Below, piece by piece: positions 1 through 64,000 of a stretch of 64,000 bases of DNA (position 1 is its first letter; every line of letters starts with the position of its first letter). The position numbers and the translations under genes are program-made. The stretch lies in contig NZ_AP026070.1 of assembly GCF_024363255.1 (NCBI RefSeq), positions 2,294,001 to 2,358,000 on the forward strand, in the 5' to 3' direction. The DNA is from Shewanella sp. NFH-SH190041. GTDB lineage: Bacteria > Pseudomonadota > Gammaproteobacteria > Enterobacterales > Shewanellaceae. The notes beneath the pieces are model-generated. The model was not told the origin of the DNA and did not search any database. It saw only the letters and a program-made list of their open reading frames with translations.

Positions 1-55
1 GACGGCGTAATACCTGAGTGTAACCGGCAATATCAGGCCGGGGAATCAGAAAAAA

Positions 56-73
56 TTAAAACAATTGTTTGAA
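56..73. promoter_or_regulatory. PsrA-like operator upstream of fadE
   Basis: The 18-mer TTAAAACAATTGTTTGAA matches the published Shewanella/Pseudomonas PsrA consensus (TTCAAAC-RNNY-GTTTGAA) at all but one defined position. It lies about 140 bp upstream of the fadE start, just before a TATAAA element at 83-88. PsrA is a TetR-type fatty-acid-responsive repressor of beta-oxidation genes. The match is seen; binding is inferred. Confidence 0.6.
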
Positions 74-118
74 AAAGACTTGTATAAAATTTAGCGAAAG
101 ATTAACGTTTCAGTCATA

Positions 119-131
119 CAGGTCTGACCAG
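119..131. promoter_or_regulatory. FadR-like operator upstream of fadE
   Basis: CAGGTCTGACCAG differs from the palindromic FadR core CTGGTCNGACCAG at one position. It lies downstream of the probable -10 and about 80 bp before the fadE start, where a bound repressor would block transcription. Dual PsrA/FadR control of fad genes has been described for Shewanella-type bacteria; use of this particular site is inferred. Confidence 0.6.
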
Positions 132-213
132 AAACTACACTTATCATTACATCTATAACCCATCATTTAAGTATCCACCTGCCGGACACACATCAGCATT
201 AAGGAGAATCACT

Positions 214-2667
214 GTGACCACCCTCATTTGGATTATTGCGATGCTTGTGGTACTAGGCGCAGCTGCCTACCTCAGGGTATCGCTGCTCAGTGCCACCCTC
301 GCTGCCACAATTATGATGATTATCGGCACCAGCGCCGGTACCACCGGATTTACAGCTTGGTTAATCTTCCTCATTATCGCCTTACCACTCAATCTCAGCC
401 AATTCCGGCAAACGGTGATCACCCGACCACTGTTAAAACTCTATAAAGGCATTATGCCGGAAATGTCCCGCACGGAAAAAGAAGCCCTAGAAGCAGGCAC
501 GACCTGGTGGGAGTCTGAGCTATTTGCCGGTAATCCTAACTGGAAAAAATTGCATAATTACCCTGTCCCACGCCTGAGTAGTGAAGAACAAGCCTTTCTT
601 GATGGTCCGGTTGAAACCGTCTGTAAAATGCTTAACCAGCATCAAGTGTCCCACCAACTGGCCGATTTGCCACCAGAAATTTGGCAATATCTAAGAGACA
701 ATGGCTTCTTTGCCATGATCATTAAAAAGAAATATGGCGGCCTAGCCTTCTCCGCCTATGCCCAATCCCGCGTATTGCAGAAACTGGCCGGTATGTCCAG
801 CGAGTTAGCTTCCACCGTCGGCGTACCCAATTCGTTAGGACCAGGTGAACTGCTGCAGCACTATGGCACCCCAGAGCAACGTGATTATTATCTGCCCCGG
901 CTGGCAAAAGGGCTAGAAGTCCCCTGCTTTGCCCTGACAAGTCCAGAAGCAGGAAGTGATGCGGGTGCGATTCCGGATCTCGGCACGGTCTGCTACGGCC
1001 AATGGGAAGGCGAACAAGTATTAGGCATGCAACTGACTTGGAATAAGCGCTATATCACATTGGCTCCTATCGCAACGGTACTGGGATTGGCCTTTAAACT
1101 GCGCGACCCTGATCATCTTATCGGTGATACCGAGGATCTCGGCATCACCTGCGCCCTTATCCCAACCCATCTTCCCGGCATTGCTATCGGTCGACGCCAT
1201 TTCCCACTTAACTGTATGTTCCAAAATGGCCCAACCCAAGGTAAAGATGTCTTCGTACCGTTAAGTTTTATTATTGGCGGTCAGCAGATGGCAGGGCAAG
1301 GCTGGCGTATGCTGGTTGAATGCCTGTCGGTTGGCCGGGGGATCACCCTCCCTTCCAATGCAGCCGGTGGCATTAAAACCCTCGCGTTAGCTAGCGGAGC
1401 TTACTCACGCATTCGACGACAATTCAAACTGCCCATCGGCAAGCTCGAAGGAATCGAAGAGCCACTAGCCAGACTAGGCGGCAATGCCTATCTCATGGAT
1501 GCTGTAACCTCTCTCACGACAACAGGGATTGATCTGGGGGAAAAACCTTCAGTGATCTCAGCCATCGTCAAATGCCATCTGACGGATAGGATGCAAAAGT
1601 GCGTGATTGATGCCATGGATATCCATGGCGGCAAAGGTATCTGTCTTGGCCCGAATAATTACCTTGGAAGAGGTTATCAAGCCGCCCCTATTGCGATTAC
1701 CGTTGAGGGCGCCAATATTCTTACCCGCTCAATGATTATCTATGGTCAGGGGGCGATACGTTGCCATCCTTATGTGTTAGCAGAAATGGAAGCAGCATTT
1801 AACCCGGATAAACATCAGGGGCTGGCTGATTTTGATGCCGCATTGTTTGGCCATATTGGTTTTACCTTGTCTAACCTGCTACGCAGCTTCTGGCTCGGCT
1901 TAACTGGCGCACGCTTCTCTAAAGCGCCATATCAAGATAAAACCCGTATCTATTACCAGCAAATGAACCGTTTCAGTGCCAACCTCGCACTGCTGAGTGA
2001 TCTGGCCATGGCTATTCTCGGTGGTAACCTCAAACGCCGAGAACGCATCTCAGCTCGGTTAGGGGATATGCTCAGTCAACTGTATCTGGCTTCCGCAACA
2101 CTTAAGCGTTATCAGGATGAAGGCCGTCAGCATAAAGATCTGCCTCTACTGCAATGGGCCGTGGAAGATTCCTTATATAAACTACAAACATCATTAGATG
2201 AATTGCTGGATAATTTCCCAGCCAAACTTGGCCTGCTACTACGGGGACTGATTATGCCGCTCGGAAGACCGGTCCGCCGTCCCAACGACAAACTCGATCA
2301 CAAGGTAGCTAAACTACTGCAAAAGCCCAGTGACTCACGAGCACGTCTGGGTAAAGGGCAGTTCCTCACCGCTTGCGATAACAATGCCGTCGGCCTGCAA
2401 GAAGCAACTCTGCGGGATATCCTCAAATGTGAGCCGCTGTATGACAAAGTCTGCCGCGCCAGCGACACCAAGCCACCTTTTATGTGGCTGGATAAAATCG
2501 CTGATCTTGGGCTGGAACTGGATGTACTGGATGAGGAGGAAGCGCAGTTACTACGCCGGGCCGAAAAAGGCCGCCTTAACGCCATCAATGTCGATGATTT
2601 TGACCCACAGGCACTGCAAGCAGCCAAAGCTGATACAGGCGGAAATAAACGTCACCATGCCGCCTGA
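214..2667 (+). CDS. fadE: acyl-CoA dehydrogenase FadE
   Basis: Catalyses the first, FAD-dependent step of fatty acid beta-oxidation, converting acyl-CoA to trans-2-enoyl-CoA. The 817-residue product has the FadE layout: two hydrophobic N-terminal segments (about 1-20 and 35-60) that anchor it to the inner membrane, then acyl-CoA dehydrogenase N-terminal, middle ([13 protein letters not shown] near 240-250) and C-terminal domains ([26 protein letters not shown]). A long C-terminal extension typical of FadE (DUF1974 type) replaces the short tail of ordinary acyl-CoA dehydrogenases. The start is GTG with AAGGAG 8 bp upstream. The gene stands alone, with PsrA-like and FadR-like operators upstream and a terminator right after it, so it probably responds to long-chain fatty acids. 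Confidence 0.95.
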
Positions 2668-2689
2668 ATAAGTATTTAACCGAAGAAAC

Positions 2690-2717
2690 CCGATGGTATT
2701 AATATCATCGGTTTTTT
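2690..2717 (+). terminator. Rho-independent terminator of fadE
   Basis: An 11-bp stem CCGATGGTATT/AATATCATCGG with one G-U pair and no obvious loop bases beyond the stem apex is followed by TTTTTT. It sits 23 bp after the fadE stop codon. Confidence 0.8.
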
Positions 2718-2751
2718 ATATCCATTGGTGTAGAATAGTCCGCGTAAGATA

Positions 2752-2776
2752 CAAAAAAACCAGCACTAGGCTGGTT
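2752..2776 (-). terminator. terminator of the Gly-Cys-Leu tRNA operon
   Basis: On the minus strand the stem AACCAG/CTGGTT with a 7-nt loop is followed by a run of T (AAAAAAA on the plus strand). It lies 31 bp beyond the 3' end of tRNA-Leu, where the tRNA transcript should end. Confidence 0.75.
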
Positions 2777-2807
2777 ATTTTGTTCTCTCATGCGCTTAGC
2801 AAGGAGA

Positions 2808-2894
2808 TGGTACCCGAGGCCAGACTTGAACTGGCACGCTGTTACCAGCGAGGGATTTTAAATCCCTTGTGTCTACCGATTCCACCACTCGGGC
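2808..2894 (-). tRNA. tRNA-Leu (anticodon TAA)
   Basis: An 87-nt class II tRNA with encoded CCA. The acceptor stem is GCCCGAG/CTCGGGT, the anticodon loop is TTTAAAA with TAA in the centre, and there is a long variable arm and a GTTCAAGTC T-loop. It is the last gene of the leftward Gly-Cys-(spacer)-Gly-Cys-Leu cluster. Confidence 0.95.
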
Positions 2895-2934
2895 ATTTCA
2901 TGCTCTGCCGCCATACAAGCCACAGATTAGAAAG

Positions 2935-3008
2935 TGGAGGCGCGACCCGGAGTCGAACCGAGATCGACGGATTTGCAATCCGCAGCATAGCCATTCTGCC
3001 ATCGCGCC
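2935..3008 (-). tRNA. tRNA-Cys (anticodon GCA), copy 1
   Basis: A 74-nt tRNA with encoded CCA and acceptor GGCGCGA/TCGCGCC. The anticodon loop ATTGCAAAT gives GCA. It is identical in sequence to the copy at 4099-4172, which points to duplication of a Gly-Cys block. Confidence 0.96.
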
Positions 3009-3036
3009 ACTTTGTTACTCAACCTCTATTTGAGGT

Positions 3037-3112
3037 TGGAGCGACATATCGGGTTCGAACCGATGACCTATACCTTGGCAAGGTATCGCTCTACCAACTG
3101 AGCTAATGTCGC
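3037..3112 (-). tRNA. tRNA-Gly (anticodon GCC), copy 1
   Basis: A 76-nt tRNA with encoded CCA, acceptor GCGACAT/ATGTCGC and anticodon loop CTTGCCAAG (GCC). It is identical to the copy at 4203-4278. Confidence 0.96.
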
Positions 3113-4098
3113 TTCGCGTTAACCCGCCTTATCGCCGGGAACGGGGCATACTTTAACGGATTTCCCGGCAGGGTCAACAACTAATTTTATTGTTTTGATT
3201 CATTCGATTAAAGAAGTGCCAATTCGATCAAAAACCACACCAAGAGTGTCGATATCATCACCAATCGTACTCTCCTGCCACTAATTTAATGGCATACAAA
3301 AGATCATTTCAATAAAAGCAGCACTCCACCTCGACTCATTAAAATAGATATTGCCGCACAATATTTGCACGCCATGACCTATACGCCCAACACCAAGTTC
3401 ATCAATAAATGCATCCATAGAGAATGAAGCATAAACGTCAATACACATTATCAATGTATCCGCGTATTGAGCTGCCTATAAATACACCACCATCCTTTAA
3501 TCAATTACAAGTAATATAAATATAGTGAGCGATTTGATTAAATGTCATCACAGCGAACCGGTGTCATTAATACAAATAATGTCGAGTAAGAGATGAGAGA
3601 AAGCATGTCGATGGTAAGACTGCAGAGGCTGAAGTCAAAATAAATACCAGCCTAGGCTATCATCAACAGCCCAGACCAAGAATAAACTCAACTTAATTTC
3701 CAAAATTAGTTAACCACAACCGCTTTTCACGGTTGAATTTTATTCAAGATAATAACTCTTGGTTGTGACGAATGATTTATCGCCCAGTCAGACTCAATAA
3801 GAACAATTCAACAAAGAGGATGCAAAGCTGCCCGATAGGAATTGAACCTGTGCTACACAGCGTTATCGACTTATCAGGTAATGTAACGACATGGCAAATA
3901 CAGCAAAGCCGCTATCGTGAAGCCCCCTTCAAACTGCCACAAAGCAAACCGAAAAGATCAACCCCATAATAACGGGCTAATGGAACATACAAAGAATTGA
4001 TCGGCTGTATTGAGAACTACCACGGCATTGATTTAACGTATGGAGAAAAGCAATAGAAAAGATAATTAAATAGGAAATTTAGATAAGGTAATAAGAAG
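3113..4098. other. 986-bp spacer between duplicated tRNA-Gly/Cys pairs
   Basis: No convincing gene is seen. The only ORF of note (3772-3969, plus, 65 codons) has no Shine-Dalgarno sequence and no recognisable family. The stretch is AT-rich with many stops in all frames. It separates two identical Gly-Cys tRNA pairs that would normally be 30-100 bp apart, so it is either an insertion that has decayed or leftover material from the duplication. Confidence 0.5.
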
Positions 4099-4172
4099 TG
4101 GAGGCGCGACCCGGAGTCGAACCGAGATCGACGGATTTGCAATCCGCAGCATAGCCATTCTGCCATCGCGCC
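4099..4172 (-). tRNA. tRNA-Cys (anticodon GCA), copy 2
   Basis: A 74-nt gene with encoded CCA, the same sequence as the copy at 2935-3008. It is preceded on the minus strand by tRNA-Gly copy 2 with a 30-bp spacer. Confidence 0.96.
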
Positions 4173-4202
4173 ACTTTTTGTATCATCAAAGAAATTGATG
4201 AT

Positions 4203-4278
4203 TGGAGCGACATATCGGGTTCGAACCGATGACCTATACCTTGGCAAGGTATCGCTCTACCAACTGAGCTAATGTCGC
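4203..4278 (-). tRNA. tRNA-Gly (anticodon GCC), copy 2
   Basis: A 76-nt gene with encoded CCA, the same sequence as the copy at 3037-3112. It is the first tRNA of the leftward cluster, about 185 bp downstream of pgsA. Confidence 0.96.
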
Positions 4279-4290
4279 ATTACTTGCATT

Positions 4291-4394
4291 AATGAAAACT
4301 GATAAAACGCTTTGAATATCAAGCAGATAAGTTTTCATTAAGTCAGGAGTACCGCCCCGACTGCGAGACGCATTCTCGCTGTTTTATGTCGGGG
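4291..4394. other. paired inverted repeats between pgsA and the tRNA cluster
   Basis: Two structures are visible. AATGAAAACT at 4291-4300 pairs perfectly with AGTTTTCATT at 4330-4339. A nested hairpin lies upstream of it, with outer arms CCCCGAC 4355-4361 / GTCGGGG 4388-4394 and inner arms GCGAGA 4363-4368 / TCTCGC 4374-4379. Neither ends in a clean U-run, so tRNA-precursor processing or mRNA end protection of the pgsA transcript is as likely as termination. Confidence 0.45.
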
Positions 4395-4462
4395 AGTCAA
4401 TCAGGATTTATTCGCTTATGGTTTAACTGCGCACTAAAACAACGAAACGTTGAAATTATCTG

Positions 4463-5011
4463 CTACTCAGCCGTTAAATCCTTCCAAGCGCTCATAATAT
4501 AACTCAACATGGACCAGAAAGTTAAAATGGCCGCGATATATAACAGACCATAAGATAACTGCACCATCCAGTCAGACTGCCGCCATAATAAACCGATAAT
4601 CGCCAACATTTGGGCCGCGGTTTTATATTTGCCAATCCAAGAGACGGCAACCACCCCACGTTTACCCAATTCTGCCATCCACTCCCGCAGGGCTGAAATC
4701 ACAATTTCCCGGCCAATCATAAACAGCGCGGGGATCGTCAACCATACAGAAGCATAATCTTCCACCAGCAGCACTAATGCCGCCGCGACCATAATTTTAT
4801 CTGCAACCGGATCTAAAAATGCACCAAATCGCGTCGACTGATGCAATTTACGGGCAAGATAGCCATCCAGCGCGTCGGTAATGGCCGCCAGCCAGAAAAC
4901 AAACGCAGAGGCGAAAGGTGCCCAGCTGTATGGCAGATAGAAAAAAACAATAAAAACTGGAAGTAAGATGACTCTGAACAGGGTCAGAGCAATGGGTAAA
5001 TTAAAAGGCAT
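4463..5011 (-). CDS. pgsA: CDP-diacylglycerol--glycerol-3-phosphate 3-phosphatidyltransferase PgsA
   Basis: Makes phosphatidylglycerol phosphate from CDP-diacylglycerol and glycerol 3-phosphate, the committed step to phosphatidylglycerol and cardiolipin, in the inner membrane. The CDP-alcohol phosphatidyltransferase signature D-G-x2-A-R-x8-G-x3-D-x3-D is visible around residues 57-79 ([27 protein letters not shown] in part). Several transmembrane segments follow. I place the start at ATG 5011, giving 182 residues as in E. coli; an in-frame TTG two codons upstream is less likely. It is downstream of uvrC on the same strand, the classical uvrY-uvrC-pgsA order. Confidence 0.95.
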
Positions 5012-5058
5012 GATCAAACCAAATTATCAAGAGCAGCGCCAATCTTGCCTCAATTTTG

Positions 5059-6888
5059 CTACCCCCGCAATGCGTCATGTATTGTTTGTGCCATTTCTAT
5101 GCTGATCCCCGGCACTTTTGCCAATTCAGCTACACTGGCATTTTTCACTTGTTGTAAACCGCCCATAAACTGTAACAGTGCGCGGCGCCGTTTCGGCCCG
5201 ACCCCAGGAATGGACTCTAACGTCGATGTATTACGGGTTTTCTGACGCCGGTTACGATGGCCTGTTATCGCAAAGCGGTGGGATTCATCCCGAATATGCT
5301 GGATCAGATGCAATGCTTCAGAATCATCCTCCAATGCAAAACTGGCTTCAGTTTCACCATAGATCAAGGTTTCCAACCCTGGCTTACGGCTCTCACCTTT
5401 TGCCACCCCTATCAAGATGGGGGCCTTATCCAATGTCACAAACTTTTCATCGACAATGTTTTGAGCCATACGCAACTGACCCAACCCACCATCAATAAAT
5501 AAAATATCCGGAATTTTGGCCTCATTAGTCACTTTATCGAACCGACGACTAATGGCCTGCGCCATCGCCGCATAATCATCCCCAGGGGTAATACCACTGA
5601 TATTAAAGCGGCGATATTCAGCTTTATCCGGCCCTTCTCGGTTAAATACCACACAGGAAGCAACCGTACTCTCACCCATGGTGTGACTGATATCAAAGCA
5701 TTCCATGCGACTGATTGGTTGGCTGAGCTCCAACACCTCTTCCAAGGCGACAAAACGTTGTTCTACCGTATTCTTATGGGACAAATGACTTGAAACAGCA
5801 TTCACCGCATTCGTCACCGCCAAACGTAAAAATTGCGCCCGCTGACCCCGCACCCGAGTTTTAATACTGACTTTTTTGTCCAATGCTTGGCTGATAGCGG
5901 CCTGCAGCGCGGGCAATTCATCAAACTCATGGCTGATTAAAATCTCTTTTGGCAAACTGCGTTGCGCTGTAGTATTTAAATAAAACTGCAGCATAAAGGC
6001 ACGTAGCACTTCATCAAGCTCTGTTTGGGCCGGAATTTTGGGATAATAACTGCGACTTCCAAAAATTTTACCATCTCGGATAAATAGCAGATGAAAACAG
6101 GCCAACCCAGAGGCATAATCCACCCCGATAACATCCATATCTTCCGTATCTGAAGTGACCTCATTTTGCTCTGCAACCCGTCTTAATGCCTGTATTTGAT
6201 CTCGAAATGCCGCGGCCTGTTCATATTCCATATCATCTGCAGCCCGGGTCATTTTATCCACCAGCGCCGCAATCACTTGCTGATCCTTGCCGCGCAAAAA
6301 CATAGCGGCTAGCCGCACCTGCTGTTGATAATCAGCATCAGAAATTTTGCCAACACAAGGGGCGCTGCAGCGACCAATTTGGTACTGCAAACAGGGACGA
6401 GAACGAGATTTATAGTACAGATCGGTACATTGACGGATAGGGAACAACTTCTGCATCAGGTGCAAACTTTCACGCACAGCCCCACCATTCGGGTAAGGGC
6501 CAAAATATTGGCCTTTTTCCCGCTTAGGGCCCCGGTGATAGGCCAACCTGGGATGACGATGATCACTGAGCAGAATAAAAGGGTAAGATTTATCATCACG
6601 CAACAGCACATTATATTTAGGCATGTAGCGTTTGATGTAGTCATTTTCCAAAATTAACGCGTCAGTTTCACTGTGAGTCAGTGTCACATCAATCTGGGCG
6701 ATATGTGAAACCAAGGCTTGGGTTTTCACATTGGGCAGATTTTTGCGAAAATAAGAACTAAGACGTTTTTTGAGATCTTTCGCTTTACCGACATAAATCA
6801 CCACAGCGTCAGCATCATACATACGATAGACGCCGGGTGAAGCGGGTACGGTTTTTAAAAAAGCACTGGCATTAAATGCGGTCGGCAT
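5059..6888 (-). CDS. uvrC: excinuclease ABC subunit UvrC
   Basis: The nuclease of nucleotide excision repair, which incises on both sides of a lesion marked by UvrA/UvrB. The sequence has an N-terminal GIY-YIG domain ([20 protein letters not shown]), a cysteine motif ([13 protein letters not shown]), a UVR motif near residue 205, the UvrC RNase H-like endonuclease core ([18 protein letters not shown]) and C-terminal helix-hairpin-helix motifs ([27 protein letters not shown]). I start at ATG 6888 (609 residues, as in E. coli); a TTG 24 bp upstream would overlap the leader region and lacks family support. It follows uvrY by 27 bp and is probably cotranscribed with it. Confidence 0.95.
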
Positions 6889-6915
6889 TACCACGGTTCC
6901 ACTCCGACACAAAAA

Positions 6916-7560
6916 TTAAAACTGGCCAGCATCCAACATTTTATAGCGGATAGCCAACCGGGTCAGCTCAACATCACCACTGATCCCCAGTTTACTAAAT
7001 AAGCGATAGCGATAACTGTTCACGGTTTTGGGGCTAAGATTGAGCTGCTCAGAAATTTCATTCACCTTATCACCATTAGTGATCATCATCATGATCTGCA
7101 ATTCCCGCTCAGACAAAGCCTTAAACGGATTATCATCTGCCTGATTAAACTGGCTCAATGCCATCTGTTGGGCGATTTCAGGTGATAAATAACGCTGACC
7201 ATGAGCGACTTGGCGTATCGCCTGTAACACCTCAGGCGGTTTGGCCCCTTTAGTCAAATAACCAGAGGCGCCAGCTTGCATCACCTTAGTGGGGAAAGGG
7301 TCTTCAGAATGCACCGTTAACACAATAATTTTGGCATGGAGTTGATGGCGTAAAATTTTACGGGTTGCTTCCAACCCCCCAATTCCCGGCATATTCATAT
7401 CCATTAAAATAACATCGGCTTCATTTTGCCGGCACCACTGCACCGCAGTTTCACCATCACCCGCTTCACCGACCACACGGATACCGCGCTCATCTTCCAG
7501 GATCCGTCGGATCCCGGTCCTGACCAACTCATGGTCATCAACCAGATATACTGAAATCAC
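6916..7560 (-). CDS. uvrY: response regulator UvrY/GacA
   Basis: The response regulator partner of the BarA (GacS) sensor kinase; it activates CsrB/C-type small RNAs and so relieves CsrA repression. The 214-residue protein has an N-terminal receiver domain with the acidic pocket (VDDHE), the phospho-accepting Asp in LMDMNMPGIGG near residue 54 and Lys in LTKGA, then a LuxR-type helix-turn-helix (LSERELQIMMMITNGDKVNEISEQLNLSPKTVNSYRYRLFSKL in part). It is very close to E. coli UvrY throughout. The start is GTG at 7560, directly after GGGCAGAGG. It heads the uvrY-uvrC-pgsA transcription unit; no csr-type RNA gene is visible nearby. Confidence 0.95.
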   Translation of the reverse strand: MISVYLVDDHELVRTGIRRILEDERGIRVVGEAGDGETAVQWCRQNEADVILMDMNMPGIGGLEATRKILRHQLHAKIIVLTVHSEDPFPTKVMQAGASGYLTKGAKPPEVLQAIRQVAHGQRYLSPEIAQQMALSQFNQADDNPFKALSERELQIMMMITNGDKVNEISEQLNLSPKTVNSYRYRLFSKLGISGDVELTRLAIRYKMLDAGQF

Positions 7561-8757
7561 CCTCTGCCCATCCTGTATTCTTTTTAGCCGGAAACTAAAT
7601 CCCGTTTCTACTTATTAAACTAGATCATAAACCAGTCTGGTTAAAGGGGAAATAGCACTTGCTTAACCTAATGAATTAAAAAGAGAACTTTCACCTACTA
7701 TTCATAGATGTAATCGGTCATCGACTCACTTAAATCACTGCACGTTTATGCATCTGAGCGAACTACTCCAATGCCAATAGGCCTTTTATCTATCACCTAT
7801 CTATGCATGGCTGCAAACCAATATTCTATCCAACGCACAGCATAAGCAAACTCGGCGGGGACACTCTCTAAAGAGTTATAATATCGATATAAGCATAGGA
7901 TTAACGCTGCGCTATCAGCACTTAAGTAGCAGAGGGTGCTGGCTGATTAAAACGCTTACGTCACCGTTATATATGCATAAATTAACCGATAAGTCAGATA
8001 TTAACTAATTAGTTCGCGGCTATTTGCGCTCAATTAACAAGCAACCCGTTGTAAGCAAGATTAATTCACTCTCGCCGCTAATCAGCAGTAAAGACCTACC
8101 GCCATAGTGAAATGTCGCATTGTGGCGAAGCCAACACGCAATGAAGATACACCCTAGAGAATGATAACACTGAGATTAAAACAAGTTTCAATTGACCCTT
8201 GAGTAGCTTAGTCGCAGTTCACCACATTTGGCCCTCGCTTAGCTATCCCTTGATGACTTACTTAGCTATTCGCTTGACTTCTACTTAGCTACTTACTGGT
8301 CTATTCGCGTGACCCTCGCATGACTATTTCGCTTGCGGCCAAGAGCTTTAAATCTTAGTCACAACTGCGCAGCACTGGACTGATTACCCTATTGCGTTGG
8401 AGTGACGTTAATATGATTGCGTTAATGGTATTTGCGGCAGCATTAACTTCTCGCGGCCAACGACTCACGCTTATCCACACTTGATGTCTTGCTGGAATCA
8501 AAATGCTTCAACGCAACAGTTAAGTCCGCTAATCCAATGATTTAATGGCAATAAAAGTATAAATAGCACAATTGAAATAACACATAACGGCTGAATCAAA
8601 TTGCAAGAATGAAATAAATTGATTAGCAGATATCGACCTTTCAAGCTTGTGTTTGTCGCAAGCAGAGAGTGATTGATACGAATAAGCAGATTTGATATGA
8701 CGTTGCGCGGGCTGATAAATCGAAAACGCAGTCGCAATGAGCCCAACACACAGGCAC
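7561..8757. other. 1.2-kb region without a recognisable gene
   Basis: I see no ORF with a ribosome-binding site or a known family; the longest candidate (8498-8791, minus) is low-complexity and overlaps the tRNA-Ser terminator. A 23-bp tandem repeat lies at 8238-8306. The part nearest 7561 should hold the uvrY promoter. A small RNA cannot be excluded, but I do not see the multiple GGA hairpin loops expected of a CsrB-type RNA on either strand. Confidence 0.5.
8238..8306. repeat. three 23-bp imperfect direct repeats
   Basis: CTTAGCTA recurs at 8238, 8261 and 8284, exactly 23 bp apart. The following bases are partly conserved (TCCCTTGATGACTTA in unit 1, TTCGCTTGACTTCTA in unit 2, more divergent in unit 3). 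A 23-bp period keeps the sites near the same face of the helix. Function unknown. Confidence 0.6.
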
Positions 8758-8786
8758 AAAAAAGCCTGCTTAAATAAGCAGGCTTT
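8758..8786 (-). terminator. terminator of tRNA-Ser
   Basis: The stem AAGCCTGCTT/AAGCAGGCTT with an AAAT loop is followed on the minus strand by a run of six T. It lies about 12 bp past the 3' end of tRNA-Ser. Confidence 0.85.
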
Positions 8787-8797
8787 CTCATAAAATA

Positions 8798-8888
8798 TGG
8801 CGGAGGAGCAGGGATTTGAACCCTGGATGGGCTATTAACCCATGCCGGTTTTCAAGACCGGTGCATTCAACCACTCTGCCACCCCTCC
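8798..8888 (-). tRNA. tRNA-Ser (anticodon TGA)
   Basis: A 91-nt class II tRNA with encoded CCA, acceptor GGAGGGG/CTCCTCC, anticodon loop CTTGAAA (TGA) and a long variable arm (CATGGGTTAATAGCCCATC). It is monocistronic with its own terminator. Confidence 0.96.
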
Positions 8889-8974
8889 GGAACGGGGGCG
8901 ATAATACTGAGAACAATATAGGCTGTAAACTGTTTTTTCAGCCAAACCAGTTTAACTGCATAAATATAAAGCAA

Positions 8975-9004
8975 AACAGCCCGATTCTTACCGGGCTGTT
9001 TATT
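8975..9004. terminator. hairpin terminator between ghxQ and tRNA-Ser
   Basis: ACAGCCCG/CGGGCTGT form an 8-bp stem around a 7-8 nt loop, flanked by AAA on one side and TTTATT on the other. It lies about 65 bp beyond the permease stop and can end the leftward purine transcript. Confidence 0.65.
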
Positions 9005-9068
9005 ATAACGTTCATCAATATCAGCTGTTGGATATCAATATCATCCAATGCAGACTGAATTATCCACC

Positions 9069-10454
9069 TTAAATTGCCCAGCCTCCGGCATAGAATACGG
9101 CCAATACAATGGCAATAATCACAGTGCCGACATTCAGCTTACGCCATTCGCCGCAAACAACACGGCCAATCACCAAAGCATTAAAGGCAATCATAATACC
9201 AGTCACGATATTACCGGTCAGAACAATAAATACCGCACACAGCAGACCACTGAGTGACCCAACAGTATCATCCAGATCCAGTTTTGACACATTGCTCAGC
9301 ATCAACAGACCCACATACATCAGCGCAGGTGCTGTCGCATAAGCAGGAACCAGATAGCTCAGTGGTGCTAAGAAGATCAACAGCAGGAACAAACTCCCCA
9401 CCACTGTGGCAGTCAGACCAGTTTTACCACCCGCAGCAGTACCTGCAGCCGACTCAATATATACCGCAGCAGGGGCGCCACCGATAAAGCCGGAGAAAAT
9501 ACTGGATACAGAGTCAGAAGTCAGCGCTTTACCACCACTGATGATTTGGCCATCTTTATCCAACAGGTTTGCTTGCCCGGCAACCGCGCGGATAGTTCCT
9601 GTTGCGTCAAAGATTGCTGTCATCACCAACGCCAGCACAGTTGGGATCACCACAGGGTTCATCGCCCCCATAATATCCATTGTGCCGATAAGAGAGCCTT
9701 CTGCTGTCAGGTTCGGCATAGCGAACAATCCCTGATATTTCACATTCGGGTCAAAAATCAAACCGAAAATAGAAATGCCGATGATCACCAACAAGATGCC
9801 GCCGGGGACACGTAACCGCTCAATACCAAAAATAATCGCCAAACCGATCAATGAAGCCAAAACAGGCAAAGAGGTAAACTCCCCTAACGCAACCGGTAAA
9901 CCGTCAAAGGGGTTTTTCACCACTAAGCCCACACCGTTGGCGGCAATCAACAACAGGAACAGACCAATACCGATACCGGTACCATGGGCAATGCCGGATG
10001 GTAAGTTAGTCAAAATCCACTGACGGACACCGGTTACCGTAATGGCGGTAAACACAATACCCATCAAGAAGACCGCCCCCAGCGCCACTGGAATCGACAG
10101 CCCCTGCCCTAATACCATACTGAATGCCGTAAATGCCGTCAGCGAGATAGCACAACCAATGGCCATCGGCAAATTAGCCCATAGCCCCATCATTAACGAA
10201 CCAAACGCTGCCACCAAACAGGTTGCAATAAATACCGCACCGGGATCAAAACCTGCCGCCCCTAGCATATTGGGCACCACAATGACCGAATACACCATGG
10301 CCAGAAAAGTTGTTAACCCAGCAATTAACTCCTGTCTTACGGTTGAACCACGCTCCTTAATTCTGAAGTATTTTTCCAGTGAGGTTCCCTGCGATGCACT
10401 TGGCACCTCGCCCATGGCTGCAGGATCGAGATTGATTTTATTAGTATCTGACAT
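9069..10454 (-). CDS. ghxQ: guanine/hypoxanthine permease, GhxQ (YgfQ) type
   Basis: A proton-coupled purine base importer of the AzgA-like NCS2 branch, in the inner membrane. The sequence matches E. coli YgfQ/GhxQ along its whole length: RGSTVRQE near the start, [62 protein letters not shown], and [27 protein letters not shown] residues. About 12-14 hydrophobic segments are visible. I start at ATG 10454 (461 residues), preceded by GGGAAG at proper spacing; the longer reading frame adds 29 residues unlike the family. It is the last gene of the purine cluster and would supply guanine to the neighbouring deaminase. Confidence 0.9.
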
Positions 10455-10535
10455 AATGCTACTTCCCAATAGTTGTCTTAAGGTTTGGGTCTCCACACCC
10501 CCGGCCACATGGCCGCCCTGCGACATTCCTTGACA

Positions 10536-10559
10536 GATCACCGGCCGAAACCGGCGATC
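10536..10559. other. stem-loop between guaD and ghxQ
   Basis: GATCACCGG and CCGGCGATC pair around CCGAAA with one internal mismatch-like position. No U-run follows on the minus strand, so this looks like an mRNA-stabilising or attenuating structure inside a leftward operon rather than a full terminator. Confidence 0.4.
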
Positions 10560-10631
10560 CTCCCAACCACCTTTTACATTGTTGTCTTACTTCACTCTCG
10601 TGCTCAGTTATGCCCGTACCGGTTAACCAGA

Positions 10632-11948
10632 TTAGTTACGGGTATAGACTAAACGACCGTCCACATAAGTACGGTAAATACTGCGATCATCCCCCAGGGT
10701 GATCAGTACAAACAGCTCATCGGCTAAATCCTTGGAATTATCGAATCTCAGCTGCTGCAGTGCAGTGGCACAGGGGTCTACCACTACAAAGTCGGCTTCT
10801 TTGCCCACCTCAAAGTTACCTACCAGATGATCCAGCGACAGCGACTTAGCACCACCCAATGTGGCATGGTAGAAAGCTTCAAATGCGGACAATTTGTAAT
10901 TCTGTAGCTGCATCACTTTGTAGGCTTCATTCAAAGTCTGCAGAATATTGAAGGTGGTGCCGGCACCAATATCAGTTCCCACCCCGACCTTGACCTTGCG
11001 TTTCCAGGCTTCCTGTAGCTTGAATAAGCCACTGCCAAGATACAGGTTCGATGTTGGACAGAAAGCAACCGCAGAGTCAGTCTTATACAAACAATCCCAC
11101 TCGCTGTCTTCCAGATGAATACTGTGGGCAAACACACTCTTGCAGCCTGTCAGGCCATAATGGTGATACACATCCAGATAGCTGGCACGATCTGGATACA
11201 ACTCTTTTACCCACTGGATTTCATTTTTGTTTTCACACAGGTGGGTATGTACATAAGTATCTGGATATTCCTCTTTCAGTTTGCCGGCCAGCGCTAATTG
11301 CTCTGGGCTAGACGTCGGGGCAAACCGTGGCGTAATGGCATACATCAAGCGGCCACGGCCATGCCACTTTTCAATCAGTGCTTTGGTTTGCTCATAACTA
11401 GACTCTGGGGTATCCACCAGATAATCCGGCGCATTGCGATCCATCATCACCTTACCGGCGATCAGGCGCATATGGTAACCTTCCGCGACTTCAAATAAAG
11501 AGTCGACCGATTCTGGGTGCACAGTGCCAAACACCAGCGCAGTAGTGGTGCCATTGCGTAATAACTGGTTAACGAAGAACTTAGACATCTCCTTGGAGTA
11601 GTCTTTGTCTGAGTAGCGGGCTTCTGTCGGGAACACATAATTATCCAGCCACTCCAGCAGCTGCTCACCATAAGCGCCAACCATTTCAGATTGTGGATAG
11701 TGCACATGGGTGTCGATAAAACCTGGCATCACGATTTTTCCCGGATAACTGCGAATTCGTACCCCGGGTGGCACTTTATCCTTGCCTTCTTCCCATTTAC
11801 CGACCCATTCGATTTTGCCATCAATGATTAACATCAGGCCATCGTCAATGTAGCGCATGTTCTTTTCAATGTCTTCCGGACGGTCCACAACACATTTCAC
11901 GTCCATGATTGAGGCGCGGATCGCCTTGATTGACTCTAATTGTCCCAT
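10632..11948 (-). CDS. guaD: guanine deaminase
   Basis: Hydrolyses guanine to xanthine and ammonia in the cytoplasm. The 438-residue protein is an amidohydrolase with the expected zinc ligands in order: HxH in GFIDTHVHYPQ (about 79-89), His in THTHLCENK-type motif YVHTHLCE, His in VFAHSIHLED, and Asp in GVGTDIGAG. The length equals E. coli GuaD (439). ATG start at 11948. It sits between an NCS2 xanthine/urate-type permease and the GhxQ-type permease, so import, deamination and possible further oxidation of purines are grouped. Confidence 0.94.
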   Translation of the reverse strand: MGQLESIKAIRASIMDVKCVVDRPEDIEKNMRYIDDGLMLIIDGKIEWVGKWEEGKDKVPPGVRIRSYPGKIVMPGFIDTHVHYPQSEMVGAYGEQLLEWLDNYVFPTEARYSDKDYSKEMSKFFVNQLLRNGTTTALVFGTVHPESVDSLFEVAEGYHMRLIAGKVMMDRNAPDYLVDTPESSYEQTKALIEKWHGRGRLMYAITPRFAPTSSPEQLALAGKLKEEYPDTYVHTHLCENKNEIQWVKELYPDRASYLDVYHHYGLTGCKSVFAHSIHLEDSEWDCLYKTDSAVAFCPTSNLYLGSGLFKLQEAWKRKVKVGVGTDIGAGTTFNILQTLNEAYKVMQLQNYKLSAFEAFYHATLGGAKSLSLDHLVGNFEVGKEADFVVVDPCATALQQLRFDNSKDLADELFVLITLGDDRSIYRTYVDGRLVYTRN

Positions 11949-12072
11949 CTCAAATCCTCGTTGATGTACAGCTTGAACTCATCACCAGGGTGCGTTGAAC
12001 TTTCCTTAGCTGATGTCGCCCGACAGGCTCAGGAACATCCATCTTTCCTTGGCTCGCTTTCCAGAAAAACTG

Positions 12073-13491
12073 TTAAATCATTCCCTTACGTCCAGTGAGC
12101 GACCGCTGACGCTCTTTTTCCAACTCCATTGCACACAGGTCACACTCTTTTACCTGCTGCTCCAATGCGGCCCGTTTTTCCATGGCGCATTCCGCCTCAT
12201 CCTCACGGTCCACCGGCAATACCAAGTTCAGTATTAAGGCCACCAGCGAGCCGGTAGTAATGCCGGAGCCAAGGATCACGTGCATAGGCTCTGGCAAATA
12301 GGTCAAAATCTCAGGGCGCACAGTCACCGCCAGTCCAGAGGCAATCCCCACTGCAATCACCAGCATATTGCGCTTGGTAAAATGGATGCGGGATAAGATG
12401 CCTACCCCAGAGGAGATGATCATGGCAAACATCACCAGCCCCGCCCCACCGAGTACTGGCGATGGGATGGTCACCACAATGCCACCAAGCTTGGGGAACA
12501 TACCGGCAAACAACATAATAGCGCCGGTTAACGCCACCACATGTCGGCTAGCCACACCAGTGATGGAAACAATGCCGACATTCTGACTGAAAGAGGAAAA
12601 TGGCGTAGAGCCAAATACGGAGGAAATTGCACTGCCGACCCCATCACATAAAATGCCACGGGACAGCTTCTTACCGGTCAGTTTGGTATGGGTTGCATCG
12701 CTTAAGGCCAGAAAGTCCCCGGTCGATTCCATAATGGTCACCAGATAGGCAATGGACATGCCGATAATGCCGCTGACCGTAAAACTCAGCCCAAACGGCA
12801 ACAGTTCTGGTAGGGCAAACAGCGGTGCATTAGTTACTGGGCTGAAATCGACCATACCCAGCATCATGGCCACCATATAGCCAACAAACATACCAATCAC
12901 GATGGCAGCAGCAGAGATAATGCCCTTCCCCAGCATGGAGAGGATAATCACCACCCCCAGCACCAATGAACCGAGCAGTAAATTATCCAGCTGACCGTAT
13001 TGCTCCTGGCCCACGAACCCACCCGCAAACCAGTCCACGCCCACGGGCAATATGGTCATCCCGATCAGCACCACAACAGTGCCGGATACCACTGGGGGAA
13101 ACAATTTGCGAATTTGCGGCATAAACCGACTGCCGATAATCATCACCAAAGAGCCCACCAGCGCCGAGCCGAAAATACCTGAAACGCCAGAATCCATCCC
13201 GATTGAAATTGCAATGGCCACAAAGGTAAAACTGGTCCCCATCACCACAGGTAAACGGATCCCGATAGGGCCAATGCCCTTACACTGCATCATGGTGACC
13301 AGACCCGATACAATCAAAGCCGCATTGACCAGCACAATCATATCTTCCGTCGGCAGCCCAAGCGCACTACCGACCACCAAAGGTACCGCGATGATGGCGC
13401 CCATTGCCGCCAACATATGCTGTAGCGCTAACAGGATCCAGGCACCGACTGGTGGTTTATCTTCAACGTTATAAAGCAGCTTCATATTCAC
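12073..13491 (-). CDS. NCS2/NAT family xanthine/uric acid-type permease
   Basis: A proton symporter for an oxidised purine (xanthine or urate) of the nucleobase-ascorbate transporter family. Visible family marks are the QH pair in TM1 (ALQHMLAA), the MESTGDFLAL helix with the conserved substrate-binding acidic residue, and the NAT signature STPFSSFSQNVGIVSITG. There are about 12-14 membrane spans. The first 15 residues (VEDKPP) recall XanQ/XanP, while the signature is also close to UacT, so the substrate cannot be assigned from sequence. The C-terminal tail carries a CDLC pair in a basic, acidic-rich stretch not typical of the family. A second ATG two codons in is an alternative start. Confidence 0.85.
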   Translation of the reverse strand: MNMKLLYNVEDKPPVGAWILLALQHMLAAMGAIIAVPLVVGSALGLPTEDMIVLVNAALIVSGLVTMMQCKGIGPIGIRLPVVMGTSFTFVAIAISIGMDSGVSGIFGSALVGSLVMIIGSRFMPQIRKLFPPVVSGTVVVLIGMTILPVGVDWFAGGFVGQEQYGQLDNLLLGSLVLGVVIILSMLGKGIISAAAIVIGMFVGYMVAMMLGMVDFSPVTNAPLFALPELLPFGLSFTVSGIIGMSIAYLVTIMESTGDFLALSDATHTKLTGKKLSRGILCDGVGSAISSVFGSTPFSSFSQNVGIVSITGVASRHVVALTGAIMLFAGMFPKLGGIVVTIPSPVLGGAGLVMFAMIISSGVGILSRIHFTKRNMLVIAVGIASGLAVTVRPEILTYLPEPMHVILGSGITTGSLVALILNLVLPVDREDEAECAMEKRAALEQQVKECDLCAMELEKERQRSLTGRKGMI

Positions 13492-13581
13492 TCACCTCGT
13501 TCCAAGGTACGCAATCGATTAATTAGTTAATTGCTCATCACCGGTACTTCAGTTAACGCGAATATCGCCCTCTTAGTTAGG

Positions 13582-13609
13582 CCGGCAGCCCTGCCCATCG
13601 GGCTGCCGG
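13582..13609. other. strong GC-rich stem-loop between xdhD and the permease gene
   Basis: CCGGCAGCCC and GGGCTGCCGG form a perfect 10-bp stem with an 8-nt loop. No U-run follows in the direction of transcription, so partial termination or 3' protection of the ygfM-xdhD message is more likely than complete termination. Confidence 0.55.
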
Positions 13610-13646
13610 GAGTGTGTTACCCAAAAGTTGAGTTGTGCATCTACCC

Positions 13647-16532
13647 TTACAGCAACTTCAGCCCTGCCAAGACTTTTTCAGGGGTAAAGTGCCAATCACG
13701 GATCCACACGCCGCAAGCATCATGGATCGCTGAGGCAATCGCAGGAGCGGCACCATTTACGCCAATTTCAGAGATAGACTTGGCACCATAAGGGCCGACA
13801 GGATCATCACTGGGCACTAACACCGCGCGGAAGTCCTTTGGAATATCCCCGATCATGGGCGCGCCATAGGTCTTTAGATCCCGCGTGAGTGGAATGCCCT
13901 GCTCATCGTAAATCAGCTCTTCATACAGGCTGTGACCAATGGCCCGCATGCTGGCGCCGTAAATCTGTCCCAGCGCCAAATCAGGGTTCACCGGTGTGCC
14001 GCAATCCAACAGGGCATAGAACTTATCCAAGCGGATTTCACCGCTGCGGACATTCACTGCCACTTCAGCGAAGTTAGCACCATATGGGAAGGCAAATTCA
14101 GGGGTAGTGAAGCAGCCAGATGCCAGCAGTTGCCCCCAACCAGTGCCACTTTCCGCTTTATGGGCGATATCAAAGAAGCTCACTTCACCCACTTTCTGAT
14201 CATGGTGCTGACAGCGCACAATACCGGGGGCGACTAACTCAACCTTATACACTTCTACCCCGAGCATCTCAGCGCCACATTTCAGGATCTTCTCCTTCAT
14301 CGCTTCTGCCGCTAGACGCGCCGCATTACCCGAGAAACAGGTGCCAGATGAAGCGTAAGCGCCTTTATCAAATGGGGCATGGTCAGTATCACCAGAGTGA
14401 ATAGTGATATTGTCTAGTGGACAACACAGCACTTCTGCCACCAGCTTGTTCACCACAGTATCTAATCCCGTGCCGATATCCGCGCCGCCGGAGTGAACAA
14501 TAAAGGTGCCATCTGAGGCCATCTTGATGGCGCAGTTAGCTTGGTCAATATCCGGAATACCCGATTTTTGCTGGATAATGGCAACACCACGACCAATGCG
14601 CCAATCACCGTCACTTTCTTTCGGGCTATCCCAATTAATCATCTCCCACCCTTGTTTCAGGATGGGCTCCAACGCGCAACTGTGCACTTTCGGCGCCGCG
14701 GCGGGCATCTTCCCTTCCCCGATAGCCGCCAGAATTTTGAGATCTTGCCCTTCTACAACACGGTTCTTTTCCACCATATCCAGATGGTCAATGCCAAGCT
14801 CTGCCGCCATCTCAGCCATCGCCATGGTCAAAGCGAAGTTACCTTTTGGCGCGCCATAACCTTGGTAGGCACCGGTAGGACAAATGTTGGAGTAATACGT
14901 GGTGACCAGAAAATCGACGTTATCACAGGGATACAGAGGTAAGGACAAGGCAGGGCCATTACAAGGCACTGTCAGGGCATGGTTACCGTATGGGCCGGTA
15001 TTGGCACGGAAATCCATATCGATAGCGGTTAACGTACCGTCCTTTTTCGCCCCCAGTTTTACCCGCACTTTCGCCACATGGCGGCTGGAGTTACTGATAA
15101 ACTCCTCTTCCCGGGTATGGTGGAAATACACCGGCCGGCCGGTGGTCCAGGTTGCCCAGGCACACACATCTTCCAGCAAAATATCCTGTTTAGAGCCATA
15201 GCCACCGCCGACCCGCTCTTTGACGATATGTACCTTGTTTTGTTTAATGCCAAGGATCTTGGCCACTTGCCGACGCACGTGCCAAGGCACTTGGGTGGAG
15301 TCGTGCATCACCAGACGATCACCATCCATATAGCTGTAACAGATATGGGTCTCTACCGGCAGTTGCTGCACCTGTTTCGATTCATAGGTCCGCTCGATAA
15401 TATGATCGGCCTCAGCAAAGCCTTTATCCAAATCACCAATATGCCCCCGGACACTGGCGGCAATATTTTTGCGTGGAAAACAGCCAATAGGGAAGTTCAC
15501 AATCAGCTTGCCTTCCCGAGGATCAGCATGTTCATTCTGCTCAGCTAAATCGGCTGGCGCACCCACGCCATATTCAATCGGCTCGTTATGGATAATTGGT
15601 GCATCGGCCGCCATGGCATCATCAATGCTCATCACCGGCTTAAGTACTTGGTATTCCACCTCAATCAGTTTTAATGCCGCTTCAGCGATTTCAACGCTTT
15701 CGGCCACCACAGCAGCCACACGGTCGCCCACATGACGCAATTTCTGCCCAAACATGCGTCTGTCTAACGGTGATGGCTCAGGTGCACTTTGCCCACCTGG
15801 GGTATAAGGAATGTCCGGGCAATTTTTATGGGTGATCACCGACACCACGCCAGGTAATGCTTCAGCCTGGCTAACATCTAAATGGGTAATAAAGGCATGG
15901 GGATGAGGGCTGCGCAGCATTTTAATCACGCAAGCATCCGCTGCAATGCGGTCTTCCACATAACACGGGCGAGCCTTAATCATCTTAAAGGCATCAATCT
16001 TAGGACTGTTTTTACCCACGACTTTCAGATCATCACGGAACTCAGGGGCAAAGGCCTGTTGATACGCCGGCTCATTGAGACGCCTTGCGGCCAATGCCAC
16101 CACATCATAAAACTGCTGATAACCGGCATCACGGCTGAAAATACCGCTTAGCGCATCTTCAATCTGTGCCTGAGAAGGACTTGGATGCCGCTCAAGTAAA
16201 TTGGTAATCACCAGTGCCATTGCCGGGTCATTGTAACCAGACTGCACCACACCAACATCCACCATGGCCTGCTGCACCAGACTTAATTCATTCCATTTGC
16301 CCAAAGACTCTGCCGTCGCCACATTACAACCTTCCAATTGCGCGGCGATCAGTAAAGAGGCGTTATGCAGCACCCCATCAAGCAAGATGGCATCAGAGCC
16401 GGCAAAACCAAAACCATCATCACTGTTCCGCACAGAGCGCAATCCCAATTGCTTTAACAGTGACTGCACATTGGCACCAGCTGCACATTCCAGTGATTTC
16501 GGTTGACCATTCAAGTTAAATTTCACCAACAT
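13647..16532 (-). CDS. xdhD: molybdenum hydroxylase, XdhD type
   Basis: Matches E. coli XdhD (YgfP) almost end to end (961 residues from ATG 16532 versus 956), a xanthine-oxidase-family molybdoenzyme of uncertain substrate implicated in purine salvage. The molybdopterin-binding core is intact (GVVSVITHKNCPD, QVPWHVRRQVAKILG, ERVGGGYGSKQ, GAYQGYGAPKGN, and YGAKSISEIGVNGAAPA with the active-site Glu region). The first 150 residues are a ferredoxin/[2Fe-2S]-like fold in which every cluster cysteine is replaced: residues 35-48 read RNSDDGFGFAGSDA, 96-104 VQSGYNDPA, 129-138 SGIFSRDAGY. The ATG at 16532 has GGGAG upstream and starts 5 bp after ygfM stops. A 14-residue upstream extension overlaps ygfM and is unlikely. 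Confidence 0.92.
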   Translation of the reverse strand: MLVKFNLNGQPKSLECAAGANVQSLLKQLGLRSVRNSDDGFGFAGSDAILLDGVLHNASLLIAAQLEGCNVATAESLGKWNELSLVQQAMVDVGVVQSGYNDPAMALVITNLLERHPSPSQAQIEDALSGIFSRDAGYQQFYDVVALAARRLNEPAYQQAFAPEFRDDLKVVGKNSPKIDAFKMIKARPCYVEDRIAADACVIKMLRSPHPHAFITHLDVSQAEALPGVVSVITHKNCPDIPYTPGGQSAPEPSPLDRRMFGQKLRHVGDRVAAVVAESVEIAEAALKLIEVEYQVLKPVMSIDDAMAADAPIIHNEPIEYGVGAPADLAEQNEHADPREGKLIVNFPIGCFPRKNIAASVRGHIGDLDKGFAEADHIIERTYESKQVQQLPVETHICYSYMDGDRLVMHDSTQVPWHVRRQVAKILGIKQNKVHIVKERVGGGYGSKQDILLEDVCAWATWTTGRPVYFHHTREEEFISNSSRHVAKVRVKLGAKKDGTLTAIDMDFRANTGPYGNHALTVPCNGPALSLPLYPCDNVDFLVTTYYSNICPTGAYQGYGAPKGNFALTMAMAEMAAELGIDHLDMVEKNRVVEGQDLKILAAIGEGKMPAAAPKVHSCALEPILKQGWEMINWDSPKESDGDWRIGRGVAIIQQKSGIPDIDQANCAIKMASDGTFIVHSGGADIGTGLDTVVNKLVAEVLCCPLDNITIHSGDTDHAPFDKGAYASSGTCFSGNAARLAAEAMKEKILKCGAEMLGVEVYKVELVAPGIVRCQHHDQKVGEVSFFDIAHKAESGTGWGQLLASGCFTTPEFAFPYGANFAEVAVNVRSGEIRLDKFYALLDCGTPVNPDLALGQIYGASMRAIGHSLYEELIYDEQGIPLTRDLKTYGAPMIGDIPKDFRAVLVPSDDPVGPYGAKSISEIGVNGAAPAIASAIHDACGVWIRDWHFTPEKVLAGLKLL

Positions 16533-16537
16533 AACTT

Positions 16538-17338
16538 TTATTCTCCCTGTGTGCTCTGTGCCAATTGCTGACATTCAACCAATAAATCCGCCATCACCAC
16601 GCCGGCGATATAGCGCTTATATTCAATGCTGCCGCGGATATCCGCTACAGGAGAAATAGCTTCAGCAACAGCGCGCTCCAGCGCTTCACCTTCTAATGCC
16701 TGCCCCGCGACATCACGCAAACTGACAGGCCGAGCCTGACGTTCACCCAGTTGGTTCATGCCATCAAGCAGCATCTCAACCTTGCCATCAGCACTGAGGG
16801 AAACCGCTGCCGTTATTACCGCAAGTCCACCGGCTGAGCGGCGCACACTGCGGGTATGACAATGTATTGCTCGCTGAGGTAGCACCACTTCTAAGATCAG
16901 CGCGCCTGGGTTATCCAAATAGGCTTCCAGCGAAACCTGCTGGCCATCGGCTAAAATCAGTTCGGCATGCATCGCCAGCAATGCGGGCAGTAACACTGCT
17001 TCATCTTGCTTTGCAGCAATCTCACCGCCTAACGTTGCCTGATGACGAATATGGCGCGAATAAACAAAACCCGCGGCGTCTTTCAAAGCAGCGGGTGTCA
17101 ATTCATGCTCAATTAAGGCCTGCAGTTTGCACATGGCACCAAGGTACAGCGCTTCACCTTCACAACGAATGTCATTACAAGGTAAATCAGACAGGGCAAT
17201 GGCGACGGTTTTATCAGTTCGGGTCGGGGCAGCATTCAGTTTGGATCCACCGTTAAACCAAACGGCGTGGGGACTGTGGGCATGCATCAATTCCAATGCC
17301 TGCTCCGGAGTTTGGGGGCGAAAATAATGCTCTATCAT
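16538..17338 (-). CDS. ygfM: FAD-binding subunit of molybdenum hydroxylase, YgfM type
   Basis: A CO-dehydrogenase/xanthine-dehydrogenase medium-chain (FAD) subunit, 266 residues, colinear with E. coli YgfM (259). Visible: AVWFNGGSKLNAAPTR (FAD pyrophosphate loop, about 25-40), LYLGAMCKLQAL, and RHIRHQATLGGEIAAKQDEAVLLPALLA, the second FAD motif. It is cotranscribed with and translationally coupled to xdhD. No third, iron-sulphur subunit (XdhC or YgfK type) is encoded beside it, so its electron route to and from XdhD is not evident from this locus. Confidence 0.9.
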   Translation of the reverse strand: MIEHYFRPQTPEQALELMHAHSPHAVWFNGGSKLNAAPTRTDKTVAIALSDLPCNDIRCEGEALYLGAMCKLQALIEHELTPAALKDAAGFVYSRHIRHQATLGGEIAAKQDEAVLLPALLAMHAELILADGQQVSLEAYLDNPGALILEVVLPQRAIHCHTRSVRRSAGGLAVITAAVSLSADGKVEMLLDGMNQLGERQARPVSLRDVAGQALEGEALERAVAEAISPVADIRGSIEYKRYIAGVVMADLLVECQQLAQSTQGE

Positions 17339-17783
17339 TGTTATTCCCTTTTATTGATGTCCACTAAATTCAGTTGATCATCACAGCTCGAGTGAATAAC
17401 CCTATTCAGCAATATTTAAGCCAAGGAAAAATAAACGATTAAAAGATGAGCAAAAGTGTGAGTCAGTAGCAATTTTTGTTATCAAGCTAGAAGATTTTAG
17501 TGAACTGAGTCGGAAAATTTTCCGCCGTTTTGACAAACACAATTAAAATCAACAGCTAGAGCAGCTATAAATTATAAATAGCCCTAGTGTCACGCTATCA
17601 ATTTAATATTTTGCTATCAAATTGATATCAAATCAGGAGCTATCAGTCTGATAAAATCTTCGCTGTAAGAACAAAGCATGCATTCATCTTGAATTACTTA
17701 GCCAAACTGCATATATCCAAGATCTGATAACCCAACCAGCACACTAGTGGAAGGCAATAAAATAACATGCCTATGCACTTTGC
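17339..17783. promoter_or_regulatory. upstream region of the purine operon with a 14-bp palindrome
   Basis: No gene is seen. CGGAAAATTTTCCG at 17511-17524 is a perfect palindrome about 175 bp upstream of ygfM. Further on, TCAATTT ... AAATTGA flank TAATATTTTGCTATC near 17600-17625. Either may bind the regulator of the purine cluster, for which no gene is in the window. Confidence 0.45.
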
Positions 17784-18590
17784 TCAGCATGAGTTCATAG
17801 GTGAATGAAAAATAGCTATATTTAACAGCCGCATAGGAATTTGTTTTTCTATTCTTCTGCGATTAAAACGATAAATGAACTCATTGAGGTATTCCTGTAC
17901 ATATTTTTTGGATATTCCGTGGAATGTGCCCTGAATAAATGTTTTCAGGTTGCTAATGGCGATATGTACCCACGGGAGCCACTCATCAACCAATTCTTTC
18001 GGCGTCACTCTGGCTTCGTGATGCTGGGTTTTATCAATGATAGTCAATGCACGTAGCCCATCTGAGCGAACATATTGATTGGGGAGAATATGCGCTTGCA
18101 CAAATTGCTCGACACTTTGGTGGCTGATACGGTTAACAGCCTGCATGGCAATATAGCCGGCTCGTTCACCTTGGGTTTCAACGGCCACAATTATCGGTGT
18201 TTTCCCTGCCGCTCCTCAACCACGTTTACCTTTTTGTTTGCCGCCAACCAAGCAATCATCCAATTCTATGTTGCCAGATAACCAATACAGTCTGTCTCTG
18301 TGCCCCATTGCGATACGCAATTTTTTCAGTATCAACCTTGCCGTTCGCCAGTTAACTTCAATGAGCTTTTTGAGCCGTAATGCTGATATTCCGCCTTTGT
18401 CTGACCCTATAAAATAAATGGCCGTAAACCATTTAGACAGCGGGATATGCGTGCCGTGAAACAGCGTGTCAGATGTCACGGATGTTTGCTTATGGCACTG
18501 ACAGCATTCATAAAGCTCACGGGTATGGATTTGATAGGCTTGACGATGACCACATTTAGGGCAGATAAATCCATCCGGCCATCGCTGCAA
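17784..18590 (-). pseudogene. decayed IS1595-family (ISXO2-like) transposase
   Basis: Two in-frame blocks form one transposase interrupted by a TGA at 18216-18218: an N-terminal part with the zinc ribbon CPKCGH ... CCQCHK and the start of the catalytic domain (IELDDCLVGGKQKGKRG), and a C-terminal part (GAAGKTPIIVAVETQGERAGYIAMQ ... SDGLRALTIID ... EYLNEFIYRFNRRR in part) typical of the IS1595 DDE domain. The expected residue at the stop is Arg (CGA), so a single C-to-T change explains it. The 5' end has no good start codon and is closed by a stop just upstream. I could not identify terminal inverted repeats, so the element borders are open. Confidence 0.85.
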
Positions 18591-18821
18591 ATAATGATTG
18601 AGTAATGTGTGAAGATAGGATTATTTACACATTCACGATAAAAAGGCGATGGCTGAAAATAATAACGCACTGTGATTCCGGTAATCTCTGAAACCGTAAT
18701 CACAGCGCGCTAATTATATTTCTTTATGGGATAGGTGTAATCACGAATACCACAACTGTATGACAATTGAATGAAGAGTTTCATTCTTATCAGGTCCCCA
18801 AATTCCGACCTGTATCACCAC

Positions 18822-19760
18822 TTAGTCGTAAATATCAGCTTCCCCTTCTGGCCGGGTACGCAACACACGTAAGAACCACATGTATTGCTCTGGATAGGCA
18901 AGAATCACCTGCTCAACAGCATGATTGAGCGCTCGAGCTTCATTTTCCTTGCCCTGCATTGCTTCCGGTGCAATCGCTGGCATAACCGTTAAATCAAATT
19001 GACGGCTATGACGGTTATAGCCAATTTTAACCGGCATCACGGCAGCATTGCCTGCCTGCGCCAGACGACCAACCACAGGCAAGGTGGCTTTTACTGTGCC
19101 CAAAAATGGCGCAAAGATGCTCTTATCCCGGCCATGATCTTCATCGGGTAGATAAAAGAAACTGAAATCGTTTTTCAGCTCAGAAAGCAGTGCTCGAATC
19201 CCCGCTTCACGCATATAAACTCTCGCGCCAAGCGAACTACGCATCCGGTTATTAAACCAATTAAATAGACCATTACGGTGAGCTTTTGCCATGGTCACCA
19301 TCGGCAACTCAAGGTTCAACCGTAAACCAGCATACTCAATCCCCCAAACATGGGGCATAATAAAAATCACAGGCTTACCAGCATCACGGGCCTGCTGCAC
19401 ATGTTCATAACCCATTAACTTCACCCGGCGGCGTAAATACTTTCGGCCCTTAAGCATCAGTTCTGCTTGCGCCAGCAGGATCATCACAAAATTTTCCACA
19501 TTTTCACGGATCAGTGATGCTATCTCTGCCTCTGATTTCTCCGGAAAACAGGTTTTCAAGTTCGCTCGTGCGACCGCAATCGGCCGTTTAGCAATATGCA
19601 TCACCAAATGCGCCATCATACGGGCAATGGGATCACGAACAACAGCAGGCATCAACCCGAAAATAACTAACAGGCCAATACCAAGCCAAGATAACCAATA
19701 TTTGGGATGAAGCAGTGAAAGGTGAAAACGGCGATCGAAATGTTTTGCTGCTCTGGACAA
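18822..19760 (-). CDS. lpxM: lipid A acyltransferase LpxM (MsbB) type
   Basis: Adds a secondary fatty acyl chain to the lipid A precursor at the inner membrane. The 312-residue protein has the LpxL/LpxM architecture: an N-terminal hydrophobic anchor (about 20-45), the HX4(D/E) active-site motif as HVWGIE in IIMPHVWGIEYA-like context, and the FYLPDEDHGRDKSIFAPFLGTVKATLPVVGRLA region (in part), in which the PDxDHG pattern is that of LpxM rather than LpxL. It follows ihfA convergently in no sense: both are on the minus strand, separated by a terminator, so it should have its own promoter. Confidence 0.85.
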   Translation of the reverse strand: MSRAAKHFDRRFHLSLLHPKYWLSWLGIGLLVIFGLMPAVVRDPIARMMAHLVMHIAKRPIAVARANLKTCFPEKSEAEIASLIRENVENFVMILLAQAELMLKGRKYLRRRVKLMGYEHVQQARDAGKPVIFIMPHVWGIEYAGLRLNLELPMVTMAKAHRNGLFNWFNNRMRSSLGARVYMREAGIRALLSELKNDFSFFYLPDEDHGRDKSIFAPFLGTVKATLPVVGRLAQAGNAAVMPVKIGYNRHSRQFDLTVMPAIAPEAMQGKENEARALNHAVEQVILAYPEQYMWFLRVLRTRPEGEADIYD

Positions 19761-19812
19761 GATACAACCCCAAACTAAATAAAAGCGCCCAAATGGTAAT
19801 GAATCAAAAACA

Positions 19813-19840
19813 GAAAAGCCACTCTAGGAGTGGCTTTTCT
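19813..19840 (-). terminator. terminator after ihfA
   Basis: GAAAAGCCACTC and GAGTGGCTTTTC form a 12-bp stem with a 3-4 nt loop. On the minus strand it is followed by TGTTTTTG. It lies 13 bp beyond the ihfA stop and ends the pheST-ihfA transcript. Confidence 0.85.
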
Positions 19841-19853
19841 TCATCGGGTCGAA

Positions 19854-20150
19854 CTATTTGTCGGTGTTAGCGACTTCTACCCGGCTTTTTAACTTCTGAC
19901 CGGGGCGGAAGGTCACCACTCGGCGGGCGCAGATAGGTATATCTTCGCCTGTCTTTGGATTTCTGCCAGGACGTTGGTTTTTGTCCCGCAAGTCGAAATT
20001 GCCAAAGCCAGATAGCTTGACCTGCTCACCATTTTCAAGTGCACATCGAATCTCTTCGAAGAACGACTCTACCATCTCTTTCGCTACGCGCTTGTTAATA
20101 CCAAGTGTTTCGAAAAGATGTTCTGCCATTTCGGCTTTGGTAAGTGCCAT
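19854..20150 (-). CDS. ihfA: integration host factor subunit alpha
   Basis: DNA-bending nucleoid protein, partner of IhfB. The 98-residue protein has the HU/IHF signature ([22 protein letters not shown], in part) with the intercalating Pro in the [10 protein letters not shown] arm and [18 protein letters not shown]. It follows pheT by 3 bp, the usual pheS-pheT-ihfA operon order. Confidence 0.97.
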
Positions 20151-20153
20151 ACT

Positions 20154-22541
20154 TTAATCCCTCAACGATGCGTTGAACTCAGACTCAAGAGCAGAAACCA
20201 CTGCGTCAACTTTTTCCGCAATTTCTTTCTCTTCAAGCGTACGAGCCGTATCTTGTAACGTTAGTGCAATTGCCAAGCTCTTTTTGCCAGGCTCTACACC
20301 CTTACCTTGGTATACATCAAACAAGTTTATGCCAACCAACTGATTCCCGCCAATTTTTCTTATCACATCGATAACATCACCGGCAGCAACGGCATCATCA
20401 ACCACAACCGCGATATCACGGCGGTTAGCAGGGAACTTAGAGACTGGTTGAGCTTGAGGCAGTTTAGCCTGCAACAGCGCATCCAATTCCAGTTCAAAGA
20501 CAATGGTTTTACCGTTTAAACCAAATGGCTTTTCCAAGCTTGGGTGTACTGCACCAATGAAACCGATAACTCGGCCATTTCGCAGAATTTCAGCACATTG
20601 CCCTGGATGAAGAGCGCTGTGCGTTGCACTTCTAAAATTAAATTCTGCTTCGGCAGCTGTCAAGCCGATGATCGACTCTAAATCACCTTTAAGGTCGAAG
20701 AAATCAACAGTTTTGGATTCCATAGACCAGTGTTCATCACTTTGTGGCCCTGCAATCACTGCCGCAAGCATTGCCTGTTGACGAACGCCAGATTCAGCCT
20801 GAGCATCAGGTACAAAGCGCAAACCAGTCTCAAACAAACGCACGCGAGCTTGCTGACGGCTTTGGTTATAACCCACTGCATTCAACAATCCAGTAAATAA
20901 CGACAGGCGCATGGCTGACATTTCACTGGAGATTGGATTTGGCAACACCATAGCATCTTGCTGCGGGAACAGCTGCTGCTGTAGTTTCGGATCAACGAAA
21001 CTATAGGTGATCGCTTCCTGGAAGCCACGAGCAGTCAGTACACTACGTACTTTTTTCAGGCTCAGCTCAGCTTCTTTATGATCTGACATTTTCAGTGCCG
21101 CAATTGGAGCAACATTTGGAATGTTGTTATAACCGTAGATGCGCGCAACTTCTTCAATCAGATCTTCTTCAATCGCCATATCGAAGCGATAGGTTGCAGT
21201 CTTAACCTGCCAACCAGCATCAACGACTTCAACAGTAAAGCCCAAGCGAGTCAAAATCTCATTGACATCGTTATCAGCAATCACATGTCCCAGCAGTTTG
21301 TCCAGCTTAGCGCGACGCAGCAGAATATCAGCTGGCTTAGGTAAATGGGCATCAGATTTCACTTCCACCACAGGGCCAGCTTCACCACCACAGATATCCA
21401 GAACCAAACGGGTCGCTCTATCCATCACTTTTTGCTGCAGTTCAGGATCTACTCCGCGCTCAAAACGGTGAGAGGCATCAGTGTGCAGCCCCAAACGACG
21501 GGCTTTACCCATAATGGCCAACGGCGCAAAGAAAGCACACTCGAGCATAATGTCGCGAGTTGATGAAGATACACCTGAATCTTGACCACCAAATACCCCA
21601 GCTAGCGCCAGTGGTTTTTTAGCATCGGCAATCACCAGCACATCATTTGGCACTGTGATTTCATTGCCATCAAGTAAGGTCAGTTTTTCTTCCCCATTAC
21701 CCAAACGAATTTGAATGCCACCATCCAGCTTTGCTAGATCAAAAGCATGCATTGGCTGGCCGAACTCAATCAATACATAGTTGGTAATATCAACAATTGG
21801 ATCAATAGAACGGATACCACTGCGACGCAATTTTTCCTGCATCCACATTGGCGTTACCGCATTAACATTGACCTGTTTTACCACCCGGCCCAAATAACGT
21901 GGGCACGCTTCAGGTGCATTTAAGCTAATCGCCACTTGATCATCAATGCTGGCATTGACTGGCGCCCAGCTTGGTGCAGACACTTCAGCACGATTCAGCA
22001 CCCCAACTTCACGCGCCAGGCCAACCATACCCAGGCAGTCAGCCCGGTTAGCAGTCAGATCCACGTCGATAACCGCATCATTCAGTTGCAGAAATTCTCG
22101 TACATCAGTACCCAACAGCGCATCGGCAGGTAATTCAATGATACCGTCACTCTCGATATCAATACCCAGCTCACCAAAAGAACACAGCATGCCGTGGGAA
22201 GGTTGTCCACGCAGCTTAGCCTTTTTAATTTTAAAATCGCCTGGCAGTACTGCACCGACCATGGCGACACAGACTTTCAATCCCAAACGGCAATTAGGCG
22301 CGCCACAGACAATATCAATCAGCTCATCACGACCCACATTGACCTTGGTCACCCGCAGCTTATCTGCATCTGGGTGCTGGGCACATTCCACAACTTCACC
22401 GATAATTACGCCGGAAAAATCCGCCGCTACCGGTTCAACACCATCCACTTCCAGACCAGCCATAGTGATCTGGTGGGCTAATTCTTCACGACTAACAGCA
22501 GGATTGACCCACTCACGTAGCCAGGATTCAGAAAATTTCAT
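20154..22541 (-). CDS. pheT: phenylalanine--tRNA ligase beta subunit
   Basis: Non-catalytic beta chain of the (alpha-beta)2 phenylalanyl-tRNA synthetase, containing the editing and tRNA-binding domains. The 795-residue sequence shows an N-terminal EMAP/tRNA-binding domain ([19 protein letters not shown]), B3/4 editing domain ([15 protein letters not shown]), B5 domain, core (ERGVDPEL ... [19 protein letters not shown]) and C-terminal anticodon-binding FDX domain ([14 protein letters not shown]). The E. coli protein is 795 residues. Starts 15 bp after pheS. Confidence 0.97.
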
Positions 22542-22556
22542 ATCTATTTGGCTCCG

Positions 22557-24310
<1,754 letters not shown>

Positions 24311-24331
24311 ATGATAAAAAGAGGCGTTGCT

Positions 24332-26965
24332 GTGATAAGGACATCGGAAGGAAGTACGCTGATATCTCAACTACGTGGGTTACCGGCAACGATTAGCGCC
24401 ACACAGCTGGTCATTGCCAGTATTCTGATCATCAGTACTCTCTGGGTCATGTTGGATTTACAGCAACAACAAGCCAGAGAGCAGCAGGAAACGCTGAATC
24501 GTAACTATGGACAATTGATCGTTACCCGACTTCATGAAGTGACAGCACAAATCTCCGCCCTAGTCATCTCCATTGCCAGTCTAGGCGAGGCAAATAGCCA
24601 CCAGTCCGAGCAGCTTCAGCGTATTATTCCCATCATGCTGGATCTCGAAAGTCAAAAATCGTTAATTTCTGGTGGTGGACTCTGGCCAGAACCCGATGTT
24701 TTTCACCACGGAAAAAATAAAGACAGCCTGTTCTGGGCCAGAACGCCACAGGGCACATTACAACAATTGGACGATTACAACCAAAGTGATGCGCCAGCTT
24801 ACCGCGACCAATACTGGTATCGGCCAGCACGACTCCTCCCCAGAGGGAAAGTGCTTTGGTCCAAATCCTATCGCGACCCTTTCACCCATGAGTCCATGAT
24901 CACCGCCTCGGCGCCGCTGTGGCTGCAACACCGTTACATTGGTTCCGCTACCGTTGATATCAGTCTCAAGCAGTTAAATTCATTTATTCACAGTGGCAAT
25001 GAAAAACAACGGGGCTACATCATGGTAGTCGATCAATTCGGGCAGCTATTATCAGCCCCGACAGCGTTAGAGCGCAGACTTGGTGGCACATTAACCTTGA
25101 TGAACATACGCCATTTAAGCCATGAAATACCCGACTTCTCCCCGCTCACATCAGCCTTGCAGCAGAGTAATCAAACCCTCATTGAACTCGCCGCACAGCA
25201 GGACAGATATCAGCATGAACAGATCGCGCCGATTTTAGCTCCCCTTCCGGCAAACGAAGCACAACTCACCAGAGCAACGCTCAGTCACCTCGCTACAGGT
25301 TGGCCATCCGCCCCCTATCCATTGGCAAATATCAATTTAGCCAATGATCCGATACTCCATGAGCAATCCATGGTATCTGTTTTTTTGATGCCAGATACTT
25401 ACTGGAAAGTCATTGTTGCAACGCCCTACTCAACATTTGGCGCTGGTGTGAAATCTTTAGTGGGCAAGATTGGAGCCTATCTCGTTGTCATCCAATTATT
25501 GGCATTAGCCCTACTCTTCTACATTCTGCACCGTTTTCTCATTAAACCACTCAGTACAATGGTCATGGCCCTACAACATAATCAGCCAGAGCAAATTGAA
25601 ATTCTAGCCAGCGAACGCCACGATGAACTCGCAACCCTTGCACGGGCCTTTATCTCCCGTAATCGGCAACTGGAGACAACCATGGCCAGTTTAGATGCGA
25701 CAAATCTCGCATTAGAACAACAACTAGCCGTTCAGGCGGATGCACAACTATCATTAAGCCAATATCGGGATCAACTCACAGCGTTAATCGAATCATCGGA
25801 CAATCTGATTTTTATCAAAGACCCACAGGGGAAATATCTCTTAGTTAACGAGAAGTTTTGCCAATTATTAGGACGTGAACGCCAACGCATTATCGGTATG
25901 GACGATACGCAATTATTTCCACCAGAGCAGGCAGAAAAATATCGCGAACGCGATTTACGAACACTCCGCAGTGACAGCACTATCAGCTTCAATACAATAT
26001 TTCACGGCCATCAGGGCAGTAGAGCACTGAGAATAACTAAATTCGTTATTCGCAATAGCCAAGATCAGATCTTAGGCATAGGTGCAATAGCATTTGATAT
26101 CGCCCACCAGAATCGGGAAGTTGAACAGCTTAAACAACAATTGCAGCAGCAAAGCGACGAAAACGCCGTACTGAGCCATTCACTGGATAACATTTCAGCA
26201 CAACTAGAAGCGGTAAAATTTACACTGAAACAACATAATGGACAACCGGGGCAACACGTAAATCAAAAGGTCATCGATTTTTCCAATCAGGTGCAACGGC
26301 AACTTCTCCAAAGTATATTGCACTATCTGCTGCAATTGCAGAATCACACCTTAGCCAGTTCTGACTCGGTCATCACGGCAGGTGTCACTATGGATAACAT
26401 CACTAAGACCAACAATAAGCACAAAGATACAGAGACAATCAGGCACCTGACACGGATATTGGATCCGGCTAATGGCGCATCATTCAGTCAACAAGATATG
26501 CTCAGCCTGCTCAATGCCATCTCATCCCGAAGACAAATAGCAATCTCTTGGCAGGTAAAGGCCATCGCAGATTCACCATCCAAGCGTTCACTTCAGCATA
26601 ACGCTTTTTTCCCCCAGCAATCTTGGGCTTTACTGCAATTGCTTTTCCAACTGGGTGCAGTTATCGCCGAGCAGCATCAGGAAACTAACGGTAAGCATAT
26701 AAATAGCCAAATTAACGGTGATAAGACACCCTCAAATATTCAAGCTGTAAGCCAAGCAAGCAGTGAGCAAATATTGCCCATTACTTTGACAATGCACCAT
26801 GCTAAGTCGGCTTTAGTATTAACAGGGTTGAGGCATAATGTTGATACGGATAAGCCCCAATGGCAGAGTTTGTGTCATTGGGCAAATCACTATTTACAAT
26901 TCCAATTAGTGATTAATAAAGACGATTTATCAATCGACATACAATCAACGCTCATTTCTGCATAA
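24332..26965 (+). CDS. orphan membrane sensor: dCache-HAMP-PAS-coiled coil, no recognisable output domain
   Basis: About 880 residues. Counting from the alternative ATG at 24311, residues 33-49 form a first membrane span, about 50-385 a periplasmic dCache-type sensor domain (WYRPARLLPRGKVLWSKSYRDP is a typical dCache stretch, in part), 386-409 a second span, 405-460 a HAMP-like helix pair, 490-600 a PAS domain (ALIESSDNLIFIKDPQGKYLLVNEKF, in part), then a Q-rich coiled coil. The last 200 residues have no GGDEF, EAL, HisKA or methyl-accepting signature. They recall a worn-out histidine-kinase ATPase domain (WALLQLLFQLGAVIAEQ as a remnant N-box) but lack phospho-His and G-boxes. I prefer GTG 24332, with AGAGG 7 bp upstream; ATG 24311 has no such site. 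Single gene with its own terminator. Confidence 0.7.
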   Translation: MIRTSEGSTLISQLRGLPATISATQLVIASILIISTLWVMLDLQQQQAREQQETLNRNYGQLIVTRLHEVTAQISALVISIASLGEANSHQSEQLQRIIPIMLDLESQKSLISGGGLWPEPDVFHHGKNKDSLFWARTPQGTLQQLDDYNQSDAPAYRDQYWYRPARLLPRGKVLWSKSYRDPFTHESMITASAPLWLQHRYIGSATVDISLKQLNSFIHSGNEKQRGYIMVVDQFGQLLSAPTALERRLGGTLTLMNIRHLSHEIPDFSPLTSALQQSNQTLIELAAQQDRYQHEQIAPILAPLPANEAQLTRATLSHLATGWPSAPYPLANINLANDPILHEQSMVSVFLMPDTYWKVIVATPYSTFGAGVKSLVGKIGAYLVVIQLLALALLFYILHRFLIKPLSTMVMALQHNQPEQIEILASERHDELATLARAFISRNRQLETTMASLDATNLALEQQLAVQADAQLSLSQYRDQLTALIESSDNLIFIKDPQGKYLLVNEKFCQLLGRERQRIIGMDDTQLFPPEQAEKYRERDLRTLRSDSTISFNTIFHGHQGSRALRITKFVIRNSQDQILGIGAIAFDIAHQNREVEQLKQQLQQQSDENAVLSHSLDNISAQLEAVKFTLKQHNGQPGQHVNQKVIDFSNQVQRQLLQSILHYLLQLQNHTLASSDSVITAGVTMDNITKTNNKHKDTETIRHLTRILDPANGASFSQQDMLSLLNAISSRRQIAISWQVKAIADSPSKRSLQHNAFFPQQSWALLQLLFQLGAVIAEQHQETNGKHINSQINGDKTPSNIQAVSQASSEQILPITLTMHHAKSALVLTGLRHNVDTDKPQWQSLCHWANHYLQFQLVINKDDLSIDIQSTLISA

Positions 26966-26975
26966 CCAGATACAA

Positions 26976-27002
26976 CAAAGGGGAGCTTAACGCTCCCCTT
27001 TG
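26976..27002. terminator. bidirectional terminator between the sensor gene and the protease gene
   Basis: CAAAGGGGAGC and GCTCCCCTTTG form a perfect 11-bp stem with a 5-nt loop between two converging genes. Confidence 0.8.
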
Positions 27003-27017
27003 TGAGTCATTTAAGAC

Positions 27018-27890
27018 TTAGTGATGGACATCAACCAAATAATGCCCCGCCAGCCAATTTCTACCAATTAATAACTTCTGGTGCATTTTACTGCGATTTT
27101 TCAAGTTTACCCGTACCTTGTATTCCTTACCCGGCTCTCCCATCGTCAAAGCAACCATATAACGGATCTCACTGCCCTGAGCATTACGGATAAGCGAAGT
27201 ATTAACAATCTGAGTCGTCACTGTCGCAGTTTCTCCGGCTTCATTAGCCGTAGTAAAGGTAATCATTTTGCCGACATTATTGTGCATATTCTTATGGTCA
27301 ACATTTTCGATATGCAGATTGTAAGCATGCAAAGAGCTTTCCACAGCACCGGTGTCGATACGCGCTTTATATGTTAACCCGGATTCATTGATATGAATGT
27401 GGGCTTTGGCACCAATCACTGGAAGCGTCTGCACATTGACAAGGTAACGACCTTTAAGCCAATTCCGACCAATGAGTAATTTGTAATCCATATGGTCACG
27501 GTCTCGTAGATTGACTTTAACCACTCGACGATCACCATCAAAGGTCAAGGGTAATTTGACCATATAGCGTTTTTCAACGCCCTGAGCATTTTTAATGGTT
27601 GAAACTGCAACAATTTTTGCTTTTAGCTGCTCCCGCTCACCCTGCTCATTTTCTGTTGAAAAAGCCAACATTTTGCCAATATTATCGCGTTTATCCGCAG
27701 CTTCCCCACCAATAACCTGCATATCAAATGCATGCAGCGAACTGTATGATGCTCCGGTATCAATCCGCGCTTCAAATGCTAACGCGCCATCCCCAAGCGT
27801 AAAGGGTTCTGTTGGCCCAAGTACGGGTTTGGTATAAGCAAAAGCAGAGAGTGAAATCAGCGACATTAAAAATACAACTGCACGTAACAT
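27018..27890 (-). CDS. secreted protein with two tandem retropepsin-like (RimB/zinc-protease family) domains
   Basis: A 290-residue protein with an N-terminal signal peptide (about 1-18, ending SAFA). Two copies of the same roughly 130-residue domain follow. Copy 1 has ARIDTGASYSSLHA at 41-54 and ends KLLIGRNWLKGRYLV (137-151); copy 2 has ARIDTGAVESSLHA at 177-190 and ends KLLIGRNWLAGHYLV (272-286). This is the ATP-dependent zinc protease/RimB family (PF05618), whose DTGA core is that of aspartic proteases. Single-domain homologues are usual and retropepsins act as dimers, so this chain could be a built-in dimer. The export signal suggests a periplasmic role, unlike cytoplasmic RimB. Substrate unknown. 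Confidence 0.8.
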   Translation of the reverse strand: MLRAVVFLMSLISLSAFAYTKPVLGPTEPFTLGDGALAFEARIDTGASYSSLHAFDMQVIGGEAADKRDNIGKMLAFSTENEQGEREQLKAKIVAVSTIKNAQGVEKRYMVKLPLTFDGDRRVVKVNLRDRDHMDYKLLIGRNWLKGRYLVNVQTLPVIGAKAHIHINESGLTYKARIDTGAVESSLHAYNLHIENVDHKNMHNNVGKMITFTTANEAGETATVTTQIVNTSLIRNAQGSEIRYMVALTMGEPGKEYKVRVNLKNRSKMHQKLLIGRNWLAGHYLVDVHH

Positions 27891-27932
27891 TGATGTTCCT
27901 CGGTGTTAGCGGTAAGACCGTAACAGATAGGA

Positions 27933-28307
27933 TTAAACTAGGCTGGGCTCTGCCAGCCAATTAAGGGCTTCCTGCCGTTGCGACAAATTAAACACCCCTG
28001 TAGGACAGGGCAACATAGCCGCCAAGGCGGCGGTCATATTGTGTAACAATGGATCGTCTGTCAACACCACTATCTGAGAAAAATCCTGCAAATGGAAAAA
28101 ACTTAATACGGCTTCATCCCACAGGCAGGATGCTGTCATACTCCGATAGGCTGGAGAAAATTCATACCAGAGACGAATACTGGCATGATCGAGCAATGCA
28201 GCCTCAACTGCTGGAATGAGCACAGACTCATAATCCGAAGCACTAATAACGCCACTGGCTTGAATAGCAACAGTGTCATGTTCAAACCCCGGCAGCAATA
28301 CCAACAT
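27933..28307 (-). CDS. SpoIIAA-like (STAS-fold) protein
   Basis: A 124-residue protein resembling the SpoIIAA-like family (PF11964): central strands and helices in the order ASGVISASDYESVLIPAVE, IRLWYEFSP, ALSFFHLQDFSQIVVLTDDPLL. Members are thought to bind small hydrophobic ligands or act as anti-anti-sigma-like modules, but no role is established. It lies 42 bp upstream of the protease gene on the same strand and may be cotranscribed with it. No conserved phospho-Ser is obvious. Confidence 0.65.
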   Translation of the reverse strand: MLVLLPGFEHDTVAIQASGVISASDYESVLIPAVEAALLDHASIRLWYEFSPAYRSMTASCLWDEAVLSFFHLQDFSQIVVLTDDPLLHNMTAALAAMLPCPTGVFNLSQRQEALNWLAEPSLV

Positions 28308-28451
28308 ATGCCATCTCTCCTGTCATCATGATTGCAATATTATGCCAGTTCATTGCAAGACTGTCCTATCGTCGCTAGCGCTGAAAAAACTACACAGAGA
28401 AGATCATCTCAGATGTAAACTGAACCGCATTGTATTACCAATTGAAGAATA

Positions 28452-28820
28452 CTAATTGAAGACTGCAAGTGGAGGCTCGACAGCCGTGAGCGCACTATCA
28501 AACAAATTTTTGATTAAACCGGCATATTCCGTGATAAATTCTTGCTGCTCTGGCAACAAAGTTCGACTGCCCGCAGCCGCCATGATTTCTTCTAAGTCAG
28601 CAGCAATACAATCCAATTCAGCAATCACTTCATTACGCTGTGTTGGCGTTAATCTATTATGCTGGGCACAAACTTGCATCACCTGAGCCGATAATTGCTG
28701 CTCAAAATACGCCAATACCTGTGGACCACTGCCCATAGCAGTATCAGCAGTCTCAAACAGTGACAGATTGTCTGATAAATACATTAATAACTGGTTATAA
28801 CCTTCGGTATTGGTAACCAT
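28452..28820 (-). CDS. DUF3802 family protein
   Basis: About 122 residues, all-alpha, with the pattern of DUF3802 proteins known from Vibrio and Shewanella: TEGYNQLLMYLSDNLSLFE near the start, RNEVIAELDCIAADLEEIM in the middle and EFITEYAGLIKNLFDSAL at the end. Function unknown. Two adjacent ATG codons (28823, 28820) could start it; GGGTGAG lies just upstream. Confidence 0.7.
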   Translation of the reverse strand: MVTNTEGYNQLLMYLSDNLSLFETADTAMGSGPQVLAYFEQQLSAQVMQVCAQHNRLTPTQRNEVIAELDCIAADLEEIMAAAGSRTLLPEQQEFITEYAGLIKNLFDSALTAVEPPLAVFN

Positions 28821-28959
28821 CACTCACCCATTATTGTTTAATGAAACGGGATATTCCGCTTGTCCATTAGCCGAAAATCCGTCTACTCACATTACACTGC
28901 AACGTCCTGCCGCTGAAAACTTCAGACACCAATTAAAGTCGCGGTTAAAGCGACAATAA

Positions 28960-29418
28960 TTAGGCACTTTTTGCGTGTACACTTAGCCAGATATCAAGTT
29001 GTCTCGCAAAAGCATGTTTATCTTGATTGGATAATGCAGCGGGGCCACCACTTTGAATACCTGAGCTGCGCAAAGTATCAAAAAAATCCCGCATATTAAG
29101 TCTTTCCCCAATATTAGCGGCGGTCAGCGCTTCCCCTCTTGGGGTCACAACGCAACCTCCTTTTGCAATTGCTTCTGCAGCTAGAGGGATATCGGCACTG
29201 ATGAGCAAATCATTAGCTTCAAGCTGCGCCACCAAATAGTGATCAGCCACATCAAAACCACTGCTCACTCTTACCGTAGCGATATAACGACTAGGCGGTA
29301 CAGATAAGGCATGATTAGCCACCAGCGTCAATTTAACCCTGTGCCGTTCGGCAGCCTTAAATAAAATTGCTTTTATGGGATTAGGACAGGCATCCCCATC
29401 AACCCAGATACTTGCCAT
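28960..29418 (-). CDS. yaiI: YaiI/YqxD family (UPF0178, DUF188) protein
   Basis: A 152-residue cytoplasmic protein with the family's N-terminal [12 protein letters not shown] motif, the central [23 protein letters not shown] and [24 protein letters not shown] segments (in part). The fold is PIN/NYN-like with conserved acidic residues (D8, D10 and the SADIP Asp), so a nuclease activity has been suggested, but the function is not established. Confidence 0.88.
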
Positions 29419-29695
29419 GATAATTGTTCACTCAGATGATTGATTGTGATTGCGATATAACCCTAGCTACTGCGCAACCATAACGTTATACATAACGGCA
29501 CTGACGCCTTTCAAAACCTATCTTAATAAACGCCGTGCTCCCAGAGACTTATCCCCGAGAAAAGCCCGCAAGGATACACTGATTTATCAGAAAAAGGCAG
29601 TCACAGCGGCAAATAACCCCCCAGGTTGAAACCAAACCGTCAGCAGACAAATTTAGTCAAGAAATAACTGATTATAACTCAACGCACCTCATGGC

Positions 29696-30340
29696 TCAGG
29701 GAGCTAAACGGCTGATATGCCAATCATCGCTATCGTCTTGGCGCTGATATATAAATCTGTCGTGCAATCTATGTTCGCCGCCTTGCCAAAATTCGGCCGT
29801 ATTGACTTTAACCCGGTATCCTCCCCAAAAACTGGGTAAGGGTACCGTTTTATCTGCAAATTTATGTTTAAGTTCTGCAAATTTACTTTCTAATACTTGC
29901 CGAGCGGAAAGCCGGCTGGATTGTTTTGAGGCCCAAGCGGCTAACTGACTTTCCTTAGGGCGGGAGAGGAAATATTTAACCACCTCAGTTGCAGACAAAG
30001 GTGTGACTCGCCCGGTAAATGCCACTTGGCGCTCTAACATATGCCAGGGAAAATGTAGGCTAATTTGACTGTTGTGCTGTAAATGTTGTGCCTTGCGACT
30101 ACCCAAGTTGGTAAAAAACACCAGCCCTTGCGCATCATACTGTTTCAACAACACTATCCGTTGCCAAGGTTGCCCATCAGCATCCACAGTTGCCACCGTC
30201 ATTGCCGTCGGGTCTTGTAACTTTGCAGCCACCGCCTGCGCGAACCACTGCTCAAACAATGCCATTGGCTCAGCAGTTAAATCGGTACGCCGTAAGCCAC
30301 CTTGCAGATATTCACGTCTGATTTGGGTCAGATCTGTCAT
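29696..30340 (-). CDS. pdxH: pyridoxamine 5'-phosphate oxidase
   Basis: FMN-dependent oxidation of pyridoxine or pyridoxamine 5'-phosphate to pyridoxal 5'-phosphate, the last step of B6 synthesis and salvage. The 214 residues show [33 protein letters not shown] (FMN phosphate contacts), QVAFTGRV and a C-terminal [14 protein letters not shown] motif ([20 protein letters not shown]) with HRLHDRF. PLP is the cofactor of the arginine decarboxylase encoded a little upstream, though the genes are not obviously cotranscribed because a terminator lies between. Confidence 0.96.
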
Positions 30341-30374
30341 CAGCTATCATCCTTTTTAGCCGGTATTTTATAAC

Positions 30375-30405
30375 AAAAAAGCCAGTGTAAAATACACTGG
30401 CTTTT
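30375..30405 (-). terminator. terminator of the spe operon
   Basis: AAAAAAGCCAGTGTA and TACACTGGCTTTTTA form a stem with a 2-4 nt loop and T-runs on either side. It lies 19 bp beyond speB and ends the leftward polyamine operon; it could act on both strands. Confidence 0.85.
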
Positions 30406-30423
30406 TATCACAAGAAAATGCAA

Positions 30424-31356
30424 TTACTTGGTAATTTTACCCTGACTGTCAGCCCATACATGAAGCATTTCCAACCCCAATGTAGCCGCGGCTAATGCCG
30501 TGATTTCTGAATTGTCATAGGCTGGAGCAACTTCTACCACATCCATACCGATAATATTCATGCCTTTCAGCCCACGAATGATTTTCAGTGCCTTATCACT
30601 TGTTAGACCGCCCATTACTGGGGTGCCAGTGCCTGGGGCAAATGCCGGGTCCAAGCAGTCAATATCAAAGGTCACATATAAAGGCATGTCACCCACGCGG
30701 GCACGGATTTGATCCACAATCTGCTCAGCAGTCAAATCATTAGCATGGGCAGCATCAATCACCTGATAACCATGGCCCTGAGGCTCATATTCAGTACGAA
30801 TACCCACCTGAACAGAATGATCAGGATCCACCAGCCCTTCAATTGGAGCATGATAGAACATAGTGCCGTGGTCATATTTACTGCCCTGGCTGTAGGTATC
30901 AGTGTGAGCATCGAAATGCAGCAGCGCCATTTTGCCATGTACTTTCTGGTGGGCGCGTAACAAAGGCAGTGTAACAAAATGATCGCCACCAAAACTGAGC
31001 AATGTCTTACCAGACTTCACAACAGCAGTAGCAAAATCTTCCACCCGCTGGGTGAAGTCGGCTGAATCGCCACAGTTGTATACCAGATCACCCGCATCAA
31101 CAACTTTGATGTTATCGCCAAGACGGAATGGCCAAGGCCAACGTTTTTCTTCCCAAGCTAAGTTTACAGAGGCATTACGAATAGCCCCTGGCCCCATACG
31201 GCCACCACTGCGGCCCGTTGTGGCCATATCAAAAGGTAAACCAATTACAACAACGTCAGCATCGCTTTCAAGCGGTTTGAAATTCAATGGCTGGCGTAGA
31301 TAGCCAAACGCATTGGAATATAGCGAATAGTCTGCTTTGTCTGCAATCGTGGTCAT
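30424..31356 (-). CDS. speB: agmatinase
   Basis: Hydrolyses agmatine to putrescine and urea using a Mn2+ pair. The ureohydrolase metal ligands are all present: SFGGDHFVT (His), HFDAHTDTY (Asp-His-Asp), and [20 protein letters not shown] (Asp, Asp). ATG 31356 gives 310 residues with GGAG 7 bp upstream; a longer frame adds seven residues of no family support. It is the last gene of speE-speA-speD-speB and completes the arginine decarboxylase route to putrescine. Confidence 0.96.
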
Positions 31357-31390
31357 AGTCACTCCAAACGATGGCATTTAGCCATCAAAC

Positions 31391-32320
31391 TTACAGTTTT
31401 TCTGGGATCAGCACTTCGTGGCACATTTGCTGATAGTGGCTGAATTCAATATTATAACCCTGCTCCGAAGACAGCGAGCAGCTTCCCAGACACAGATGCG
31501 GCGGATACCCCTTAGTATCACGCCCGGCATTAAAGCCAATCACATCCCAACTGCCCGGGTCGAGTATTTGCAGCAAATTAGCAAATACTGGTTGCGGGTA
31601 AAGGGTCAAATCCAAATTAGTTTCGAAGCTAACGTATGAGCTGGTTTCCTGCGGGGTAATATGGATGGTAATGTACCTGTCCCCTTTGATACCGTTGACA
31701 GAGTAACCAAATGGCTCAAACAGAAAGTCATCAAACTCAAAACCGGGAAATCCATCTTCCAGACGTAACAGCTGTCTTACGCCTTGCGCGCTCTGCCCTG
31801 TGCTACGCAAGTAATCTGCAGCCTCTCCCCGGATATGATACATCAACAATTCACTGGTAGTATCTTCCAGTACCCCATAACAGGGTTTGTCAGTACAAAA
31901 CACATAGTGATGATGTGAATCCAGATGTCCTATACGATAGGCGTTTCCAGTGATTTTTTCTCGCAATCTAAACAAATCTTCATCAAAGCTGCTTGACTGC
32001 AAATGGGACAGATATTCATTTTTACGTTGATAACAAGCAAACTCCACCGCAGACTCACCAACCTTATCAATAAAGGCCAATGCGGCATCGGCCAACGTCG
32101 TCGTTCCGCAGGTCAGCATCAAAAACCGTCGTTCCCAGACAAACAGACTCGATTCACTGAGCAGGTAAGCATCGCAATCTGCATTGCTGATCACGGAGAG
32201 AATTTCAGCATTGGCACAAGCGACAATCTCCTGCCAAAATGTTTTACCCAAGCTGCGCAGTGAGGGGGCCTGCGCAATCACGGTGACTTCTATTTTTTTC
32301 TCTGAGCCTTCAAAAAACAT
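31391..32320 (-). CDS. speD: S-adenosylmethionine decarboxylase, eukaryotic-type (class 2)
   Basis: Makes decarboxylated AdoMet, the aminopropyl donor for spermidine. This is not the E. coli-type SpeD. The 309 residues match the eukaryotic enzyme: FFEGSEK at the N terminus (E4 and E7 equal human E8 and E11), the self-cleavage site LLSESSLFV with E56/S57 as the processing bond, LTCGTT with C71 (human C82), FGYSVNG (human S229) and YITIHITPQ (human H243). Spacing between these residues agrees with the human protein. Cleavage would create a pyruvoyl group at Ser57. I start at ATG 32320, with AAGGA upstream; an 18-codon upstream extension has no family support. It lies between speA and speB. Confidence 0.93.
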   Translation of the reverse strand: MFFEGSEKKIEVTVIAQAPSLRSLGKTFWQEIVACANAEILSVISNADCDAYLLSESSLFVWERRFLMLTCGTTTLADAALAFIDKVGESAVEFACYQRKNEYLSHLQSSSFDEDLFRLREKITGNAYRIGHLDSHHHYVFCTDKPCYGVLEDTTSELLMYHIRGEAADYLRSTGQSAQGVRQLLRLEDGFPGFEFDDFLFEPFGYSVNGIKGDRYITIHITPQETSSYVSFETNLDLTLYPQPVFANLLQILDPGSWDVIGFNAGRDTKGYPPHLCLGSCSLSSEQGYNIEFSHYQQMCHEVLIPEKL

Positions 32321-32370
32321 GATTGTCTTCCTTATAAGGGCTGCCGAGACAGCCCGAATGCCAAGTCCGA

Positions 32371-34290
32371 TCAAAACTGGGCAATATCTTCCAGATAGGT
32401 GTATCCCTTCAGTCCTGCCTGCAATTCAGCCAAGATCTGTGCCCGCTCCGGCTCGGCAATAAACCGTTGTACCAACTCCTCATAAGTCTGCATAAATACC
32501 GCTGCATCTAAATTGACATATCGCAATACATCTTCGACGGTATCTCCGGCCAGTACTGAATCTATTTCAGCCTTGCCATCAGTATTGAGGCGCACCACCA
32601 CTGAATGGGTATCCCCAAACAAATTATGCATATCCCCCAGAATTTCCTGATAGGCCCCCACTAAGAAAAAACCGAGCAGATAAGGGCTGTCCGGCGACCA
32701 AGCCGGTACCGGTAATGTGGTCTCAATACCCTGCCCATCCACATACTGATCAATAGCACCATCAGAATCACAGGTAATATCCAGCATCACCGCCCGCCGA
32801 GCTGGCCGCTTATCTAATCCAGTTAAAGGAAGCACAGGGAAAACCTGGTCGATCCCCCATGCATCAGGCAGAGACTGAAACAGTGAGAAATTGACAAAAA
32901 ACTTATCCGCCAGTTTTTCATTTAACTCATCAATAATGGGTCTGTGATAGCGGTTTTTACTCTTCATCAGCCCTTGCAGCTCTGCACATACCCGCAAATT
33001 AGTCTGTTCAGCCCAAGCTCGGTCGGCTAACGATAACTGCCCCATCGCAAACAGCGAATGCGCTTCGGCTAAATCCTGTTGTACATCATGGTAAATTTCT
33101 ATCTGCGCCCGTGAGTCCAGTCGACCTTTTAAATCCTGCCAAGACTGCCACATATTGTGCAGCAGTTGAGGGGCATCCACAGATGGCGGACAAATGTCTT
33201 CTGAGCGGTAGGCTTCGGTACCAATGACATCTGAAATTAACACCGCATGATGTGCGGTTAAAAAGCGCCCGGATTCAGAGATAATCCGCGGCATAGGTTG
33301 GCCGTATTCCTGACACAACGCGGCCAACACACTGACAATGTTATTGGCATATTCATTCAGGCCATAATTCATCGAATTGGCAGATTGACTGCGGGTTCCG
33401 TCATAATCCACCGCTAAGCCGCCACCCACATCAAAATTACTGACACAAGCGCCCAACTTACGCAGCTCACAGTAAAAGCGCGCCGCTTCACTGACGCCCT
33501 GGCGAATATCGCGAATATTGGCGATCTGTGACCCCAAATGAAAATGCAACAATTGCAAGGATGGCAACATATTCTCTTGCCGTAGGGCATCAACCACCTG
33601 TAGCACCTGGGCTGCTGACAAACCGAACTTGGATTTCTCTCCACCACTGGCCTGCCACTTTCCGCGTCCCTGAAAGGCTAACCGGGCCCGAAGTCCTAGC
33701 CGGGGCGTCACCCCTAATGCAGCCGCTTCTTTTAATACCAGTTTCAGCTCTGACAGTTTTTCCAGTACGATATAAACTTGGTGACCCAATTTTTCACCAA
33801 TCAGGGCTAGACGGATATATTCACTGTCTTTATATCCGTTACACACAATCACAGAGCTGGCTTGCTGTGCCATCGCCAGCACCGCCATCAATTCCGGCTT
33901 ACTGCCCGCCTCTAACCCCAATTGCGGGATCGCTTTGGATTGCTGAGATGCCAATAACTCCTCAACCACAGTGCGCTGCTGATTTACTTTAATGGGGTAG
34001 ACCAACAGGTAATCCTGTTGGTAATCATATTTTTCAATCGCTTGGTTAAAGGCCTGACATAAACTGTTAACCCTGTGATGCAAAATTTGTGGAAATCGCA
34101 GTAGGACCGGCAAAGATACCCCTTGTGCCACCAAATCTCGGGTTAGTTCATGCAAGGCTAACTGATACTGCGGCCGCGCAGGATCCGGCGCCACAAACAC
34201 ATCCCCAGCCGGAGATACGCCATAAAACCCCTGACTCCAGTGAGCCACATTGTAATTTGCTTGCACATCATCCATCGACCAGTTAGGCAT
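32371..34290 (-). CDS. speA: biosynthetic arginine decarboxylase
   Basis: PLP-dependent decarboxylation of arginine to agmatine. 639 residues from ATG 34290. Landmarks: [16 protein letters not shown] with the PLP lysine, [46 protein letters not shown], and [16 protein letters not shown]. The start overlaps the end of speE by 8 bp, a sign of translational coupling; a 47-codon upstream extension lies inside speE and is excluded. Requires Mg2+ and PLP by family knowledge. Confidence 0.95.
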
Positions 34291-35182
34291 CTTGTGCGCC
34301 CTCCTCAATACCGCTAACGGATAGCGCTGCAGATAAAGCCGTTTCGATAAATGCTGGCAGCGCAAAACTGGCCAGATGGACTTTGGGCGTGTAGTAACGG
34401 GTGTTAATGCCGCTAGCAACATATCTGTCATTCAGCTCAGATAAACGCAATTGCCGGGCAGCCAAATTATCCGTCGCCCAAGCAAATGCCATATTGCCGC
34501 CAATGTAGGTCGGTACAGCAGCTTGATAAAAAGTACATTCTTTAACGTAACTGCTCATCCGGCGCAGCGTATTTTGCAGCTCGTCCTCCTGCATAAACCC
34601 TACCCCATTTTGGGCAACGAAAATGCCACCATCATTAAGGCAACGTTTACAGCCAGCATAAAACGCTGAGGTAAACAGCACTTCACCCGGTCCCACTGGG
34701 TCAGTACAGTCAGAAATAATCACATCGAACCTTTCCTGACAATGGTCAACAAACGCCATACCATCATCAATCACCAATTCAAGTCGGGGATCATCAAACG
34801 CCCCTTGTGAGTGATTCGGTAACCATGTTTTGCACATCTCAACCACGGCGGCATCAATCTCAACCATGACAATCCTCTCTATTTGGCGATGCTTAACCAC
34901 CTCACGCAACATGCCACCATCACCACCGCCGATAATCAACACACTTTTCACTGCGCCATGGGCCAATACCGGCACATGGGTTAACATTTCATGATAAATA
35001 AATTCATCCCGCTCGGTGGTCTGAATGACACCATCAAGAGCCATCACTCGGCCAAAACGGGCATTATCAAAAATAGTTAAATGCCATTGCGCAGTTTTTT
35101 GCTCAAACAATACCCGGTCCATGGCAAAATACTGACCATATCCTTGGTGCAGTGTTTCGTAATAAAGCGTTTGCTTTTCCAT
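34283..35182 (-). CDS. speE: spermidine synthase
   Basis: Transfers the aminopropyl group from decarboxylated AdoMet to putrescine. The 299 residues show the N-terminal beta-strand domain ([16 protein letters not shown]), [17 protein letters not shown], the AdoMet-binding [11 protein letters not shown] and IIGGGDGG motif, [11 protein letters not shown], and [13 protein letters not shown] with the catalytic Asp. It is the first gene of the operon and overlaps speA by 8 bp, so the leader at 35183 onward should carry the promoter. Confidence 0.95.
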
Positions 35183-35841
35183 AATCTATTCCATTTGGTA
35201 CATCAAAAACCCAAGACTAATCCCCCGAAACAGAGCAAACCATTTCAGGCGAGACAATCAAACAGTAGGATCAGTTGGGACTGGCGGCAGCCGCTTCGCG
35301 GCAGGAATTTATGCGAACCAACGTCAGGTGTTTGCGTTCAGGATGGAACGACAAGCATAACGCAGGTAAAAAAGGATATGCTGGGGTATGGCAACAGCGT
35401 GCGGGATAAATCCGGTCATGCATGGGTGGTGTATTCCTCAAATGTCCGTATCATCGCTTGAGGGCGGTGACACGGTTTACGCCTCGTGAATCATAAAAAC
35501 CTTAACTGCTTACGCAATTGCTATTTGACTTATTTCTACTAACACAGGTAGTTACCTGCAATCGGCGCAATTAAACCCCGCAGTTATTCAGATTGCAAGG
35601 TCTGCATTTAACCAAATAAACACCCGAAGCCTATTTTGGCAACCTGTGCTGACATTTCAGACAGATATACCCCTTTTTTGCCTGACAAACCAGCACTTGC
35701 GATACAAAAAGTAACAACCGCCCTCCCCCGGAACATCCTAATGCTGACGAAATACGCCCAGTACAAATCTTCACGAGCATCACTGAGGTGATTCCTTTAT
35801 AATTCCAGAGTCACATGACAGATTACACTAGCGGAAAACTC
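35183..35841. other. 659-bp region between speE and the cvfB-like gene, possible decayed gene
   Basis: The two neighbouring genes diverge, so promoters for both should be here. Within 35240-35463 on the plus strand are short protein-like stretches in different frames: an LGLAAAAS signal-peptide-like run, and further on EPTSGVCVQDGTTSITQV continuing to AWVVYSSNVRIIA and a stop at 35463. This suggests a small exported protein broken by a frameshift, but I do not recognise the family. Without alignment I give it low confidence. Confidence 0.35.
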
Positions 35842-36675
35842 ATGATTCAAATCGGTAAAACCTACACCTTGGACGTGGTAAAACAGGTTAATTTTGGCTT
35901 CTACCTTAATGCCCACGAGCTGGGGCAGGTATTGCTGCCCAACAAACTGGCGCCTAAAGAATGTCAGGTAGGTGATCAGGTTGAAGTCTTTCTTTATCTC
36001 GACTCTGAAGATATGGTGATTGCCACCACCCAAAAGCCTAAAGCCCAAGTCGGTCAATTTGCCCTGCTCAAGGCTGTTGCCATCGGCCGTTTCGGTGCGT
36101 TCCTAGACTGGGGACTGGATAAAGACCTATTGCTGCCATTTGCCGAGCAAAGCCGTCAAGCTGAAGAAGGCCGCAGCTATCTCGTCTACGTGCATACCAA
36201 CCGCGCTGATGATCGTATTGTGGCCTCAGCTAAAATTGATAAGTTTTTAGATAAGACCCCCGCCCGTTATAAGGTTGGCCAACAGGTTAATATCATTATC
36301 GCCGGCACCACTGACTTAGGTTACAAAGCGATTGTTGAACACAAGCACACAGGTGTTATTTACCAAAATGAAGTGTTCAAAAAACTCAGATTTGGCCAGT
36401 CGCTGAAAGCCTACATCAAGCAGGTACGCAGTGATGGCAAAATTGATCTGCAATTACAACGTGGTAGTAAAGCGGAGCTGGATCAGTTCAGCAGTCAAAT
36501 TCTGACTAAATTACGCCAAGCCGGTGGTTTCCTGCCACTGACAGATAAAACCGATGCCGATGTCATTTATGCTGAACTAGGCATGAGTAAAAAGGCATTT
36601 AAAAAGAGTATCGGCGGCCTGTATAAGCAGGGCCAGTTAACTATCGAAGACAATGGTTTACGGTTAGTCGAATAA
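35842..36675 (+). CDS. S1-domain RNA-binding protein, CvfB/YitL-like
   Basis: About 277 residues with S1-like modules (residues about 1-60, 65-130 with VGQFALLKAVAIGRFGAFLDWGLDKDLLLPF, and 145-215) followed by a C-terminal winged helix (LGMSKKAFKKSIGGLYKQGQLTIEDNGLRLVE, in part). This matches the CvfB family, which binds RNA in Gram-positive bacteria and influences virulence; the role here is unknown. I choose ATG 35842 (MIQIGKTY), preceded by GGAAAA; an in-frame ATG at 35815 would add nine residues and has only a weak ribosome site. Confidence 0.85.
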   Translation: MIQIGKTYTLDVVKQVNFGFYLNAHELGQVLLPNKLAPKECQVGDQVEVFLYLDSEDMVIATTQKPKAQVGQFALLKAVAIGRFGAFLDWGLDKDLLLPFAEQSRQAEEGRSYLVYVHTNRADDRIVASAKIDKFLDKTPARYKVGQQVNIIIAGTTDLGYKAIVEHKHTGVIYQNEVFKKLRFGQSLKAYIKQVRSDGKIDLQLQRGSKAELDQFSSQILTKLRQAGGFLPLTDKTDADVIYAELGMSKKAFKKSIGGLYKQGQLTIEDNGLRLVE

Positions 36676-36682
36676 TATTTTT

Positions 36683-36713
36683 ACGCGGGCCGGTTTTTCT
36701 GCCCGCGTTTTTC
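36683..36713 (+). terminator. terminator of the cvfB-like gene
   Basis: ACGCGGGC/GCCCGCGT stem around CGGTTTTTCT, followed by TTTTTC, 8 bp after the stop codon. Confidence 0.85.
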
Positions 36714-36833
36714 TGTCCCGCTCAAAAGCTATCCAATCAATATACTCTCTGTCACAAATCAGCCGCCATCGCTGGTGAGCCCACAGTTCCGGTGATATAA
36801 CAATTGCATGTTCCTCAGCAAAAGAGAAAAACA

Positions 36834-37484
36834 ATGCAATTAACCAGCATCGAAGCCCGGGTTATCGGTTGCCTGATGGAAAAAGAAGTCACTACGCCAG
36901 AGCAGTATCCACTCTCCCTCAATGCGCTTACCCAAGCCTGTAATCAAAAAACCAGCCGCGAGCCGGTGATGTCTCTCAGTGATATAGAGGTACAACAAGC
37001 ACTGGATGAACTGAATAAAAAACGGCTTATCAGCGAACAATCCGGTTTTGGCAGTCGGGTCGTCAAGTACAAACACAGATTTTGTAATACCGAGTTTTCT
37101 GATCTACAGCTGAGTAAAAGCCAATTTGCCGTTATCTGCCTATTGCTGTTGCGAGGGGCACAAACTCCAGGTGAATTACGAACCCGGGCCGGACGCTTGT
37201 ATGACTTTAGCAGTATTACTGAAGTGGAAAATGTTTTATCAGAGCTGAGTAACCGAGATGAACCCATTATTCGGCAGCTACCTCGAGAAGTAGGCAAACG
37301 TGAAAGTCGTTATTGCCAATTATTCTGCGCAGCCCCCGAAGCGGTAACATCGTCAGCGAGCTCTGTCCTGGAGTTAACGCCAAGGTCGGATGATACAACT
37401 ATGTGCGATCGTATCAGTCAATTAGAACAAGATGTCGCCGAACTTAAAGCGCAATTAGCTGAACTGAAACAGCTACTGGAATAA
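36834..37484 (+). CDS. yceH: YceH family (UPF0502, DUF480) protein
   Basis: 216 residues from ATG 36834 (AAGAG 6 bp upstream). Colinear with E. coli Yce[78 protein letters not shown] (quoted in parts), and a C-terminal coiled-coil leucine repeat. Two winged-helix domains are predicted for the family; the cellular role is not established. Confidence 0.93.
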
Positions 37485-38094
37485 TGCCAGATTACATCCA
37501 TCTTTGAGCTTAAATTCACTTTAGTCAGTGTCGCGCAGCCGAGTATCGGGTAGTAAATATCTTTTCTATCGGCTGCGGTTATTTTTCGGGGGGACTAGCC
37601 ACTCACACTTCCCTGCCCTACTTTCACTCCCGAACGCTCACAATCAAACGGTTGCCATGCCATATATGTGCTCGTCATCAAGCATACACATGTGTCGTCA
37701 GGTGCATTCATCAATACTCAACTATTTAGCTTATTTGGTTAAGTACAGAGCTCACAACATCAATCATCACTACAGCCGACAAACACTCTCCCCATAATCA
37801 TGCTTGGTACGACGAATGTGATGTCCATTTTTTAGCTAACGAGAAAAGTGTTACAGCGGGAGTTATACCTAGCTGAAATAAGAGTCCTTGATACTGTCGC
37901 TATAGTGTTATATCTAATGGCGCGATGTTTAGCCGTAAACGTAACGAGAGTTCAGCTCAACATACACGCTGTACAGAAAAATCCGTAAAAGTATAACCAT
38001 GACTTAGAGATTAACAATCAGAAAGTTTAGGGAGATTGGAGCGATAAGCAGGAGAAATAAGATAGAGAATGTGAAAAAAGAGAAAATGACATAA
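37485..38094. other. intergenic region between yceH and the cold-shock gene
   Basis: No gene is visible. CGCAGCCGA (37534-37542) and TCGGCTGCG (37569-37577) pair across a 26-nt loop and are followed by GTTATTTTT, a possible terminator for yceH. The rest is AT-rich with no further structure I can defend. Confidence 0.5.
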
Positions 38095-38097
38095 ACA

Positions 38098-38135
38098 AAA
38101 AAGCTGCGGCGCCATCGGCGGCCACAGCTTTTATT
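38098..38135 (-). terminator. terminator of the cold-shock gene
   Basis: AAAAAGCTGCGGC and GCCACAGCTTTTT-type arms pair around a GC-rich loop, followed by a T-run on the minus strand. It lies 18 bp beyond the stop codon. Confidence 0.75.
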
Positions 38136-38152
38136 TCAATCCAAGCGGATGA

Positions 38153-38362
38153 TTAACCGATAATGGTTACGTTTTCAGCTTGAGGACCCTTCTGGCCTTG
38201 AGTAACAGTAAACTGTACTTTCTGACCTTCGTCCAGAGTTTTGAAACCATCAGAGTTGATAGCACGGAAGTGAACGAATACGTCTGGACCGCCTTCCTGC
38301 TCGATGAAACCAAAACCTTTATCAGAGTTGAACCACTTAACAACACCAGTTACTTGAGACAT
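38153..38362 (-). CDS. cold shock protein, CspA family
   Basis: A 69-residue single cold-shock domain. Both RNA-binding motifs are present: KGFGFIEQ (RNP1) and DVFVHF (RNP2), preceded by [11 protein letters not shown]. Members bind single-stranded RNA and DNA and melt RNA structure in the cold. AGGA lies 9 bp upstream of the ATG. About 300 bp of AT-rich sequence separates it from rlmA, compatible with the long structured 5' leader of cold-induced csp genes. Confidence 0.95.
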
Positions 38363-38669
38363 GAATTATATCCTGTACATAAGAAAATTTAAGCCTAAAC
38401 GGCGGTAGAGCTGAAAATGCCGGTTTACTTATGTTAACAGGACGAAACAGATCGTATTGAAGACATAAAGATAAGCCCAACTTTCAAGCCAAGGAAACTA
38501 TAAACCATTCTGCTCATAAGTCAACAAAGATAATTGGCATCAAGCTGAATTTTTTCTTTAATTTCCGACCCTTGACCAATAGCCGTTTTTAATGAGAGCT
38601 TTATTAAATTTAGTTTGAGTTTTGCTAGGTAACTCACTGATTAATTAAACTCTTATTTACAAATGTCAT
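38363..38669 (-). promoter_or_regulatory. upstream/leader region of the cold-shock gene
   Basis: 307 bp without a gene. On the minus strand it should hold the promoter and untranslated leader of the csp gene. I see no clear cold-box motif and cannot define the promoter. Confidence 0.4.
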
Positions 38670-39488
38670 TTACATCTGGTTATGTTTTTGATGAATTTCT
38701 ATTAAAAAATCCAGCTCACATTTAAGCCCATTAGCCACTAAATTCCCTTTCTGCTCAGCAGTTAATTTCCAGGCATAAGGCGTCATTTCAAGGAAGTGCC
38801 CTACCATTTCACCCGCCGGTAAGACTAACTCCGAGCATAACCGCTCCTGATGCACCCGAACAAAACCACTTAATTCCTGCCCTTTATCGCCGTGAAGTCG
38901 GGGGTGAGCATAGATTAATTCTTTAATCGCATAGTGGTGGGTTGGACCTGGGGAAACCGTAATCAAAATGCCCTTATCAGCCATCACTCGCGCTAACTCA
39001 GCCTCCTTCGATGGTGCGTAGACCCGTAATGCCAAGTCAAAACGATTGCTCACAAAAGGCATTTCATAAGCACTGGCGACACAGAATTTAAGTTCTGGAT
39101 AACGTTTCGCGGCATAGCGGATAGCACTGCGAGAAATATCCAACCCAAACAGTTGCCGAGGTTCTGCAGTCAGTGACTGAAACAATCGATGGCTATAGTA
39201 GCCCTCACCACAACCAAGATCTAAAATCGTGCTCGCTTCAGGTTGCCACTGCTCCGCCAATTGATTAATGCGTTCGCTAAGATGCTGATAGAACCCTGCC
39301 GATAAAAATGCCCGACGAGCAAATATCATCGCTTTATTATCACCGGGATCTTTTGATTTTTTCTTATTAACTGGCAATAAGTTAACATAACCTTCTTTGG
39401 CACAGTCAAAGCGGTGTCCCTTCGCGCAGCAATAACTGTGCGCATCCAGTGTCAGTGCCCCCTGACAAACAGGGCATTGATAAGTCAT
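38670..39488 (-). CDS. rlmA: 23S rRNA (guanine-745-N1)-methyltransferase
   Basis: 272 residues. N-terminal zinc finger CPVCQG ... CCAKGHRFDC (C5, C8, C21/22, H26 region), then KEGYVNLLPVNKKKSKDPGDN as in RlmA, then a class I AdoMet fold with ILDLGCGEGYYSHR and LFGLDISRSAIRYAAKRYP. It methylates G745 of 23S rRNA (helix 35). Single gene, with the prophage border upstream of its 5' end. Confidence 0.92.
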   Translation of the reverse strand: MTYQCPVCQGALTLDAHSYCCAKGHRFDCAKEGYVNLLPVNKKKSKDPGDNKAMIFARRAFLSAGFYQHLSERINQLAEQWQPEASTILDLGCGEGYYSHRLFQSLTAEPRQLFGLDISRSAIRYAAKRYPELKFCVASAYEMPFVSNRFDLALRVYAPSKEAELARVMADKGILITVSPGPTHHYAIKELIYAHPRLHGDKGQELSGFVRVHQERLCSELVLPAGEMVGHFLEMTPYAWKLTAEQKGNLVANGLKCELDFLIEIHQKHNQM

Positions 39489-40061
39489 ATATTTTCTACT
39501 CTAAAGCGGATAGGTACCATTTCCGGCAATAGCCAGTTTAGCTGTTACTGCACGGCCATATCGATACTCGAAAGCCGCATATAATAACACTGAAACCATC
39601 AAGAGATGAGGGGTTGTACACGCTTAACTAGCAATAGTCCCCAGCCTGAAATATACCGCAAATGAGTAGCATCTTGATGATGCACACGAATAGCACTTTC
39701 CCAACCGGCGCACAAACAACTGCTAGTCAGTCGTTTTTTTCATCAGCCAAGTTAGCTATCAGCATCGCGCCCCTAAAGCCATGTTATAGTTAGCATCAGT
39801 TTTCATCACAGTTCGAGTGCCTGTGCTGCAATTATTTTCTGCCGCTATCTCTTGCGTTGAGCGGCAAAGCAAGCCGTTTTATTCACAACTGTGTCGATTT
39901 CACCTTCAATCAAGTGACCATAATGAAAAGTAATACATCCCATACTTTCTTCTTCCATGATTACGAGCATTGAATAAATAAGCAACTGTATGTAAAGGGG
40001 TTTTACTGATTATTAAAACCATTTTGGACACACTTTGGTACACAGTTGATTGAGCCACCCG
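39489..40061. other. intergenic region between rlmA and the prophage border
   Basis: 573 bp with no convincing ORF or RNA. It carries the rlmA promoter. Near the right end, TTTTGGACACACTTTGGTACACA (40023-40045 region) contains two GGNACAC-type units 12-13 bp apart immediately outside the tRNA-like fragment, which could be arm-type or leftover chromosomal sequence. Confidence 0.4.
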
Positions 40062-40125
40062 CCATCCTTGGCAGGACTCGAACCCGCAACCATCGGTTTT
40101 GGAGACCGCTGTTGAATTGTGCCAA
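40062..40125 (-). other. tRNA-Trp-like 3' fragment, probable prophage attachment site
   Basis: On the minus strand this reads GCGGTCTCCAAAACCG (anticodon arm with CCA) and then GTTGCGGGTTCGAGTCCTGC (T-arm), as in tRNA-Trp, but the D-arm is missing and the acceptor stem does not match a complete tRNA. Prophages integrating in a tRNA gene leave such a 3' remnant at one end and rebuild the intact gene at the other. With the tRNA pointing leftward, the full tRNA-Trp is expected at the right end of the prophage, outside the window. Confidence 0.65.
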
Positions 40126-40221
40126 ATCAGTAACTTACAGTGAGCTGTTGAAATATCTTTTAAAACTTTAATGCTGATATAGCTGAGTTTCGACCACTAC
40201 GAGCAGGGATATTCAACCAGA

Positions 40222-42648
40222 TTAAGCATAAAACGGTGATTGCTCGGAAAAAATCGGCGCACTGTAATGCACAACAATATTAACGAGATCTATCGATAGA
40301 TTTTTATTTACTGTAATTACGTTTGTATCAACATTCACATCAATTACTGAGTAAATAACAGAATCAATCACGAGAACATGTGACGCATAAATATTACTAA
40401 CGTCATTTAACGTCAAAATGTTTGTATTCGCGAGACCATTGCATACTGTGTTATTCAGCGTGCCAAATGTACCACTTTGCGTGCAAAGTCTTCCACTTGT
40501 GCCGTTCGATACAATCTGTCCTTTGAAGAAAGTGCCTGATGATGGCATATCATCCACGTATGTACCCATTTTTTGACAAATAAAATGCGGGATATCGCCG
40601 TCTGGCGATGGTGACATTGCCATATCACTCATATTGCCATCCCCGAGTAACACTGACGACGAATTCAAATCTCTGCGCCTCAAACCTGTAAATGAGTTAT
40701 TTGACAACACGCAACATGAATATCCCCACACGCCAACCAGTGTTGCATCTGCATGCAATCCGTGGAATTTATTGCTCGAAATCAGCGACATTAGCGGAGG
40801 GGTTGCGACTGCATTTGATTCCGGTATATAAATTCCAAGTCTGCCAGTTTTTATTGTATTGCCAGAAATAGTAAAGCCTGACGCGCGATATCCATCAGTC
40901 ATTACAATCCCAATTCCAATCGCATTTTTACCGATAATGCTGTTATCGTTGACCCCAAAATTTGAGATAACTTTCTCCGTTGTGACGGATGTATTTTTTA
41001 TTAGGATGCCGTTGTATTTTTTATTCAAATTATCAGCAATAATAATTTTGTTCTCGTTGATGCTATTATCACTGTCAATAGCAATAATTGCCCAACCATC
41101 CGCCGCATTATCACTGATATCTGACACATCGCAGACATTATTTTTTATAATATTACCACGTCCACCAATAGTGATGCATGTCGTCCCATCTTTTTTGTGG
41201 TATCCACCCGTGCCGATAACAATATTCCCCGTAATAATATTTAGACCGCTGTCAGAGCCTTTTGTTGTTAACACTTTAATTGCATCTTTACCCGCTTTAA
41301 TTACCGTATTATTTAATATTTTTGTGCCGCGCCCGTAAGAATAAAGCGCGGTGTCATACAGATGATCAGCTATGCAGTTTTGAATTACATTGTTTTTACC
41401 GACAATCTTTGCATCTGCATACGACTGGTCAAACAAAACAAGTGACTCAATATTTCTCCCGTAGCACTTATCAACAACAACTTTGTCGCAAGTCGTGAAA
41501 TACGCTAATGCAAATGATGTGATTGCCGGATATGATGATTTACTATCTGAACCCAGTGCCTTACAGCCTGTAATTAATACGTTTTCAGCACATATTTCGT
41601 TTGAACCTGACGCATTCTGGCCATGTATCCCCGTGTGGGAATCAATAAATGTCACATTTTTTATTGTTGAGTCAGATAATTTCCCACCGGCATGTATGTA
41701 TATTGTATGTCGTGGCTCTTTCTTTAATCCTTTTTCTCGATAACCGTCATTTGTAAACCCATTGATCAAGTTAAAATCACTAACAAAATCTGTTATCTCA
41801 AACATGCCAGGTGTAGTTTCTGTACGAGGACGAATGAGTGTTGAGCCATTTAAATCAATAGTTAAACCACTTTTTAATTTCATACCTCGCAAATAAAACA
41901 TCCCATTTTTAGGAAATTTTACATAGGTACTTTCAGCGCAGGCATTGATTAAATTGTCAGTCACGTCAATATCACGAGCTAAACCCCCCCATCCATCTAA
42001 CTGACCAATTGATCTGAGGTATGGGGTTTTAGCTAATGCAGCAACAGGATATGCTGTGACAACTGAATTGTCAGACAATGTAATTACAACAGAGTTATCA
42101 ACGCTTTGAATAAAACTTTTAACTATATAATTAACAGAGTTATCAGCTAGCTCATAAATTGCATTGAAAGCCGATAGTTTTGGGTATTGATTATTACTTG
42201 GGGTAATCACTAATCCAGCAGTCAGATCAACGGGCTTACTTCCAAAAACATCACTAAGCACATCCGATTTATCCGCAGTGTACGCAATCCAATTATCATC
42301 AGGCTCTGCGCCCATTAAAGCGGGTGCGGTTTTTGGCAAATAAGTATGTCCATCGGTAAATCTGCGCTGCTGGTTTAAATCAGTCTGAGTTTCGCCTGCT
42401 GTCCACGGTAATACAGGCTTGGATTTAATACTCAGCGCATCACGCTCCTCCTTCCAATCTTTGGTTAATGCCGCGGCATTCTCCTCCCATTCTTTACTGA
42501 TTTTTGGAAAGGTTTTACGGGCGCCTACTGGGGTATTCACTACATCATCAGCATGGGCAAATTTATCAATAGTACCGCTGGCAGTTTCGTATTGTTTAAC
42601 AGCATTAACTGTGCGCTGTTCGATATTCTGAGTCATGATTTTGTCCAT
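40222..42648 (-). CDS. phage tailspike with right-handed beta-helix
   Basis: 808 residues. The N-terminal 90 residues are helical and charged and probably attach to the tail; the central part (about 270-650) is a series of short repeats rich in N, I, V and G (for example IQNCIADHLYDTALYSYGRG, ILNNTVIKAGKDAI, NIITGNIVIGTGG, IIKNNVCDVSD) typical of parallel beta-helix (pectate-lyase-like, PbH1) receptor-binding proteins that bind or cut surface polysaccharide. No specific catalytic residues can be assigned. The ATG at 42648 uses the GGAGG that also forms the 3' arm of a terminator hairpin. It is the last gene of the late operon. Confidence 0.85.
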   Translation of the reverse strand: MDKIMTQNIEQRTVNAVKQYETASGTIDKFAHADDVVNTPVGARKTFPKISKEWEENAAALTKDWKEERDALSIKSKPVLPWTAGETQTDLNQQRRFTDGHTYLPKTAPALMGAEPDDNWIAYTADKSDVLSDVFGSKPVDLTAGLVITPSNNQYPKLSAFNAIYELADNSVNYIVKSFIQSVDNSVVITLSDNSVVTAYPVAALAKTPYLRSIGQLDGWGGLARDIDVTDNLINACAESTYVKFPKNGMFYLRGMKLKSGLTIDLNGSTLIRPRTETTPGMFEITDFVSDFNLINGFTNDGYREKGLKKEPRHTIYIHAGGKLSDSTIKNVTFIDSHTGIHGQNASGSNEICAENVLITGCKALGSDSKSSYPAITSFALAYFTTCDKVVVDKCYGRNIESLVLFDQSYADAKIVGKNNVIQNCIADHLYDTALYSYGRGTKILNNTVIKAGKDAIKVLTTKGSDSGLNIITGNIVIGTGGYHKKDGTTCITIGGRGNIIKNNVCDVSDISDNAADGWAIIAIDSDNSINENKIIIADNLNKKYNGILIKNTSVTTEKVISNFGVNDNSIIGKNAIGIGIVMTDGYRASGFTISGNTIKTGRLGIYIPESNAVATPPLMSLISSNKFHGLHADATLVGVWGYSCCVLSNNSFTGLRRRDLNSSSVLLGDGNMSDMAMSPSPDGDIPHFICQKMGTYVDDMPSSGTFFKGQIVSNGTSGRLCTQSGTFGTLNNTVCNGLANTNILTLNDVSNIYASHVLVIDSVIYSVIDVNVDTNVITVNKNLSIDLVNIVVHYSAPIFSEQSPFYA

Positions 42649-42675
42649 AAAAAAGCCCTCCGAAGTGGAGGGCTG
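42649..42675 (-). terminator. terminator hairpin overlapping the tailspike ribosome-binding site
   Basis: On the minus strand AGCCCTCC, loop ACTTC, GGAGGGCT, then TTTTTT and directly the tailspike ATG. The GGAGG of the 3' arm is also the Shine-Dalgarno sequence. The same 29 bp recur exactly at 60422-60450. Confidence 0.8.
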
Positions 42676-42691
42676 TGATTAATTGGGTTAG

Positions 42692-45433
42692 TTATGCGTA
42701 GGCATCAACACGCGGGTCATCTTCTACTGCTTGACAGCTCACTTCGTACTCGCCTTTCTGTTTGACTTGCTGGAGTATGCAGCGCTTGTACATTCTGTCG
42801 GCCTGCCCAAACATATATTGGCTGGGATTCTGGCCGCGCTCGCCAACCTCGAAAATTGGTTTAACAGGTTTATCAAGCAGGATGATGATGTCAGGCTCGG
42901 GGGTGCGTTCCACTCGGTATGGCCCATGTACCCCGGCGTTGCCGTCGTTAAACAAGATGTAATGGGTTTTACCTGTCTCCCACTCAAGCAACCCCGTTAC
43001 CCGCAGGTATTGTGAGCCTTGCAGCTCCTGAGATTCCAATATCTGCCCGGATTGCCCCCAACACACGGCATCATGGCTAACAGGCACCAAGTCACCATAG
43101 TTTGATTCCCAGCCATCAATATCCGTTGAGAACTCAATATTAGTTCTGCGGTAAGCTTGGCAAGCTGCAGCAAACATGCCCTCCGCCCGAGCCTGCTTCT
43201 CGCTGGTCACAAAGCGGAGTTTAAGGCTTTTGGGATTATAGCCATCATGCCCCGGCAATTTGCACAGCACAGTCTCGGACTTGCGGCTTTTTGGATTAAA
43301 CCACTCAACCTCCACTGAATCGTAATCGCCCTGCTCGACTAGGGATATATCCGCACTAAAGCTATCCGACAGCATATTGACTGGGCTATACGGCTTGCAT
43401 AGTGCCTGCCTTGGTTCATCCCGCCACATACTGACACTGCCAAAATCTAAGCGTGGGTACGCGCGGCCAGTTTGCAATATCTGACCTAGCGCATCCCAGA
43501 ATCCAGTGGCCGAATCAAAGATGCCGTCACAGGTATCGCCACGCTGTTGCCACTTATCTCGATAGGCCGGCAGGGTGTCAAAATCTATGCCTTCATCATT
43601 TAGGCCGGCGCCATACACCTGATCTCGACAAGCATCAATCACAGCATCAGCAATAGACCGGGTAGCCTGTTCTCTGAATGTTCCATCATGCTGACGCACC
43701 GGTAGAATCCTTGTTGCATCACACCAATATTGCTGATTGGCTTGCTGGCTCAGGGCGTTAGTGGCCTTGATTTTCAGGGTAATAATGGTCTCGTGCGGAT
43801 TGGTGTATTCACGTTGAATGAGGGATTTAAGCCCCATCCACTGAACTTGATCAAAGATGCGGGTTGAGTCGGTAAAAGGGGTAACCCGGCGGCAGCCAAT
43901 CTCGTAACGACCAGCGGGCAGGTTCATCTCTTTTGATAGCCAGTACGTTGCCCGCTGCGGCGTATTATCAGCCTTAGTCAGTACAAAATTGTGATACCTA
44001 TATGGCTCCGCACTGTCAGCAAGCCTTACCCGTACTTGCCATTCCGATGACCGGCCGATGATGTTGCCGTTTTTATCCATCTCGCCCAACCCTCTCGGCC
44101 AAACAAAATCCAGTCCAATATCAAGCGGCTCAGCATCCAGCGGCGCAGCAAGGAAGTCGCCTACCCACCGACTTTCAACATCCCGCTCGTACAACGTAAA
44201 AACGGCGGTATCAGATGACATACCGATAAACCCCGGCCACCCTTCAACCTCACCAAGTGTGTCAGAGTCAACCAGCGCCAACGCACCGCTATCATCTTTA
44301 CAGACATATACGCCGTCATTACCGATAGCTTCCGAAATTCGCACAAAGACCCCAGCCATTGGTGTGAAGCTTGTAACGTCGTGGCCAGTCTCGTTGGTTA
44401 CCTCAATGCGGTGGCCGAGGATTTTCTTAATGCGGTAAGTACCAGAGTTAACCCCCGCTTTATCAATGATTATCCGCATGCCAACCTTGGCAAAACCCCA
44501 GCCCGTGGCAGACTCAATCTGGTCTGGCAGATCATCAGGATTGATTAGCGAGCCATCGTCCCCCATGTCGTAAAACGAGATATTGCCCTCAAAAATCAGG
44601 CTCGGCTTACTTGAGTTAGTGATCACAACATGCCTACCGGCAGGCCACGGCCAGCCAACCCGAGTCTCATGGGTGCCGCCATAGCTTGAACTCTGAACCT
44701 TATATAAATCCACTTTCGTACCGGCAAACACGGCTTTTTGAGCGTCAACAGTGGATTCCCAGCCACCCGTTGCACCGTCCAGTTCAAGACCGCCCTTACC
44801 GTCTGTACCGCCGACCTCTTTTGATGTCCATACGATATGCGGGAAGTGATCAACCGGCTGCCCCGGCTCGTATACCTTGCATTCGATATCCGGGTTATGA
44901 ATGCCAAGCTTTGTCTCACCGATGTAGTGATCATGGATTAGGAATCGGCCAACACCCTTGCTGAAAATTTGGTAAACATACTGCTCGTTATCGACATACT
45001 CCCACCAACTTGGCGTAATGATGTCAGGGTAGTGCGGCATGCGGCCATAGCAAACAGGCACTGGGTTGCCAAGCTTGGGTTGATTGCCCTGTGCGTTGTA
45101 GTTGTAGACGCTGGATGCCTGTTTAGTGTCATGATTCGTGTCATCAGGCATGTTCATCAATGTGTAAACAATTGACGCGCCAGATAACACAAGTGCAGCA
45201 ACCAGAGCTATAGTGCCAAGCTCACCAAGCCGGGGGCGTAAACTGATCACGTCATGCTCTTTGACAACATAATCAAGATCTATCAGTTCATCAAAATTTA
45301 CGGCGACAACCAGAGTGCCGACCGCCGGAAGTTCCCGAGCAACCCAATTCTTGAGGTTTTCACCGGTCTTGATAGATAAAATGGTGCAACCATTCTTTTG
45401 CGTTGGGTGATTGAAATGGATTATCGTAGGCAT
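42692..45433 (-). CDS. tail central fibre/host specificity protein, TipJ (lambda J-like)
   Basis: 913 residues. The TipJ-type family (host specificity factor) is recognisable from the N-terminal ubiquitin-like segment with VVAVNFDELIDLDYVVKEHDVISLRP, a hydrophobic stretch (GTIALVAALVLSGASIVYTLM, about 73-93), and GNPVPVCYGRMPHYPDIITPSWWEYVDNEQYVYQIFSKGVG (in part). It forms the distal tail tip and contacts the cell. It starts 13 bp inside the upstream gene, so the two are coupled. Confidence 0.85.
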   Translation of the reverse strand: MPTIIHFNHPTQKNGCTILSIKTGENLKNWVARELPAVGTLVVAVNFDELIDLDYVVKEHDVISLRPRLGELGTIALVAALVLSGASIVYTLMNMPDDTNHDTKQASSVYNYNAQGNQPKLGNPVPVCYGRMPHYPDIITPSWWEYVDNEQYVYQIFSKGVGRFLIHDHYIGETKLGIHNPDIECKVYEPGQPVDHFPHIVWTSKEVGGTDGKGGLELDGATGGWESTVDAQKAVFAGTKVDLYKVQSSSYGGTHETRVGWPWPAGRHVVITNSSKPSLIFEGNISFYDMGDDGSLINPDDLPDQIESATGWGFAKVGMRIIIDKAGVNSGTYRIKKILGHRIEVTNETGHDVTSFTPMAGVFVRISEAIGNDGVYVCKDDSGALALVDSDTLGEVEGWPGFIGMSSDTAVFTLYERDVESRWVGDFLAAPLDAEPLDIGLDFVWPRGLGEMDKNGNIIGRSSEWQVRVRLADSAEPYRYHNFVLTKADNTPQRATYWLSKEMNLPAGRYEIGCRRVTPFTDSTRIFDQVQWMGLKSLIQREYTNPHETIITLKIKATNALSQQANQQYWCDATRILPVRQHDGTFREQATRSIADAVIDACRDQVYGAGLNDEGIDFDTLPAYRDKWQQRGDTCDGIFDSATGFWDALGQILQTGRAYPRLDFGSVSMWRDEPRQALCKPYSPVNMLSDSFSADISLVEQGDYDSVEVEWFNPKSRKSETVLCKLPGHDGYNPKSLKLRFVTSEKQARAEGMFAAACQAYRRTNIEFSTDIDGWESNYGDLVPVSHDAVCWGQSGQILESQELQGSQYLRVTGLLEWETGKTHYILFNDGNAGVHGPYRVERTPEPDIIILLDKPVKPIFEVGERGQNPSQYMFGQADRMYKRCILQQVKQKGEYEVSCQAVEDDPRVDAYA

Positions 45434-45795
45434 TTATAAAACTCCACGCTATCAAAACGCTGCTTAAATTTATGCAACGGCTCAATCTTCACTTTTCCGC
45501 CAACCGCATGGATGATGTATCCCGGCACCTGCTCGGTTGAGTAAATGCCACAATGCCAATGAGTGCCCTGTACTCCAGTTATTAAGCAGCCGTGCTCTGG
45601 CTGCTCAATCTGCTGCATCAAGCTTTGCTGATGACTACTCATTAGACCACTGGCTTTCGACACAGTGACAAACTGATCGATGTACAGTGGTAAGTCACTA
45701 ATGCAGTACAGCATTTGCCAAGCATCACGCGCAAGCATGGCGCAGCCGCCCGCCGGATAGTGATCATCCGGCAGTGATAGAAAATGTGTGATCAT
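45421..45795 (-). CDS. tail assembly protein, possibly NlpC/P60-like (lambda K position)
   Basis: 124 residues in the position of the lambda K gene, directly upstream of the TipJ gene. It contains CLITGVQGTHWHCGIYS and IIHAVGGKVKIEPLHKFKQRF, which resemble the His-containing half of NlpC/P60-type papain folds (H in THWHCGIY), and GGCAMLARDAWQMLY near residue 17 as the possible Cys helix. I cannot confirm the catalytic set, so the peptidase role is an inference from position. Starts in a TAATG overlap with the preceding gene. Confidence 0.55.
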   Translation of the reverse strand: MITHFLSLPDDHYPAGGCAMLARDAWQMLYCISDLPLYIDQFVTVSKASGLMSSHQQSLMQQIEQPEHGCLITGVQGTHWHCGIYSTEQVPGYIIHAVGGKVKIEPLHKFKQRFDSVEFYKCLR

Positions 45796-46247
45796 TAGAT
45801 ATATTTCAGCCCGGGGTGGGTCTCTGTTGTATATAGCCGCCGCAGGAATCTGCGGTTAGTTAAGTCACGCCAGCTATTAGTCAAACTGATAACTGATGTG
45901 TTAACGCTGATCGATGTAGTTGTCAGCTTGATAGGCTTGTTCCTTGGTTGGCTCAAGTCATCAGTGTCGTACTCCCGATAGATGCAATCTATTGGGATAA
46001 CAGGCTCGTGCCGCTTGACTGACTCGATTGCCTTGATCAACGTCTGATCGGTATTAGGTGCAGCAACTTTTAGAGCCTCCTGCCCTTTCATGTTCTTATC
46101 GGGGAGCTGAAACTCAAACTGGCCAGCAGTAAACCAAACTACTTGACCAGTTTCTAAACCAGCCCTCAGATCAACGTTATCCCGCACATATCTAAAGCAG
46201 CCCCCGGGTAGCCCTGGGTGCCTATATTCAAGAGTTGATAGAATCAT
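45795..46247 (-). CDS. DUF1833 phage tail protein
   Basis: 150 residues with the DUF1833 pattern: SGQVVWFTAGQFEFQLPDKNMKGQEALKVAAPNTD (partly quoted), VKRHEPVIPIDCIYREY and the C-terminal NRRFLRRLYTTETHPGLKYI. Such proteins stand between the minor tail protein and the K-like gene in lambda-like tail modules, where lambda L sits. 4-bp overlap with the upstream gene. Confidence 0.75.
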   Translation of the reverse strand: MILSTLEYRHPGLPGGCFRYVRDNVDLRAGLETGQVVWFTAGQFEFQLPDKNMKGQEALKVAAPNTDQTLIKAIESVKRHEPVIPIDCIYREYDTDDLSQPRNKPIKLTTTSISVNTSVISLTNSWRDLTNRRFLRRLYTTETHPGLKYI

Positions 46248-46810
46248 TTTTTGTTGACCCCATCAAACGCAATGGCAGCCGCTTTTTCAAGCCCGGTAAG
46301 CGGCACAGTAGATAACAGCAGGGCATTGTATTTCTCAAGTTTGTTGGCTCTGAAAGCCTGTACCTCTGCGGTTAGCTTCCACATTGTCATACGCCCCCTA
46401 CCATGCGGTTCAGGGCGGAAGCTGATCAGCTCAAAGTCAGAATCTTCCCCGGGCGTTTTGGTAAACCTGACCTTGTGGATTTCCAATCGGTAATCACCTG
46501 TCAGTAGGGGGCAATAAAACCATTCAACGCCCGCATCCAACTCATTGAATACCCATGACTCAAACACCTCTTTCTGCTCGCCGGAGAACGTGAATACCAG
46601 CGGCACATTAATCGGCGCAGTGCGACAGCGGCGGCGCATAGTCGTTAAGCCAAGATCCATCTGTGACCTAACAACAGTGCGCTGGTGCCGATATTTGTAG
46701 CCATTGATGTTGGGTTCGGGCAAAACCCCGTTGCCAAAGTAACTACATGGGTACTGCAAGATGTTTGGGTTGAGCGCAGCAATCTGCTCGGCAGTAGCTT
46801 TTTCGGCCAT
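46244..46810 (-). CDS. minor tail protein (lambda M position)
   Basis: 188 residues with no motif I can name securely. The beta-rich stretch NVPLVFTFSGEQKEVFESWV, EWFYCPLLTGDYRLEIHKVRF and MTMWKLTAEVQAF resembles tail-tip proteins that ring the end of the tape measure in lambda-like phages. It follows the tape measure gene with a TAATG overlap, which supports a tail-tip role. Confidence 0.6.
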   Translation of the reverse strand: MAEKATAEQIAALNPNILQYPCSYFGNGVLPEPNINGYKYRHQRTVVRSQMDLGLTTMRRRCRTAPINVPLVFTFSGEQKEVFESWVFNELDAGVEWFYCPLLTGDYRLEIHKVRFTKTPGEDSDFELISFRPEPHGRGRMTMWKLTAEVQAFRANKLEKYNALLLSTVPLTGLEKAAAIAFDGVNKK

Positions 46811-48969
46811 TACTTATACCCTCCGGCTTTCACACCGAGTTTTTGCGAGATATAGGACATATACTGACCACCAGAGGTGGCATCACTCATCATGATTGCA
46901 ATCACTTTTTTCTCGTCATCAACCTCTGCCCGGGTGCCTTGTGGGGCATCGTAGATATTGATTACCCAAGGTTGTGAACTATCACCACCACTTCGACCAT
47001 TCGCCAGCATTCCATACATCTGATCCAGCTTTCTAACCGAATCATTTGTGTAAACACGCTCACCCTTATCAAGAAGCCAGGTACCTTCACGCGGCACTTC
47101 GTCAATGCCGGAGTGAGCCATACCACCAATGGCCTGCCCAGCAACAATGCCGACCGACGCATACCCTAGCGCCCTGACAGCGGATGATGCGATGGGGCCG
47201 GCGACGGGTCCAAGCGTCAGCGCCTTGGTTGCCGCATCTTCGGTGGATATGATCATCGATGGAATAGCCGCTGCTTTTTGAGTTGCAAGCATCAGTTTGT
47301 AAATGCCGGTATGTTCCTTACCCGCATCAGCCAGCGCGCTGGTAGTGATCGACATCTGCTGCTGCGTAAATGTCAGTAAGTCGGCGGCAATCTGCGACTG
47401 ATACGCCTTACGCTTATCAAGTCCGGCCGCTTCAATAGCCGTTATCTGCTCTTGGTTGTCGGCTGACAACTGCTGCAAATCGGCATAATACTGAACCTGC
47501 AGCGCCTTTTGGGCTTCTTTGTCCGCGATCGAGGCGTCATAGGCTTTTTGATAGGACTCAACTAAAGAGCCAACCCTATCCTCATAGTTGAATTTCTCTT
47601 GCAGTAACGCTTGATTATCCCCGGCCTGCATCAGCTGAATACGGCGCTGCTGCTCTTGCAACATCTTTTGGGATGCGTCTTGGTAAGATTTAACCGCGTC
47701 CTCTTGGGCTTTTTGGATAGGGCTTTTACCGGGCACCGGTTTCGGAGTAATTTGCCCGCCAATAAGGTCAACTTTAGGCGGCTTAAAATCAGTAACTTTC
47801 CTGATTAGCGCGTCAATAGTTGAGTCGAACCCTGACAGGTCTGTTTCACCTGCAAGCTGCTTCTGAATTTCAACTGTTCGCGCTTGTAATTGCTGATATC
47901 TGGCCAACTGCTCAGACGACATCTGCCAGTATCCCGGCACATCATCATTACCATCAATCCAGCTGCCAGACCGCTCTATTGCTGACATTTCCTTGCTAAT
48001 ATCATTGAGCGTTGACCGAAGAATATCGGCGTCTTCAACTTGAAACCAATCCCGCCCCAGCACGCTCCCCATTTCACGGATCTCAGCCTTAATGGAGTCA
48101 ACCATCTCAAAAAAAGCGTGAGTCGCACCACGTGTAGCCTCAAGCATCGAGGCTGATAAAGCTTTGCCGAGATTCTGAAAACCGCCATTAGCCTTGGCTG
48201 TAGTGATTAGCCAACTATTCAAGCCGTCAAGCACGTACTCAATTGCAGGGGCTGAACTGGCGACTACGTTTTGCCAAGTGCTGCTAGCAATTGCAAACAA
48301 CCTGTCAAACTCAACCCGAGCAAGCTGCGCGTTGCGAGCCATATTCTGATCAATAGATAGCCCAGCGCGCTCTGCTTCCGACACAAACTTGCTGAACGCA
48401 GCATCAGAACCATACAGAGTGTTGAACATCTGAGCGGCAGATTCGTTAACCTCATCAAGCATAAACCGCGCTTGGTTGGCGTCCATTTTATTGATCTCGG
48501 CAACGAATTTCCGGAACTGCTCATCTGGCCGTAGGTTTGCCCAGTCACTAGCTTTCTGGTTTATTAAGTTGAAGAAATCAATCAGGGGACCACTGGTACC
48601 GTTGTTTGCGGTGTCTTGAATTCGAACTGAAACATCCTTCATCACGTCAGCAAGCTGATCCATGCTGACACCGGACAGTTTTGCCGCATAAGCCAGATCG
48701 CCGAACTTCTGAACCGGGATAGACAGATTGGCCGCAGTCCGAGTCATTTCATCAATACTATCGAGACTGGCTTTTACGGCGAATCCGACACCGGCGACTG
48801 CAGCAGTTGCTGCGCCAGCGGCGACACCCGTGGTTTTTGCCATTGAAGCAAAGCTGGAGGCAACATCTTTTGTCCAGTTTTTCGCAACCTTCTTAGACTG
48901 CTGTAAATCAGAAACAAACTGAGCCGAATTAGCCCGAAGCGCCACTGTAAGCCGAGCAACGTCAGCCAT
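46810..48969 (-). CDS. tail tape measure protein
   Basis: 719 residues. The N-terminal VARLTVALRANSAQFVSDLQQSKKVAKNW and the following glycine/alanine-rich hydrophobic segment (GVAAGAATAAVAGVGFAVKASLD, about 48-70, both in part) are typical. Long helices rich in A, Q and D fill the middle, with hydrophobic segments near 580-640 (ISTEDAATKALTLGPVAGPIA). It sets tail length and helps DNA entry. It is the longest gene of the tail module and lies directly after the G/GT chaperone, as expected. Confidence 0.88.
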   Translation of the reverse strand: MADVARLTVALRANSAQFVSDLQQSKKVAKNWTKDVASSFASMAKTTGVAAGAATAAVAGVGFAVKASLDSIDEMTRTAANLSIPVQKFGDLAYAAKLSGVSMDQLADVMKDVSVRIQDTANNGTSGPLIDFFNLINQKASDWANLRPDEQFRKFVAEINKMDANQARFMLDEVNESAAQMFNTLYGSDAAFSKFVSEAERAGLSIDQNMARNAQLARVEFDRLFAIASSTWQNVVASSAPAIEYVLDGLNSWLITTAKANGGFQNLGKALSASMLEATRGATHAFFEMVDSIKAEIREMGSVLGRDWFQVEDADILRSTLNDISKEMSAIERSGSWIDGNDDVPGYWQMSSEQLARYQQLQARTVEIQKQLAGETDLSGFDSTIDALIRKVTDFKPPKVDLIGGQITPKPVPGKSPIQKAQEDAVKSYQDASQKMLQEQQRRIQLMQAGDNQALLQEKFNYEDRVGSLVESYQKAYDASIADKEAQKALQVQYYADLQQLSADNQEQITAIEAAGLDKRKAYQSQIAADLLTFTQQQMSITTSALADAGKEHTGIYKLMLATQKAAAIPSMIISTEDAATKALTLGPVAGPIASSAVRALGYASVGIVAGQAIGGMAHSGIDEVPREGTWLLDKGERVYTNDSVRKLDQMYGMLANGRSGGDSSQPWVINIYDAPQGTRAEVDDEKKVIAIMMSDATSGGQYMSYISQKLGVKAGGYK

Positions 48970-48979
48970 AACAACTCCA

Positions 48980-49527
48980 TCACATCATCAATAACCGTTC
49001 ACACGCACTGGTTTGATAATCATCATCAGCAGTGTCGGTCATGTGGTTACCCGCCTCGCCGTCCTCATATTTCAAATTAAAGTGAGCCGCCCAAAGCGTT
49101 AACAGCTCTAGGTCAGAGTCATAATAAAGAATGCGAGGATCTGCGATACCAAGCCTCTCTCCGAGTTCAAAGCAGAGGCTTAGTATTGGCGAGGCGGTTA
49201 AGCGTTTTTTGCTGCATCAACATCTGTGTTGATTGCAGTAATGGTCTGAAATGCCGCGAAGATCTCAGCGTATGAATAAACGTCCTTTAACTCTTGAGGC
49301 GTAACGCTTGCGGCGGCAACACTGCCATCTTCTTCGAGCAAAGAATCAAGTACAAACTGAGCGGCCAAATCTAGAATTTCATCCGAATCAGCATTTTCAA
49401 CTTGTTTGTTGTATTCAGCAATTTTTGCCGCTGGTGAGCAGACAGCCTCAAAGTCATCACCGAAAACATGGACTTTTACGGGGGTGCGCTTTTTGGCTGA
49501 CAGCAGCCGGGATTTTAAGTCTTTCAT
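48980..49527 (-). CDS. tail assembly chaperone GT fusion (via -1 frameshift)
   Basis: The G reading frame (49527 down to 49204) continues after a -1 shift into a second frame that starts RLTASPILSLCFELGERLG and ends at a TGA at 48980-48982. The fusion has 108 residues from G plus 74 from T (182 in all). In lambda-like phages the minor frameshift product gpGT bridges tail tube and tape measure protein during assembly. The T frame has no start codon of its own near its beginning and no stops over 74 codons, and lies exactly between G and the tape measure gene, which supports the assignment. Confidence 0.8.
49146..49210 (-). promoter_or_regulatory. -1 programmed frameshift signal (slippery heptamer plus hairpin)
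   Basis: The heptamer A AAA AAC occupies 49210-49204 on the minus strand in exactly the X XXY YYZ register of the G frame, two codons before the G stop. Seventeen bases downstream, ATACTAAGCCTCT (49186-49174) can pair with AGAGGCTTGGTAT (49158-49146) to form a 12-13 bp stem with a 15-nt loop. The spacing is longer than the usual 5-9 nt, so the hairpin's role is less certain than the slippery site. Confidence 0.75.
49198..49527 (-). CDS. tail assembly chaperone G
   Basis: 109 residues, the unshifted product: KDLKSRLLSAKKRTPVKVHVFGDDFEAVCSP at the N terminus and helical LDLAAQFVLDSLLEEDGSVAAASVTPQELKDVYSYAEIFAAF (in parts). In position and pattern it equals lambda gpG and related chaperones that coat the tape measure protein before tube assembly. 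It ends with A-K-N-A and a TAA right after the slippery site. Confidence 0.8.
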   Translation of the reverse strand: MKDLKSRLLSAKKRTPVKVHVFGDDFEAVCSPAAKIAEYNKQVENADSDEILDLAAQFVLDSLLEEDGSVAAASVTPQELKDVYSYAEIFAAFQTITAINTDVDAAKNA

Positions 49528-49536
49528 AAGTACCTA

Positions 49537-49989
49537 CTAAACTGATGGGGCGGTATAGCCGCGAGCAATATCATTTTGCTTGCCAGAGACAACGACTTTC
49601 ATCGGAGAACCTTTTTCAAGCTCCTGCATTTCCCAGCCAGCCAGGGCAATAGTCATGTCCGCCCAGCGACCGTTAGGAAATTCAATGCGAACTTTCACGG
49701 TTTCATCGTTGTCAGCGGCAGCAAGAAAAGCTACTAAATCCGTGTCAGTTGGATCATCAAGGAACACAAATTCTTTATCTGGCCCTTCTGACATATCAGC
49801 CATGAACTTCTTAGAGGTATCAATCAAGCGGGTGCACTCAACAAAGCTTGATTTTTTACCAGTGGCACCCACTGCATCAGCGTCTTTGAGCAGCTTCAGC
49901 GCATCAGTTGCAGCGGTTACCGCCCCCCACAAAAACCGAGTACCCTTGGGCAGCTTGGCGTATTCAGATGGATCCTTAATTGCAGACAT
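49537..49989 (-). CDS. major tail tube protein
   Basis: 150 residues placed between the tail terminator and the chaperone gene, where the tube protein is always found. Beta-rich C-terminal half (TVKVRIEFPNGRWADMTIALAGWEMQELEKGSPMKVVVSGK, in part) fits a tube-forming fold. No specific motif beyond this. Confidence 0.7.
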   Translation of the reverse strand: MSAIKDPSEYAKLPKGTRFLWGAVTAATDALKLLKDADAVGATGKKSSFVECTRLIDTSKKFMADMSEGPDKEFVFLDDPTDTDLVAFLAAADNDETVKVRIEFPNGRWADMTIALAGWEMQELEKGSPMKVVVSGKQNDIARGYTAPSV

Positions 49990-50003
49990 TCATAACCTCT
50001 CAG

Positions 50004-50399
50004 TTAGTAATAAATTCGAAAATCACGGTTAAACTGGTACTGGGCTTCGCCTTCCTCGCCTTTGAGGATTTGGTCGAAACCGCCATTGCTTTCTATAAGT
50101 TGGACTGGGTAGCCACCTAATAAGCCGCCAAAATCATCAAGCTCATAGGTAATTGAATTAATCAAAGCCAAAGCCTCATCTGGATCCGTGTGATAAAGGG
50201 TTATCGAGTAAATATCACTGTTAATCCCTGTCTTGCGTAAACCACCATTAACAAAGCCATTGCTTATCCTGCGAAATACAAAACAGTTTTCTTCATCCTC
50301 TGGACGCTGAAACCACCATGCACTCAAGCCGCTTTTTTCAGACAAATGGCCCCTTATCCCAGCCTCCAAAGTGATGGCAGGATTGCGTATTTGACTCAT
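50004..50399 (-). CDS. tail terminator/completion protein (lambda U-like position)
   Basis: 131 residues: IRNPAITLEAGIRGHLSE at the N terminus, then YSITLYHTDPDEALALINSITYELDDFGG and YQFNRDFRIYY. The pattern of a small tail-completion protein that caps the tube; family assignment rests on length and place between the HK97 gp10-like protein and the tube gene. Confidence 0.6.
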   Translation of the reverse strand: MSQIRNPAITLEAGIRGHLSEKSGLSAWWFQRPEDEENCFVFRRISNGFVNGGLRKTGINSDIYSITLYHTDPDEALALINSITYELDDFGGLLGGYPVQLIESNGGFDQILKGEEGEAQYQFNRDFRIYY

Positions 50400-50401
50400 G
50401 G

Positions 50402-50848
50402 CTATTTACCTTTTGCGGCTTGGCGGGCGTACTTGCGCTGGGTTTTACCGATCTGCTCGGACAGCGTGTCTTTGAACTTCTGCACCGCAGATTCGCGGTG
50501 GTTGTAGAGTGCTGGCCGCATAAATGGGTCAGCTTGCTGCTTCTCAGTACCAAACTCTTGGGCGATAGCCTTTTGAGCGTGAATTTTGTTAAAGCCAACC
50601 CGGATAGTAACAGCAGTGTCCCGCCCCTCGCCCTTGCTACCGTATTTTGTATTCATCTTGACGTTTTCACGCATGTGATCATCAGGATTATCAGCGTCAT
50701 AACCAGCGTTTAAGGCGACACTTAGTTGGACTGGTATCATTGCCTCACGAGCAGCCTTTCCGAGTACACGCTTTGCATCCTTAAAAGCTAATTCATTGAG
50801 CATATCTTCCAACGCTGACAGCCCGGTTACTTCGATTTTTTCAATCAC
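50402..50848 (-). CDS. HK97 gp10-like head-tail component
   Basis: 148 residues. The N-terminal IEVTGLSALEDMLNELAFKDAKRVLGKAAREA and C-terminal IAQEFGTEKQQADPFMRPALYNHRESAVQKFKD (in parts) carry the EFGTxxxxADPFMRPA motif that defines the HK97 gp10 family. Completes the head-tail joint. Confidence 0.85.
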   Translation of the reverse strand: MIEKIEVTGLSALEDMLNELAFKDAKRVLGKAAREAMIPVQLSVALNAGYDADNPDDHMRENVKMNTKYGSKGEGRDTAVTIRVGFNKIHAQKAIAQEFGTEKQQADPFMRPALYNHRESAVQKFKDTLSEQIGKTQRKYARQAAKGK

Positions 50849-51201
50849 GGCGACACCTTTGGCAGCTTTTCCGCTGGATTGTAAGCAGCTTCAACCTTCA
50901 CGGGCTGCCGCCTGTCTAGATCATCAACCGCGGTGACTTTCAGGAACTCACCTCGAATTTCAAGGTAATCACCAAGCCTAAAGCGGTGTTTCGGATGATG
51001 ACGGGCAAGCAGGTGGTACTCGTTTAAGCCCTGCTTTCTATCGCCAGCGTCAGTATTGCCCATTTGATCACTGCGCTTATCATCTAAGCCAATCTTGATA
51101 GAACGCAGCTTTTTAAGTTGGTTTTTGATTGCGCCAGATGGAGATTGGCCTTTGTGCATTTGATAATGGATTGCTGGAATGTTTAGCTTTCCTGCTCTCA
51201 T
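50845..51201 (-). CDS. phage head closure/head-tail adaptor protein
   Basis: 118 residues, basic, with HRFRLGDYLEIRGEFLKVTAVDDLDRRQPVKVEA (in part), the small beta-barrel pattern of head-closure proteins of the SPP1 gp16/HK97 type. 4-bp overlap with the gp10-like gene. Confidence 0.65.
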   Translation of the reverse strand: MRAGKLNIPAIHYQMHKGQSPSGAIKNQLKKLRSIKIGLDDKRSDQMGNTDAGDRKQGLNEYHLLARHHPKHRFRLGDYLEIRGEFLKVTAVDDLDRRQPVKVEAAYNPAEKLPKVSP

Positions 51202-51207
51202 ATCACC

Positions 51208-51540
51208 TCACAGATTTATAATTTGATAAGGCTCTAGCAATGCAGAAACACCGAGCGGAATATTTTTAAGAGTGACTTCACTGCTAGCCTCTCTATTTGT
51301 ATAGAAATGACCAATCAAAAGCAGCACTGATAAACAAATATCCTCTGTAGCATCAATTGCATTCTCAGGGATTAAAGTTGAATCACTTGGCTTTTCTGAT
51401 TCTGACCAGTAAATATGACGGTTAACTCTGTTAGCAGCTAAACGCTTTGCGGCAGATAGATAACCAGTTAATAAGCTATCCTCGCTAGTATCATCAACTT
51501 CAATATTTAGCTGTAACTTAATATTTGCTAAATCAAGCAT
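51208..51540 (-). CDS. head-tail connector protein (gp6-like)
   Basis: 110 residues, all helical: LANIKLQLNIEVDDTSEDSLLTGYLSAAKRLAANRVNRHIYW and AIDATEDICLSVLLLIGHFYTNREA (in parts) are typical of the phage gp6-like head-tail connector family. ATG 51540 overlaps the stop of the previous gene as TGATG; a GTG one codon earlier is an alternative. Confidence 0.85.
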   Translation of the reverse strand: MLDLANIKLQLNIEVDDTSEDSLLTGYLSAAKRLAANRVNRHIYWSESEKPSDSTLIPENAIDATEDICLSVLLLIGHFYTNREASSEVTLKNIPLGVSALLEPYQIINL

Positions 51541-51734
51541 CACTTAGCCTCTTTAGCCATGCCTCGCTCAATTAATCGAGTTGCGGTTTCTGCATCACAA
51601 GGATACTCATCTCCACAAGCAAACCGCTTGTTTAACTCTGAATCAGCCAAAGCGGTTAACAAAGTCACCTTTGCATCACGGGTAACTTCTGATTGCTCTG
51701 CTTGTTCAATCTTTTCTTTTTGCTTTTTAGCCAT
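51540..51734 (-). CDS. small phage protein between capsid and connector genes
   Basis: 64 residues, charged N terminus (KKQKEKIEQAEQSE) then VTLLTALADSELNKRFACGDEYPCDAETATRLIERGMAKEA. Proteins of this sort with an xPxxxAxxLIxxGxA end occur between capsid and connector genes in HK97-like phages. Function unknown. The start is ATG 51734 with GGAG upstream, and the end overlaps the connector gene. Confidence 0.65.
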   Translation of the reverse strand: MAKKQKEKIEQAEQSEVTRDAKVTLLTALADSELNKRFACGDEYPCDAETATRLIERGMAKEAK

Positions 51735-51781
51735 AACTTACTCCAATAAAAAGGGCGCTAAATAGCACCCTTGCAAACCAA

Positions 51782-52975
51782 TTAAGCGTGAGTAAGTTTT
51801 GCTACAGCGGCCAAATCTTCAAGCAGCACATCAAAACGATGGAAGCCGATAAATCCCATTTGGTCGAATTCAGCATAACGCTCAGTTAAGCGGCGTAATT
51901 GCTGATAGGTAACTCGACGTAAAATCACGTTCATAAAGTCACCATATAACACTGAGGTTTTGCCCGTTGCCGCAGCATCCAAAGCTTGGTCAATGACATA
52001 CTGATCACCATCAATGGTAGCAGGGGCTACACCAGCGATAGCAGGAAGCCACAATGGACGGCCTTGACCATCTTTCATTAACTTCATGCCTTTTAAAGTG
52101 GCATCATTGAAAGCAAAACGGCAACCTTCACCCATGCGATAAGCTGGATCAACGGCGTGTTTAAGCTCAATCAAATCCTCATAAGCTACGGCAGCAGCGG
52201 CAGCAGCTTGGTGCGATAGCTGAACTTGTTTGATTAAACCGTTTACATTATTACCAGCGCCAGTACCTTGCACAATTTGACTTGCTTCTAGTCGACCTAA
52301 ACGCTGACCAATGCGACGAGCAATAAACGCATCAATATCAATGCCTGAGTCTTGCAGCATTTCGTTAGAAACTAGGATGATTTTAGAGCTACCCTTTTTA
52401 GCCCCAAGCGTTGCTTGAGTAAAGGTAGGATCTTGCTTACTTGTTTCAGCGTTTTCCGCAAGCATTTCACCCATTTCAGTACGACCATCTGAAACAGCCC
52501 ATTGCATTTCTGCACCATTAGCAGTGTTAATCACTTGGCAAACATTAGCTATGCCGCCAAAGGCTTTCATTGACTCAATTACCTTGGCGACAAATGTGGC
52601 TGGCACAGTAAAACCACCAGAAGCACCAGCACCTGTACCTAATGCACGGATTTCGGCCTTTTGCTCTGGAGTCAAATCAGAAAAACCGTGGCGCAGGTAT
52701 GTTGTAAAGGCTTCCGCCTGTCGTTGCTCAACAGAACTCTCGCCATCACTGCGTTGCTCGTCTTGATGATCCTGAGCAAACTTTTCATCCATCGCGCGGA
52801 GCTGTTCTTCACGCTCAATCTTTGCAGCGAGATTATCATGCTCAATCAGCATATCTCCCCAGCGCTTGTTTTCAGCTTCATCAAAAGAGCGTTTTTCATC
52901 TTTCACTTTATCGTTCAATTCGCGCATTTGGCGGGCAATAGTGTCGCGCTTTTGCAGCATTTCATGGTATTTCAT
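51782..52975 (-). CDS. major capsid protein, HK97 fold
   Basis: 397 residues from ATG 52975. The first about 100 residues are a charged coiled coil (delta/scaffold domain), removed in HK97-like phages by the prohead protease encoded next door. The mature part begins near GAGASGGFTVPATFVAKVIESMKAFGGIANVCQV (in part) and has SNEMLQDSGIDIDAFIARRIGQRLGRLE and the P-domain ATGKTSVLYGDFMNVILRRV. A TTG five codons earlier is a less likely start, since GGAG is placed well for 52975. Confidence 0.92.
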   Translation of the reverse strand: MKYHEMLQKRDTIARQMRELNDKVKDEKRSFDEAENKRWGDMLIEHDNLAAKIEREEQLRAMDEKFAQDHQDEQRSDGESSVEQRQAEAFTTYLRHGFSDLTPEQKAEIRALGTGAGASGGFTVPATFVAKVIESMKAFGGIANVCQVINTANGAEMQWAVSDGRTEMGEMLAENAETSKQDPTFTQATLGAKKGSSKIILVSNEMLQDSGIDIDAFIARRIGQRLGRLEASQIVQGTGAGNNVNGLIKQVQLSHQAAAAAAVAYEDLIELKHAVDPAYRMGEGCRFAFNDATLKGMKLMKDGQGRPLWLPAIAGVAPATIDGDQYVIDQALDAAATGKTSVLYGDFMNVILRRVTYQQLRRLTERYAEFDQMGFIGFHRFDVLLEDLAAVAKLTHA

Positions 52976-53040
52976 GCGGTAAAACTCCAATAAAAAAGCC
53001 GCTTAATGGCGGCCGATAGATTTGATGTAAATTTATGGGG

Positions 53041-53649
53041 TTACAGAGTCTTTAAAAGGCGATCTCTGTGTGCCTGCTCTTGCGCAACAGCAAGTTGCCG
53101 CTGTTCTTCTGAATCGGTTTTCAGTGCCTTTTTTGCTTCATTCAAGGCTCTGGCAGATGCCTCGGTATCGTTATAGGCTGGATAAGTTACTGGACTCACA
53201 TCAAGCAATTTAGATACTCGGGTAATGGTGCGAACATAAACACCATCGTCCCCCTCATCCCAACGATAGCCATCACTCGGCAATCTAAAAGCAAAGCTTG
53301 ATTGGGTAATATCACCACGTTTAAGCGGCTCTAAAACTAAGTCTCTAACCGTTTGAGTATCAGGCGGGGTAATCTCATAGCGCAGCCCCACATTGTCGAC
53401 CGACAGCTTCAACGTGCCAGCGGGAACGCGCCCCAAAACAAAGTTGCGGTCATGGTTGAACAAGGCTCGGACATCATCCTCAAGCACATCATCAAAAGCG
53501 CCCTTGGCGATGACTTCAACAAAGCCGCCTAAGTTATTGGAGCGGGTATCGAACTTAGCGGCATAACCGATAATAACTGGAGCTTGATTTTCTTCTCGGG
53601 TCTCCATCCGCACTTCACCAGTGCAATAAAACTGATTATCTTTACTCAT
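53041..53649 (-). CDS. HK97-family prohead protease
   Basis: 202 residues from ATG 53649. Shows IIGYAAKFDTRSNNLGGFVEVIAKGAFDD, VRALFNHDRNFVLGRV with the catalytic His, and GDITQSSFAFRL with the catalytic Ser of the U35 peptidase family (quoted in parts). AGAGG lies 7 bp upstream. It starts within the last codons of the portal gene (8-bp overlap). Confidence 0.92.
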   Translation of the reverse strand: MSKDNQFYCTGEVRMETREENQAPVIIGYAAKFDTRSNNLGGFVEVIAKGAFDDVLEDDVRALFNHDRNFVLGRVPAGTLKLSVDNVGLRYEITPPDTQTVRDLVLEPLKRGDITQSSFAFRLPSDGYRWDEGDDGVYVRTITRVSKLLDVSPVTYPAYNDTEASARALNEAKKALKTDSEEQRQLAVAQEQAHRDRLLKTL

Positions 53650-54838
53650 TAACTGCCTCTGGCTGTTTTGGTTGTAAGTCTGCTGACAGAATGAAATCAT
53701 CCAACCCATCAACTCTATTCATTTCTTCGAGTGCCCGAACTTCGTTGCGGCTCATCCAACCATCACGAATGCCTTTTGTGTAAAACTCGGCGCGTTCTTT
53801 AGCTGTGCCACGCAGCAGTCCATTAAGATTGAACTTGACGTAATAACCCGCCTTGCGCTCAGCCTCGGTAAACACCTTTCGGTTTATCTCTTGCTCGTAA
53901 TTCACGATCCACGGCGTCATCGTGTGCCGCACAAACTGAATGGCTTGCTCTGAGATATTGCTGAAAGTAGCTTTCTCAAGATCGTTAATCATGTGCGCAG
54001 GGACGTTATAAATCCCGGCAATTTCTGACCTGTTGAATTTTCGGGTATCAAGAAACTGCGCATCTTCCGGGGGAATAGTCAGAGATTTATATTCCAACTC
54101 AGTCGGTAGTAATAGGGTGGTGTTGTCATCACGCTTAAGGGCGTTTTTAGCTGATTTCCAAGCATCTTTTAAAATGCCCCAGCTATCCTTATTTAATGCT
54201 GATTTAGCACTAACAATTGCGGTGGGGCGCCCACCTCCAGCAAAGAATTGGTTGCCATAATTCTGAGCAGCCAAACCTAAAGCAAATGACTCTCGACACT
54301 GTGTGATCGGGCTTTTGCCAATCTTAGAGTCAGCACCTATCGCCTTAATGTGCAGCATGTCGAAAGGACTAATCCCAGCCTGCCCCAACTCATCATTAGT
54401 CACACGGTAAACATACCGGCCAGAATTAGATTTCATCAGAGCCACCTCAATAGGCTTCAGAAACTCCAGAGACCGGATTTCACCTTTTCGACTCCGCTTG
54501 ATATATGAGTAACTATTCCCCCACCCTCCGAGATGAAACATCGAAGTTTCGCGCCAGCTGTATGATGTTTGCCATTGATTCGGCTCATCATGCAGCAAGT
54601 AATAAGCGGGGTGATCTGTCGCTCGCACCACCTCGCCATCAACCTTACGCATAACATGCAAAGGGAGCTGCCCCATTGAGCGACCAAGCACACCTATACA
54701 CGCATACACGGCAGATAAAGTAAGGGCGGTATTTTCGCTTACCGCCCCGGTGCATAACCATGAATCACTTGCCAGTTCTGAAAGTGGCACCGCCGGATTT
54801 TCACCACTGGGCGCACTTCGAAATAACATCTCAAACAT
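53642..54838 (-). CDS. portal protein, HK97 family
   Basis: 398 residues with HK97-type portal features: TLSAVYACIGVLGRSMGQLPLHVMR, ETSMFHLGGWGNSYSYIKRSRKGEI, NRSEIAGIYNVPAHMINDLEKATFSNISEQAIQFVRHTM (in parts). It forms the dodecameric DNA gate of the head. Starts in a TAATG overlap with the small membrane-protein gene upstream. Confidence 0.93.
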   Translation of the reverse strand: MFEMLFRSAPSGENPAVPLSELASDSWLCTGAVSENTALTLSAVYACIGVLGRSMGQLPLHVMRKVDGEVVRATDHPAYYLLHDEPNQWQTSYSWRETSMFHLGGWGNSYSYIKRSRKGEIRSLEFLKPIEVALMKSNSGRYVYRVTNDELGQAGISPFDMLHIKAIGADSKIGKSPITQCRESFALGLAAQNYGNQFFAGGGRPTAIVSAKSALNKDSWGILKDAWKSAKNALKRDDNTTLLLPTELEYKSLTIPPEDAQFLDTRKFNRSEIAGIYNVPAHMINDLEKATFSNISEQAIQFVRHTMTPWIVNYEQEINRKVFTEAERKAGYYVKFNLNGLLRGTAKERAEFYTKGIRDGWMSRNEVRALEEMNRVDGLDDFILSADLQPKQPEAVNE

Positions 54839-54993
54839 TATGTGCCCCTTGAGTTTTTAGCCGCTACCAAGGCGAACAGCAGGCTTAGCGAGCCACCCAG
54901 CATTAATGCTGTACCTGAGCCAAAATGTAAGTAACAGCCAGCGCACAACGCAGAAAAACCGCCGAGGCCGACCAAGTTAATAAATGTTTTCAC
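54838..54993 (-). CDS. small two-span membrane protein between terminase and portal
   Basis: A 51-codon gene starting GTG at 54993, in GTGA overlap with the terminase stop, and ending in a TAATG overlap with the portal start. It encodes two hydrophobic segments: FINLVGLGGFSALCAGCYLH and GTALMLGGSLSLLFALVAA, then KNSRGT. Tight coupling on both sides shows it is a real gene. Such small membrane proteins occur at this place in other HK97-like phages; role unknown. Confidence 0.75.
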   Translation of the reverse strand: MKTFINLVGLGGFSALCAGCYLHFGSGTALMLGGSLSLLFALVAAKNSRGT

Positions 54994-56729
54994 AATACAA
55001 AATCTTCCTCGTTAAAATCTGCCAAGGCATTGAAGCAATCACCTTCATCCAACATTGCTCGACCAACACCCATGATCAGCGCGACTGCACCATCAATTTT
55101 TTGGTCTGGCTTATCTTTGCGGGGAAACTCGTTTTCATTGGCATCGGTCTTTGAGATAACGTTTGACATCATCCAAGTCAGTACCGGGTTACCATCGTGG
55201 TGCAATCGACCGGCTTTTAATGCTGCTTCCAGCTCTTTCATGCCGGGTGACAAGTGAGCGGTATTCTGTGGAATTTTTACAACCGGCAACCCCTCAGTAT
55301 TAAGCTGCTGCGCAAGCTGTGCGGCGTTCCAAGGGTCGTGAGGCACCTCCCGGACTGAGTGCCCATCAGCAAGATCGATAACTTCATATCCAATGGTGCC
55401 AAAGTCAATTTCAGCCCCGTCAGTTGGCTTCAAAGCGCTGCCATCTGAGTTGGCCCACGGGGTTGATACCCACTTTTTGTAAAGCTCGGTGTTTTTCTGA
55501 TCTGGGTTGAAGATGGTTTCTTCCGGCAAGTAGTGACGACTGAATACGTAGTAATGGAGTAGTCCGTTATCATCACGTCTAGTGAAAACCTGCACAAAAG
55601 AGCAGATATCCAATTTTGAAGCCAAGTCCAGCGCAAACCACGCCGGATCGCCAACGAAGTCATCAATTTTAAGCGACAAATCCTCAGCGCTTCGCCAATC
55701 TTCCATGTTGAAAAAGGCGCTAGACGCGTTAACCCAAACATCAAGATGCTTGGTTTTAAAAATGCTGGCGTAGCGGGGGCTTCGCATTGCTCGGAGCTGC
55801 TGGCTCAACAGGTAGCCTTTGTCTACTGAAACCCCAATGTTTGGGTTGGCTTTCTCTAAAACCTTTGGGTCTGTCCAGTCGTCACCCTCATCAATGGTGT
55901 AAATAATCCCGAAGATTTCATCATCTGTAATCGAACCATCAAGGATCTTTATCACATCATCGTGCAGGTCTTTGCATGGCCCAGCCAAATTACTACCTGC
56001 TGTGGTGATGACAAACATCAGCGGCTGGGTACGCGCCCCCATACCGGTCTGCATCGTATCGTACAGATCAGGATTGTCGTGCTCATGATATTCATCCACA
56101 ATCGCACAGTGAGGGCTAGCACCATCGCCAGGGTTGCCGATAACAGGCTCAAAAACTGACCCATCAGGCTTAACCAGCTTCTTAGCACATACATCAACAT
56201 GAAAAGCAGAGCGCAGCATTGGAAGTGCAGAGGCGATCAGCTTTGCAGGCTTGAAAACCTCGTGAGCCTGCTTCTCTGTTGTTGCGCCTGCGTAAACCTC
56301 AGGGGCACCTTCACCGTCAGCACAAAAGGTATAAAGGCCGTTACCAGCGGCGATAATTGACTTGCCATTTTTGCGAGGCACTTCAATGTAAGCCTGCCGA
56401 AAACGCCTTGTTTTATCACTTCTTCGCAGCCAACCATAAAGCACAACGTGTATGAATTTCTGCCATGGCTCCAGCTTGATTTTTCGCTCATTAAGCGGCT
56501 TCTTAGCCCACTGCCCCTTTGTGTGAACGAGCTGCTGCATAAACGTGCAAGCGCGTTCACCCCTCACTTTATCAAAGTAGTACGGGAAAGTTTTGTCAGC
56601 CTGAGATCGCTCAAGGTCATACAAGTGCCGTTTACAGGCATTAATTACGTGATGGCATGCTGGAATTTTTCCGGACACCACGTCTCTGGCGTACTTATGA
56701 GCGCTGACAACGCATGAAAATTTAGGCAT
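54990..56729 (-). CDS. terminase large subunit
   Basis: 579 residues. ATPase domain with Walker A-like VPRKNGKS (about 116-123) and Walker B AIVDEYHEH (about 188-196), then an RNase H-like nuclease domain with FALDLASKLD near 345 and the late Asp in KIDGAVALIMGVGRA. This is the HK97-type (Terminase_1) large subunit, which cuts and pumps phage DNA. Overlaps the small subunit by one base (ATGTAA-type junction). Confidence 0.95.
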   Translation of the reverse strand: MPKFSCVVSAHKYARDVVSGKIPACHHVINACKRHLYDLERSQADKTFPYYFDKVRGERACTFMQQLVHTKGQWAKKPLNERKIKLEPWQKFIHVVLYGWLRRSDKTRRFRQAYIEVPRKNGKSIIAAGNGLYTFCADGEGAPEVYAGATTEKQAHEVFKPAKLIASALPMLRSAFHVDVCAKKLVKPDGSVFEPVIGNPGDGASPHCAIVDEYHEHDNPDLYDTMQTGMGARTQPLMFVITTAGSNLAGPCKDLHDDVIKILDGSITDDEIFGIIYTIDEGDDWTDPKVLEKANPNIGVSVDKGYLLSQQLRAMRSPRYASIFKTKHLDVWVNASSAFFNMEDWRSAEDLSLKIDDFVGDPAWFALDLASKLDICSFVQVFTRRDDNGLLHYYVFSRHYLPEETIFNPDQKNTELYKKWVSTPWANSDGSALKPTDGAEIDFGTIGYEVIDLADGHSVREVPHDPWNAAQLAQQLNTEGLPVVKIPQNTAHLSPGMKELEAALKAGRLHHDGNPVLTWMMSNVISKTDANENEFPRKDKPDQKIDGAVALIMGVGRAMLDEGDCFNALADFNEEDFVL

Positions 56730-57178
56730 TACACGTAGTCCTTAAAGCTGTTCTCAGGCTCAGAGTTGTTATTCCCAGAGCCAAATATTTTTGTCCGACT
56801 CAGCGGATCTAGTCCGAGCAGTGAGCCGCATCGAATAAGTGATGATAAAGCGTCTTGTCTAGCGTTAATGGCCGGATGCTTTTTCAGGCCGCCATCAGCT
56901 GTGGAAACAGTAAGCCCACCTTCAGAAACTTCTTGCTCGGCTTGTAGGTATAAAGAAAACGAGTTGCAGTAGCTAAGCAAGATCGGCAAGTCAGCCTCAG
57001 TGAGTAGCTGCCGGGAAATTAAAACCTGTGATTGTGTAACCCACACCCGAGTCGCAGTTTCATCACGTAAACCCAGTGGAATTTCGACTTTTTGCAGGCA
57101 TTCAGAGCCATTTACCACAGAAACACTGTTACCCGTATCTGGCTTGCGACCCGCACCAGCAGCGCGAACCAGCGACAT
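56729..57178 (-). CDS. terminase small subunit, P27 family
   Basis: 149 residues from ATG 57178 (GGAGG 8 bp upstream). It fits the P27 small terminase pattern: SLVRAAGAGRKPDTGNSV at the start, LISRQLLTEADLPILLSYCNSFSLYLQAEQEV in the middle, KHPAINARQDALSSLIRCGSLLGLDPLSRTKI at the end (in parts). Recognises the phage DNA packaging site. A TTG five codons upstream is not favoured. Confidence 0.85.
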   Translation of the reverse strand: MSLVRAAGAGRKPDTGNSVSVVNGSECLQKVEIPLGLRDETATRVWVTQSQVLISRQLLTEADLPILLSYCNSFSLYLQAEQEVSEGGLTVSTADGGLKKHPAINARQDALSSLIRCGSLLGLDPLSRTKIFGSGNNNSEPENSFKDYV

Positions 57179-57370
57179 TTTACTGGCCTCCAAAAATCCA
57201 AAAAAAAGTTTCTTATTTCTCGCGCATAAAAATAGACTTAGACGGGCGGTCAGTTAGCGTCACCCTGTAGAGATTTACCCCACCCCTACCCATGCAGCAT
57301 GAGCAGCCAGCAGCATTGAAATCAATTATTTTTACACGCTCGACTGAGCACATGCAGAATGGTTAACGCC
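57179..57370. other. gap between HNH and terminase genes, possible cos region
   Basis: 192 bp without a gene between the HNH nuclease and the small terminase gene. In HK97-like phages with this gene order the cos site lies here and HNH proteins take part in cutting it. A short GC-rich run (CCCCACCCCTACCC, 57279-57292) stands out in otherwise mixed sequence. Assignment by position only. Confidence 0.4.
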
Positions 57371-57715
57371 TCACTGAGCGCGTTCTAGAGCGGTTTTAGC
57401 GCGGTGGCACTTCCGACAAAGTGACTCTAAATTGTCCATAGAATCGCTACCTCCATGAGCTTTAGCCACGATGTGATCCACATCATTGGCAGGCACCGCT
57501 TTACCTTTTCGTCTGCATTCGCAGCACAGGAACTTATCTCGCTTGAGTACCTGCATTCTGAGCTTCTGCCATGACCAGCCATAGCCACGCTCTGATGCCG
57601 ACTTACCCTGCTGATGCGCTTCCCATCCGCACGACTTATGCTCATCACAATACCGCTCTGTAGTCACTCGCTTACAGCCGCGATATGCACATGGCTTAGG
57701 TGTTCTTGGTGGCAT
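57371..57715 (-). CDS. phage HNH endonuclease
   Basis: 114 residues. Zinc-binding CxxC pairs (CCECRRKGK and CRKCHRAK) and the HNH motif NDVDHIVAKAHGGSDSMDNLESLC with DH and N in place. It acts with the terminase in packaging DNA cleavage in related phages. ATG 57715 has GGAGG 6 bp upstream; the ATG one codon before is possible. Confidence 0.92.
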   Translation of the reverse strand: MPPRTPKPCAYRGCKRVTTERYCDEHKSCGWEAHQQGKSASERGYGWSWQKLRMQVLKRDKFLCCECRRKGKAVPANDVDHIVAKAHGGSDSMDNLESLCRKCHRAKTALERAQ

Positions 57716-57860
57716 CATCCGCCTCCATTTTGTTCAGCCTTTTACCAACCGAATCGTTTAAAATCCTCGCAGCAAACTTCGGGCTAAAGAGCCAAGCGAA
57801 AGCGAGCAACATAAGTGTCGAAAATCCAGTCCAGCGACCCTTAGGCTTAAATACTTCCAT
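57696..57860 (-). CDS. small membrane protein overlapping the HNH gene
   Basis: 54 codons from ATG 57860 to TAA 57696-57698, overlapping the HNH gene by 20 bp. It has one hydrophobic segment (GFSTLMLLAFAWLFSPKFAA) and a charged tail (RLNKMEADDATKNT). The ribosome site is weak (GTGAGCG). Position and overlap suggest a real gene; function unknown. Confidence 0.5.
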   Translation of the reverse strand: MEVFKPKGRWTGFSTLMLLAFAWLFSPKFAARILNDSVGKRLNKMEADDATKNT

Positions 57861-57863
57861 CGC

Positions 57864-58409
57864 TCACGCCGCCTCCTGACCTAAAAACAGATTCCCTTGA
57901 GCCTTCTCGATCAACTCTTTGAATACCTGAGCCTCGTTAGCCAGGAAAGCTTTGCGCTTCAACATTGCCCGGCTACCCGCCGATGCGTCATCAAAGGTCT
58001 GACGGTCTAACAATGACAGTCGGTTTAAATTTGATTGCAGCGCGAACAACTCCTGAGCGCGAGTAGCTACATCGATGTAATATTTGCGAACCTGTCTGCC
58101 CTTTTCGGTGCTTTCAACCATAGCTAAATGCTTAACCATATCAGGACTGCACAAATACTCCTCGAAAGATCTTCCTACCCGTAAGTTATTGATTTTCTCG
58201 TTATAGTCACTTTTGACTATAAGTATTTGGTAATCAACACCACACTCAAATTGATACTTTTGAATTCTTTTTTGAATCCATTTTGAGAACTGAGTCTTAA
58301 CACCCAGCCACTCATGCACCCGCCTTGCATCAACAAGGTTTTCAGAATTGGCGGCAAAGGCGCTTTTCACCTCAGCGAACTCAGACTCAGTTAGCAGATA
58401 GCCTTCCAT
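57864..58409 (-). CDS. AntA/AntB-type antirepressor
   Basis: 181 residues from ATG 58409 (AGGA 8 bp upstream). The N-terminal half has the AntA/AntB domain: NSENLVDARRVHEWLGVKTQFSKWIQKRIQKY, PDMVKHLAMVESTEKGRQVRKYYI (in parts). The C-terminal part is helical. Antirepressors of this type counter the phage repressor or are KilA-N-like regulators. Here the gene lies between the lysis cassette and packaging genes, an unusual place for a regulator of early genes. Confidence 0.85.
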   Translation of the reverse strand: MEGYLLTESEFAEVKSAFAANSENLVDARRVHEWLGVKTQFSKWIQKRIQKYQFECGVDYQILIVKSDYNEKINNLRVGRSFEEYLCSPDMVKHLAMVESTEKGRQVRKYYIDVATRAQELFALQSNLNRLSLLDRQTFDDASAGSRAMLKRKAFLANEAQVFKELIEKAQGNLFLGQEAA

Positions 58410-58504
58410 AATCGTGTCCTTTAATTGAAGTCCGGAATAAGGTGGCCAGAGGAGCGGACTAACTCCCTTTTCAGCTTGCACTGCCTAGGCCTTAAAACAG
58501 GCAC

Positions 58505-58530
58505 AAAAAAGCCCCGCAATTACGGGGCTT
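58505..58530 (-). terminator. terminator after the 58549-58767 gene
   Basis: AAGCCCCG/CGGGGCTT stem with a CAATTA-type loop and a run of T on the minus strand, 20 bp past the stop codon. Confidence 0.85.
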
Positions 58531-58548
58531 CATACAATAAAAATAGGG

Positions 58549-58767
58549 CTACAATTTATATATCTTGCTCATCGCTAATGAGCGTAAATCATCCTCGAAT
58601 TCACATTCTTCAAATTCAGACCTATCAATTATGTACCGCTTTTCATCAATATAAAGATGATACTCTTCAGCATCATTCATCTTGCCTATCCGTGCTGTAT
58701 AGCTTTTTCCATTATCGTCAACAAAATTTACAATCAACTTTACCGGTACAGCGTGCAGTGTTGTCAT
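58549..58767 (-). CDS. small phage protein of unknown function
   Basis: 72 residues, mixed beta/acidic: VKLIVNFVDDNGKSYTARIG, EEYHLYIDEKRYIIDRSEFEECEFEDDLRSL (in part). The ATG has GGAG 7 bp upstream and a terminator follows the stop, so it is a real, separately ended transcript. No family recognised. Confidence 0.65.
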   Translation of the reverse strand: MTTLHAVPVKLIVNFVDDNGKSYTARIGKMNDAEEYHLYIDEKRYIIDRSEFEECEFEDDLRSLAMSKIYKL

Positions 58768-58844
58768 ATCAACTCCAAACCAATTAATCCCTTCACAGAA
58801 TAACTTGGCGCACCAGAGCTATTTTCGACCCACATCACACAATC

Positions 58845-58879
58845 TAACCTGTAATCACTCAAAAAATAAGTACAGGTTA
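58845..58879. repeat. 9-bp inverted repeat upstream of the small gene
   Basis: TAACCTGTA (58845-58853) and TACAGGTTA (58871-58879) are perfect inverted copies with 17 bp between, in the 285-bp gap between the Rz1 gene and the small gene. Distance to the start codon (about 80 bp) fits an operator. Confidence 0.5.
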
Positions 58880-59052
58880 GCCCGGTCATGCGTCCATAAC
58901 CGGCTAAACATAGTCATCTTAGGGCGGGATATTCTCGGCTACGGCAAGGCTGTGTCCGTTAACGCCTAATCCCAACTTGAGCGCCTTTCCCCAGTATCGT
59001 CAGGGTTTATACGGCTAAGCTTCCTTAGCATAAGGTGCGCTATTTATTCCAT

Positions 59053-59337
59053 TCAACCACCCTCCTCAATCGCTTTCCGCCACTTCAAATACTCATCAGC
59101 CTGGGCGGCGCACTGACCCAGTGCTGATTTCAATTTCAGAACATCTTCCACTGTTGCCGCCGGAGTAGCGCCGGTGAGCACTGGTTTAAAACACGGCACT
59201 ATCAAACCAGCAGGCGGCAACACTTTCACCACCTTGGTTTTGACTATCTCAGTAGGACTCGCGCAACCGCTCAGAGACAGTACGAGGCCAAGGCTTGCTG
59301 TAACAATCAACACTTTCCAGCTTCGACCTAAGTGCAT
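59053..59337 (-). CDS. Rz1-like outer-membrane spanin lipoprotein
   Basis: 94 residues from ATG 59337, in another frame overlapping the end of Rz. A signal peptide ends in the lipobox LSLSGC (the Cys becomes the lipidated N terminus), followed by ASPTEIVKTKVVKVLPPAGLIVPCFKP, a proline-containing linker typical of o-spanins, and a helical end. Together with Rz it would fuse the outer membrane to the inner membrane in the last lysis step. Longer than lambda Rz1 (60). Confidence 0.8.
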   Translation of the reverse strand: MHLGRSWKVLIVTASLGLVLSLSGCASPTEIVKTKVVKVLPPAGLIVPCFKPVLTGATPAATVEDVLKLKSALGQCAAQADEYLKWRKAIEEGG

Positions 59338-59599
59338 TGATATCTCCATGTAACCTAGCCTCCTGCTTGCTGTACCGTTGTTGCCGCTCAACCAACAGCT
59401 TATTAACATCAGCATTATCAGCTTTCAGGCCATCAATCACTGCACTGGCAGCCGTATTAGCATCTGCCGCGATCTGCAACTTCTCTTGCAGCCCTTGCGA
59501 TCTAAGCTGCTCAGCATCAAGCCTAAGCCAGAGCGCAACCACAGCAAGAATCAACGCTGTCAGAACACCAATTTTAATCAGACTCAACGCATCGAGCAT
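59249..59599 (-). CDS. Rz-like inner-membrane spanin
   Basis: 116 residues from ATG 59599, with GGAGGG 9 bp upstream. One N-terminal membrane span (LIKIGVLTALILAVVALWLRL) then a long coiled coil (EQLRSQGLQEKLQIAADANTAASAVI ... LLVERQQRYSKQEARL), the i-spanin layout. The Rz1 gene starts inside it, as in lambda. Overlaps the endolysin by 26 bp. Confidence 0.8.
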   Translation of the reverse strand: MLDALSLIKIGVLTALILAVVALWLRLDAEQLRSQGLQEKLQIAADANTAASAVIDGLKADNADVNKLLVERQQRYSKQEARLHGDINALRSKLESVDCYSKPWPRTVSERLRESY

Positions 59600-60152
59600 A
59601 TTCAGCACCCCTCCGTTTAATTAGCCCGGGCAACTTAACTCCACCGGCATACACCCATCGATAGAGCTGAACACAGGCACCAGAGTAATAACCCGCATGG
59701 ACCAGCTTATAAATAGTTGTCTTACTGCCGTCTGCGTTAGTCCTGAATCGCGTACAGCCTGTGTTAAACACGAACGATGCGAGTGCATCAAATTGCCCAT
59801 TGCGTATGTCAGAATTAGGCATCGCAGCAGCAAGACAAATTTCAGAATTCTTAATATTGAGCACCCAGTCTTTAGCGGCCTGAGCCTCGGAAATCGGTTT
59901 TTGGGGAACACCATGCGTATTGCCGACACCATTGGTCAGCAACCCAGCAGGGCATTTATAAGGATCAAGCCTGCACCCCTCAGCATTGCCGATAAGCGCT
60001 AGACCTTTAGGCGTGACCCTTAATGTGGTGATGTACTCACCATTTATATACACATCACCAATAGGTTGATTGCTGTTATCTGCACTTATATAAGTGCCGC
60101 CACAGACAATGGCTATCAGCGAAGCAATGGAGCATTTGATAAGGTTCTTCAT
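59574..60152 (-). CDS. endolysin, T4-type lysozyme (GH24), probable SAR type
   Basis: 192 residues. The N-terminal segment LIKCSIASLIAIVCGGTYI is a weakly hydrophobic, releasable (SAR-like) signal. The GH24 active-site pattern E-x8-C-x5-T is seen in EGCRLDPYKC followed by PAGLLT and NGVGNT. The later FDALASFVFNTG and LIKRRGAEY motifs are also of the family. Cuts the glycan strands of peptidoglycan. Starts in an ATGA overlap with the holin gene. Confidence 0.9.
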   Translation of the reverse strand: MKNLIKCSIASLIAIVCGGTYISADNSNQPIGDVYINGEYITTLRVTPKGLALIGNAEGCRLDPYKCPAGLLTNGVGNTHGVPQKPISEAQAAKDWVLNIKNSEICLAAAMPNSDIRNGQFDALASFVFNTGCTRFRTNADGSKTTIYKLVHAGYYSGACVQLYRWVYAGGVKLPGLIKRRGAEYARCVESD

Positions 60153-60406
60153 TCATCAGCCCGCCCTTGCTTGCGCTTATCAAAGTAAGTCCAGATATCC
60201 CAACCGAGCCGCACGACCACGACCAGCAGGCCGCAGACAGAGATGATCATGCTGATCAGGCGGTAATCGTAGGGATAAAGTGAGTTGACAATAAGTTGAT
60301 TAACTTCCCCCGCTTTTGCGGCGGCATCATAGCTATAGGCGCTAACACTACCTCCTCCCAGATAGGCGATAAGGCGGCCTTGCCATTCATGCAACTTGGT
60401 GAACAA
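60149..60406 (-). CDS. holin-like membrane protein
   Basis: About 85 residues in the holin position just before the endolysin. Contains HEWQGRLIAYLGGGSVSAYSYDA and a clear membrane segment LISMIISVCGLLVVVVRLGW, ending with charged KRKQGRADE. The start is unclear: TTG 60406 follows GGAG by 10 bp; TTG 60394 is another option. A terminator hairpin at 60422-60450 lies inside the longer open frame, so the frame does not start further upstream. Confidence 0.65.
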   Translation of the reverse strand: MFTKLHEWQGRLIAYLGGGSVSAYSYDAAAKAGEVNQLIVNSLYPYDYRLISMIISVCGLLVVVVRLGWDIWTYFDKRKQGRADE

Positions 60407-60421
60407 GGCTGCAAATCTCCA

Positions 60422-60450
60422 ATAAAAAAGCCCTCCGAAGTGGAGGGCTG
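60422..60450 (-). terminator. terminator hairpin upstream of the holin gene
   Basis: An exact 29-bp copy of the hairpin in front of the tailspike gene (42647-42675): AGCCCTCC/GGAGGGCT stem and T-run. Here it lies 16 bp before the holin ribosome site. Confidence 0.75.
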
Positions 60451-60595
60451 CAGGCAGGGATGTGATGGAATAAAAGGCTGTCGTTACGCAACAAAAAAGC
60501 ATCAGAAACGAAGCTTTTCAGTGATTGCTACTTGCGTCAGCATACAAAAATATTAGCATTTTCGAGGGGTAAAAAAAGGGCGTTTTTGCCTGATT

Positions 60596-60958
60596 TTAAG
60601 GCGTTTTTGCCTGTTCTTGTAATTTGTAGACCCTAAGAGGCCAAGCATCAATCTGTAGCCCGTGAGTTTCTATCACATTGACCAATCGTTTCCAGTGTCG
60701 TTCATCCGCAGGAGTTCGCAGTATCAAAACAATTCCGGCACGTTGCCCGGTCATCACAGAGTAATGCAAAGACTGCCCCACCGCTTCCGCCCACTTGCGA
60801 GCGAAATCATACTCAATGGCATGGGTATTAGTTAAGCAATCAACCCGGGTCCTATCCTGCAGCGCATGTTCAACCTCTCCATTACAGTAAAGCTCAACCC
60901 AATCAGCCTCTGACGCAGCAGCAACGGGAAACGTAAGCAGCAGTAAAATCCATTTCAT
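60596..60958 (-). CDS. exported protein with a PD-(D/E)xK-like nuclease pattern
   Basis: 120 residues with a signal peptide (KWILLLLTFPVAAAS). The mature part has RVDCLTNTHAIEYDFARKWAEAVGQSLHYS: Asp, then Glu-x-Asp and Lys, then QxxxY, the order of a restriction-endonuclease fold of the RecB/VRR type. A short homologous family exists in other prophages as uncharacterised proteins. GAGAGG precedes the ATG. Function inferred only from the motif. Confidence 0.6.
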   Translation of the reverse strand: MKWILLLLTFPVAAASEADWVELYCNGEVEHALQDRTRVDCLTNTHAIEYDFARKWAEAVGQSLHYSVMTGQRAGIVLILRTPADERHWKRLVNVIETHGLQIDAWPLRVYKLQEQAKTP

Positions 60959-60967
60959 GCGAACCTC

Positions 60968-61216
60968 TCAATTCATCGACAGCAGACAATAACCAGGCTC
61001 GATACCAAACTGACCTCCATCCACTTTATGAGTGACCACGCGCCGACACTCATCATCCCCAATCCGGCACCCTGATTGGCGGTCAAACGGATAGATTATT
61101 AGTAGATCACCGACTTTATAATTTCGGTCATCACGGCGAATCTCGGCGGTTTTGGTGCGATTTCTGACGGCGTTATACAACTCTGGGTCTATCTTCAAAT
61201 GATGCTCAGTTGCCAT
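60968..61216 (-). CDS. DUF3850 protein
   Basis: 82 residues: HHLKIDPELYNAVRNRTKTAEIRRDDRNYKVGDLLIIYPFD (in part) is the DUF3850 pattern, an ASCH/PUA-like domain that probably binds RNA or modified nucleotides. Common in phages; role unknown. CGGAAAC stands before the ATG, as before the next gene upstream, an internal duplicate of the ribosome-site region. Confidence 0.85.
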   Translation of the reverse strand: MATEHHLKIDPELYNAVRNRTKTAEIRRDDRNYKVGDLLIIYPFDRQSGCRIGDDECRRVVTHKVDGGQFGIEPGYCLLSMN

Positions 61217-61234
61217 GGTCAGTTTCCGTTATGT

Positions 61235-61777
61235 TTAGGCCGCGACCGCTGACCGTTCAGATTTTAATTGTTCAATGAATGGTAGCCAGCACTCATTCCA
61301 GAAGTCTTGGCAACTTGGCGATGGTTTTGTGTCTCGTGGCATCTCATCGTATTCATCAAAAATATCGTCAAAACTATCGTGCATGTAGACCATGTTTGTG
61401 TATGTGTTCTTGTCTGTTGATGCGTAGGCAAGTTCTGGCATGCTCTCCCAAGCCTCTCTGGCAGTATGCTTATCAATTTGACCAATCCGGCGGCGCTCAA
61501 TGATTGCCTGCTTGATAGCTGTCTCACAACCCGACTGATCCAACACAAGAAAGTCATCACACAGCTTATTCATTGCGTACTCAAATTCGCAGTTGCTCAG
61601 GAACTCTTTGGGGTCGTAACCGCAGTGACTCCAGTGGTGATCAAAGCTGCCATAATCCGAGCGAATCATCACTGAGACTGACTGCTCGCCGCAGATCAGC
61701 ACAATATCGGCCCAGCCTTCGAATCCTTCCTGTCTGACGTGGTACAACTCAGCTTGTTTTTTAGTTATTTTTACCAT
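61235..61777 (-). CDS. phage protein of unknown function
   Basis: 180 residues, acidic, with GFEGWADIVLICGEQSVSVMIRSDYGSFDHHWSHCGYDPKEFL (in part) suggesting a beta-rich N-terminal domain and a helical, acidic C-terminal half. Resembles conserved hypothetical proteins of gammaproteobacterial phages, but I can name no family. GGAAAC ribosome site upstream. Confidence 0.7.
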   Translation of the reverse strand: MVKITKKQAELYHVRQEGFEGWADIVLICGEQSVSVMIRSDYGSFDHHWSHCGYDPKEFLSNCEFEYAMNKLCDDFLVLDQSGCETAIKQAIIERRRIGQIDKHTAREAWESMPELAYASTDKNTYTNMVYMHDSFDDIFDEYDEMPRDTKPSPSCQDFWNECWLPFIEQLKSERSAVAA

Positions 61778-61793
61778 GATTCAGTTTCCGTTA

Positions 61794-62492
61794 TTAAGCC
61801 GCCTGGCTATTCAATTCTTTGCCGTTTGATTCAAACACGGCACGAGCAAAACCACGCGGGGTGGCACTGCGGATATTCTTTGTTTTAAGTGATTTGCCAC
61901 CCAGCATCTTATGCTGACGGCTATAACCGTCCTCTGGCTTCACCTCTTTTACCGGCGGCATCACAAAGCCGCCACCAGTCCAGAGGCAGGTTTTTTTCGG
62001 GTAGGCATCCCTTGGCGCGATGTAATCAGGCCACCGCGGACGCCGGTCATTCTCTGGAAGGTAGCCGCCATACCGATAAGGCTCAAAAATATGGTTTGGT
62101 TTGCCACAGTAGGTGCTGAAAGTGCTGATCGGGTTTTCAATAAAGTAAGGCGCGCCGCTCCATTCTGCGATTTCCTTACTGGTTGCGAACAAATCCAGTG
62201 ACAATGCCAGCGCCCTTGGTCCTTTTTTCAGGAAATGGGCCGCACCACTCACAGCGACATTAGTGCATTCAGGGAATGCCCCCACAAATGCAATCCGCCC
62301 GACGGTTTCCGCCGGCGGCAACCAACCACTGCGCAAATCAGCCCCGACTTTGAACAAGCCTGGGCGCTTGTTATCAGGCGTTATCCCCGTCGGGTGCTGA
62401 ATATCCACGATGTAACAGGTATACCCCGCCTCAAGCCACGGCTGTGCCATGATGCCGGTCAAGTCGAATAAAAAAATCGCAACGTCTTTCAC
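61794..62492 (-). CDS. compact DNA cytosine methyltransferase-like protein
   Basis: 232 residues. An N-terminal AdoMet-fold strand (IFLFDLTGIMAQPWLEAGYTCYIVDIQHPTG, in part) is followed by FPECTNVAVSG, resembling the PC(Q) loop of C5-cytosine methyltransferases, and IENPIS, their ENP motif. The target-recognition domain and final motifs seem missing or very short. It may be a phage methylase or an inactive relative. GTG start at 62492; ribosome site weak. It diverges from the plus-strand gene at 62643. Confidence 0.6.
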   Translation of the reverse strand: MKDVAIFLFDLTGIMAQPWLEAGYTCYIVDIQHPTGITPDNKRPGLFKVGADLRSGWLPPAETVGRIAFVGAFPECTNVAVSGAAHFLKKGPRALALSLDLFATSKEIAEWSGAPYFIENPISTFSTYCGKPNHIFEPYRYGGYLPENDRRPRWPDYIAPRDAYPKKTCLWTGGGFVMPPVKEVKPEDGYSRQHKMLGGKSLKTKNIRSATPRGFARAVFESNGKELNSQAA

Positions 62493-62528
62493 TTAAGCCC
62501 CATCCATCTGAATTTTAATAAACTAGAT

Positions 62529-62617
62529 AAATCATCTTTGATTTGATTGTTAAATCATCTTTGATTTACATCGAGCTTAAATCATCTTTGATTTAATTTG
62601 CAAATCATTTTTGATTT
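62529..62617. promoter_or_regulatory. four palindromic operators in the divergent switch region
   Basis: AAATCATCTTTGATTT occurs at 62529-62544, 62552-62567 and 62579-62594, and AAATCATTTTTGATTT at 62602-62617. Each is a 6-bp inverted repeat (AAATCA/TGATTT) around 4 bp; copy 3 extends to 8-bp arms. Starts are 23, 27 and 23 bp apart, so sites fall on similar helix faces. They fill the 150-bp gap between the divergent genes at 62492 and 62643. They look like binding sites of one dimeric repressor. Confidence 0.8.
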
Positions 62618-62642
62618 ATTTACAGTCCAATGGAATTAACTG

Positions 62643-62909
62643 ATGAATACAGCTATGCCAAAAAAAACCAACGAACACACCCATTACGCTAATGCCGCCC
62701 GTGACTTCCTAAAAGCTAGACGCGATGAATTAGGCGGCAATAAGGCGTTGTATCGCGAGCTGTATGGGGCGGAGCCGACCGACAACGAAAACCAGCGGCT
62801 AATCAATCTACTGAACCGCGGCAACCTGTCAGCGGAATTTCTGGGGCTGTGCGCTGATAGACTCAAGCTGGGTGACACCACCCTTAAGCAGCTTTTCCGC
62901 ACAAGATGA
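62643..62909 (+). CDS. DUF6471-like small DNA-binding protein
   Basis: 88 residues; the only plus-strand phage gene in the window. The C-terminal part NENQRLINLLNRGNLSAEFLGLCADRLKLGDTTLKQL (in part) resembles DUF6471 proteins, which have a lambda-repressor-like helix-turn-helix look. It lies directly downstream of four palindromic operators and converges on the Q-like gene. An autoregulated switch protein is a natural guess; an internal ATG at codon 5 is a second possible start. Confidence 0.65.
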   Translation: MNTAMPKKTNEHTHYANAARDFLKARRDELGGNKALYRELYGAEPTDNENQRLINLLNRGNLSAEFLGLCADRLKLGDTTLKQLFRTR

Positions 62910-62923
62910 TCACCGAGCTGGCA

Positions 62924-63256
62924 TCACACCAGCTCCATCTCAGCCAGTCTTAGCCAATACTCATATGTCTTACGCTCGCGGAACCCGGCCAGCGTCCAGA
63001 CACCTTGGCAGATATACCGGACTCTCACGGCTCGGCGGCATTGTTCACAGAGGCGCTGAATCTCTTTATCGATAGCTCGAATATGCTCTGGGGCATCAAA
63101 ATCGTCATCGAATAAGTGAGCATCTGAGTTGGTCATGACCTCGCCGAGCTTGTCACAAGCACTGCGCTTTGCGTACCCCTGCCCCATTTCCTGCCAGCGC
63201 CAGTAATTACCCCACGCCCTCAACTCGCGGCGGACTTCTTTGATAGTTCTAGGCAT
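62924..63256 (-). CDS. late-gene antiterminator Q-like protein
   Basis: 110 residues, basic. IKEVRRELRAWGNYWRWQEMGQGYAKRSA at the start and CRRAVRVRYICQGVWTLAGFRERKTYEYWLRLAEMELV at the end (in parts), with a sigma region 4-like HTH, resemble the phage antitermination Q family. Its position before the late genes on the same strand fits. Overlaps the XRE gene by 8 bp. Confidence 0.65.
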   Translation of the reverse strand: MPRTIKEVRRELRAWGNYWRWQEMGQGYAKRSACDKLGEVMTNSDAHLFDDDFDAPEHIRAIDKEIQRLCEQCRRAVRVRYICQGVWTLAGFRERKTYEYWLRLAEMELV

Positions 63257-63458
63257 TGAGCACCATCCGCTTTAGTTCTTCTGATGGCATCTTAAACACC
63301 AAGTCGCAAATGGTTTCCAGATCGTCATAACCTACAGCGTGAGTACCAGATTCCCAGCGCCTGTAAGTGCTTTGGTCAACACCATAAACTTCTGCAACTT
63401 CGGTTTGAGTAAACCCTCGCAGCTTCCGACCAGTCTTTAGAATTTTGCCACCGATCAT
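63249..63458 (-). CDS. XRE-family helix-turn-helix regulator
   Basis: 69 residues from ATG 63458. A single HTH domain: GGKILKTGRKLRGFTQTEVAEVYGVDQSTYRRWESGTHAVGYDDLETICDL (in part). Too small for a full CI-type repressor, so a Cro-like or accessory regulator is more likely. A GTG six codons upstream is an alternative start. Confidence 0.8.
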   Translation of the reverse strand: MIGGKILKTGRKLRGFTQTEVAEVYGVDQSTYRRWESGTHAVGYDDLETICDLVFKMPSEELKRMVLNA

Positions 63459-63475
63459 TTTCTTCAACCCTCTCA

Positions 63476-63793
63476 CTACGCAGCCCTCTGCACCAACTGC
63501 CCAATAACCTCGATTGCCCGCCCTGAGTTAATCAACGCTGCATCTACCCGGTAAACAATCCAGCCCAAACTCATTGCCTCACTGTACTTTTCGAGGTCTT
63601 TAGTAAAGCCCGAGCCTCTTGTATGCCGGCCACCTGACCATGCCCCGCCTTCAACTTCCACAGCCAACATCAGTTCTGGCCAAGCAAAGTCGAATCGCCA
63701 TTTCCTAACAGCATGAAACCTGTGTTCCCGCACCGGCTCTGGCAACTTCAAAGCCCTGATCTGTAGAGCTAAAGTTTCCTCAAGCGCGCTCAT
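63476..63793 (-). CDS. phage endonuclease, DUF559/Vsr-like PD-(D/E)xK fold
   Basis: 105 residues: HRFHAVRKWRFDFAWPELMLAVEVEGGAW, then HTRGSGFTKDLEKYSEAMSLGWIVYRV (in parts). D in FDFAW and E-x-E in AVEVEGG with a later Lys form a restriction-endonuclease-like core as in DUF559/Vsr-type nucleases that in phages take part in recombination or junction cutting. Starts ATG 63793. Confidence 0.8.
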   Translation of the reverse strand: MSALEETLALQIRALKLPEPVREHRFHAVRKWRFDFAWPELMLAVEVEGGAWSGGRHTRGSGFTKDLEKYSEAMSLGWIVYRVDAALINSGRAIEVIGQLVQRAA

Positions 63794-63887
63794 ATCTAAA
63801 ATCCTTCTAAAATCGCTTATGAGGCACCCAAATTCTTTTGTGGTACATCCGTACTACCAGTAATTAGAACGCCCCGATAATCAACAG

Positions 63888-64000
63888 TTAGGCCGCAACC
63901 CCGTCATTTAACTCAGTCATTTCGAACCACTGCCCACTCAACCACTGCGCTTCTTCACTCAACCCGGCAATCCACGCCATACGCATCAGACCGGCCACCT
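63888..64000 (-). CDS. 3' end of a phage gene cut by the window border
   Basis: A minus-strand frame open from the window edge to TAA at 63888-63890 encodes the C-terminal residues VAGLMRMAWIAGLSEEAQWL and SGQWFEMTELNDGVAA. About 95 bp separate it from the endonuclease gene. The family cannot be named from so short a piece. Confidence 0.55.
   Translation of the reverse strand, partial: VAGLMRMAWIAGLSEEAQWLSGQWFEMTELNDGVAA

Follow-up and report, generated by a model that had tools for sequence, protein, structure and literature searches.

A putative operator array and its probable cognate autorepressor in a lambda-like Shewanella prophage

Four palindromes of the form AAATCA-N4-TGATTT, found in a prophage of Shewanella sp. 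NFH-SH190041, make up what we regard as a real operator array, and the 88-aa protein encoded next to them is its probable cognate autorepressor. We consider it likely that this small protein represses its own gene and, through the same palindromes, a divergent operon as well. Coordinates without a locus number refer to the window, i.e. the whole stretch of 64,000 nucleotides that was analyzed. The relevant features of the window are the following:

62529-62544, no strand: palindrome 1, AAATCATCTTTGATTT, the closest of the four to the divergent operon
62552-62567, no strand: palindrome 2, AAATCATCTTTGATTT
62579-62594, no strand: palindrome 3, AAATCATCTTTGATTT
62602-62617, no strand: palindrome 4, AAATCATTTTTGATTT, within the spacer of the promoter predicted for the plus-strand gene
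62598-62626, plus strand: predicted sigma70-type promoter of the 88-aa gene, TTGCAA-17-TACAGT, 8 of 12 consensus bases
62643-62909, plus strand: predicted DNA-binding autorepressor of 88 aa (from homologues, a structure model and conservation of the upstream sites)
61794-62492, minus strand: DNA methyltransferase of phrog_757 (E 2.6e-67), first gene of the presumed divergent operon
61235-61777, minus strand: protein of unknown function matching phrog_13202, second gene of the presumed operon
60968-61216, minus strand: ASCH/DUF3850 domain protein (domain and PHROG matches), third gene of the presumed operon
60596-60958, minus strand: 120-aa protein with no PHROG match, fourth gene of the presumed operon

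The array occupies 62529-62617 within the intergenic region 62493-62642, between the minus-strand gene at 62492 and the plus-strand gene, whose start is 62643 or else 62655, the beginning of the (M/L/V)PKK common to most family members. Three sites read AAATCATCTTTGATTT and one reads AAATCATTTTTGATTT, spaced by 23, 27 and 23 nt. A preliminary description of this DNA had reported four palindromes at these intervals, which we could locate; its wording that they are evenly spaced is only approximate, since two 23-nt pairs lie 27 nt apart. The exact pattern AAATCA-N4-TGATTT occurs four times in the 4.37-Mb genome, each time in this array, and a reversed control pattern does not occur at all. When up to two mismatches were allowed, 12 matches were found in the window compared with 5.24 expected, a number reached in 1 of 100 shuffles. 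The matches free of mismatches are the four array sites only, and the remaining eight are near background. Similarly, the relaxed core ATCA-N4-TGAT occurs seven times in the window (1.57 expected), four times in the array and three times as isolated sites.

The proposed tie between the array and the adjacent gene was borne out, with gene and motif found together in all 21 core family loci, a set of prophage, viral-contig and plasmid loci from which near-copies had been removed. Each holds ATCA-N4-TGAT within 260 nt upstream of the family gene. Two to four exact copies are present in 20 loci and one in L039, giving 55 sites in total, while random 260-bp control segments of the same loci, drawn from the locus sequence (which for L022, L070 and L072 spans just about 3.2 kb), never held two. 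These counts cover 21 loci as opposed to the 63 proteins of the family search described below. They exclude other copies of the window (L001-L005, L021, L032-L034, L048, L071), near-copies and larger stretches (L015, L017, L040, L041, L023, L049, L064, L073, L086-L088) and 12 diverged paralogues (L074-L085); the closely related pairs L010/L012 and L037/L038 were both retained. The diverged paralogues, five and seven of which are held by genomes G866 and G896, respectively, set the boundary of the association. The motif had been expected beside homologous genes, which applies to 21 of 21 core loci but to 0 of 12 paralogues for ATCA-N4-TGAT upstream of the gene. Because of this, the putative operator assignment is restricted to the core family. 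Other palindromes precede two of the 12 paralogues (L076 and L077), where they outscored all 60 mononucleotide shuffles.

We also searched IMG/VR for two-site arrays irrespective of the encoded protein. For AAATCA arrays, five stretches were obtained. Two lie beside family genes, namely L025, which had been missed by the protein-based scan, and L023, which is the contig of L011. Of the other three, L024 and L027 fall in a single coding region and L026 is a tandem repeat. For ATATCA arrays, 20 stretches were obtained, two of them beside family genes (L061, which was new, and L064, the contig of L022). In this way, two family members, L025 and L061, were added by a search independent of the protein. 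The array by itself is not diagnostic, yet the gene-array link is real. A role of the palindromes as iterons or partition sites, with an incidental position near the gene, seems extremely improbable to us: related tandem arrays with a 24-bp period do exist in viral contigs in which the family gene was not found (L026, L052, L059, L062, L067), but the place upstream of one gene is kept in 21 of 21 core loci, and both the promoter register and the irregular spacing speak against such a role.

A strict two-site pattern was present only in the genome of the window among 369 genomes of the class, and 33 of 45 matches to WWATCA-N4-TGATWW in 16 whole records were located at the family gene, with 4 matches for the reversed control. 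Since most matches sit at the family gene, the family protein looks like a local regulator with no wide regulon. Another protein, either the XRE protein encoded at 63249-63476 or a host regulator, could in principle bind the palindromes, the 88-aa gene then being merely a target. The XRE protein does carry a clear helix-turn-helix domain (HTH_3, 2.3e-10), but the form of the palindrome varies with the subgroup of the family protein, and reading the feature tables by eye and unsystematically revealed no regulator common to the loci besides the family gene. A host global regulator is additionally disfavored by the exact sites being unique to the array in the genome. We thus rate binding by a different protein as distinctly unlikely. 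None of six 16-mers of the motif was found in the literature text searched.

Sequence comparisons place the 88-aa protein outside of the named families. Pfam gave no match for it at E ≤ 1 and no S24 domain, PHROGs gave one weak match (phrog_7066, E 0.0044) and tblastn gave none (E ≤ 0.01) among 50,697 INPHARED phage records, and the family protein of L025 gave no tblastn match in INPHARED phages at E ≤ 0.1. When 5.8 billion proteins were first searched, nine were returned, including the 88-aa protein itself, and none of the nine matched NCBIfam. Using a 23-row alignment, the search returned 63 proteins, again including the 88-aa protein, with Vibrio, Shewanella, Pseudoalteromonas, Aeromonas, Marinomonas, Colwellia and Cocleimonas as named sources. 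Another alignment, A5, excludes P0058 and P0063. Plasmid searches matched 12 and 18 records, 19 of them distinct, of which 15 were fetched, while IMG/VR scans with two single distant members returned no relative. The family is rare in whole genomes. With the own or centre genome counted each time, matches were found in 2 of 369 genomes of the class, in 2 of 345 when the order was scanned, in 2 of 60 from the genus and in 4 of 345 of the family of G139.

The preliminary description had called the protein DUF6471-like. At most, profile-profile comparison hints at a distant relation (hhalign, probability 83.6% over 71 columns). DUF6471 (PF20075) gave weak matches in 3 of 23 family members (best E 0.0027) and no match in the genome of the window protein, and membership, for which the curated Pfam cut-off is 26.8 bits, was rejected for the window protein, which has no match even at E ≤ 1. 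DUF6471 would accordingly be a distant relative at most. The idea that the motif would also stand beside DUF6471 genes failed, with ATCA-N4-TGAT found in the 400 nt upstream of 0 of 7 loci examined (10 fetched). No mention of 'DUF6471' was found in the literature text searched.

The structure model of the 88-aa protein has a mean pLDDT of 91.7 and five helices, and N55, N58 and R59 are conserved residues; an earlier model built from 13 sequences had a mean pLDDT of 74.3 and gave no useful Foldseek match. A sequence search of solved structures yielded nothing significant (three chance-level rows, E 0.48-1.1, and none in a second search). In the structural comparison, the nearest rows are restriction-modification (R-M) controller (C) proteins, a group that includes C.Esp1396I and C.BclI; C.Esp1396I has 14% identity to the 88-aa protein in the structural alignment. 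The family differs from R-M controllers in that several members have divergent neighbors other than methyltransferases, i.e. tra, PAPS-reductase-like or DndB genes. As to a restriction endonuclease partner, seven window proteins were scanned and only a weak DUF559 match (E 0.054) was obtained. A second likeness is to Aca repressors, described as small helix-turn-helix proteins of mobile elements that autorepress an accessory operon through inverted repeats inside the core promoter (PMC9410906). The 88-aa family likewise has an inverted repeat inside its own core promoter, as judged from predicted promoters. Aca genes, however, are reported to be located downstream in the acr operon (PMC9410906), whereas the 88-aa gene is divergent from its presumed target operon, and PF08965 (Aca2/YdiL-like) is absent from the ten Pfam families matched, weakly at best, by 23 members. 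KorA/ArdK proteins, repressors found on plasmids, have inverted or direct repeats as their operators (PMC9723621), which resembles the putative arrangement in the 88-aa family. Kinship with them was rejected: PF16509 (KORA) is likewise absent from these ten families and no significant solved-structure match exists. Taken together, the 88-aa protein and its relatives would be a new family functioning like Aca, C or KorA/ArdK proteins, and a family of hypothetical proteins thereby gains a testable operator and function.

The position of the sites relative to predicted promoters would suit repression. Palindrome 4 lies in the spacer of the promoter at 62598-62626, which went unreported in our generic promoter scan because the threshold was 9 of 12 consensus bases. 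Across the 21 loci, TANNNT stands exactly 17 nt past the in-site arm of the nearest palindrome in 12 (the arm being TTGATT or TTGATA in 11 of them and GTGATT in L020), while each of 20 other spacings tested gave TANNNT in at most two loci. The predicted promoter of the window, L013, L016 and L019 instead has the nearest palindrome inside its 17-nt spacer, and neither arrangement fits cleanly in L014, L037, L038, L039 and L072. In 13 of the 21 loci, the site closest to the promoter has TTTT as its N4. On the operon side, good candidate promoters overlap a palindrome in several loci, e.g. TTGGAA-17-TATAGT in L009 and TTTGCA-17-TATAAT in L025; that of the window is weak.

Activation also has to be considered, as the 88-aa protein may bind the sites and activate the divergent operon, or do both in a dose-dependent manner like some R-M controllers. 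R-M controller proteins, the nearest structural rows, have been described as both activating and repressing (PMC3115060), multiple sites with variable spacing would let one of them serve activation and the less clear operon-side promoters leave room for it there. However, overlap of the nearest site with the predicted -35 of the family gene, as seen in 12 of 21 loci, or with the promoter spacer, as in the window and three other loci, is better suited to occlusion. We therefore hold activation to be unlikely, although it shares the claim of binding with the autorepressor reading and the two confidences are not mutually exclusive.

Two forms of the site were observed. AAATCA-type half-sites occur in twelve loci (AA in 63 of 70) and ATATCA-type half-sites in eight (AT in 32 of 38). 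The eight ATATCA-type loci encode proteins with a two-residue insertion after a conserved LN, which the proteins of the twelve AAATCA-type loci do not have; in L039 the insertion is present but the single site is CAATCA-type. Site form may thus track protein subgroup. Since the site label changes about twice on the tree, corresponding to about two independent events, this relationship is suggestive, not strong.

The surroundings of the array are a lambda-like prophage. As described before, the 88-aa gene is a lone plus-strand gene, and the genes assigned around it are all on the minus strand. Read toward lower coordinates, their order is a Cro-like gene beyond the window end, followed by CII-like, O-like replication and DnaC-like genes and then, in the window, genes for a phrog_503 protein, the XRE protein and a phrog_27007 protein, the plus-strand gene with its array and, past the array, the phrog_757 methyltransferase, phrog_13202, ASCH/DUF3850 and 120-aa protein genes. 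Downstream of this cassette lies a phrog_27892 gene of unknown function at the position expected for a holin, then an endolysin gene, two overlapping Rz-like spanin genes and, further on, the large terminase subunit gene, with the integrase on the far side of the prophage (L006:2326-3636). By gene order, the array and the 88-aa gene stand before an accessory cassette that in turn precedes the lysis genes.

A lysogeny switch, with the array as its operator and the 88-aa protein as immunity repressor, had been suggested initially, and several identical palindromes between divergent genes do resemble phage operators. This suggestion did not survive inspection of the larger locus. Past the end of the window, at a distance of about 4 kb, a CI-like protein (L005:14830-15519, HTH and Peptidase S24) and a divergently encoded Cro-like protein (L005:14483-14743, HTH_3) adjoin the CII-like, O-like and DnaC-like genes, so that the CI-type position (early promoters, divergent cro, near replication genes) is already filled. 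By eye, the stretch between these two genes contains no ATCA-N4-TGAT. Further, the 88-aa protein differs from CI-type repressors by having no S24 domain, and plasmid relatives face tra genes. We consider a role in the lysogeny switch very improbable.

What lies opposite the family gene differs widely between loci. A divergent arrangement was seen in the window and for 14 of 15 fetched plasmid records. A methylase is the divergent neighbor in the window (phrog_757), L009 (C-5 methylase) and L011 (D12 adenine methylase), a PAPS-reductase-like gene (phrog_424) in L018, L036 and L061, and DndB is divergent in L086, a larger stretch around L070. In L087, a larger stretch around L072, a PAPS-reductase-like gene belongs to the divergent cluster behind three small genes, and the second divergent gene of L010 encodes an HNH protein. 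In L014, L015 and L038 the neighbor is a PAS/HTH regulator gene and in L037 a LuxR-type one, followed in all four by a TraY-domain gene and then traA, traL, traE, traK and traB; L039 and L041 have a LuxR-type HTH gene ahead of tra genes. Of the 15 fetched plasmid records, 6 show the family gene facing such a regulator and tra arrangement, four of these being typed conjugative and two non-mobilizable. Small divergent genes are found in L016 and L017, one annotated ArdR (with no Pfam match) and, as in the window, one annotated DUF3850. L013 has small hypothetical divergent genes and L064 a small gene followed by an SSB-looking one (by eye). The first divergent gene gave no family match in L019 and L035, in L016 (Pfam only) and in L025 (PHROGs only), and L020 has no close divergent gene. 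What the putatively controlled operons have in common is usefulness when an element enters a cell or is transferred, as would fit a repressor missing at entry that later shuts the operon off. Work on R-M systems showed that a controller protein sets such timing, with loss of the controller shortening the delay of endonuclease production (PMC8053105), and anti-defence genes have been reported in plasmid leading regions (PMC11541004).

We return to autorepression as the preferred reading. The 88-aa protein would be a small repressor with a putative lambda-repressor-like helix-turn-helix fold, a dimer of which probably binds each AAATCA-N4-TGATTT palindrome. Sites closer to its gene overlap its predicted promoter, so that the protein would limit its own synthesis, while the operon-side sites would hold down a presumed four-gene operon (methyltransferase, phrog_13202, ASCH/DUF3850 and small protein genes) in the prophage. 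It would act by concentration only, because it has no sensor domain. Upon entry of the element into a repressor-free cell, both promoters would fire and the modification genes would be made early; the repressor would then shut off the divergent operon after this early burst.

The identical 16-mer AAATCATTTTTGATTT precedes family genes in 7 of the 21 loci: one each in the window prophage, a plasmid of Vibrio and a plasmid of Shewanella, and two each in viral contigs and in contigs of sequenced bacteria. Based on this identity, the operator could be a code common to different types of elements, with the repressor of a resident prophage silencing an operon for modification or transfer just when an arriving element depends on it. 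This would amount to repressor-based phage-plasmid exclusion, in which the AAATCA and ATATCA subgroups would form distinct immunity groups. We put this forward tentatively and find it rather doubtful; if one repressor does act on the operators of another element, prophages and plasmids regulate each other. An ATCA-N4-TGAT array beside a short divergent gene also provides a DNA hook for finding accessory operons in phages and plasmids, possibly including counter-defence operons.

Several minor observations concern neighboring and related sequences. Viral contig L025 encodes a 49%-identical relative of the 120-aa protein immediately after the family gene and on its strand (2406-2759), and because of this placement the 120-aa protein and the family gene may travel together. 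The phrog_27007 protein (62924-63256) sits at the position expected for a late-gene regulator; its match to a family of transcriptional activators (phrog_248) is very weak (E 0.035). In L037, a KORA-domain gene (6448-6819) is located two genes' width from the family gene; KorA-type and family genes therefore coexist. The DUF6471 genes L042-L044 have repeated TATGGTGATG / TATGATGATAT-like stretches upstream, as seen by eye, because of which DUF6471 proteins may be autoregulators as well. Two CCTCATATATGAGG palindromes stand upstream of the diverged paralogue of L077. Finally, the tandem arrays of L052, L059, L062 and L067, viral contigs in which the family gene was not found, consist of ATATCAAAAATGATAT or its reverse complement at a 24-bp period, and viral contig L026 carries 24-bp tandem repeats with AAATCAAATTTGATTT at 12480-12691.
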